Origin: Comamonadaceae bacterium
GTDB taxonomy: Bacteria; Pseudomonadota; Gammaproteobacteria; Burkholderiales; Burkholderiaceae_C
DNA: 41,256 bases
Reading direction: 5' to 3'
Assembly: GCA_947508145.1 (NCBI GenBank)
Contig: CANNRV010000002.1
Location: 1 to 41,256 of the forward strand
Both the position numbers and the translations under genes were made by a program. A model generated the notes under the pieces. That model worked only from the letters and a program-made list of their open reading frames with translations, was not told where the DNA came from and did not search any database. Below are positions 1-41,256 of this stretch, one piece after another; the stretch's first letter is position 1; every line of letters begins with the position of its first letter.

Positions 1-137
1 ACCAACGTGGCGAAGACGTACCCCTGACCGATGTGGTGCTGGGTATGCAGAAATCCTCCCTGGCCTTTGAAGCGACCTTGCAGGTGCGCAACAAAGTGCT
101 CAAGGCGTATGAAGAAATCATGAACATGCCGGTCTAA
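1..137 (+). CDS. fliE: FliE flagellar hook-basal body protein, C-terminal part (5' truncated by window)
   Basis: Frame from nt 3 reads QRGEDVPLTDVVLGMQKSSLAFEATLQVRNKVLKAYEEIMNMPV*, typical FliE C-terminus; immediately upstream of fliF. Confidence 0.9.
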   Translation, partial: QRGEDVPLTDVVLGMQKSSLAFEATLQVRNKVLKAYEEIMNMPV

Positions 138-151
138 CCTGAGAGAACACC

Positions 152-2296
152 ATGGCAACCGCAAGTGCAACACTCAACTCCCCCCTTGGTACCAGCAACA
201 ACGCGCTGACCACTGATGCAGACAATGGCGCGCGCAGCAATGCCATGGTCGCCAGTGGCCCATCCGTGCGCAGCGGTGACCTGGCACGTTCAATCACCAG
301 CTCAGCCTTGACCGACCCGATGGGCATGATCCGCGACCTGGTGCGTCAGCCCTCGGTGCGCAAGGTGCTGCCCATCGTCGTCATCATGATGGTGGTGGCT
401 GCATTCGGCTTGGCCTCTATGTCCATGAAAACGCCGCCCATGCGTCCTTTGACCATGATGCTGCCGGAAGCGGACAAGCAAATGGCCATTGAGACCTTGA
501 AGACCGCTAACTTCAAACCCGAGATTGACAAGAACACCGGACAAATTTTGGTGCCTGAAGACAAGTACCAGGAAGCCCGCATGTTGCTGGCTTCCAAAGG
601 CTTGCCGCGCACCGAAGCACAGGGCATGGACACCTTGAAAGACATGCCGGCCATGACCACCAGTCAGTTCATGGAACAAGTCCGCTACAACAATGCCATG
701 GAACAGGAACTGGCGAAAACGATTTCGCAAATCGCCGGTATCCGCAGCGCCCGTGTGCACCTGGCCGCACCCAAGCAAAGCGTGTTTGTGCGCGACCGCG
801 TGCCAACCAAAGCGTCTGTCATCATCACTCGCGCACCCGGCAAAGAAGTCTCGTCTGCCAATGTGCAAGCCATCATTTCACTGGTGGCTTCCAGCGTGCC
901 TTACCTGGCCCCTGAAAACGTCTCCGTGGTGGACAACTTCGGCTCGCTGATGAATGAAATGCTGGGCCCGCAACCGCTGGGCCTGACCGGCGCAGAGTTG
1001 CAGCAAAAACAGCAAATGGAAGATTTGTACCGCACCCGTTTGATTCAATTGCTGTCGCCCATCGTTGGCGCTGAAAACGTGTCGGCCCAGGTCAGCCTGC
1101 AACTCGACTTCACCCAAGATGAAGTCACCACCGAAGATTTTGACCAGCGCGACAAGGGACCGAAAACACGTTCCGAGTTGTATGTGGAAGACCGCAATAC
1201 CTTCAAAGATGCGATTGGTATTCCCGGCTCGTTGACCAATACACCGCCGAATCCGCCGATCAACCCGGCAGCCACCGATGCCACACCCGCCGACCCGAAC
1301 AAGGGCGTGAGTGAAAAAGGCGTGCAAGTGGTGGCCCGCAGCACCAAAAACTATGAGCTCGACCGCTCGGTGCGTCACACCAAGAGCGCCATGGGCAATA
1401 TTTCTAAGCTCGGTGTCGGTGTGCTGATCAATGAGCGCCCGATTCCTGCCGGTATGAAAGTGGAGAAGCCCGCCGATGGTTCACCACCGCCGACCACCAT
1501 TCCTTACACACAAGAAGAACTCGACCGTTTGAACCAATTGGTGCGCGGTGCGGTTGGCTTTAACGACAAACGCGGTGACGTGGTCACGGTGGTGTCCACC
1601 CGTTTTGAGCCGCCTGTCGACCCGAATGCCGTGCCTTGGTACAAGGACGAGAACCTGGCCTCACTGGCCAACAGCGGCGTGATTGCACTGTTGTTCCTGT
1701 TGTTCCTGATGGCTGTGGTGCGACCCATGATCAAGAAATTGCTCAAACCCGAAGTCGACCCTGCTGCATTGGCCGCTGCTGCCTTAGCCGCCGCCGCCAC
1801 CGAAGCCGCCACCGCCGAGAAGATCCGTGCCGAACGCATCGCCGCCGCCGAAGCCGAGGCCGCTGCCCGGGTGATTGCCGAACGCGCCGCCAGAGAAGAG
1901 GCCGAGGAAAAAGCACGCAAAGCCGCCGAAGCACTTGCCGAAGCCGAACGCCAAGCTGCCGAAGCGCTGGCCAGAGAGTCGGAGATGGCCGAAGAAGCCG
2001 CCGCCGCCGAAGCCGCCCGCATGGCCGAAGAAGAAGCCGCCCGTGAAGCCGAACGCCTGGCCGCTCTGGAGCTGCAAGCCGAGAACGGCACCGAGGAAGT
2101 GGAGTTGGAAGAAGGTGAGTCGCTAGATGATCTCAAAGCACGCATGGGCAAACTCAAACCTAAGAAACCGACCATACCTTCCGATTTACTGAACAATGCC
2201 AACTCGTATGACGATAAGGTTGCACTGATTCGCATGATCGTGTCTGACAACTCCGGCCGGGTGGCCAGTGTCATGCGCAACATGATCGAATCTTGA
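152..2296 (+). CDS. fliF: Flagellar MS-ring protein FliF
   Basis: 714 aa; two TM segments, RBM motifs (LVPEDKYQEARMLLASKGLP, ARVHLAAPKQSVF), C-terminal FliG-binding tail (NSYDDKVALIRMIVSDNSGRVASVMRNMI). Confidence 0.97.
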   Translation: MATASATLNSPLGTSNNALTTDADNGARSNAMVASGPSVRSGDLARSITSSALTDPMGMIRDLVRQPSVRKVLPIVVIMMVVAAFGLASMSMKTPPMRPLTMMLPEADKQMAIETLKTANFKPEIDKNTGQILVPEDKYQEARMLLASKGLPRTEAQGMDTLKDMPAMTTSQFMEQVRYNNAMEQELAKTISQIAGIRSARVHLAAPKQSVFVRDRVPTKASVIITRAPGKEVSSANVQAIISLVASSVPYLAPENVSVVDNFGSLMNEMLGPQPLGLTGAELQQKQQMEDLYRTRLIQLLSPIVGAENVSAQVSLQLDFTQDEVTTEDFDQRDKGPKTRSELYVEDRNTFKDAIGIPGSLTNTPPNPPINPAATDATPADPNKGVSEKGVQVVARSTKNYELDRSVRHTKSAMGNISKLGVGVLINERPIPAGMKVEKPADGSPPPTTIPYTQEELDRLNQLVRGAVGFNDKRGDVVTVVSTRFEPPVDPNAVPWYKDENLASLANSGVIALLFLLFLMAVVRPMIKKLLKPEVDPAALAAAALAAAATEAATAEKIRAERIAAAEAEAAARVIAERAAREEAEEKARKAAEALAEAERQAAEALARESEMAEEAAAAEAARMAEEEAAREAERLAALELQAENGTEEVELEEGESLDDLKARMGKLKPKKPTIPSDLLNNANSYDDKVALIRMIVSDNSGRVASVMRNMIES

Positions 2297-2324
2297 TCAC
2301 GCACAGAGCGAACAAGGACTACAC

Positions 2325-3359
2325 ATGGCTGACGATACGATTCAATGGACCCCCGAACTGCGCGCAGAGATGGAGGCCATGACCTCCACCCAACGGGCTG
2401 CAGTGTTGATGTTGCTGCTGGGGGAAGAGCAGGCGGCTGAGATTGTCAAATACCTCAGCCCCAAAGAAGTACAGGCACTGGGCGCAGCCATGGTGCAAGC
2501 GTCTTCGCTGTCGCAAGGCGCGGTGAATGTGGTGCTCGACCAGTTTGTCGACATGCTGAAAAAACAAAACAGCGTGGGCTTAGGCGGCACCGACTATGTC
2601 GACCGTGTGATGCGTTTGGCACTGGGTGAAGACAAAGCCAATTCGGTGCTCAACCGCATCATGCCGGGACAAGGCACCAAAGGGCTGGACATTTTGTCGT
2701 GGATGGACCCGCGCTCGATTGCAGAGATGATCCGGACCGAACACCCGCAGGTGATCGCCATTATTTTGTCGATTCTGGAAACCAGTGTGGCCGCCGACGT
2801 GTTGGTGTATTTGCCGCCGGAAGTCCGCCCTGAAGCCATTCAGCGTGTGGCCGCCATGGACACGGTGCAGCCGTCTGCCATGGCCGAGCTGGAACAAATC
2901 ATGAAGCAGCAGTTTGCCAAGAGCTCGTCGTCCAAGTCGTCAAGCTTTGGCGGCATCAAGGCCGCAGCCGCCATCATGAACAAAACCAAAACCGATATGG
3001 AACGCTCCATCATGGATGGTTTGGAAGAGATCGATGCGGATTTGATGCTGAAGATTCAGGATCAGATGTTCACTTTCGACAACCTGGTCACGGTCGACAA
3101 CAAGGGTATTCAGGTGTTGATGCGCAACGTCGAGCCCGACCAGTTGATGGTCGCCTTGAAAGGCGCACCCGACGAAGTGCTGGCGCGTTTCTTGGACAAC
3201 ATGTCCGAACGTGCACGCGGCATGTTCAAAGACGACATGGATGCACGCGGACCGGTGCGTGTCGCCGATGTCGAAGATGCGCAGAAGAAAATCATGCGTC
3301 TGGCGCGCAAGCTGTCAGACACCGGCGAATTGATCTTGGGCGGAGCAGACTTTGTTTAA
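2325..3359 (+). CDS. fliG: Flagellar motor switch protein FliG
   Basis: 344 aa; LLLGEEQAAEIVKYL, EHPQVIAIILS, DLMLKIQDQMFTFDNLV, GPVRVADVEDAQKKI motifs. Confidence 0.97.
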   Translation: MADDTIQWTPELRAEMEAMTSTQRAAVLMLLLGEEQAAEIVKYLSPKEVQALGAAMVQASSLSQGAVNVVLDQFVDMLKKQNSVGLGGTDYVDRVMRLALGEDKANSVLNRIMPGQGTKGLDILSWMDPRSIAEMIRTEHPQVIAIILSILETSVAADVLVYLPPEVRPEAIQRVAAMDTVQPSAMAELEQIMKQQFAKSSSSKSSSFGGIKAAAAIMNKTKTDMERSIMDGLEEIDADLMLKIQDQMFTFDNLVTVDNKGIQVLMRNVEPDQLMVALKGAPDEVLARFLDNMSERARGMFKDDMDARGPVRVADVEDAQKKIMRLARKLSDTGELILGGADFV

Positions 3360-4827
3360 CCCTGACCCGCTCAAACCGGCACCGCGCCATTGGTTGGATG
3401 ACACCTGGCTGAATTCTTCATCGCCTGCGTTGAAGACATTCGGGGAATTCGATTGGGCCAATGTGCCCAAGCTGGATTTCTCCAGTGTGAAATTCCGTCA
3501 ACTGGCAACGCCGGAAAAAGCCAAAGTATTGGATGACGACGAAGGCTTTGTGCTGGAGACCTATGGTCGCAAACCGTCTTTCAAACCCGATGCCACAGGT
3601 TCGCAGCCAGCGCCTGCCAAGCAAGATGATGCAGCGCAGGCAAGCCACGACATGTCGTCGGATGAACAAGCCGCATTGCTGGCAGATGACCAGGAATTAC
3701 AGCGTCAGGAACAGGCTTTGTTGCAGGCTGAACGTTTGCGCTTGCAACAACTGGCCGATGCCGAACGCGAGCAACAACGCCAACTGGAACGCGTGCTCTT
3801 CGGTGCAGACAGCATGTGGCGAGCCACAGATGAAGACGCTTTAGATGCCTGGCCCATGGGCGACGATGCCGAAGTGATTGACCCGGCTGCATTGGCAGCG
3901 GCACGCGACGAGGCTTATGCCCGTGGCCACGCCGACGGCGTGAACGCCGGTTTGCAACACGGCATGGAACAAGGCGTGGCGCAAGGCCAGACCCAAGGAC
4001 ACGAAGCCGGCATGGCGCAAGCCCGCACCGAAGCGCAGGCGCAATTGCAGCAGGCCTTGGAAGAACAGAAAACCGAATTGAGCGCCAGCCTGCAAGAACA
4101 ATTGCAATTGCTGCAACAACTCAACGACAAACTCTCTGCGTTCAGCAGCAACCCGCAGGCCTTGTTTGAACCCGTGAAGCGATTGGCATTGCACATCAGT
4201 GAACAACTGGTGCTGGCCGAGCTGACTTTGTCGGGTCAGGCGATTGAACGGCTGGTGCAACGCTGTCTGGATGAAATTGACATGCACGGCCAGCCCGCCA
4301 TCACGATTGAATTGAACCCGCAGGACAAAGCCAGGTTGGAAGACATAGGCGGCGACACCATCAAACAATTGCAATTGCACTCGGTGCCTGGCTTGCATCC
4401 CGGCAGCGTGCGTTTGCTGGTGAATGACAGCCAGATTGAAGACTTGATCGAACACCGCTTGCAGGCCATGGCCAACCGTTTGTTGAACCAACCCGAGCAA
4501 TGGCGCGAGCAATCGGCGTTTTTCCGCCAGCCGCTGGCGCAGCGCGACGGGCAAGTGCAAGACGTGCCACCGCGTGTGGTGTTCAACGAGACCTCGCTGC
4601 ATGAGCCGGTGCAAGACCTGCCAAGCCGTGCGCAAGTGCTGCAGGAAGAGCCTGTGCAAGCAGAAGCTTTGCATGAAGAACCTGTGCACGCAGAAGCCGT
4701 GCAAGACCAACACGCGCACACAGAAACAGTGCAAGCAGAACCTGTGCAACAAGCCGCTGAGCCGCAAGCTGAATTGCCACATGTTGACTTGCCTGAAGAA
4801 CCACAGCCCGGGGACGACCATGCTTGA
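3352..4827 (+). CDS. fliH: Flagellar assembly protein FliH (TTG start overlapping fliG), with extended repetitive C-terminus
   Basis: Position between fliG and fliI; GHADGVNAGLQHGMEQGVAQGQTQGHEAG glycine-repeat helix typical of FliH; FliH/YscL-like C-terminal domain. Confidence 0.9.
   Translation: MFNPDPLKPAPRHWLDDTWLNSSSPALKTFGEFDWANVPKLDFSSVKFRQLATPEKAKVLDDDEGFVLETYGRKPSFKPDATGSQPAPAKQDDAAQASHDMSSDEQAALLADDQELQRQEQALLQAERLRLQQLADAEREQQRQLERVLFGADSMWRATDEDALDAWPMGDDAEVIDPAALAAARDEAYARGHADGVNAGLQHGMEQGVAQGQTQGHEAGMAQARTEAQAQLQQALEEQKTELSASLQEQLQLLQQLNDKLSAFSSNPQALFEPVKRLALHISEQLVLAELTLSGQAIERLVQRCLDEIDMHGQPAITIELNPQDKARLEDIGGDTIKQLQLHSVPGLHPGSVRLLVNDSQIEDLIEHRLQAMANRLLNQPEQWREQSAFFRQPLAQRDGQVQDVPPRVVFNETSLHEPVQDLPSRAQVLQEEPVQAEALHEEPVHAEAVQDQHAHTETVQAEPVQQAAEPQAELPHVDLPEEPQPGDDHA
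4645..4764 (+). repeat. ~30-bp degenerate tandem repeat inside fliH 3' end (about 4 copies)
   Basis: gaagagcctgtgcaagcagaagctttgcat / gaagaacctgtgcacgcagaagccgtgcaa / gaccaacacgcgcacacagaaacagtgcaa / gcagaacctgtgcaacaagccgct... Confidence 0.75.
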
Positions 4828-5467
4828 TTTCATCAATATCGCCTTGCGCACCTTGATGTGCCTGGCTTTCATCGCTTTTGTGGTGCGGCCCATGTTGATG
4901 TCCATGATCCGGCGCGAGCCCAACACCTTGGAGTTGGAGGAAATGGCCCAACTTGCAGTCAACTCCGCCTTCAAAGAGCAGTTCACCGGTTTCTACGCCA
5001 AACGCATCACACCAGCCTTGGAAGCACCCAAAGCCGACAGCGCTGCTGCCCCAGCCACTGACGAACACATAGCAACACCCGAGCCCGAACCGGTGCCGTT
5101 GACAGAAGAAGAAATGCAGGCCTTGGAGGCCAACAAAGCCTATTTGGATGAACTGGTCAAAGGCCACGAAGCCGAAATGGCACGACGCGCGGATATTGCC
5201 GCCGTTGAAACAGAACGACTCGCACAAATTGCGCTGGCCAAAGAGCAAGCAGGTTTGGCAGGCGACGCGGACGAAGACGAACAGGATTCGTCACTGGAAA
5301 AAATGCGTCAAAGCATGAAGAAAGAAAAGAAAAAACCCACCATTCCCGCCGAACTGCTGGCGGGCAACAGTTACGAAGACAAGCTCATGGTGGTGCGTTT
5401 TGTGGCCGAGCAGGAACAAAACCGGGTTGCCAACGCGATTCGCTCCATGATCAAAATTGGGCCATAA
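4820..5467 (+). CDS. FliF C-terminal-domain-like membrane protein (TM + acidic linker + FliG-binding-like tail)
   Basis: ATG at 4820, 215 aa. TM region ...AFIAFVVRPMLMSMIRREP vs FliF ...LFLMAVVRPMIKKLLKP; tail KKPTIPAELLAGNSYEDKLMVVRFVAEQEQNRVANAIRSMI vs FliF KKPTIPSDLLNNANSYDDKVALIRMIVSDNSGRVASVMRNMI. Confidence 0.85.
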   Translation: MLDFINIALRTLMCLAFIAFVVRPMLMSMIRREPNTLELEEMAQLAVNSAFKEQFTGFYAKRITPALEAPKADSAAAPATDEHIATPEPEPVPLTEEEMQALEANKAYLDELVKGHEAEMARRADIAAVETERLAQIALAKEQAGLAGDADEDEQDSSLEKMRQSMKKEKKKPTIPAELLAGNSYEDKLMVVRFVAEQEQNRVANAIRSMIKIGP

Positions 5468-5469
5468 AC

Positions 5470-6795
5470 ATGTTGGATTTCTCTGCTGATATCGATGCTG
5501 TGATGCCGCAATTGCGTACCCCGCAACCGCAGCGCAGCGGCACCTTGGTGCGCTTGGTCGGCATGACGCTGGAAGCGCGCGGCGTGATGGCCCCGTTAGG
5601 CGCATGCTGCGAAGTGGTGGGCCGACACGGTCACCGCGTCGAAGCCGAGGTGGTCGGTTTCAACGACAAGATTTTGTTTTTGATGCCGTTCACCGAACCC
5701 GCTGGTGTTGGCCCGGGCGATATGGTGCGGGTCATCAGCAATTCATCACTGGTCAGCTTAGGCCCGGAGTTGCTCGGTCGCGTGATCGACGGTCGTTGCC
5801 AGCCCTTGGACGGCAAGCCGCCGCCCGAATGCAAAGAGTTGCTCAGCCTGTTGGGTCGTCCTATCAACCCGATGGAGCGCGGCCCGATCAACAAAATTTT
5901 GGATGTGGGAGTGAAAGCCATTAACGGTGTGTTGACCCTGGGGCGCGGTCAGCGTCTGGGTTTGATCGCCGGTTCAGGCGTGGGCAAAAGTGTGTTGTTA
6001 GGCATGCTCACACGTTTCACCAAAGCCGATATCGTTGTCATTGGTTTGATCGGCGAACGCGGCCGTGAGGTGCAAGCGTTTATCCAAGAGTCTTTGGGCG
6101 AAGAAGGTCTGGCCAAGTCGGTGGTGGTGGCGGCTCCTGCCAACGTCTCACCGGTGCTGCGTTTGAAAGCCACGCACTTAACCCATGTGATTGCAGAATA
6201 TTTCCGTGACCAGGGACTCGACGTGTTGATGCTGTGTGACAGCTTGACCCGTGTGGCCCATGCGCAGCGAGAAATTGGTTTGGCCATTGGCGAGCCGCCA
6301 ACCGCCAAAGGCTACCCGCCTTCGGTGTTTGGTTTGCTGCCGAATTTGATTGAACGCGGCGGTGTCGGCAGACACGGTCATGGGTCCATCACAGCGATTT
6401 ACACCGTGCTGGCTGAAGGCGATGATGCCGCTGACCCGATTGTGGACATCGCCCGCGCGTCGCTGGACGGACAGGTGATGTTGTCGCGCAAACTCGCCGA
6501 CTCGGCGCATTACCCGGCGATTGATTTGACCGGCTCGATTTCACGTTTGATGCAATCGCTGCTCAGCAACGAAGATTTGAAATCGGCGAATAAGCTGCGA
6601 CGCTTGTGGTCTATTTACCAGCAAAACGTCGATTTGGTACAAGTCGGTGCTTACGAGCACGGCTCTAACCCTGAACTTGATGAAGCCATACGCTTGAACG
6701 ATCGCATCGTGGCCTTTTTGCGCCAGGATATGCACATCAGCCAGGACTACGACACCACGCGTTTGCAATTGCGCGAACTGCTTAACCAGACTTGA
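5470..6795 (+). CDS. fliI: Flagellar export ATPase FliI
   Basis: Walker A GSGVGKS, GLIGERGREVQ, LLCDSLTRVAHAQREIGLAIGEPPTAKGYPPSVF. Confidence 0.98.
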   Translation: MLDFSADIDAVMPQLRTPQPQRSGTLVRLVGMTLEARGVMAPLGACCEVVGRHGHRVEAEVVGFNDKILFLMPFTEPAGVGPGDMVRVISNSSLVSLGPELLGRVIDGRCQPLDGKPPPECKELLSLLGRPINPMERGPINKILDVGVKAINGVLTLGRGQRLGLIAGSGVGKSVLLGMLTRFTKADIVVIGLIGERGREVQAFIQESLGEEGLAKSVVVAAPANVSPVLRLKATHLTHVIAEYFRDQGLDVLMLCDSLTRVAHAQREIGLAIGEPPTAKGYPPSVFGLLPNLIERGGVGRHGHGSITAIYTVLAEGDDAADPIVDIARASLDGQVMLSRKLADSAHYPAIDLTGSISRLMQSLLSNEDLKSANKLRRLWSIYQQNVDLVQVGAYEHGSNPELDEAIRLNDRIVAFLRQDMHISQDYDTTRLQLRELLNQT

Positions 6796-6808
6796 AAGAC
6801 ACTGAGCG

Positions 6809-7249
6809 ATGAAGCCCCGCAGTTGCTGGTCCGTGCTGGCCAAAAAAGCAAAAGACGAAGAAGAGACCGCGCAAACCGCAGCCGCCAAAGCACGCAACAA
6901 AGTGTTGGAGTTGCAGCAAAGCCGACAGCGCATGGACCATTTATTGCAAGACTACAAACTGCGTGCCTTGGAATCGCAGGCCAAGTTGCAGTCCATGTCA
7001 CAAACCACCAACAGCCGACAGTTTTTATTGCAATTGCAAAGTCTGGTTGACCGTGTGCAAGTCGATTTGCAACAGGCGTTGCGCGAGTTGGAACAAGCCA
7101 AAGCGGTGTTGTTGCAAGCCACGCACCAGCGCATGAAAATGGAAACCATGCAGGAAAAAGATTTGCAGGCGGTGCAAACCTGGGAGCGCAAACGTGACCA
7201 GAAAGAAATGGACAGTTTGGGCCTGACCCTCTACAACCTCAAGGCCTGA
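6809..7249 (+). CDS. fliJ: Flagellar export chaperone FliJ
   Basis: Short coiled-coil protein directly after fliI; KDLQAVQTWERKRDQKEMD typical FliJ end. Confidence 0.85.
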   Translation: MKPRSCWSVLAKKAKDEEETAQTAAAKARNKVLELQQSRQRMDHLLQDYKLRALESQAKLQSMSQTTNSRQFLLQLQSLVDRVQVDLQQALRELEQAKAVLLQATHQRMKMETMQEKDLQAVQTWERKRDQKEMDSLGLTLYNLKA

Positions 7250-8057
7250 CCCACCCGGCTTGCAGCCCATGCCAGTAATGCGGCTTGAAAGCCCAGGGCA
7301 TCATGGTGGTGCTGGTGCCGGGCGCAAACACCGTGCGGGTCACATGGTCGTGCCACACGCCTTTGGCATGCATTTTTCCCAATAGCAACTGAGCCGCTTC
7401 TTCGTGTGTGTGCACCTGTTCACCAATGCGCACACGGGCTGCGTCTTCAGGCAAATCATCCAAGCGGGTCCATGTCAACGTGTCATACGCAGGCAATGGC
7501 ATGTCGGCATCGATAGGGCCTGAATACACATCATGCAGACTGCCCCAGCTGCGGCCTTTGAGCAAATGTTTCAACTGTGCGAGTTGGCGCTCTGCCATGT
7601 CTTCGTCGCCCAAACGAAAACTCAGCTGTCCCAGCACATTGTCAAACCACAAGCAAGCCTTGGGGTGTTGATGAAGCAAGGCGGGCAGTCCGGCAATCGC
7701 ATCTTGCCGGTGGTAGCGCACAGTGATGCCTTGTTGTTTTAACTCGCGTGCGTGGCGCAGACCGAAGAGCAGTGGCACCAAGGGGTCGATGTCATACACA
7801 TCAATGCATTCAAAGCGTGCCAGCCACGGCGTGGGCAGCATCCAACCGGCGCTGCAACCGATCAATATCAAATGCTTGTCGTCGGTGTGCACACCGGCGA
7901 GAAAAGCAGCGATCAGTTCACGCGTGGGCAGCCAGCGTTGCAATGAACGGGCTGCGTGTACATGCCAGTTCAGACCGCCTGTGCCACCGGCGTTGGCCAG
8001 GTCTCTGAGCCAGGTGGCCAGTGCGTGGTGCGCTGACTGCTTATTTTTCACAGACAT
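7239..8057 (-). CDS. Hypothetical protein, possible Rossmann/SAM-dependent methyltransferase-like fold
   Basis: 272 aa ORF; LILIGCSAGWMLPTPWLARFECIDVYDIDPLVPLLF resembles a nucleotide/SAM-binding beta-loop; overlaps the upstream minus ORF (coupling). Confidence 0.6.
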   Translation of the reverse strand: MSVKNKQSAHHALATWLRDLANAGGTGGLNWHVHAARSLQRWLPTRELIAAFLAGVHTDDKHLILIGCSAGWMLPTPWLARFECIDVYDIDPLVPLLFGLRHARELKQQGITVRYHRQDAIAGLPALLHQHPKACLWFDNVLGQLSFRLGDEDMAERQLAQLKHLLKGRSWGSLHDVYSGPIDADMPLPAYDTLTWTRLDDLPEDAARVRIGEQVHTHEEAAQLLLGKMHAKGVWHDHVTRTVFAPGTSTTMMPWAFKPHYWHGLQAGWVRP

Positions 8058-8460
8058 GCCGCATGATGGTGAACACCGGTGAAGAAGGAGGTACCGGTTG
8101 CCATTCAGCGATCACGCCTTCGCTGGTCAGCGTCTCGCCGCTTAAGCGTGCGCCGCTGTAAATCGCCAATGAACGGCTGCGTGCCTGCTTTTGTGTGCAA
8201 TCAATTTCCAGCAACATGCGGCTGGACAAATAGGTTTTGCCCTGGCTGTTTTTTTGCGGCTGTCGGTAGTCCAGCATGGACCAGACTCGGCGCACATGGC
8301 CATCGTGTTCGAGGGAAGATCGGTCAATACCGAACACCACGCTGTCGGTCATGCCAATGCTGACCCAATCGGCAGCAAAACCCGGCTGAACACAGAGGCA
8401 CAAGCCATATAAAACCAGGCTTTTAAAAGTTTTGCGTATTTTTTTCAATTTGCCTCTCAC
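8041..8460 (-). CDS. Small secreted protein, surface-adhesin-E-like family (probable GTG start)
   Basis: Signal peptide KKIRKTFKSLVLYGLCLCVQPGFAA then ADWVSIGMTDSVVFGIDRSSLEHDGHVRRVWSMLDY; similar layout to ORF 30470-30991. Confidence 0.65.
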   Translation of the reverse strand: MRGKLKKIRKTFKSLVLYGLCLCVQPGFAADWVSIGMTDSVVFGIDRSSLEHDGHVRRVWSMLDYRQPQKNSQGKTYLSSRMLLEIDCTQKQARSRSLAIYSGARLSGETLTSEGVIAEWQPVPPSSPVFTIMRHVCEK

Positions 8461-8470
8461 AGGATAGATA

Positions 8471-8776
8471 ATGCAGACCATGCCAAACCATGACTGGGCT
8501 CAGTACTCTCTCAGTATGACATTCGTCTTGTTGCTGTTGGCGGCGGCTTTGTGGTGGCTGTCGCGTCGCAACAAGGGCTTTCTCCTCCCTGCTGCACAAC
8601 GGCGTATCCAAATTCTAGAGGCCTATCCCATGGGATTGCGCCACAAGTTATTGTTGGTGCAAGTAGATCAGCAGCGACTGCTGTTAGCCATCAACAGCAA
8701 CGATATTCAAACCCTGCATGCCTGGCCTGCAGAACCCCAAGCAAGTACAACAACAGGTGCCAGTGATGCGAATTAA
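8471..8776 (+). CDS. fliO: Flagellar biosynthesis protein FliO
   Basis: N-terminal TM, then RRIQILEAYPMGLRHKLLLVQVDQQRLLLAI; directly upstream of fliP. Confidence 0.85.
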   Translation: MQTMPNHDWAQYSLSMTFVLLLLAAALWWLSRRNKGFLLPAAQRRIQILEAYPMGLRHKLLLVQVDQQRLLLAINSNDIQTLHAWPAEPQASTTTGASDAN

Positions 8777-9515
8777 ACATTTACTCTTGCCTTTCTTGTT
8801 GTTATGCATGCTTTGGTTGCCTGACTTGGCGGTTGCCCAAGGTTTGCCCTTGATCAATGTGAATTCGGGCAAAGGCGGCCAGCAATACAGCCTGACCTTG
8901 CAACTGCTGGGTTTGATGACGGTGCTCACCTTGCTGCCGTCTTTGCTGTTGATGATGACCTCGTTTGTGCGGGTCATTATTGTGTTGTCGATATTGCGTC
9001 AGGCCTTGGGCACGGCGCAGACCCCGCCCAACACCGTGTTGGTCGGTTTGGCACTGTTTCTGACGTTTTTCATCATGACCCCGGTGTTTGACGATGTGTA
9101 TGCCAACGCGATTTCGCCGTACATGAACGGTTCTTTGCCGTTTGAGAAAGCCTTGGCCAAAGCGGAAGTGCCGGTGCGTGACTTCATGACTTTGCAAACC
9201 CGTGAAGACGACATCGCCATGTTCATGCAAATCGCACAGCGCAAGGAAGTGGCCAGCGCCGCTGAAGTGCCGTTCACCACATTGGTACCGGCTTTTCTCA
9301 CTTCCGAGCTGAAGAGCGCGTTCATGATCGGCTTCATGATTTACATCCCGTTTGTGGTGATCGACTTGATCGTGGCCAGCGTGTTGATGTCCATGGGCAT
9401 GATGATGTTGTCGCCCATGATCATCTCCATGCCTTTCAAACTGATGCTGTTTGTGCTGGTCGATGGCTGGACGCTGGTGATGGGTTCGCTGGCATCAAGT
9501 TTTATCTTCAAATAA
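8766..9515 (+). CDS. fliP: Flagellar biosynthesis protein FliP
   Basis: ATG at 8766; MTSFVRVIIVLSILRQALGTAQTPPNTVLVGLALFLTFFIM, characteristic FliP. Confidence 0.98.
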   Translation: MRIKHLLLPFLLLCMLWLPDLAVAQGLPLINVNSGKGGQQYSLTLQLLGLMTVLTLLPSLLLMMTSFVRVIIVLSILRQALGTAQTPPNTVLVGLALFLTFFIMTPVFDDVYANAISPYMNGSLPFEKALAKAEVPVRDFMTLQTREDDIAMFMQIAQRKEVASAAEVPFTTLVPAFLTSELKSAFMIGFMIYIPFVVIDLIVASVLMSMGMMMLSPMIISMPFKLMLFVLVDGWTLVMGSLASSFIFK

Positions 9516-9524
9516 GGAAGCAAC

Positions 9525-9794
9525 ATGGATACAGCGATGGTGGTGGATCTGGGGCGGCAAGCCTTGTGGATGACGATGCTGATTTCCGCGCCCATGTTGG
9601 CCGTGGCACTGGTGGTGGGTTTGGTCATCGGTATTTTTCAGGCAGCCACGTCTATCAATGAACAAACCCTGAGCTTTATTCCCAAATTGTTGTCACTGGG
9701 TTTGACGGCTTCTGTCTTCGGCGGCTGGATGATCAATACCTTGATTGACTACACCAAGGTGTTGTACGGACGCATACCCGGCTTGTTCGGATGA
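9525..9794 (+). CDS. fliQ: Flagellar biosynthesis protein FliQ
   Basis: 89 aa, two TM; GIFQAATSINEQTLSFIPKL. Confidence 0.97.
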   Translation: MDTAMVVDLGRQALWMTMLISAPMLAVALVVGLVIGIFQAATSINEQTLSFIPKLLSLGLTASVFGGWMINTLIDYTKVLYGRIPGLFG

Positions 9795-9801
9795 ACAAGG
9801 C

Positions 9802-10572
9802 ATGAACCTCGATATGCTCAATCTGCTGGACAAGATGTTTGTCCTGCTGTGGCCCATGCTGCGCATATCGGCTTTTTTGATGTTCTCCTCGATTTTTTCT
9901 ATCCGGGCGGTCAACCTGCGCATTCGCATCACACTGGCTTTGGTGTTGACGGTTTTTCTGTCTATGCAAATAGACATCCCGCGGATTGACCCGGTGACCC
10001 CCGAAGGCTTGAAGGAAGTGTTTAACCAAATCTTCATTGGTTTTTCCATGGCCATGTTCATGCAATTGGCCACCGCAGCCATTGTGATTGCCGGTCAGGC
10101 GGTGTCGGGCTCTATGGGTTTGTCCATGGCCACCATGATCGATCCGTCGCTGGGCAGTGTGCCGGTGGTGTCGCAGTTTTTCAATATTCTGGGCACGCTG
10201 GTGTTTTTGTCCATCGGAGGGCATTTGATTGTGTTTGGCCTGCTGCTGGAATCCTTCACTTTGTTTCCCATCGGCAAAGCCTTGTTTTCACAAGACTTGC
10301 TGGGCAAGATGACCGCCTGGGGTTCGATGATGTTTTTTGCGGCCTTGTTGATTTCATTGCCGGTGGTCATCACTTTGCTGTTTGTGAATATCGGTGTCGG
10401 CTTCATCACACGTGCCGCCCCGAGTTTGAATATTTTCTCGGTCGGCTTACCGGCGATTTTGCTGGCCGGTTTTGTGGTGTTGTGGCTGGCAGTGCCCAGC
10501 ATCGTCAGTCGCATCAGCTGGTTGTGGGTGCAAACATTCGGGCAGATGCGCGGCATGCTGCTGGGAGGCTAG
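9802..10572 (+). CDS. fliR: Flagellar biosynthesis protein FliR
   Basis: ATG at 9802; QAVSGSMGLSMATMIDPSLGSVPVVSQFFNILGTLVFL. Confidence 0.96.
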   Translation: MNLDMLNLLDKMFVLLWPMLRISAFLMFSSIFSIRAVNLRIRITLALVLTVFLSMQIDIPRIDPVTPEGLKEVFNQIFIGFSMAMFMQLATAAIVIAGQAVSGSMGLSMATMIDPSLGSVPVVSQFFNILGTLVFLSIGGHLIVFGLLLESFTLFPIGKALFSQDLLGKMTAWGSMMFFAALLISLPVVITLLFVNIGVGFITRAAPSLNIFSVGLPAILLAGFVVLWLAVPSIVSRISWLWVQTFGQMRGMLLGG

Positions 10573-10575
10573 GCC

Positions 10576-11718
10576 ATGGCTGACGACTCCGCCGAACGGA
10601 CCGAAGAACCGACCGCGCAGCGCTTGAGCAAAGCGCGTGAAGAAGGGCAGTTGGCGCGTTCTGTGGAATTGCCTGCGGCTGCCATGCTGATCACAGCCAC
10701 TTTGTTTTTCAGCTTGTCCGGAAATTACATGTTCCACCGCTTGGGTGCCTTGTTCGCGTCGCAATTGCAGTTTGACCGCAAGATCATGGACAAGGCCGAG
10801 TTGTTGCCCGGCATTTTTTTGCAGTCCGTGGTCGATGGCTATATTTTGATTTTGCCCATCATGGCTTTGCTGGCGGTGGTGGCGGTGTTGTCCACGGTGA
10901 TGAGCGGTGGTCTGGTGTTTTCATTGGGCATGATCGCGCCCAAATTCAGCAAGCTTGACCCCATGGCCGGTTTGTCCCGCATGTTCGGTTTGAAGGGCTG
11001 GATTGACCTGGGCAAAGCGGTTTTGAAGTTGTTGCTCATCAGTGTGATTTTGTGGATGTCGGTGACCAACAACATCGAAGACCTGGTGTCCATCAACCGC
11101 ATGGACTTGGGCACCGCGATTCACCACGCGGGCAACATGATTTTGGATGCCTGTTTTTGGATGAGCATGGGCATGGTGTTGATTGCCTTGGCCGATGTGC
11201 CTTTGCAGCATTACCAGACCAACCAACGTTTGAAGATGACCCGCCAGGAAATCAAAGACGAAATGAAAAACTCGGAAGGCCGCCCTGAGGTCAAAGCCAC
11301 CATTCGGCGGCGTCAGCGTGAGATGGCGAACAACCGCATGATGGACAAGGTCAAGGACGCGGATGTGGTGATCACCAACCCGCAGCATTTCGCCGTGGCC
11401 TTGAGTTATGACCCGAATTCAGAAGGCGCACCTACTTTGATTGCCAAAGGCACGGACGAATTGGCGCAGCGCATCCGCGAACGCGCCAAGGAAGCCGATG
11501 TGTATATTTTTGAAGCGCCTGATCTCGCGCGTGCCCTGTACTTCACCACCAAACTCGACCACCAAATCCATGAAGGCCTCTACCACACGGTGGCCCAAGT
11601 GATTGCCTATGTGTTCAGTTTGAACCAGAGCTATGGCGGCGGTGAAGCCATGATCAAACCCACGTTGCGCATACCTGACAATATGCGCTATGACGAAAAC
11701 GGTTTTCTTTTTCAGTGA
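10576..11718 (+). CDS. flhB: Flagellar biosynthesis protein FlhB
   Basis: ERTEEPTAQRLSKAREEGQLARS; autocleavage NPxH region VVITNPQHFAVALSYD. Confidence 0.98.
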   Translation: MADDSAERTEEPTAQRLSKAREEGQLARSVELPAAAMLITATLFFSLSGNYMFHRLGALFASQLQFDRKIMDKAELLPGIFLQSVVDGYILILPIMALLAVVAVLSTVMSGGLVFSLGMIAPKFSKLDPMAGLSRMFGLKGWIDLGKAVLKLLLISVILWMSVTNNIEDLVSINRMDLGTAIHHAGNMILDACFWMSMGMVLIALADVPLQHYQTNQRLKMTRQEIKDEMKNSEGRPEVKATIRRRQREMANNRMMDKVKDADVVITNPQHFAVALSYDPNSEGAPTLIAKGTDELAQRIRERAKEADVYIFEAPDLARALYFTTKLDHQIHEGLYHTVAQVIAYVFSLNQSYGGGEAMIKPTLRIPDNMRYDENGFLFQ

Positions 11719-11742
11719 TGACCCCAGGACCCAGACACCAGC

Positions 11743-13407
11743 ATGAGTGACTTCTACCAAAGCCCTGCCGATCAATTGCGCTTTGAAATATTGCTCAAGT
11801 CCTTGCGCGAAGGGCGTTTGAATCTGGCCATTCTGGGTGACGATGAAATCGCACTGGCGCATTACGGGCGACGCATTTTTCAGCATTTGCGCGAGCAAGG
11901 CGAACAGCATGTGGAACTGTGGACCTCGGCTGACTCAGACCGCTTGGTGGACCGCTTTAACGAAATACTCTCCACCTTGACGCTGGACCAGGCGCTGGAC
12001 AAATCCAATAAATCCAGTCCCAGACGTTTCATGATTTTTCCGGACACGCAAGGCATTCAAGACTTTGAACTGCAATTGCTGGCGCGACTGGTCAACGGTT
12101 TTCCGGCCAGCAATATCAATGTGATTTTGCTGGTCAACAGCCGCAGCTCTTACGACAAAAAACTCTCTGCCTTTGGCAAAAACCTGTTGCAGTGGGTGCT
12201 GGAGTCCAAAGACCCGGCACCGGGTCAGCCCCAGCGTTTGGAAACCTTGGGCGACTGGCCCGGCGCGAAACAAGTGCCATCGGTGAAAAAAACCGAAGCC
12301 AAAGCATCGCCGCCTGTGGCTTCGCCTCCGCCATTGCCTGCGGCACCGCCGCCGCCTTTAGATCTGGGCGAGATGCGCCCCGGCATTGACACTGTCCCCG
12401 GCCCGCGGGAACCCGTCCTGGGAGACCCATTGCCGGACGAACCCGTGATGCCCAGCGGCGAAGAGTTAGCCAAATCCTGGGAGGCCGACCGTCAGCGTTC
12501 AGGCCGTGGCGGCAAGGTGGCGGCATTTTTGCTGCTGGCGCTGCTATTGAGTCTGGGCATCTCAGGTTTCGTCTACCAAGATCGGGTGCTGGAAGAATGG
12601 GAAAACCTGCAAACCTATTTAGGTGGCGGTAAAACGCAGGCCGTGGCACCCGTCAAACCACCTGCGCCCGCTGTGCCTTCCGTGTCCATGTCGTCGAGCA
12701 ATTCACCGCCGGTCAAACCCGCAGAAGCGATCAGCCCCGGCAAGGAAGAATTGGTGATGCCAGCCGAACCGCCTGCCGCCGAGGCCGCGACCGAGCCAGC
12801 CAAACCCGCTGCCGAAGCTGTCAAAACCGAGGCCGCTAAAACAGAAACGAACAAACCAGCGGCCAAAGCGGCTGACCCGGCAAAACCGGTTGTTGAGCAG
12901 TCGAAGACTGCGGTGAAGCCTGAGCCCACCAAGCCCGCCGTTTCAGAGCCCGCTAAACCAGAACCGACCAAGGCCGCTGCTGCCAAGCCGGAACCGCCCA
13001 AAGCAGAAGCCAGCAAAGCGGTGGCCAAACCCGAACCCGCCAAGCCTGAGCCACCTAAGCCCGAACCGCCCAAGCCTGTGGCCAAAGCCTCAGACAAGCC
13101 GCTGGACAAGGCCACACAGGCAGACAGCCCCGCTTGGGTGGAGAACCTGGATTCGAATGCCTGGGTGATGCAGCACGGCGCGTTTGACAGTTTGTCCGAG
13201 GCGCGTGCGTTTCAGGCCACCTCCCTGGGCTTCAAGTCGGGGCAAGTGCTGTTCACGCAGCGCAAGGGCAGCAAGCCTTATTACATCCTGGTGACCGGGC
13301 CTTATGCGGAAAGAACGCAGGCCGAGGCCCTGATGAAACAAAACCCGCCTTTGTCCAAGGCCTGGGTGCGAACCGCCAAATCATTGAAAGCGCAATTTCA
13401 GGAATAA
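11743..13407 (+). CDS. DamX-like protein: N-terminal AAA-like domain, TM, Pro/Lys/Ala-rich linker, C-terminal SPOR domain
   Basis: C-term WVMQHGAFDSLSEARAFQATSLGFKSGQVLFTQRKGSKPYYILVTGPYAERTQAEALM fits SPOR; TM VAAFLLLALLLSLGISGFVY; PEPAKPEPPKPEPPKP linker. Confidence 0.75.
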   Translation: MSDFYQSPADQLRFEILLKSLREGRLNLAILGDDEIALAHYGRRIFQHLREQGEQHVELWTSADSDRLVDRFNEILSTLTLDQALDKSNKSSPRRFMIFPDTQGIQDFELQLLARLVNGFPASNINVILLVNSRSSYDKKLSAFGKNLLQWVLESKDPAPGQPQRLETLGDWPGAKQVPSVKKTEAKASPPVASPPPLPAAPPPPLDLGEMRPGIDTVPGPREPVLGDPLPDEPVMPSGEELAKSWEADRQRSGRGGKVAAFLLLALLLSLGISGFVYQDRVLEEWENLQTYLGGGKTQAVAPVKPPAPAVPSVSMSSSNSPPVKPAEAISPGKEELVMPAEPPAAEAATEPAKPAAEAVKTEAAKTETNKPAAKAADPAKPVVEQSKTAVKPEPTKPAVSEPAKPEPTKAAAAKPEPPKAEASKAVAKPEPAKPEPPKPEPPKPVAKASDKPLDKATQADSPAWVENLDSNAWVMQHGAFDSLSEARAFQATSLGFKSGQVLFTQRKGSKPYYILVTGPYAERTQAEALMKQNPPLSKAWVRTAKSLKAQFQE

Positions 13408-13463
13408 ACCAGAGTGGATCAAGTTGTTGGTTTCGCGGTCGAATCACACACACGGAGTACTTT

Positions 13464-14000
13464 ATGAGTGATAAAACAAGTTTTACCGATGAACCCTTGC
13501 CTGACGCAGAACTGGTGGAAGCGGTGACTGCATCCTCCGGCGACCAAGCTTCATCAGAGGCCGTCTCCGCCAGGCCTGACACCATGCCCGGGGCTGTCGC
13601 AGACCATTCCCATGGTCACGACCATTTGCCAGCAGCGCGCTTGGAAGTTGTTGCAAAGGGCTATGGACACAATGACCCGGCCAGCATGGCGGGCAATATT
13701 CAACTTGATTTGCATGATCCCGAATTGGCTGCCGCCGAGAAACCTGAATTAAACCAGCCGATATGGGGGCCATCCGCTACGCCTGCGACACATTCAACAG
13801 ATACAGAGACTGAGGAAGTCGCAGCTGTATTGGCAAAGCCTGAATTACCACCGGTGCTGGCGCATCTGACTCAAGTTGGCTTGACATCCTCCGATCAATG
13901 GGAAGAGCAAATACAACCGCGTCTGACGCAATTGCATGAAGACATCGCTCAGGTGCATACGCAGCTGGACATGTTGGAACGCCAGAAACCGAAAAAATAG
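13464..14000 (+). CDS. Hypothetical protein with HSHGHDH motif
   Basis: 178 aa ORF, downstream of and co-directional with the SPOR gene. Confidence 0.6.
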   Translation: MSDKTSFTDEPLPDAELVEAVTASSGDQASSEAVSARPDTMPGAVADHSHGHDHLPAARLEVVAKGYGHNDPASMAGNIQLDLHDPELAAAEKPELNQPIWGPSATPATHSTDTETEEVAAVLAKPELPPVLAHLTQVGLTSSDQWEEQIQPRLTQLHEDIAQVHTQLDMLERQKPKK

Positions 14001-14020
14001 ATTTCCTGAGGACAAGCAAC

Positions 14021-15211
14021 ATGGCGCAAGATTCCAAAAAAGCAGAAGCTGCCGATGCGGGCGACTTTCTGCCTGACATGCCTGTTGAGCCAATAGAAGC
14101 GGATGACAATGAAACGCTGGCCATCGGCCTGGAGTCGCTGGAAGAGCAGGCGCTTGACGGCACCGAGGTCGCGCGTCAAATCGAAGAGCTGACCGGTGTG
14201 GTGCTCAGCTCGGCTGAGGTGTCCACCCGCTCTGCTGAGGTGGCTGCCAACATCAGCCATGAGATGCGTGCGGTCATGAAAACCGTCAGCGAGATGTCGT
14301 CTAAAAACATCTTGCATTCGCGCGTTATTTTGATCGGCCTGTTGAGCTTTCTGGTGATCGCCGTCGGCTCGTTTTTCGCCATTTCCACCCGCTTGCAGCA
14401 AAACATCCGTCAGCTCGACAGCTTGTCACTGGCAGTGGGTAAACGTGTAGTCGAACTTGATGCCACCTTGGCTACTTTTGGAGACGCCACCCGGGGCTTG
14501 GGCGACACCACCGAAAAACTCGACAGCATGGAAGAGCGTCAAATCAAACTGGATGAAAAATTCCAGGACAAGATGGACGCGCTGGACAAAGTGTTTGTGA
14601 AGATGCCTGACCAAATCGCCGGGCAGGTCAATGGTTTGACCGACAAAAACCTGGATGCCAAGTTCAAAGACTTGCAGAAAAACATACAAGCGCTGGAAGT
14701 CAAGGTACAAGCCTTGTCCAACAAGCCTGCACCGGTTGCGCCGCCCGCGCCTGTGGTGAACAACCAAAAAGAAATCATTGCGGAAATTCAGAAACTGAAA
14801 AAAGACCTGGAAGCCGCCAACGCCGCTGCCACCGCCGCCGCCATCAAAGCCGCCGCCAAAGAGCGCGAACGCGAAAAGCCCCTAGACAGACCGCTGATCC
14901 TGCCTGCACCCGCAGCTGCGCCCAAACCCGCCCCCGCCAAACCCGCCACTAACAAAGCGGCTGAAGCCAAAGTGGCGGCTGAATTGAAAGCCGCCGCCGA
15001 GGCCAAAGCCGCAGCAGAAGCACGCGCCGCCGCTGCCGAAGCCAGAGCTGCGAATGAAGCCAAAGCCGCTGCCGACGCCCGGGCCCGTGCCGCCGCCGAA
15101 GCCCGCGCTGCTGCCGATGCCCGCGCCGCAGCGCAACCACCGGCATTGCCGCCGCGTGCCGCACCTAAGGAAGACAGGGTGGTGTTTCCGCGCCCGGCCG
15201 GGGACAACTGA
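14021..15211 (+). CDS. Hypothetical single-TM coiled-coil protein with long Ala/Glu/Lys-rich C-terminus
   Basis: 396 aa; TM VILIGLLSFLVIAVGSFFAI; coiled-coil ectodomain; AEAKVAAELKAAAEAKAAAEARAAAAEARA low complexity. Confidence 0.65.
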   Translation: MAQDSKKAEAADAGDFLPDMPVEPIEADDNETLAIGLESLEEQALDGTEVARQIEELTGVVLSSAEVSTRSAEVAANISHEMRAVMKTVSEMSSKNILHSRVILIGLLSFLVIAVGSFFAISTRLQQNIRQLDSLSLAVGKRVVELDATLATFGDATRGLGDTTEKLDSMEERQIKLDEKFQDKMDALDKVFVKMPDQIAGQVNGLTDKNLDAKFKDLQKNIQALEVKVQALSNKPAPVAPPAPVVNNQKEIIAEIQKLKKDLEAANAAATAAAIKAAAKEREREKPLDRPLILPAPAAAPKPAPAKPATNKAAEAKVAAELKAAAEAKAAAEARAAAAEARAANEAKAAADARARAAAEARAAADARAAAQPPALPPRAAPKEDRVVFPRPAGDN

Positions 15212-15300
15212 GGTGGAGTAACGCAGCGCGGCCAAGGTATGGCGGCTCAGTCTTGCGGGGGTGTGTCGCCATGCTTGAAAGAGATGGCTTAACGCGCTGC

Positions 15301-16923
15301 TCAGTCTGGCTGAAAGCGCTGTGATTGCGCTTTGGCCCAATGGCTTTTAAAGGGCTCGGGCAACTTGCTGAAATTGTCTTTGAGCAAAGCACCGGCGCTC
15401 AAGCCCGGGTACATCTGCGCCAGGGTTTGCGTCTCATGCCCATTTAACCGGTGAGAAAAATGCTGGGCTTTGAGTTCCTGCGGTGAGCGCAAACCGGCGG
15501 CCTGCAACAACTCCTGCAAAGCCACCAGGGTGTGTTGGTGGAAATTTTTCACCCGCTCGGCTTTGGTCGGCACCACCAGGGCCAATTGACGTTGCGGGTC
15601 TTGCGTGGTGACACCGGTCGGGCAGTTGCCGGTGTGGCAGGTTTGTGCCTGAATACAGCCCAGCGCAAACATGAAGCCGCGCGCGCTGTTGCACCAATCG
15701 GCACCCAAAGCCAGCGCACGCGCAATGTCAAAACTGTTGATGATCTTGCCGCTGGCCCCCAGCTTCACATGCTCGCGCATGCCTATACCCACCAGCGTGT
15801 TGTGCACCAGCCGCAAGCCTTCTTTCAACGGCATGCCCATGTGGTCTGAGAATTCCAGCGGCGCGGCGCCGGTGCCGCCTTCGGCCCCGTCGACCACGAT
15901 GAAGTCGGGCAGGATGCGGGTCTCCAGCATGGCTTTGGCGATGCCAAACCATTCCCAGGGGTGGCCTATGCACAGCTTGAAACCCACCGGTTTGTTCAAA
16001 CTGAGTTCGCGCAGGCTTTGCATGAATTCCAACAATTCAACCGGCGTACTGAAACTGCTGTGCGAAGCGGGTGACACACAATCCGCGCCCAAAGGCACGC
16101 CCCGGGCTTCAGCGATTTCCGGCGTGACTTTGGCGGCAGGCAACACGCCGCCGTGTCCCGGCTTGGCACCCTGGCTGAGCTTGATTTCAATCATCTTGAC
16201 CTGCGGTTCGCGGGCCTGCTCGACAAAACGCTCGGGGCTGAACCGGCCCAGGTCATCGCGGCAGCCGAAATAGCCCGAGCCGATTTCCCAGATCAGGTCG
16301 CCGCCGTGGATGCGGTGGTAGCGCGAGATCGAGCCCTCGCCGGTGTCGTGCGCAAAGCCGCCCATTTGCGCGCCCTGGTTCAGCGCCATGATGGCGTTGG
16401 CGCTCAAGGCCCCGAAGCTCATCGCAGACACGTTGAACAAACTGATGTCATACGGTTGGCTGCAAGCCGAGTTGCCCACACGCACGCGGAAATTGGCGTT
16501 GTCTAAGCTGGTCGGGGCCATGGAATGGGTCAGCCATTCATAGCCTTCGGCATCGACATTCAGTTGTGTGCCAAAGGGGCGTTTGTCTGACTGGCCTTTG
16601 GCCCGTGCGTACACCAGCGAGCGTTGCGCCCGTGAAAAGGGTGCGGCTTCGGATTCGCTTTCAATGAAGTACTGGCGGATTTCAGGCCGGATGAATTCCA
16701 GCAAAAAGCGCATATGCCCGAGGATGGGGTAGTTGCGCAATATGGCGTGGTGGGTTTGCAGCAAGTCGTGCACGCCAACACCGCTTAGGACGGCAAACAG
16801 CAGGCACCAGCCCCAGCCTTGGCCTGAGGCCATGGCCAACAGCAGGCTGAAACATAGACCGCCTAAGGCGATGAAAAACGTGGTGTACCTGACCGGGTAG
16901 CGGATGGGTTTGAGATCGAGCAT
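15301..16923 (-). CDS. FMN-binding glutamate synthase family protein (GltB central domain-like)
   Basis: NVSAMSFGALSANAIMALNQGA, VVDGAEGGTGAAPLEFSDHMGMP, CHTGNCPTGVTTQDP; N-terminal TM pair. Start chosen at MLDLKPIRY. Confidence 0.9.
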   Translation of the reverse strand: MLDLKPIRYPVRYTTFFIALGGLCFSLLLAMASGQGWGWCLLFAVLSGVGVHDLLQTHHAILRNYPILGHMRFLLEFIRPEIRQYFIESESEAAPFSRAQRSLVYARAKGQSDKRPFGTQLNVDAEGYEWLTHSMAPTSLDNANFRVRVGNSACSQPYDISLFNVSAMSFGALSANAIMALNQGAQMGGFAHDTGEGSISRYHRIHGGDLIWEIGSGYFGCRDDLGRFSPERFVEQAREPQVKMIEIKLSQGAKPGHGGVLPAAKVTPEIAEARGVPLGADCVSPASHSSFSTPVELLEFMQSLRELSLNKPVGFKLCIGHPWEWFGIAKAMLETRILPDFIVVDGAEGGTGAAPLEFSDHMGMPLKEGLRLVHNTLVGIGMREHVKLGASGKIINSFDIARALALGADWCNSARGFMFALGCIQAQTCHTGNCPTGVTTQDPQRQLALVVPTKAERVKNFHQHTLVALQELLQAAGLRSPQELKAQHFSHRLNGHETQTLAQMYPGLSAGALLKDNFSKLPEPFKSHWAKAQSQRFQPD

Positions 16924-16952
16924 TACAACTTCTCCTGCTCTGACCTCCAAGG

Positions 16953-17486
16953 TCAGCTTGGTGTGTTGCGCAATCTAGAAGACAGACGCGCTTGTGCCAA
17001 AGAGGATACCTCAGCGCGAAGACGGGCCATGGACAGTTGCTGGTCCGAGGCACGTTGGATTTCTTTGAGATCGTGAAGAATGGTGTGGCGCAGCTTATCC
17101 AGTTCTTCGTCGATTTGCATCAGGTGTTGGCGCAATTCGCGTTTTTGCGCCATGCGCTGGCTCAGCAGGTTGACGCTGTGGGCGATCAATTTCCATTGCT
17201 GTGCCAATTCGTCTTTGGGCGGTTGGTTGAGTTGGTCGAACAACTCGCCCAGCAAAGGATCGTGCAGCACTTCTGCCGATGTGTGTCCGGCCTCTCGGCG
17301 AGCTGTCTCCAGCGCATCTTTCAGCACGCGGTCTTCTTCGGCTTGGCTGGCTTGAAATTCAGGCAGGCGAGGTTCTTCATCCAGCGGCGGCAGACCGGGC
17401 TGGCTGAGGTTGTGTACCGCAGCCCAACCCATGCCAGGGTCGTACTGCTTAAGGCCCTTGAAGTTCAGGAATTTTTCGCTGGACAT
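16953..17486 (-). CDS. Hypothetical coiled-coil protein paired with ParA-like ATPase
   Basis: ATG at 17486 (MSSEKFLNF...); charged heptad-like C-terminal half; start lies 12 nt from the parA-like stop. Confidence 0.6.
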   Translation of the reverse strand: MSSEKFLNFKGLKQYDPGMGWAAVHNLSQPGLPPLDEEPRLPEFQASQAEEDRVLKDALETARREAGHTSAEVLHDPLLGELFDQLNQPPKDELAQQWKLIAHSVNLLSQRMAQKRELRQHLMQIDEELDKLRHTILHDLKEIQRASDQQLSMARLRAEVSSLAQARLSSRLRNTPS

Positions 17487-17497
17487 GTGTGCTTCGG

Positions 17498-18421
17498 TCA
17501 AAGTTTGGCAGAGTTGCCGCGTGCCAGACGCTTCAGAAATTCGGGGATGCCCATATTGGCCAGTGAACGGCTGTTGACCACGTTTTCATTGTCTTCAACC
17601 AGTTTGCGCTGACGGTAGCGGCCCAGCACAGAGTATTGAGAAGCGGTGGGAATGGTTTCCAGAATGCTGGCTTTGGCAGGTGTCAAAGGCACCCGGTGGC
17701 TGCTGGCATCTCGTTCAGAGAGCTTGACTTGCGCCGCGCGCGGCTGCTGGCTTTGGGCCATGCGTATATCGCGGGCGGAGCAAATGGCCTGACCGAATTC
17801 GCGGAAGGACTCACCGCCGATGTCGTGTGAATCCATCAAGTAGCCGCGTTCGTACAAATCGCGTGCGCTTTGCGCTTCCAAAATGGGTGGTGCCAGCATG
17901 AAGCTGACGGGGAAACGCTGTTTGGTGAACACGTCAGAGTTGAGTTGTTCGTTCAACACCCGGGTCGGGCAGACCACCAGCATGGGGCGGCGGGCAGATG
18001 CGGATTCGAACACCCAACGGTGGCGGCTTAAGAAGCCGGAGGTGGCGGCCAATTCAATTTCAGACACCGAGGTGGGCACCAGAATCATGTCAAATTCAAA
18101 CATGAGTTCACCGGCGAGGGAGTCTGACCAGGTCAGGTCGCACACCAGAATGTCGCACTCGCTGGCTGCGCGGCGCATTTGCAAACGTGCTTCGAAGATG
18201 GGGCGGTTGCCGCCTTGGTCCACCGGTAAGGACAGGTGTTGGATGACTGCGCCGACCTGAGGCGCTTGCTTGAGCCAGTTGCTGGAAGAACCGTGCGGGT
18301 CCCAGTCAATCAAGGTAACTGCCTGCTCTAAAGTGCGGCTGAGGTAAGCCACCAAATTGGCGGACAGCGTGCTTTTACCAACGCCGCCTTTTTGACTGGT
18401 GACCAGAATTTTGAAAGCCAT
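17498..18421 (-). CDS. ParA/MinD-family ATPase
   Basis: Deviant Walker A KILVTSQKGGVGKSTLSANL, VTLIDWDPHGSSSNWL, DILVCDLTWSD. Confidence 0.88.
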   Translation of the reverse strand: MAFKILVTSQKGGVGKSTLSANLVAYLSRTLEQAVTLIDWDPHGSSSNWLKQAPQVGAVIQHLSLPVDQGGNRPIFEARLQMRRAASECDILVCDLTWSDSLAGELMFEFDMILVPTSVSEIELAATSGFLSRHRWVFESASARRPMLVVCPTRVLNEQLNSDVFTKQRFPVSFMLAPPILEAQSARDLYERGYLMDSHDIGGESFREFGQAICSARDIRMAQSQQPRAAQVKLSERDASSHRVPLTPAKASILETIPTASQYSVLGRYRQRKLVEDNENVVNSRSLANMGIPEFLKRLARGNSAKL

Positions 18422-18642
18422 TTTGCTATCTCCAAACTCGACTGACGCGAAACACAAACCCCGTTTACGGCATAGAAATTAAATGAACTAAATTCTGTAA
18501 AGGGGTACGGATATTAGCTTTTTTATCAGATCTGTCAAATTAACGCTGCGGAACTCAGTTGTTTTCATGCTACTGCGTCCGCCGTCGGGTCTTGTCCGAG
18601 AAAACACTATGAAGGCATGCAATTCAGGTCAAAATGCCTGCA

Positions 18643-19050
18643 ATGGAAAAAACTCGCATAGACAAATGGCTGTGGGCCGCCCGTTTTTACAAAACGCGTT
18701 CGCTGGCCACAGATGAAATCAACAAAGGCCGGGTGGCGGTCAATGGCCAGGTGGTCAAACCCTCACGGGAATTGAAAGTCGGGGAACAGGTCAGCATGCG
18801 ACGCGAAGGCCTGACCCGCAGCGTGCAGGTACTGGCCATCAGCGATGTGCGTGGCCCGGCGCCCCAAGCCCAACAGTTATATGCAGAAACCGAGCAAAGC
18901 CTGCAAGCCCGCGAGGCCTATGCCCAGCAACGCCGGTTTGCAGCCGAGCCCGCACACAGCATTGAACATGGCCGCCCGACCAAGCGCGACCGCCGCGACT
19001 TAGAGCAGGCCAGCCATCCCTGGGACGACCGTTGGAGTGCTTCCTTATGA
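18643..19050 (+). CDS. hslR: S4-domain RNA-binding protein, Hsp15 (HslR)-like
   Basis: TRIDKWLWAARFYKTRSLATDEINKGRVAVNGQVVKPSRELKVGEQV, classical Hsp15 N-terminus. Confidence 0.88.
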   Translation: MEKTRIDKWLWAARFYKTRSLATDEINKGRVAVNGQVVKPSRELKVGEQVSMRREGLTRSVQVLAISDVRGPAPQAQQLYAETEQSLQAREAYAQQRRFAAEPAHSIEHGRPTKRDRRDLEQASHPWDDRWSASL

Positions 19051-21617
19051 GCTTGCTCGGTATGGCCGGGCGGGCTTTGTGGCGCGATGCCCGCGCCGGT
19101 GAACTGAGGTTGTTGTGCGTGGCAGTCACCCTGGGCGTGGCGGCGCTGAGCTCAGTGGGTTTTTTGGCGGACCGGATTCAAGCCGGTTTAGAGCGGGATG
19201 CCCGGCAACTGCTGGGCGGTGACGCGGTGCTGGTCAGCGACCATGCGTTTGATGCGGCGACCCAGGCCCGGGTCAACGAATGGGGGGTGAAAGCGGTGAC
19301 CACGCTCAGCTTTCCCACCATGGCACGCAGCGGCTCGGTGCAAACCGGTAGCAGCCGTTTGGTGGCTTTGAAAGCGGTCAGCGATGGCTACCCGTTGCGC
19401 GGTCAATTGCACATTCTTCCTCCGCTGGGCACGCCCGCCGACAAGCCCGCGCTGGTCAGCTCGCCCGACAACGGCACGGTGTACGACCGGCCCGGCGTGG
19501 CCACCCGCGATCTGCCACGCCCGGGTGAGGTTTGGGTAGAGCCCGGCCTGTTAGAAGCTCTGGAAATCAAGCAAGGCGATGACATAGCCTTAGGTGAGCG
19601 CACGCTTCGCATTGCCGAGGTGCTGGTCTCCGAGCCGGATCGCGGCGCAGGCTTTATGAATTTCGCCCCTAGGGTGATGATGAACCAAGCCGATTTGGCA
19701 TCGACCAAGTTGGTGCAACCGGCGAGCCGCATCAACTGGCGCATGGCGGTGACCGGCAGCCCGGCGCAAGTCGCCGGTTTTGTGGATTGGGCCAATGGCT
19801 ATGTCAAACAGCCTGAGGTGCACGGTGTGCGCTTGGAAACGCTGGAGGCCGGGCGACCCGAGATGCGCCAGACGCTGGAGCGGGCGGAAAAGTTTTTACA
19901 CCTGGTGGCCTTGCTGGCCGCGCTGCTCAGCGCCGTGGCGGTGGCTTTGTCGGCCCGCGCCTTTGCCGCATCGCATTTGGATGAATGCGCCATGTTGCGG
20001 GTCTTGGGCCAAAGCCAAAGACACATACTCACTGTCTATATCACTGAGTTTTTCACGGTGGGTTTGTTGGCCAGTCTGCTCGGGCTGGCGCTGGGCTTTG
20101 GTTTGCACCAGGTGTTTGTGCAACTGCTGGCCGGTTTGGTGGAGACCGATTTACCCGCCGCCGGCTGGCCCACGTTTTGGCAAGGCTTGGGTGCCGGGCT
20201 GACCTTGTTGCTGGCCTTTGGTTTGCCGCCGGTGTTGCAACTGGCGCAAGTCCCGGCTTTGCGCGTCATCAGGCGCGACCTCGGTCCGCTGCGTGCCGCA
20301 TCGGTGGCTGTGCTGGCTTTGGGTTTGGCGGGCTTTGCTGCGTTGCTGATGAATGCCAGCCGCGATTTGTCGCTGGGCTTGATGGTGGTCGGCGGTTTTG
20401 CCGGGGCGGTGCTGGTGTTTGCCGGTCTGGCTTGGCTGGCGGTCTGGGCTTTGCGTTCTGTTGTCGGTTGGGCCCGTGTGCCCACTTGGTTACGCATGGC
20501 CACCCGGCAAATCAGCGCCCGCCCGGGCTATACCGTGGTGCAAATCAGTTCCTTGTCGGTCGGCTTGCTGGCCTTGTTGCTGCTGGTGTTGTTGCGCACC
20601 GACCTGGTGGACAGCTGGCGCAACGCCACCCCGGCGGATGCACCCAACCGCTTTGTCATCAATATCCAGCCGGACCAGTCCAAGGACTTTTTGGCAGCAA
20701 TGAAAGTGGCCGGTGTCAAGACCATGGATTGGTACCCGATGTTGCGCGGCCGCTTGGTGGAGGTGAACGGCAAACCGGTGCGTCCCGAAAACTACAGCGA
20801 CGACCGGGCGCAACGCCTGATTGAGCGTGAGTTCAATGTGTCGCACTCAGCGCAAGCCCCGGCGCACAACCAAATCGTACAAGGCCGCTGGACCCCTGGC
20901 GAGCGCGGGGCCATCAGCATGGAAGAGGGCATTGCCAAAACCTTGAAACTCAAGCTCGGCGACGAACTGCTGTTCGAGTTCGCCGGGCAACCAGTGCGCT
21001 CGCGCATCACCTCGCTGCGCCGGGTCGACTGGACCTCGATGCGGGCCAATTTTTTCGCCATGTACCCATTGGCCGAGATGCCGGACTTGCCCGCCACCTA
21101 CATCGCCGCGTTTCGCGCACCTGAGCGCAAAGGCTTTGACAACGAACTGGTCAACCGCTTTCCGAATGTGACCAATGTGGACATGGGTGCCACCATCAAC
21201 CAAGTGCAAAAAGTATTGGGCCAGGTGATCAGCGCGGTGGAGTTTTTGTTCGGCTTCACGCTGGCCGCCGGTTTGGTGGTGTTGTTCGCCACGGTCACCG
21301 CCACGCGCGAGGAGCGGGCCCGCGAATACGCGGTGTTGCGGGCCTTGGGCGCGGGCAACCAATTGCTGCGACAGGTGCAAACCGCCGAGTTGCTGGGCGT
21401 GGGTGCCTTGTCTGGCGCATTGGCGGCGCTGGTGGCCATGCTGATGGGCTGGGCGCTGGCGTATTACGTCTTCGAATTCCATTGGCGGGCTTCCCCTTGG
21501 GTGCTGCTGACCGGTGTGATTGCCGGGGCCTTGCTGGCCTGGGGCGCAGGTTGGTGGGGTTTGCGTGAGGTCTTGTTGCGCCCGGTGGTGCAGACGCTGA
21601 GGCGGGCGGCTGACTGA
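19047..21617 (+). CDS. FtsX-like ABC transporter permease (YbbP-like)
   Basis: ~856 aa with multiple TM blocks; REYAVLRALGAGNQLLRQVQTAELLGVGALSGALAALVAMLMG. Confidence 0.88.
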   Translation: MSLLGMAGRALWRDARAGELRLLCVAVTLGVAALSSVGFLADRIQAGLERDARQLLGGDAVLVSDHAFDAATQARVNEWGVKAVTTLSFPTMARSGSVQTGSSRLVALKAVSDGYPLRGQLHILPPLGTPADKPALVSSPDNGTVYDRPGVATRDLPRPGEVWVEPGLLEALEIKQGDDIALGERTLRIAEVLVSEPDRGAGFMNFAPRVMMNQADLASTKLVQPASRINWRMAVTGSPAQVAGFVDWANGYVKQPEVHGVRLETLEAGRPEMRQTLERAEKFLHLVALLAALLSAVAVALSARAFAASHLDECAMLRVLGQSQRHILTVYITEFFTVGLLASLLGLALGFGLHQVFVQLLAGLVETDLPAAGWPTFWQGLGAGLTLLLAFGLPPVLQLAQVPALRVIRRDLGPLRAASVAVLALGLAGFAALLMNASRDLSLGLMVVGGFAGAVLVFAGLAWLAVWALRSVVGWARVPTWLRMATRQISARPGYTVVQISSLSVGLLALLLLVLLRTDLVDSWRNATPADAPNRFVINIQPDQSKDFLAAMKVAGVKTMDWYPMLRGRLVEVNGKPVRPENYSDDRAQRLIEREFNVSHSAQAPAHNQIVQGRWTPGERGAISMEEGIAKTLKLKLGDELLFEFAGQPVRSRITSLRRVDWTSMRANFFAMYPLAEMPDLPATYIAAFRAPERKGFDNELVNRFPNVTNVDMGATINQVQKVLGQVISAVEFLFGFTLAAGLVVLFATVTATREERAREYAVLRALGAGNQLLRQVQTAELLGVGALSGALAALVAMLMGWALAYYVFEFHWRASPWVLLTGVIAGALLAWGAGWWGLREVLLRPVVQTLRRAAD

Positions 21618-21710
21618 AGGCATCTGGCAACTGAAATATTTCTCAGCCGGGCTCACCGCCTGAGCCTGCTGATGGCTTAAGCTGGCTGCTTGTTCACGCT
21701 TGCATCCCAC

Positions 21711-24700
21711 ATGTCACACAGTCCCCGCACCGGATTCATGGTGTTTCACAGCAACCGCATGGAAGCTTTGCGCGACCTGCTGGTGGCGCAGATTCTGCGC
21801 GACCCCTTGCCGCCGCTGGCCGCCGAAACCGTGCTGGTGCAAAGCAATGGCATGAAACATTGGCTGACTGTGTCGCTGGCCAAAGACGATGCCTTGGGCA
21901 TTTGCGCGGCCACCCGCATGGTGCTGCCGTCCGCGCAACTGTGGCAGTTGTACCGTTGCGTGCTGGGGGAGGACCGTTTGCCCATGCACATGCCTTTGGA
22001 CAAAGCGCCGCTGACCTGGCGCATTCTGCGTCGCCTGCCCCATTGGCTGAGCGACCCGCGCTTCGCGCCGCTGGCGCATTACCTGGGCGATGACAGCAGC
22101 GGCATTCGCGCTTACCAATTGGCGCAGCAACTGGCCGACGTGTTGGACGGCTACCAAAACTACCGCAGCGACTGGTTGAGCCAATGGGCGCAGGGCCGCG
22201 ATACCCTGGACCGGGGCCAGCTGCTGCCGCCGTCGCAAACCTGGCAAGCGCCTCTGTGGCGCGACCTGTTGGCTGATGTAGAGCAACAAGCCGACGGCGG
22301 ATTTCAAGCCCGCGCCGACGTGCACCAGGCGTTTTTGCAAGCCTTGCGCCAGCGCCCGCCGGGCAGCATCGCCGGATTGCCGCCGCGCCTCATGGTGTTC
22401 GGCATCACCGCCTTGCCGATGCAAACCATGGAAGCGCTGGTCGCGCTCGGGCGGCATCTGCCGGTGCTGATGTTTGTGCACAACCCGTGTCGCGAACACT
22501 GGGGCCATGTGAGTGAAGACCTGACCGGCGGCGGCCACCCCTTGCTGGCGGCCTGGGGCAAGCAAGGCCGCGACTATTTGCATGCCATCGACCAGTTTGA
22601 AGCCGTGGACGAATACTCCCCTGAGTACGAGCGGGTCAGCGTGTTTATCGACCCGCTGAAAGACGCTGCTGACATGCAGCTGCAAGCAGGTGTGCTGCAC
22701 CAGTTGCAGGCTGACATCTACAACTTACACACCCCGAAGGCCAAAGAAAGAACCCGTCAACTTGAGGACGACACTCTGGTCTGTGTGCAAGCGCATTCGG
22801 CGCAACGCGAGGTCGAGGTCTTGCATGACAAGCTGTTGGCCTGGTTGAATGCCGACCCGCAGCTGCAGCCATCAGACATCATGGTCATGGTGCCGGACAT
22901 GGCCTTGTTTGCGCCGCATATCCACGCGGTGTTTGGCAGATACCAAGGCGCGGGCAGCGGCCACAGTGGTCTGGACCTGCCTTATTCGGTCACCGACAGC
23001 ACGCCGCGCAGCCACCCGCTGGTGCAGGCGGTCGACAGCTTGTTGCAACTGCCGCAATTGCGCCTGAGCCTGCGCGACTGGCTGGGCTGGTTTCAGGTGG
23101 CGGCGGTGCGCCAGCGTTACGGTTTGAGCCAGGCCGATGTGACGCAGTTGCACGACTGGCTGGCCGCAGCCGGTGTGCGTTGGGGGCTGGACGAGACGCA
23201 CCGCCAGCCCTGGGGCATAGACCCGGCCTTGCCGGATGCAGACCAGAACAGCTGGGGCTTTGGTTTGCGCCGCCTGTTGCTGGGCTATGCCTTCGGGCCG
23301 CAAGCGCTGGACCCGCTGTGGCAACACACGGTTGCCCAGCCCGGCGTGGGCGGACTGGATGCCGCTGTCATCGGCGGCTTGTTGCAATGGCTGGACGACA
23401 TGAACCGCAGTTTGCACATGCTGAGAACCGACCGCACACCGGGCGATTGGGTGGCGCAGATGCAAGCCCTGGTGGAACGCTTTTTCAAAGCCGAAGACGA
23501 TGCAGACCAGCGTGTGCTGGACCAACTGTTGGCACCGCTGCAAGACTGGCTGGCCGATTGCCAACTGGCCGGGTTTGACCAACCGCTGTCGCTGGGCGTG
23601 TTGCGCAGCCACTGGATGGCGCAGCTGGATGCCATCGGTTTGCAGCGCCGGTTTGCCGACGGTGGCGTGCAATTCGCCACCTTGATGCCCATGCGTGCTA
23701 TTCCGTTCAAAGTCGTGTGTTTGCTCGGCATGAACGACAGCGCTTACCCGCGCAGCCCGACCCCGCGCGATTTCGATTTGATCAGCCAGCCCGGCCACGC
23801 CCGCGCGGGCGACCGGGCCCGGCGCGAAGACGACCGCTATTTGTTTTTGGAAGCCGTGTTGTCAGCGCGTCAGCGTTTGTACATCTCCTGGCAAGGGCGA
23901 CGCGCCAGCGACCACGCGCCGCTGCCGCCCTCGGTGTTGGTGGCGCAATTGCTGGACCACTTGAACCACATCCACCAACAACCGGACAAAAAAACCAAGG
24001 TGTTCAGTGCAGCGCTGCAACCGCTGCAAGCGTTTTCCCGCGCGTATTTCAAAGCGGGCAGCGGCTTTGCCACCTATGCCGCCGATTGGGCGGTTGCCGC
24101 CCGCCCTGCGGTGGCGACTGGCGCTGACACAGCCACGGGTTTGCCGCCGCCATCGTTGTTGGACCATGCGTGTTTGCTGACCCTGTTGCGCCAACCCTTG
24201 GAAGTGTTTTTCAAACACCATTTGCAGGTGCAACTCGATTCGCCGCAGGAAGAAGACGAGGAGAACGAGCCTTTCGGTTTGAACGGTTTGAACGCGTTCA
24301 AGTTGAAACAGCAAGTGCTGTTGTCTGAACAACCAGAAGCCTTGTTGCAGCAATTGAAATGGCAAGGCGAGTTGGCCATGGCCGCAGGCGGTCAGGCGCA
24401 ACAAGCGCAACTGTTTGGGCTGCAACAGCAGGTCTGGGCGCAATGTCGGCCTTGGCAACAAGACGCTGATATTGATCTGCCCTTGCAACTCTTGGCGCTG
24501 CAAGCGCATGGCGCGAGCTTGGCGTTGAACTGGGGCGGCGACCCACTGCGCTGGCACTTGCACCCGGACGGCAGTGTTTTGCAGATCGATGTGCGTGCGG
24601 GCAAGCTCAAGCAGGACAAACGCATACGCTTGCACACCTTGCCCGGCTTGTGGCTGGGTCATCTGACGGCGAATGCGGCTGGCAGATCCACCACCAGCGT

Positions 24701-25103
24701 GTTGAGCGGCGAAGATGGTGTCTTGTGTTTGCAGCCGCTGCCTCAGCCGCAGGCGCTGGCAGTGCTGCAAGACCTGATCGCCTTCTACCAACAGGCATGG
24801 GCACAACCGCTGCCGCTGGCGCTGAAAACCGCATCCGCTTACCTGACCGAGCGGGCGCACGCGGCGCAATCCAAAGCACCGCAGTTTCAAGAACAGCGCG
24901 GCTTGTCGGCGGCACGCCTGGCGTTCACAGGCAGGCGCGATGTCCCCGGTGAATGCCAAACCTCGGCCTACGTGCAGCGTGCTTATCCCCGCTTTGAAGA
25001 CTTGGACACACAACGCTTCAGACAGTTGACCGAAGAGTTGTACGGCCCGATGTTGCGTGCTTGCCAGACCGACGACGCCACCCGCGAGCAGGAGCCGGCA
25101 TGA
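21711..25103 (+). CDS. recC: Exodeoxyribonuclease V gamma subunit RecC
   Basis: VFHSNRMEALRDLLVAQI, VLVQSNGMKHWLTVSLAKDDALGICAA, VVCLLGMNDSAYPRSPTPRDFDLI. Confidence 0.95.
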   Translation: MSHSPRTGFMVFHSNRMEALRDLLVAQILRDPLPPLAAETVLVQSNGMKHWLTVSLAKDDALGICAATRMVLPSAQLWQLYRCVLGEDRLPMHMPLDKAPLTWRILRRLPHWLSDPRFAPLAHYLGDDSSGIRAYQLAQQLADVLDGYQNYRSDWLSQWAQGRDTLDRGQLLPPSQTWQAPLWRDLLADVEQQADGGFQARADVHQAFLQALRQRPPGSIAGLPPRLMVFGITALPMQTMEALVALGRHLPVLMFVHNPCREHWGHVSEDLTGGGHPLLAAWGKQGRDYLHAIDQFEAVDEYSPEYERVSVFIDPLKDAADMQLQAGVLHQLQADIYNLHTPKAKERTRQLEDDTLVCVQAHSAQREVEVLHDKLLAWLNADPQLQPSDIMVMVPDMALFAPHIHAVFGRYQGAGSGHSGLDLPYSVTDSTPRSHPLVQAVDSLLQLPQLRLSLRDWLGWFQVAAVRQRYGLSQADVTQLHDWLAAAGVRWGLDETHRQPWGIDPALPDADQNSWGFGLRRLLLGYAFGPQALDPLWQHTVAQPGVGGLDAAVIGGLLQWLDDMNRSLHMLRTDRTPGDWVAQMQALVERFFKAEDDADQRVLDQLLAPLQDWLADCQLAGFDQPLSLGVLRSHWMAQLDAIGLQRRFADGGVQFATLMPMRAIPFKVVCLLGMNDSAYPRSPTPRDFDLISQPGHARAGDRARREDDRYLFLEAVLSARQRLYISWQGRRASDHAPLPPSVLVAQLLDHLNHIHQQPDKKTKVFSAALQPLQAFSRAYFKAGSGFATYAADWAVAARPAVATGADTATGLPPPSLLDHACLLTLLRQPLEVFFKHHLQVQLDSPQEEDEENEPFGLNGLNAFKLKQQVLLSEQPEALLQQLKWQGELAMAAGGQAQQAQLFGLQQQVWAQCRPWQQDADIDLPLQLLALQAHGASLALNWGGDPLRWHLHPDGSVLQIDVRAGKLKQDKRIRLHTLPGLWLGHLTANAAGRSTTSVLSGEDGVLCLQPLPQPQALAVLQDLIAFYQQAWAQPLPLALKTASAYLTERAHAAQSKAPQFQEQRGLSAARLAFTGRRDVPGECQTSAYVQRAYPRFEDLDTQRFRQLTEELYGPMLRACQTDDATREQEPA

Positions 25104-28100
25104 ACACCTTGGACCCCTTGCGCCTGCCCTTGACTGGCCGTCAGGTGATTGAAGCCAGCGCGGGCACGGGCAAAACCTGGACGCTGGCTGCGCTGTATCT
25201 GCGTTTGGTCATCGGCCACCGTCGGCCCGGCCATACCGCTTTGCTGCCGCGCCAAATATTGGTGATGACTTTCACCGAAGCCGCCACCGCCGAATTGCGC
25301 GAGCGCATACGCCAGCGTTTGCACGATGCCGCCGTCTGGTTCGACCTCAGATTAAGCGGCCAGCAGCTGGACAAAGACGGCTTCATGGACAAGCTCAGCG
25401 CTGATATACCGGATGAGGACTGGCCGCAGTGCGCCCGCCTTTTGCACTTGGCGGCGCAGAACATGGACGAGGCGGCCATCTACACGATTCACGGCTGGAG
25501 CCGCCGCATGCTCAGCAGCTTTGCTTTGTTCAGCCGTGACGTGTTTGAGCAAACCCATTTGGACAACCCGAATGAACTGTTGCAACAACTGGTGCGCGAC
25601 CATTGGCGGCAATGGTTTTACCCGCTGCCTCACCACTTGCAGCGCGGCTTGTACGCGCATTTTGGTAACGACCCGGACAAGTTGCTGGCGCAGTTGCGCC
25701 CCTTGTGGAAACAGTGGGACTTGAAACCGCCTGTGGACAGCCACAGCGCGGACGCAACAACCAGTGTCATCCCCACGCCATTGCAGACTTTGACAGCCTA
25801 TGAAGACTGGCGCAGCGAATACATGGCGCTGGAGGCGCAGGCGCGACACGCTTGGCTCACAGACATGCCGGAGGTGTTGCGCAGCGCCAGAAACGCGGGC
25901 TTGATCAAAGCCGCAGGCATCACCACGCCGAATTTCTCCAAGTGGGTGGATGAGCTCACAGCTTGGGCCGAGCATGGCTGCGACATACGCCCGGCCACCT
26001 TGCAGCGTTTCACCGAAGACAAATTGCTGGCCTGCGGTTGGGACAAGGCCAAGGACTTTGCCTTGTTTGCTTTGATAGGTCGGCTGGTGGACAGCGCAGA
26101 CCAACATCCCGAATGCGAATCGCTGTTGGTTGCGCATGCCGCGCATGCGGTGCGCCAGTCTTACCAGCAAGCCAAGCAAAGCCAGTCGGTATTCGACTTC
26201 AACGATTTGTTGCAACGCCTGCACCAGGCTTTGCATGCCGATCAAGGTGAGTTGGCGACGGCCATTCGCCAGCATTACCCGGTGGCCATGGTGGACGAGT
26301 TTCAGGACACCGACCCGTGGCAATACGACAGCCTGGACCGGATTTACCGGCACGGCGAAGCGGACGACAGCAACGCCTTGGTGATGATCGGCGACCCCAA
26401 GCAAGCGATTTACAGTTTTCGCGGTGCCGACTTGAGCACCTACTTGCGTGCGCGTGATTTCGCTTTGCAGCTAGACCCCGAGGCCTGCTACACGTTGGAC
26501 ACCAATTACCGCTCGGCGCCTGCGCTGGTGTCGGCGGTCAACCGGGTGTTTGGCAGCATAGAGAAACCCTTCACCTCGGACAAGCACGACATCGAATTCA
26601 CGCGTGTGCACAGCGCCAGCGATGCCGTCCCGCTGAACGATGCACAGGGCCGGGCGCAACCGCCCTTGACCTTTTGGCATCTCAGTCTGACGGATGGCAT
26701 CACCGACAAAGACTATTGGCCGGCCGGGCAGCATGTGCAGACCATGGCCGCCGGTTTTGCATCGCAAATGCTCAGCCTGTTGCAACAACACACAGACATA
26801 CACCCCGGCCAGATGGCGGTGCTGGTGCGCTCGCATGCGCATGCCCAGGCCATGCAATCTGCCTTGAGCAAAGTCGGTCTGCCCAGCGTGTTTTTGTCTG
26901 ACCACGCGAATGTGTACCAAAGCCGCGAAGCGCTGGACCTGTGGCGGGTGTTGCGTGCCATCAGCATGCCGCGCCAAACCCGCTGGTTGCGCAGCGCCAT
27001 GGCCGGTAGCTTGTGGGGTTGGTCTACTGAAGAACTGACGCAGGCCATGCACAACCCGGACTTAAGCGATGCGCTGGCCGAGTCTTGTCAGCAATGGTTG
27101 CAACAGTGGCAGCAACACGGCGTGTTGCCCATGCTCCACCAATGGATGCACAGCCAAGGCATTGCCCAACGACTGCTGGCGCAAGCCCAAGGCAGCAGGG
27201 CGCTGACCAACCTGTTGCACTTGGGTGAATTGCTGCAAACCGCAGCCGCTGGCTTGGCCGGGCCGCAGGCCTTGTTGCATTTTTTGGCGCAACAGATTCA
27301 GGCCGCAGAGGACAACCCGGAAGAACAAAAAATGCGTTTGGAAACCGATGCGCATTGCGTGCAAGTCATCACCTTTCACAAAAGCAAAGGCTTGGAATAC
27401 CCGTTTGTGTTTGTGCCGTTTCTCGGCAGTTTCAAAACCGCGTCCAGCCGCAAAGACGATGAGGAAGACAACGACATCACCGAGTCCAGCGTGGACGAAG
27501 ACATGCGCTTGTTGTATGTGGCGCTGACACGGGCCAAGCGCGGCATGTGGCTGGGCGTGGCCGACACCGGCAACAGCTTGTCCGGCGAAGGCGCGAAGCT
27601 CAAACGCAGCGCTGTCTCGCTGTTGCTGCAACGCCAGCAGCACGGCGACTTGCTCGGCTGCTTGCAAGCGCCATTCGGCGATGCGCCCGAGATAGCCATT
27701 GCCGAATTGCCTGAGCCGCAATACCAGGCGTACGCGCCGTTCAGCGAACACAGCGAAGTGCAAACCGCATTGACCGCGACCCGGCATAACTACGCACGAA
27801 CTTGGACAGCCAGTTTCAGCAGCTTGACGCGCGGACTGGAAGCGGGCTCGCGCACCGAAGAGGCCGGTACGGATGCAGGCATTGATGCGGCTAGCCATGG
27901 CGTTGATGAGGCGGATCAGCCTGAGCGCGAGCAAGCGCTGGGCGGCTTTCAGCAGTTTCCCAAAGGCGCTCGCTACGGCACCTTGATTCACGATTTATTG
28001 GAATGGCAGGCGCAGCAAGGCTGGCCGCTGGCGCAGGCGAACACCGCCGCCTACGTGCAACTGGCCTGGCAGCAATTGCTTCAGCGCAAAACCCGGGGCT

Positions 28101-28696
28101 TGAACCTGAACGAAGCAGAACAAGTGATGTTGAACGACTGGCTGCGTCACATCGTCTGCCGCCCCTTGCCGCTGGACAGCGCCGTGACGGGCTTGTCGCC
28201 CTTGGTGTTGCAACAACTCGATGCGCACAGCCAGTGGCCGGAGATGGAGTTCAACTTCAGCGCCGCCGGTGTGGCCAGCGCTTGGCTGGACGGACTGATT
28301 CGCAGCCATGTGCTGCCCGGCCTGACCAGACCCGGTTTGCAGCAGCGCGAACTGCAAGGCATGTTGACCGGCTTCATGGACCTGGTCTGTACACACGCAG
28401 GGCGCTACTGGGTGCTGGATTACAAATCGAACTGGTTGACGACTTACACCGACGATGTGTTGAACTCAGCGGTGTTGGACAAGCGCTATGACGTGCAGTA
28501 TGTGTTGTATGTGTTGGCTTTGCACCGGCTGCTGAAATCACGTTTGCCGGGCTACGACTACGACACGCACATCGGTGGCGCGGTCTATGTGTTTTTGCGC
28601 GGCATAGACGGCGAGGGTGCAGGGGTGCACGCCATGAAGCCGCCGCGTGAACTGGTGTTGCAACTGGACGCTGCGTTTGCCGGGGGTGCGGCATGA
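25100..28696 (+). CDS. recB: Exodeoxyribonuclease V beta subunit RecB
   Basis: IEASAGTGKTWTLAALYLRL, VDEFQDTDPWQY, ALVMIGDPKQAIYSFRGAD, nuclease motif YWVLDYKSNWL; ATGA overlap with recC. Confidence 0.96.
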   Translation: MNTLDPLRLPLTGRQVIEASAGTGKTWTLAALYLRLVIGHRRPGHTALLPRQILVMTFTEAATAELRERIRQRLHDAAVWFDLRLSGQQLDKDGFMDKLSADIPDEDWPQCARLLHLAAQNMDEAAIYTIHGWSRRMLSSFALFSRDVFEQTHLDNPNELLQQLVRDHWRQWFYPLPHHLQRGLYAHFGNDPDKLLAQLRPLWKQWDLKPPVDSHSADATTSVIPTPLQTLTAYEDWRSEYMALEAQARHAWLTDMPEVLRSARNAGLIKAAGITTPNFSKWVDELTAWAEHGCDIRPATLQRFTEDKLLACGWDKAKDFALFALIGRLVDSADQHPECESLLVAHAAHAVRQSYQQAKQSQSVFDFNDLLQRLHQALHADQGELATAIRQHYPVAMVDEFQDTDPWQYDSLDRIYRHGEADDSNALVMIGDPKQAIYSFRGADLSTYLRARDFALQLDPEACYTLDTNYRSAPALVSAVNRVFGSIEKPFTSDKHDIEFTRVHSASDAVPLNDAQGRAQPPLTFWHLSLTDGITDKDYWPAGQHVQTMAAGFASQMLSLLQQHTDIHPGQMAVLVRSHAHAQAMQSALSKVGLPSVFLSDHANVYQSREALDLWRVLRAISMPRQTRWLRSAMAGSLWGWSTEELTQAMHNPDLSDALAESCQQWLQQWQQHGVLPMLHQWMHSQGIAQRLLAQAQGSRALTNLLHLGELLQTAAAGLAGPQALLHFLAQQIQAAEDNPEEQKMRLETDAHCVQVITFHKSKGLEYPFVFVPFLGSFKTASSRKDDEEDNDITESSVDEDMRLLYVALTRAKRGMWLGVADTGNSLSGEGAKLKRSAVSLLLQRQQHGDLLGCLQAPFGDAPEIAIAELPEPQYQAYAPFSEHSEVQTALTATRHNYARTWTASFSSLTRGLEAGSRTEEAGTDAGIDAASHGVDEADQPEREQALGGFQQFPKGARYGTLIHDLLEWQAQQGWPLAQANTAAYVQLAWQQLLQRKTRGLNLNEAEQVMLNDWLRHIVCRPLPLDSAVTGLSPLVLQQLDAHSQWPEMEFNFSAAGVASAWLDGLIRSHVLPGLTRPGLQQRELQGMLTGFMDLVCTHAGRYWVLDYKSNWLTTYTDDVLNSAVLDKRYDVQYVLYVLALHRLLKSRLPGYDYDTHIGGAVYVFLRGIDGEGAGVHAMKPPRELVLQLDAAFAGGAA

Positions 28697-30435
28697 AGCT
28701 CAGTGCCTTGACCCGCCACCACTTGCCGGGCAGCGCCCGCACACCGCTGACCGCCTTGGACTGGGCGCTGGCGCAGTTCTGCCACAGCTTGCAAGCGTCT
28801 GATGATGAACGCCACCGTTGGCTGGCGGCGTTGGCCAGCCACCAATTGGGTCGCGGCCACGCTTGCTTGGACACCAGCGGCTGGCCGCAACGCGCCGCCG
28901 AACAACTGGCTTGGAGCCCTGAACAATTGCAGGCCTTGCCGTCAGACTTGACCGACGGCTTGCACAGCCTGCCGTGGACACAGGGCGAGAACTCGCCGCT
29001 GGTGCTGGCGGGCGATAAGCTGTATTTGCGCCGCGCTTGGCAGGCCGAGCACACCATTCGTGACAACTTGCAAGCGCGTTTGCAGCAATCTGTCGCCAGC
29101 CCGGCGGATTTGCAAGACCAACTCGACCATTTGTTTGACAGCCCGAGCACAGAGAAAGACTGGCAGCGCGAGGCATGCGCACACGCCGCGCAACACGCGG
29201 TCACCTTGATCACCGGCGGCCCCGGCACCGGCAAAACCACCACCGTCGTCAAGCTGTTGCGCTTGTTACAAGCGAATGCGTCGGCGCCTTTGCGCGTGGT
29301 GTTGACCGCACCGACCGGCAAGGCGGCAGCGCGTTTGTCGCAAACCATGGTGCAGGCGCGCACCCGACTGCCTGCGGGCGAGGCGGCGGCTTTGCCCGAG
29401 CAGGCGCTTACCTTGCACCGTTGGTTGCTGTCGCTGGAGCGGGAGAGTTCGGCTGGCTTGCCGCCGGATGTGGTGGTGGTCGACGAAGCTTCCATGATCG
29501 ATTTGGAAATGATGGCGCGGTTGCTGCAAGCCGTCCCCCTGAGTGCGCGGCTGATTTTGCTGGGCGACAAAGACCAGTTGGCATCGGTGGAGGCCGGGGC
29601 GGTGATGGCGCAGTTGTGCCAAGGTTCGATCTTGTCGGCGCACACCATCAGCCTGGTGCACAGCCACCGGTTTGATGCCGGGCAGGGCATAGGCCAATGG
29701 GCGCGTGCCGCGAATGCGGGCGATCGCCAGTCTTTGCAGCAACTCTGGCAGCAAGCGCCCGAAGCCTGTTTGAGTGATGAATCCGTGGTGTCGCGCCTGA
29801 GCCTGGCGGACAGTGCGGACAGCGCCACCCTGGCGCAGCTGACATCTATCTGGCAGCCTTGGTTGACGCAGTTGGATGAACTTCAGCGTTCACACACGGG
29901 CTGCACCGACGTGCAAGCGCAGTCACTTTTGCACAGCTTTGCGCGTGTCGGCGTCTTGTGCGCTTTGCGCGAAGGCCGCTGGGGCGTGAATGCGTTCAAC
30001 CGCCAGTTGCAACAAAGCTTGGGTTTTCCGGATCAGCCGTGGTTTGTCGGCCGACCGGTCATGGCCCGGCGCAACGACTATTCGCTGGGCATCATGAATG
30101 GTGATTTGGGCATGTGCTTGCCGCGTCTGGTGGATGGGCAATTGCGTTGGCGCGTGGCGTTTGCCGATGCCGCCGGTGGCGTGCGTTGGCAGGTGCCGGG
30201 CCGCTTGGACGATGTGGACACGGTGTTTGCGATGACGGTGCACCAGTCCCAAGGATCGGAGTTTGAGCAAGTGCTGCTGGTGCTGCCAGAGCGTAATGCG
30301 CCGATATTGACGCGTGAACTGATCTACACCGGCATGACCCGGGCGCGGCAACGGCTGTGCGTCTGGTCGCCGACACCGCTGCTGCTGTTGCAGGCCTGCG
30401 AACGACAAGTGCAGCGCAGCGGCGGCCTGGACTGA
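28693..30435 (+). CDS. recD: Exodeoxyribonuclease V alpha subunit RecD
   Basis: VTLITGGPGTGKTTTVVKLLRLL, VVVDEASMIDLEMMARLL, TVHQSQGSEFEQVLLVLP; ATGA overlap with recB. Confidence 0.96.
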   Translation: MKLSALTRHHLPGSARTPLTALDWALAQFCHSLQASDDERHRWLAALASHQLGRGHACLDTSGWPQRAAEQLAWSPEQLQALPSDLTDGLHSLPWTQGENSPLVLAGDKLYLRRAWQAEHTIRDNLQARLQQSVASPADLQDQLDHLFDSPSTEKDWQREACAHAAQHAVTLITGGPGTGKTTTVVKLLRLLQANASAPLRVVLTAPTGKAAARLSQTMVQARTRLPAGEAAALPEQALTLHRWLLSLERESSAGLPPDVVVVDEASMIDLEMMARLLQAVPLSARLILLGDKDQLASVEAGAVMAQLCQGSILSAHTISLVHSHRFDAGQGIGQWARAANAGDRQSLQQLWQQAPEACLSDESVVSRLSLADSADSATLAQLTSIWQPWLTQLDELQRSHTGCTDVQAQSLLHSFARVGVLCALREGRWGVNAFNRQLQQSLGFPDQPWFVGRPVMARRNDYSLGIMNGDLGMCLPRLVDGQLRWRVAFADAAGGVRWQVPGRLDDVDTVFAMTVHQSQGSEFEQVLLVLPERNAPILTRELIYTGMTRARQRLCVWSPTPLLLLQACERQVQRSGGLD

Positions 30436-30469
30436 GCCGACCCATGTTTGGCAATGGCAAAATGCAGAC

Positions 30470-30991
30470 ATGAAATCCATGCGTTGTTTGAAATGGTTAA
30501 TGTCCCTGTGGTTGTTGTGTCAGCCTTGGCTGGCTATGGCGGACTGGGAAAAAGTGGACGACAACCATTTGGCGGTGGTGTATGTGGACCCCGACAAAAT
30601 CCGCGCCAGCAGTGTGTTCCCGCAAGCTTGGCATTTGATTGATTTGAACGACCCGACCAAAGCAGGTGTCAAATCCCGCCTGGTGTTGATGGAATACGAC
30701 TGCCACGAATACCGCCGCCGTTCACTGGCGTTTGCCTCCAAGTCCGACCAGATGGGCGAGGGCAAAACCCTGTTCACCAGCACCCAGTCCACCTCTTGGA
30801 AAACCGTCAGCGGCGACACGGTGGGCGAAAAAGTCATAGAAATGCTGTGCGGCCACCATGCCAAAGCACCGTCCAAAGGCAAGGGCAAGGACGACAAAGC
30901 CGCAGCCGCAGGTCATGGTGACGGCCATGGTGATGCACACGGCGCACCGCCTGCCAAAGATGCCCATGGCGACGCCAAACCCAGCCACTGA
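30470..30991 (+). CDS. Secreted surface-adhesin-E-like small protein with His-rich C-terminal tail
   Basis: Signal peptide ...LMSLWLLCQPWLAMADWEKV; SRLVLMEYDCHEYRRRSLAF; tail AAAGHGDGHGDAHGAPPAKDAHGDAKPSH. Confidence 0.7.
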   Translation: MKSMRCLKWLMSLWLLCQPWLAMADWEKVDDNHLAVVYVDPDKIRASSVFPQAWHLIDLNDPTKAGVKSRLVLMEYDCHEYRRRSLAFASKSDQMGEGKTLFTSTQSTSWKTVSGDTVGEKVIEMLCGHHAKAPSKGKGKDDKAAAAGHGDGHGDAHGAPPAKDAHGDAKPSH

Positions 30992-31006
30992 TTTCACAGG
31001 ACCCCT

Positions 31007-31342
31007 ATGCAAGTCACCAAACATACCGAGCATTTCGCCACCGCCCCGCAACTCGCGCCCGAGCACATGGCACCCATCGCCGAACATGGTTTTCACACCG
31101 TCATCAATAACCGACCCGATAAGGAAGGCGGTCCGGACCAGCCCACCTCGGCGCAAATGCAAGCTGCTGCCGAAGCCGCCGGTCTGGTCTATCACTACCT
31201 GCCCGTGGTCAGCGGCGCGTACACCCCGGAACAGGTCACGCACATGGCCGAACTGGTGAATACTGCTCCCGGCCCCGTGCTGGCCTTTTGCCGCAGCGGC
31301 GCGCGCTCAACCCAGTTGTGGATGATGGGTCAGCAAAATTAA
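31007..31342 (+). CDS. TIGR01244/DUF442-type protein (beta-lactamase-hydrolase-like phosphatase/sulfurtransferase-like)
   Basis: GFHTVINNRPDKEGGPDQPTSAQMQAAAEAAGLVYHYLPV ... GPVLAFCRSGARSTQLW (CxxGxR loop). Confidence 0.88.
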   Translation: MQVTKHTEHFATAPQLAPEHMAPIAEHGFHTVINNRPDKEGGPDQPTSAQMQAAAEAAGLVYHYLPVVSGAYTPEQVTHMAELVNTAPGPVLAFCRSGARSTQLWMMGQQN

Positions 31343-31559
31343 TTGGGGTCAGGTTCCAATTGTTTTAAGTCAAGTGTTCACGCCACGGCGGGACGGTCTC
31401 CGCTCACCGCCTTCGGCAACGCTCGCGTCGGCCCGCCCGCCATGTCGTTTGTCCACTCGATTTTTCCTCACTGCATTTTTGCGGCTCGATAACTGATACA
31501 GCCACCAGGAATGCAATCTTTATAAATCGAAAACATCACTTCAGGCCGAATCGGAGGGG

Positions 31560-31595
31560 GCGTTTTTTTCGAGCGAAAGCGCAGAAAAAAATCGC
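31560..31595. terminator. Possible bidirectional terminator between convergent genes
   Basis: gcgtttttttc ... gaaaaaaatcgc imperfect inverted repeat with T7 and A7 tracts, lying between a + gene ending at 31342 and a - gene ending at 31644. Confidence 0.45.
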
Positions 31596-31643
31596 ACCGG
31601 ATGGTCGGCCAAGGGGTGTCTTCATTGAACCGTACTAAGACCC

Positions 31644-32276
31644 TCACCGCAACAGCACCACCAACGCACCGGCACCGCCTTCAGGTCCTTTGGCTTGCAC
31701 GAATGCCAACACCTCGTTTTTTTGCACCAGCCAACGCTGCACCTTGGCCTTGAGCACCGGCGTTTTGCCGGGCGAGCCCAGGCCTTTGCCGTGCACCACC
31801 CGCACACAACGCCAGCCGCGTTTATTCGCATCTCTGATGAATTGCCCCAGGGCTTCGCGGGCTTCGTCGCTGCGCATGCCGTGTAAATCCAGCTGGCCTT
31901 GCATGCTCCAGTGGCCTTTGCGCAGTTTTTGCGTCACATCGGTGCCTATGCCGGTGCGTCTGTAACTTAGTTCGTCGTCGGTATCCAGCAGGGTAGATAC
32001 GTCAAAGTCATCACTCAAGCTTTCGCGCAGCACGTTGTCGTCATCGATTTTTTGCTGAAACGCAAAGGGTGGTGCAGGCTCACCGGCCAACAGCACACGC
32101 GGTTGTTGGTTCAGTGGCTGCACCGCACCAACCGCGCGTTGAAACAAATTGCGTTCAGCCGCTGCACGCCGCTGTGCCGCCAACTTCTCCGCGGCCTCGG
32201 CCGCTTCGCGCGCCGCTTGCTCGGCCAAGGCTTGTTTCATGGCGGCCAAATCTTGCAGACTGCGGGCTTTCACCAT
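31644..32276 (-). CDS. Smr/MutS2-domain protein
   Basis: GQLDLHGMRSDEAREALGQFIRDANKRGWRCVRVVHGKGLGSPGKTPVLKAKVQRWL. Confidence 0.92.
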   Translation of the reverse strand: MVKARSLQDLAAMKQALAEQAAREAAEAAEKLAAQRRAAAERNLFQRAVGAVQPLNQQPRVLLAGEPAPPFAFQQKIDDDNVLRESLSDDFDVSTLLDTDDELSYRRTGIGTDVTQKLRKGHWSMQGQLDLHGMRSDEAREALGQFIRDANKRGWRCVRVVHGKGLGSPGKTPVLKAKVQRWLVQKNEVLAFVQAKGPEGGAGALVVLLR

Positions 32277-32974
32277 GGGCTGCGCTCCGCCATCGACCAA
32301 CACTGTCCCGGGCCGACGATGATGTGGTCTAGTAGCTTGATGTCCACCATGGACAAGGCTGTGTGCAAAGTGCGGGTCAAGTTGCTGTCGGCGATGGAGG
32401 GCCGCACCTCGCCGCTGGGATGGTTGTGCGACAAGATCACCGCCGCCGCCCCGACTTCCAAAGCCAGCTTCACCACTTCACGTGGGTACACCGAGGTTTG
32501 GTTCAAAGTGCCCCTGAACATTTCCTGAAATACCAGCAAGCGGTATTGGGCATCCATGAACAGCACCGCGAACACTTCCTGGCTGTACGCGCCCATTTGC
32601 ATTTGTAAAAATTGCCTGACCACTTCCGGGTTGTTCATCACATTGCGCTGGCGCATTTTTTGGATCGCTGCGCGTCTTGCCAACTCCATCACCGCCAGCA
32701 AGCGGGCCCGCCGGGCGGCACCCAAGCCTTTGGTTTTTTCCATCAACGCCGGTGTGGCTTGCAGCAGCCCGGCCAGGCCATGAAATTCGTCTATCAGCGA
32801 CTGCGACAGTTGCAAGACGTTTTGGCCTGGCAGTCCGGTGCCCAACATCACCGATAACAACTCGGCATCAGTCAGGGTGTGGCTGCCCATGGCCAGCAAT
32901 TTTTCGCGCGGGCGGGTGCTTTTGGGGATTTCCTGTAACAACATGTTTACCGGCTCATTCAATACATCAATCAT
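32270..32974 (-). CDS. radC: RadC/JAB-domain protein
   Basis: RPREKLLAMGSHTLTDAELLSVMLGTGLPGQNVLQLSQ, AAAVILSHNHPSGEVRPSIADSNLT (JAMM). Confidence 0.94.
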   Translation of the reverse strand: MIDVLNEPVNMLLQEIPKSTRPREKLLAMGSHTLTDAELLSVMLGTGLPGQNVLQLSQSLIDEFHGLAGLLQATPALMEKTKGLGAARRARLLAVMELARRAAIQKMRQRNVMNNPEVVRQFLQMQMGAYSQEVFAVLFMDAQYRLLVFQEMFRGTLNQTSVYPREVVKLALEVGAAAVILSHNHPSGEVRPSIADSNLTRTLHTALSMVDIKLLDHIIVGPGQCWSMAERSPW

Positions 32975-33084
32975 GGGACACCGGTGAATCTTCGTGTTTT
33001 TGGGCGATTGAAAAAGTGCGCTGTCACCGGATTTCGCGGTGATCCAGGTCCTTTCTACAATAGGCCGAGTTTACAAAGGCAAGC

Positions 33085-33534
33085 ATGACAGCCCCAACGC
33101 TGATCCAACCCGGTTCATTTCTGACTTTGCATTACCGCTTGAGCGGACCGCATGGCGACATCATCAACACATTTGGCGGACTGCCTGCCACTTTGTCGTT
33201 GGGCAATGCCGAACTCGCTCCCGCCATTGAAGAACGCTTATTGGGTTTGAGCGAAGGCCAACATGTCACCTTGGACATTCCCGCCGGTGAGGCCTACGGC
33301 GAGCGCAACCCCGATATGTTGCAATGGGTGCCGCGCCAGTTGCTGGAACAGTTTGGCGATGCGCAGGCCGAATACGCTGTCGGTGAAGTGGTGGAGTTCC
33401 CCGCCCCTGACAACCAAGGCCGCTATGCCGGTGCGGTGCAACAGGTCAAGCCGGATGCGGTTTTGTTCGATTTCAACCATCCTTTGGCCGGCTTGCCGGT
33501 CACTCTGGAAGTCAAAGTGATAGGAGTGTTGTGA
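33085..33534 (+). CDS. FKBP-type peptidyl-prolyl isomerase, SlpA/FkpB-like
   Basis: LTLHYRLSG, LGLSEGQHVTLDIPAGEAYGERNPDMLQWVPR, DFNHPLAGLPVTLEVKV; directly upstream of ispH. Confidence 0.93.
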   Translation: MTAPTLIQPGSFLTLHYRLSGPHGDIINTFGGLPATLSLGNAELAPAIEERLLGLSEGQHVTLDIPAGEAYGERNPDMLQWVPRQLLEQFGDAQAEYAVGEVVEFPAPDNQGRYAGAVQQVKPDAVLFDFNHPLAGLPVTLEVKVIGVL

Positions 33535-34479
33535 ATGAGCACCTCGGGCAACGCTGAAATCATCCTGGCTGAACCGCGCGGCTTTTGCGCCGGTGTGGAC
33601 CGCGCCATCGACATTGTTGAGCATGCGCTGGAGAAATTCGGTGCACCTATTTATGTACGCCACGAAATCGTGCACAACACCCATGTGGTGGCCGATTTGC
33701 GCGCCCGTGGTGCCATCTTCATTGAAGACTTGAACGATGTGCCGCCGGATGCCACGCTGGTGTTCAGTGCCCACGGCGTACCCAAAGAAGTCGAGCACGA
33801 AGCACAACGTCGCGGCTTCAAGGTGTTCGATGCCACCTGCCCGCTGGTCACCAAAGTACATGTGGAAGTGGCCAAACTGCACAAAGAGGGTTATGAATTC
33901 ATCATGATCGGCCACAAAGGCCACCCTGAAGTTGAAGGCACCATGGGTCAATTGCCCTCGGGCATACATCTGGTGGAAGATGCAGAAGATGTGCTCACCG
34001 TCCAGCCCGAACAAACTGACAAACTGGCAGTAGTGACGCAAACCACCTTGAGTGTGGATGATGCCGCCGAGATCATGGCGGCTGTCAAAGCGCGTTTCCC
34101 CAAGGTGCGCGAGCCTAAACAACAAGACATTTGCTATGCCACGCAAAACCGCCAGGATGCCATCAAGCTGCTGAGCCCGCAGGTGGATGTGGTCATCGTA
34201 GTAGGCAGCCCCACCAGTTCCAACAGCAACCGCTTGCGCGACGTGGCCGCCAAATACGGCACCCCCAGTTACATGGTTGACCATGCGGATGAATTGCAAG
34301 CCGATTGGTTGCAAGGCAAAAGCCGCATCGGTCTGACCGCCGGTGCATCAGCGCCTGATATCTTGGTGCAACAAGTCATCACCCGTTTGCGTGAAATGGG
34401 TGCTGTGTCTGTACGCACCTTGGCAGGCATACAAGAAACCGTCAAATTCCCGCTGCCCAAAGGCTTGCGACACGATTAA
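33535..34479 (+). CDS. ispH: 4-hydroxy-3-methylbut-2-enyl diphosphate reductase IspH
   Basis: ILAEPRGFCAGVDRAIDIVEHAL, DATCPLVTKVHVE, VVGSPTSSNSNRLRDVA, LTAGASAPDILVQQV. Confidence 0.98.
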   Translation: MSTSGNAEIILAEPRGFCAGVDRAIDIVEHALEKFGAPIYVRHEIVHNTHVVADLRARGAIFIEDLNDVPPDATLVFSAHGVPKEVEHEAQRRGFKVFDATCPLVTKVHVEVAKLHKEGYEFIMIGHKGHPEVEGTMGQLPSGIHLVEDAEDVLTVQPEQTDKLAVVTQTTLSVDDAAEIMAAVKARFPKVREPKQQDICYATQNRQDAIKLLSPQVDVVIVVGSPTSSNSNRLRDVAAKYGTPSYMVDHADELQADWLQGKSRIGLTAGASAPDILVQQVITRLREMGAVSVRTLAGIQETVKFPLPKGLRHD

Positions 34480-35811
<1,332 letters not shown>

Positions 35812-35827
35812 CCACCAAGGATCTACC

Positions 35828-36352
35828 ATGCGTTTGCTTTATTTTTCTATTTGTTCCATGCTTGTGTTGTTGACCGCTTGCTCTGGCATGCCCATGGGTG
35901 CCGGTCGCACCGCTTCCTCTATAGATTTGTCAGGCACAGATTTGTTGTCGCAAACCCAGTTGCCTGCGGGTGCTCGCATCATCCATGAGCAATCCACCGT
36001 CATCGGCTCGGGTAACAACTGGGTGGGCCGTGTGGTGATGGATCCTTCCCGTGATGCCACCGCAGCCTATACGTATTTTCTGGACACCTACCCCAGCCAA
36101 GGTTGGACATTGTTGTCAGCCGTGCGAGCCAAAACCAGCGTGCTGTTGTTCAGCAAAGGCGAGTTCAACGTGACCATTGAAATCCAAGAAGGCAATATGT
36201 TGGGTGCCGCCACGGTGATATTGACCCGCGCACCACGCTCTGCCAATGAAGTTGCACCGAATGCTGCGGCCAAAGCCGAATCAACAACCACCGCACCAGC
36301 CAAACCTGAACCTGCCCCTGTGGTGGATGGCGTGCCAACACCCAAACAGTGA
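35828..36352 (+). CDS. Lipoprotein of unknown function
   Basis: Lipobox-like LVLLTACSG; 174 aa; directly downstream of serS. Confidence 0.8.
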   Translation: MRLLYFSICSMLVLLTACSGMPMGAGRTASSIDLSGTDLLSQTQLPAGARIIHEQSTVIGSGNNWVGRVVMDPSRDATAAYTYFLDTYPSQGWTLLSAVRAKTSVLLFSKGEFNVTIEIQEGNMLGAATVILTRAPRSANEVAPNAAAKAESTTTAPAKPEPAPVVDGVPTPKQ

Positions 36353-36399
36353 TGTTTGAGAAAGTGCGCTGATAGAATTTTTGCGCACCTTGAAGACCC

Positions 36400-36491
36400 G
36401 GAAAGATGGCAGAGTGGTCGAATGCACCGGATTCGAAATCCGGCGTACAGGTTCTCCTGTACCGAGGGTTCGAATCCCTCTCTTTCCGCCA
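36400..36491 (+). tRNA. tRNA-Ser(CGA)
   Basis: ggaaaga ... tctttcc-g-CCA acceptor stem; anticodon arm ccgga-ttCGAaa-tccgg; long variable arm (gtacaggttctcctgtac); T-arm gagggTTCGAATccctc. Confidence 0.96.
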
Positions 36492-36498
36492 GACCCAT

Positions 36499-36535
36499 AA
36501 ATCCCTTATAAGTTATTGATTTATAAGGGATTTTT
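36499..36535 (+). terminator. Rho-independent terminator after tRNA-Ser
   Basis: aaatcccttataa-gttattga-ttataagggatttttc: 13-bp perfect stem followed by T-tract. Confidence 0.85.
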
Positions 36536-36556
36536 CATTTGGTCCTCTATGTCTTT

Positions 36557-36580
36557 ACCACATGTTTTCACCACATGTTT
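36557..36580. repeat. Two direct copies of ACCACATGTTT, 13-bp period, ~65 bp downstream of tRNA 3' end
   Basis: accacatgttt-tc-accacatgttt. Confidence 0.7.
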
Positions 36581-36692
36581 GAGGATCAAAAAATAGGTCT
36601 CTGTTGTTTGATTTCCTACACAAACCAACTTGCCATTCCCACCACCATTCATACCATCCAAACCCTCATCAACAACTCACTGAGGTAACGAT

Positions 36693-36956
36693 ATGACACA
36701 GAGTGACACAGGGACAACATTGGTCAAACTTCGCAAGATGATTGAGTCAATGCAGAAGGAAGAAATGCGTCAGATTCAATCAACACACTCGGACGCACTG
36801 GCACAGATTGTTTCCATCGCCAAGCAGAACCAACTGAACGCAGAACATATTGCGTTTGCGTTGAGTGTGAAAGAACCAAGAGTCAAAAAAGAACATCGTG
36901 TGCCGAGGAAGAACAAAAAGTCATCAATCTTCACTGAACAAGAAGTCGTTCAGTAA
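36693..36956 (+). CDS. Hypothetical small charged protein
   Basis: 87 aa ORF, coding-like composition, followed by terminator. Confidence 0.55.
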   Translation: MTQSDTGTTLVKLRKMIESMQKEEMRQIQSTHSDALAQIVSIAKQNQLNAEHIAFALSVKEPRVKKEHRVPRKNKKSSIFTEQEVVQ

Positions 36957-36976
36957 GAAGGCATCAGAACACAATC

Positions 36977-37002
36977 AAAACCCACTTACGAGTGGGTTTT
37001 TT
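36977..37002 (+). terminator. Rho-independent terminator
   Basis: aaaacccact-tacg-agtgggtttttt. Confidence 0.85.
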
Positions 37003-37019
37003 AATGTTCTAGTGAATCG

Positions 37020-37571
37020 TCAGTGTTGTACCTGTGACAGGCATCGGTAGACAGTTGCTCTGCTGACTTTGAATTGATTCATCAAGTCGTGGATAGAGTC
37101 ACCATTGAGTCGCATTGACTTCATCGTCATCAGTTGTTCATCGTTGAGAACACATTTGCGTCCAAACTTCACACCACGTCTGATTGCGTGTTCAACACCT
37201 TGTGACTGTCTGTCTCGGCGAAGGTCATTCTCAAAAGTAGCAATGGCACCAAGCATTGTAAAAAGCAACATCCCAGTAGATGTAGAAGTGTCAATCTGTT
37301 GATCCAAGACTACAAGTTTGACTTTCATTCTGTCTAGTCTTGACATGATGTTCAGTAGGTCACGGGTGGATCTTGCGAGTCGGTCAAGTTTAGTGATGAC
37401 CAGACTGTCACCATCATTCAGATAGTTCAGGCATCGTTGGAGTTGTTCTCGGTCGTCATTACGAGCAGACTGCTTCTCCTGGAACACAGTGTCACAGAAC
37501 GACAACTTCTCCAGTTGAACCTCAAGCGATTGACCGTAAGACGACACTCTGGCGTAACCGATGCTTGACAT
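37020..37571 (-). CDS. Serine recombinase, resolvase/invertase family
   Basis: MSSIGYARVSSYGQSLEVQLEKL (catalytic Ser), LVITKLDRLARSTRDLL, LFTMLGAIATFENDLRRDRQSQGVEHA, C-terminal HTH MNQFKVSRATVYRCL. Confidence 0.95.
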   Translation of the reverse strand: MSSIGYARVSSYGQSLEVQLEKLSFCDTVFQEKQSARNDDREQLQRCLNYLNDGDSLVITKLDRLARSTRDLLNIMSRLDRMKVKLVVLDQQIDTSTSTGMLLFTMLGAIATFENDLRRDRQSQGVEHAIRRGVKFGRKCVLNDEQLMTMKSMRLNGDSIHDLMNQFKVSRATVYRCLSQVQH

Positions 37572-37812
37572 AATAAACAGATTTGTTAAATTTGATAGGA
37601 ATCTGTGGATGGTGAGACAAGTTGTGAGACTTGGCAACCACCAAAAAATGTAATGCTTTTTGAATCCATCTCAAATTGTTTACATTTTGAGACTGTGGAA
37701 ATTATGTTCATTACAATTAATATCAACAAGATATCAATGTCTGCTTGGACTGATACTTGAAAAAAATTGGCATCTTCAAATAAAGTAAATAAAAAGTAAT
37801 CTAGGACTTAAA

Positions 37813-38889
37813 ATGAAAATAACTCTCTCTCTCATAATATTCTGTCTGTCTACTTTTAATTGTTATTCCCAAGGCAGAGGATCTCTTCAAACTACTCAAA
37901 CAGAAAATAAAGGTCCAAATCTATTCGATAAATTAAAAGATAACTTTGGAACTAAGCCTGGAGAAGCAAATACCCCAATAAAAGGATCAGCAACAGCGTC
38001 TGGAAGTATAAATGCAGCACCAAGTCTAGAAAAATGTGAAAGATCTCTAGGGACTATTGCTATTTCAGAACCTCAAAATGATATACAAGCACTACTGAAC
38101 CGATATAAGTTACCACCACCAACACAATTATTAAGATTAATAATACAACAATCAAAATGCTTTCAAGTGGTTGAGCGTGGAAAAGCAATGCAAAATATCA
38201 TGCAAGAAAGAGCACTATCAGAAAATGGCGACCTTCGGGCAGACCAAAATATTGGAAAAGGTCAGTTAGTTAGTGCTGATTTCATAATGACTGCAACTGT
38301 TGCGTTTAGCACCAATAATGCTGGAGGTGCTGCAATAGGTGCTGTAGGTGGTTTATTTGGACCGATAGGAATGATTGCAGGTGCAGTTGGTGCTGGCATG
38401 AATATTAAACAAGCACAAACATCAATAATTATTTCTGATGTCAGGTCTGGTCTTCAAGTTGCAGCAGCAGAGGGCAATGTAGAGAAGGCAGATTTTGGAA
38501 TTGGTGGTGTATTAGGTGGTGTTGGTGCAGGTGCATACACAAGTACAGCAGAGGGGAAAATCGTTGCTGCTGCATTACTTGACAACTACAATAATATTGT
38601 TAAATCAATTAGAGATTTGCCAACACTTGCTGACTCTAATATTAATGAAAAATCTGTTGAAAATGCAAAATCTGCTCCAAAAGCAAACTCTTACAATAAA
38701 GGTGATATGTTGAGAGTTAAAGTGGCAAATGTTGTTTTATTAAAAACACCAAACGAAGAAGGTGAAGTAATAGGTAAATTATCAAAAACTGATGATTTGC
38801 TTTATTTGGGAGTAACTGAACAAGGTTTTGTAAAAGTCAGAACTGAAAATGGTGTTGGTTGGGTTGAAGAAATACTTGTTAAAAAATAA
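37813..38889 (+). CDS. Secreted protein with CsgG-like region and C-terminal SH3-like domain
   Basis: Signal peptide MKITLSLIIFCLSTFNCYSQ; LRLIIQQSKCFQVVERGKAMQNIMQERAL...SADFIMTATV resembles CsgG/HfaB; SH3-like tail KVANVVLLKTPNEEGEVIGKLSKTDDLLYLGVTEQGFVKVRTENGVGWVEEILV. Confidence 0.7.
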   Translation: MKITLSLIIFCLSTFNCYSQGRGSLQTTQTENKGPNLFDKLKDNFGTKPGEANTPIKGSATASGSINAAPSLEKCERSLGTIAISEPQNDIQALLNRYKLPPPTQLLRLIIQQSKCFQVVERGKAMQNIMQERALSENGDLRADQNIGKGQLVSADFIMTATVAFSTNNAGGAAIGAVGGLFGPIGMIAGAVGAGMNIKQAQTSIIISDVRSGLQVAAAEGNVEKADFGIGGVLGGVGAGAYTSTAEGKIVAAALLDNYNNIVKSIRDLPTLADSNINEKSVENAKSAPKANSYNKGDMLRVKVANVVLLKTPNEEGEVIGKLSKTDDLLYLGVTEQGFVKVRTENGVGWVEEILVKK

Positions 38890-38899
38890 GGCATGTCAC

Positions 38900-39739
38900 A
38901 TGAAAACAACAATAAGTGTATTCATATTACTTTTATTTTCAACAATTACCTTTAGTCAAACTTCTACAAATAAATTCATAGTAGGTGATGTTTTAACTTC
39001 AAAAATTAATAATGTTGAAATACTCAAATCACCTGATGAGAGTTCTGAAATTTTGATGAAAATAAATAAAGAAGAAGAGATTATCTATTTAGGTGAAGAT
39101 AAAAATGCTTATTCAAAAATAAAAATTAAAAATGTTGATGGCTGGATAGATTCTTCTTTTTTAATTAATTCCAAAAAAGATAATTTGAAACAAATAAATT
39201 CATATAAAAAAATTGACAATTGGATATTCACTGCCAACACATCACTAAACGCTAAGGCAAATTCAAATATCATCAAAATAATAGAAGATAACGGACAAAT
39301 TAAAAATGCATTAGTAGGACAACTAGAAATTGAAATTTATAAAGGAGTCTTACTTGTATTTAAAGATTCAATAAATGATATTGGTATTAAGGAATTTAGG
39401 AATGCATTGGATAAGGTATTCCCTTTTAAAATGGGGAAAAATACTTACAGTCAATATATTGGTACAAACGGGAAAAAATTCTCGATATACATATCTGTTG
39501 AACTTGAAGCAATTATTGAAACTCCAATTGGAAAAAGGGAGGTTTTTTTAATTGAAACAGTTAATCAAGGCGATGATTTAGATCCATTAGGAAAATCGAA
39601 AAATTATTTTGATCGAAGAGTCGTTTGGGTTGATAAGGAATTACTAATTCCATGGGGAAGACGAGTGTATGGGGATCTATATGGAGAGTCGTTCATTGGG
39701 CGAGGTGGTTTTTATATTATTGACGTTTCAGGAAATTAA
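38900..39739 (+). CDS. Secreted protein with N-terminal SH3-like domain, unknown C-terminal domain
   Basis: ATG at 38900; signal peptide MKTTISVFILLLFSTITFSQ; SH3-like KINNVEILKSPDESSEILMKINKEEEIIYLGEDKNAYSKIKIKNVDGWIDSSFL. Confidence 0.7.
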   Translation: MKTTISVFILLLFSTITFSQTSTNKFIVGDVLTSKINNVEILKSPDESSEILMKINKEEEIIYLGEDKNAYSKIKIKNVDGWIDSSFLINSKKDNLKQINSYKKIDNWIFTANTSLNAKANSNIIKIIEDNGQIKNALVGQLEIEIYKGVLLVFKDSINDIGIKEFRNALDKVFPFKMGKNTYSQYIGTNGKKFSIYISVELEAIIETPIGKREVFLIETVNQGDDLDPLGKSKNYFDRRVVWVDKELLIPWGRRVYGDLYGESFIGRGGFYIIDVSGN

Positions 39740-39915
39740 TTTCTAACCACCACCACCACCTCTGCACCACCTTTACCAACGAACTTCTGTAACTCATTCA
39801 AAGCAGACTCTAGCGACTTCGGTTCAACTGGGTTGATGTGGAGATACAGAAGGTCTTTGGTGGCAGACTTCTGAATCAGTTCACGCAATTTTGATTTGTC
39901 AGGGGTTGCATTCAT
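39736..39915 (-). CDS. Small ORF (59 aa), below the ORF-track length cut-off
   Basis: MNATPDKSKLRELIQKSATKDLLYLHINPVEPKSLESALNELQKFVGKGGAEVVVVVRN*; convergent, overlaps the stop of the preceding gene. Confidence 0.55.
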   Translation of the reverse strand: MNATPDKSKLRELIQKSATKDLLYLHINPVEPKSLESALNELQKFVGKGGAEVVVVVRN

Positions 39916-40071
39916 TCGTCATCATCTTAAATTTTGATGTTGTAATTATCATTATTTGAATACAAGAGCATAATTTCGTCAACATCAAAACCGTGGTCAC
40001 TTGAGAAATCAAATTATTTTTGTCTGTGTACAGTGTCACTAGAGGAAATTGATTTTTAATTTTGTTTGATT

Positions 40072-40528
40072 TTATTTGACTGTTGAAGTAATTGAATTAA
40101 TAGTAGTCCGTCCAGCTGTTGCGGTTACTTCGTCACTTTCAATAAGCAGTTGCAGAGCAATGGGATCAAGTTTTGATAATTCATAAAGTGAATAGACACT
40201 TGGAGGAATTTGACTGAAAAATCTTTTGTCTGTGATGATTGGATTTTCAGAAATCTTTATGTACTTAGTAACAGTACTAGGACTCAATGAAATTTCTTTG
40301 ATTAGACCTATCCAGAGGTCATCAATTTTTTCAGATTTAATTCGATTTTTGTATTGTTGTAATTCTGAAAGAGTTTTACCAATTTCAATGATGCACCTGA
40401 AGGCACGATGCTCATGTTCAGTCTTTTAAAGTATTAGTTTTTTTTGATAGTTTAGAAGCATAAAAATATTCCTTCGGCGATTGAATATTTGTATCACTGA
40501 AGAAAGGAGTTAAGTTGCTTGATTTCAT
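40072..40528 (-). pseudogene. Frame-disrupted HTH-like gene (single-nt frameshift near 40424-40427)
   Basis: ATG at 40528 reads MKSSNLTPFFSDTNIQSPKEYFYASKLSKKTNTLKD*; dropping one A of the A4 run continues ...NTLKTEHEHRAFRCIIEIGKTLSELQQYKNRIKSEKIDDLWIGLIKEISLSPSTVTKYIKISENPIITDKRFFSQIPPSVYSLYELSKLDPIALQLLIESDEVTATAGRTTINSITSTVK*. Confidence 0.75.
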
Positions 40529-40529
40529 G

Positions 40530-40934
40530 CTACTTCACCAAAGCAAGGCATTGATTCTTAGTGTCACTTGATTTGATACTGTAGCAGTAACTTTTCTGAT
40601 TCTTTATTTGTGCCAGACAGAGATTCTTTGCGTCAGACTCATGTATTGAGTAACAGTATGACTCTTGGTGCTTTGCCAATGCGAGGCATGAATTCTTGGT
40701 ATCAGCATTTTGGTTGGAGTAACAATGCGATTCGTTTGCATGAACTTTTGGTGTTGTCAGTAGAAATGCAACACCGATTGCAATTAACAGATAGAAGAAT
40801 GAAAAGATTTTGATGTTCTGTTGAATGACTGATGTGTCAACCTTCATCACCTTCCACAGATAGTAGTTGTGAACGATTGGTGCAAGCAGGATCACACTTA
40901 ATTCAATAAGTAGTTCAATGAGTACACCAGTCAT
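40530..40934 (-). CDS. Two-TM membrane protein with C-terminal tandem 23-aa double-cysteine repeats
   Basis: ESHCYSNQNADTKNSCLALAKHQ / ESYCYSIHESDAKNLCLAQIKNQ / KSYCYSIKSSDTKNQCLALVK; hydrophobic segments at N-terminus. Confidence 0.75.
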   Translation of the reverse strand: MTGVLIELLIELSVILLAPIVHNYYLWKVMKVDTSVIQQNIKIFSFFYLLIAIGVAFLLTTPKVHANESHCYSNQNADTKNSCLALAKHQESYCYSIHESDAKNLCLAQIKNQKSYCYSIKSSDTKNQCLALVK

Positions 40935-40942
40935 TTCTTATC

Positions 40943-41107
40943 CTAATAGAAACCTTTGCCAGCAATGATGTGAAGCACACCACCTCTCGGGTTCTCAACA
41001 TCACCTTTGCGTCTTCGCATCAAATGCACATGGCAATGAAACACAGTCTGTCCAGCAGTTTCTCCACAATTCATGCCGATGTTGAATCCATCAATAGCAG
41101 GGTCTGC
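40943..41107 (-). pseudogene. HIT-family protein, 3' fragment (5' part removed/displaced by IS insertion)
   Basis: DPAIDGFNIGMNCGETAGQTVFHCHVHLMRRRKGDVENPRGGVLHIIAGKGFY*: HxHxH HIT motif (HCHVH), N-terminal half missing at the IS junction. Confidence 0.85.
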
Positions 41108-41256
41108 TGACCTGCCCCCTTTTGCCATACCACTCATTAGTTGGAAGTCCGGGTTAAGGTTAATCTAAATTTGAATTGATGGATTCACCTTCATTGGCAG
41201 CTCGCTGCCGATGAAGGTGGGCGAACTCAGCAGGTGGAATCCGTCCAACGCTGCTA
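41108..41256 (-). mobile_element. IS3-family-like insertion sequence, terminal segment (runs off window)
   Basis: Terminus TGACCTGCCCCCTTTTG at 41108 plus minus-strand transposase C-terminus (41160-41256) SSVGRIPPAEFAHLHRQRAANEGESINSNLD*. Confidence 0.7.

Follow-up and report, generated by a model that had tools for sequence, protein, structure and literature searches.

The flagellar operon at the start of the window, by which we mean the whole analysed stretch of 41,256 nucleotides, runs in the order fliF, fliG, fliH, X, fliI and fliJ, followed by fliO, fliP, fliR and flhB. It raises the question of what the gene designated X, predicted to encode a 215-aa protein ending in a FliF-type tail, may contribute to a flagellar motor whose FliF is complete. 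The host genome belongs to Limnohabitans (Burkholderiales), its assembly comprising 2.0 Mb at 73% completeness. The features concerned are:

152..2296, + strand: fliF, 714 aa (PF01514, PF08345)
2102-2293, + strand: intact tail of FliF itself, residues about 651-714 (dN/dS of the tail 0.02-0.09)
2325..3359, + strand: fliG, 344 aa, presumed partner of X (FliG_N, FliG_M, FliG_C)
3352..4827, + strand: fliH, 491 aa, with a long C-terminal extension (PF02108); its last 8 bases overlap the start of X
4820..5467, + strand: gene X, stand-alone FliF-tail protein of 215 aa, ATG to TAA
4823..4912, + strand: residues 2-31 of X, membrane anchor helix resembling FliF TM2 (..VVRPM..; AlphaFold helix, shuffles, dN/dS)
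4976..5275, + strand: residues 53-152 of X, variable acidic/Ala-rich linker, part disordered, part long helix (96-147)
5276..5464, + strand: residues 153-215 of X, putative FliG-binding tail of the FliF type (homology, shuffles, dN/dS)
5470..6795, + strand: fliI (PF00006, PF18269)
6809-7249: fliJ

The stop codon of X lies 2 bases 5' of the fliI ATG. Its product begins with a single membrane helix (residues 2-31), continues with a linker that evolves fast and ends in a tail of about 60 residues; the pair of membrane segments that flanks a large periplasmic part in proteins of the FliF type is absent. AlphaFold2 predicted the membrane helix with confidence (high pLDDT for residues 1-30) and placed helices at residues 177-181 and 185-211 of the tail, and the pTM of 0.25 indicated no overall fold. 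Scans of X against Pfam and NCBIfam gave chance-level matches only and thus no model for X. The ring-building domains PF01514 and PF08345 did not match X and both matched the adjoining FliF, and no SRP-type GTPase domain was detected in X in these scans.

A BLAST search of X against its own genome found two places only, X itself and the C-terminal part of FliF of the same operon, with 37% identity over X residues 6-212 (E 2.9e-14) and, for the tail alone, 45% identity over 56 aa (E 2e-11). The comparison was controlled by 1000 shuffles of X. The tail scored 120 (shuffled 33.7 +/- 4.8) and the membrane segment scored 49 against FliF TM2 (shuffled 22.4 +/- 4.4), both values being reached by 0/1000 shuffles; the score of the X linker against the FliF linker was reached by 264/1000, and the likeness of the two linkers is compositional only. 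A tail profile (A3) also matched the very end of the C-terminus in canonical FliF proteins, 530-594 aa long, from across the Gammaproteobacteria, with best E values of about 1e-5 to 1e-6 per genome and many weaker ones, the pattern common to the tails being Y-D-D-K-...-R-V-A-x-V-...-(M/W)-(I/V). Since the profile reaches these C-termini, the X tail is homologous to the known FliG-binding tail, and a derivation of X from the FliF C-terminus is supported at the sequence level. In a search of PDB sequences the tail profiles gave chance matches and did not recover the solved FliF tails, which are too divergent. An earlier note on this DNA had proposed both this origin and the layout of TM2, linker and FliG-binding tail without RBM domains between fliH and fliI; the origin was borne out by the identities and shuffles given above, and BLAST, shuffles and Pfam show the layout to be correct and well above chance.

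Compared with FliF (PF01514, PF08345, TIGR00206), X has a similar anchor, a homologous tail and a shared operon, but it lacks TM1 and the periplasmic ring-building domains, comprises 215 aa instead of 714 and carries lineage-specific tail residues (DKLMVVR vs DKVALIR in the FliF tail), which could serve another partner. Being devoid of RBM domains, X is unlikely to build an MS ring.

Conservation was analysed in 69 Limnohabitans genomes, namely the window's own assembly and 68 others at >=80% completeness. X was present in 62/62 genomes with FliG_N and in 0/7 without fliG. Because both genes share one operon, their joint absence from these seven genomes is to be expected and is weak evidence alone; the telling count is that no genome of the genus keeps fliG without X. 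In all loci with both neighbours visible (60/60) X lies between fliH and fliI and overlaps or abuts both. In the loci compared, the ATG of X usually precedes the final base of the fliH stop by 7 or 13 bases, and the X stop falls between -4 and +19 bases relative to fliI. Pairwise dN/dS values against the window copy, which are approximate as dS is near saturation, amounted to 0.03-0.14 for residues 1-52 and 0.04-0.14 for the tail, a constraint comparable to that of the FliF tail (0.02-0.09), and the linker was far more variable (dN up to 0.8). Among 24 homologues 11 columns are invariant, 8 of them in the tail. Within the flagellar operon of Limnohabitans X is thus constant, and purifying selection acts strongly on its anchor and tail. 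As the FliF tail is likewise intact and conserved, X is an addition to FliF and no substitute for it.

Among public genomes, the relatives with names are the Limnohabitans isolates B9-3, Jir61 and JirII-31, all three of which possess X, next to MAGs of Comamonadaceae and Burkholderiales, many of them from fresh water. L. australis has been described as non-motile (PMC3031073). One Limnohabitans MAG (G029) contains two different X genes on contigs C48 and C1, representing either a second copy or contamination, and a public MAG record titled Bordetella parapertussis (L045) bears a Limnohabitans-type operon with X, its name probably being wrong.

Outside the genus, a sensitive profile search of 301 genomes detected no X orthologues in other genera of the family, the matches there being FliF itself. 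Comamonadaceae matches in g61, g103, g108 and g136 were rejected as X for the same reason, with the exception of two fragments at contig edges in g61. In other genera, two operons whose FliF tail is similar (L151, L152) contain fliH and fliI without X. Taken together, these absences suggest that X was probably gained in the Limnohabitans stem. The two points on which the earlier note had wished to see X compared with relatives are thereby answered in different ways: X is neither absent nor degenerate in its close relatives, being present in 62/62 fliG-bearing Limnohabitans genomes and under purifying selection, and the order fliH-X-fliI is conserved within Limnohabitans, but X was not found in other genera of the family among the 301 genomes.

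Tail-only profile searches revealed further proteins ending in a FliF-type tail in several other Burkholderiales lineages, which the earlier note had missed. Soluble proteins of 80-81 aa without a TM segment are encoded between full-length fliF and fliG (L096, L099-L103) in MAGs labelled Oxalobacteraceae, Burkholderiaceae or Burkholderiales. In family f47, one-TM proteins of about 130-180 aa occupy the same position (G591, G793, G814). Family f18 has multi-TM tail proteins of 255-430 aa away from the fliF operon. Almost all f18 genomes in which FliF was matched contain such a protein in addition to FliF; the second match in G685, a weak one, has a decayed look. A 283-aa tail protein is encoded a few genes from flhB in G659 (f19), where FliF itself was not seen. 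Wherever the assembly permits a check, the stand-alone tails stand beside a complete FliF, as does X, which likewise has a FliF-type tail at the C-terminus of a non-FliF protein in a genome whose FliF retains its own tail, the features by which we propose stand-alone FliF-tail proteins as a group. In the other lineages the tail is the sole part that these proteins share; anchors and gene positions differ, and the tail-only 80-aa relatives suggest that the tail is the essential part.

In a tree of the 60-residue tails all 64 Limnohabitans X tails formed one group (support 0.81), which was joined by the 80-aa proteins (support 0.975). The f18 proteins formed two separate groups (0.999 and 0.955) among FliF tails, and the f18 and f47 forms were nearer to FliF. 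Given the few sites available, the tree suggests several origins and does not prove them; different origins of the stand-alone tails are likely. A 244-aa frame in G880, which resembled a stand-alone tail, was rejected because it belongs to FliF. One f47 genome has, directly after FliF, an incomplete second tail with an in-frame TAA (L189, G835:C81:1832-1930), possibly a decayed stand-alone tail.

The FliF tail and FliG-N co-fold 1:1 and thereby couple the copy numbers of MS ring and C ring (PMC7355467; PMC6079021). Within the FliF tail most of the coevolution signal falls in the last 20 residues, and the FliF-FliG pairs that coevolved agree with contacts in the crystal (PMC6079021). Copy numbers of 34 FliF and 34 FliG have been reported (PMC11528121), and MSC rings of Salmonella were modelled as FliF33:FliG34 (PMC11087270), which implies that the ratio need not be 1:1 and that one FliG can be without a FliF tail. 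For a docking model, an 80-aa-type tail was extended past its stop codon into the FliG-N that follows in frame in L096, giving one chain, and an alignment of 21 similar natural tail-FliG chains was supplied. The AlphaFold2 prediction, which concerns this related tail and not X, was of low confidence (pLDDT 53.5, pTM 0.45). The significant Foldseek matches of the chain model were FliG structures, including FliG-N of solved FliF-FliG complexes, and as such say nothing on the docking of the tail.

By analogy with FliF, the X tail is quite likely to bind FliG-N. As fliG is as a rule single in the genomes of the genus, and the flagellated genomes that were checked contain FliM and FliN, the partner of X would be the ordinary FliG. 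An odd C ring, for which the missing fliM and fliN near fliO might have spoken, was rejected because both genes are located at another locus.

Our preferred reading, in which we place about as much trust as doubt, is that X acts as a second, non-ring-forming and membrane-anchored FliG holder that is made together with the export ATPase proteins. Following FliF-FliG biochemistry, its tail would co-fold with the FliG N-terminal domain in the manner of the FliF tail and so tether FliG to the inner membrane, taking those FliG subunits that lack a FliF tail. X might stage FliG at the membrane beside the growing MS ring, or it might stay as an extra anchor where FliG of the C ring outnumbers FliF of the MS ring; the flexible, fast-changing linker would fit a tether. 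Provided that FliG-N is bound, such a role in assembly or stoichiometry seems somewhat favoured. A wider extension, which we regard as conceivable though doubtful, would have the Limnohabitans C ring built on FliF plus X, with a FliG:FliF ratio other than 1:1 and extra FliG on non-ring anchors, and the transfer of the tail to other membrane proteins as a repeated route of motor remodelling in Burkholderiales.

Several other roles have to be weighed against that of a FliG holder. X could compete with FliF for FliG-N, either slowing or gating the attachment of the C ring or acting as a clutch on finished motors. The likely target would indeed be the site that FliF uses, and fliF, fliG and X are expressed together from a single operon. 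However, its constant presence in the operon and the lack of a separate control region suggest a constitutive part and not a switch, and the overlap with fliH ties its level to that of the structural genes, so that a regulator of this kind seems unlikely. The position of the gene, with ends overlapping or abutting fliH and fliI throughout the 60/60 loci, and the unusual length of FliH in these species (about 400-720 aa) might instead point to X connecting FliG or the C ring with the FliH-FliI export ATPase or with the export gate, the tail holding FliG and the linker FliH or FliI. Since no part of X is less conserved than the linker, which makes a specific protein contact in it less probable, and comparable tail proteins elsewhere sit between fliF and fliG or at other places, we consider such a link distinctly unlikely.

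It would be more improbable that X recruits FliG to a chosen membrane site such as the pole ahead of FliF, with an effect comparable to that of FlhF. Pre-positioned FliG can seed assembly, as shown in Shewanella, where FlhF-bound FliG captures FliF at the pole (PMC11236974), and X is proposed, on sequence grounds, to be a non-ring protein holding FliG as FlhF does. In contrast to X, which has no FlhF match in the family scans, FlhF is a GTPase that binds FliG-MC and not FliG-N and leaves the FliF-binding site of FliG free, the very site that the X tail would occupy (PMC11236974). Furthermore, FlhF-like proteins of 462-531 aa (below the curated cut-off) are present in Limnohabitans. The view that X is a recent and functionless FliF fragment, which would agree with its descent from FliF and its freely varying linker, is already contradicted by its presence in every fliG-bearing genome (62/62), its conserved position and dN/dS values far below 1 at high dS in both modules, and retains hardly any credibility.

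Whichever role applies, X represents an unannotated addition to the flagellar parts list. The open-access literature, to which our search was confined, yielded no description of a protein like X, in agreement with the earlier note, which knew of no flagellar component with this layout. It is still debated how the copy numbers of MS ring and C ring are brought to match, or how a mismatch is tolerated, and the contact of the FliF tail with FliG-N is the joint between both rings. A dedicated second tail carrier, fixed throughout a genus that is abundant in fresh water and with counterparts of other build in further lineages, offers a natural system for the question of a one-to-one ratio of FliG to FliF. 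If the proposed role of X as a FliG holder is true, the assembly of the Limnohabitans motor may rest on a pair of proteins that hold FliG and not on a single one.

Some further observations concern the surroundings of the tail genes. X (window position 4820) and FliI (5470) share an MLDF start (ATGCTTGATTTC, ATGTTGGATTTC), which may be a coincidence or a trace of the insertion of X. The unusually long FliH of Limnohabitans (loci L048-L062) has a repetitive acidic C-terminal extension in the window copy (3352-4827). An Adhesin_E-type (PF16747) secreted protein is encoded in the flagellar region of the window (8041-8481, - strand). In f18 a Pfam-confirmed protein of this type directly adjoins the stand-alone tail genes (L138:6273-6716; L140:8313-8789), and in f19 a neighbour of the tail gene (L149:7190-7666) resembles it by eye only. 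The region 3' of flhB (window 11743-15208) encodes a 554-aa SPOR-domain membrane protein, a 178-aa protein and a 396-aa TM coiled-coil protein, possibly further motor accessories; a comparable gene trio adjoins flhB in G659 (L149:8658-11454), which belongs to another family with a stand-alone FliF tail.
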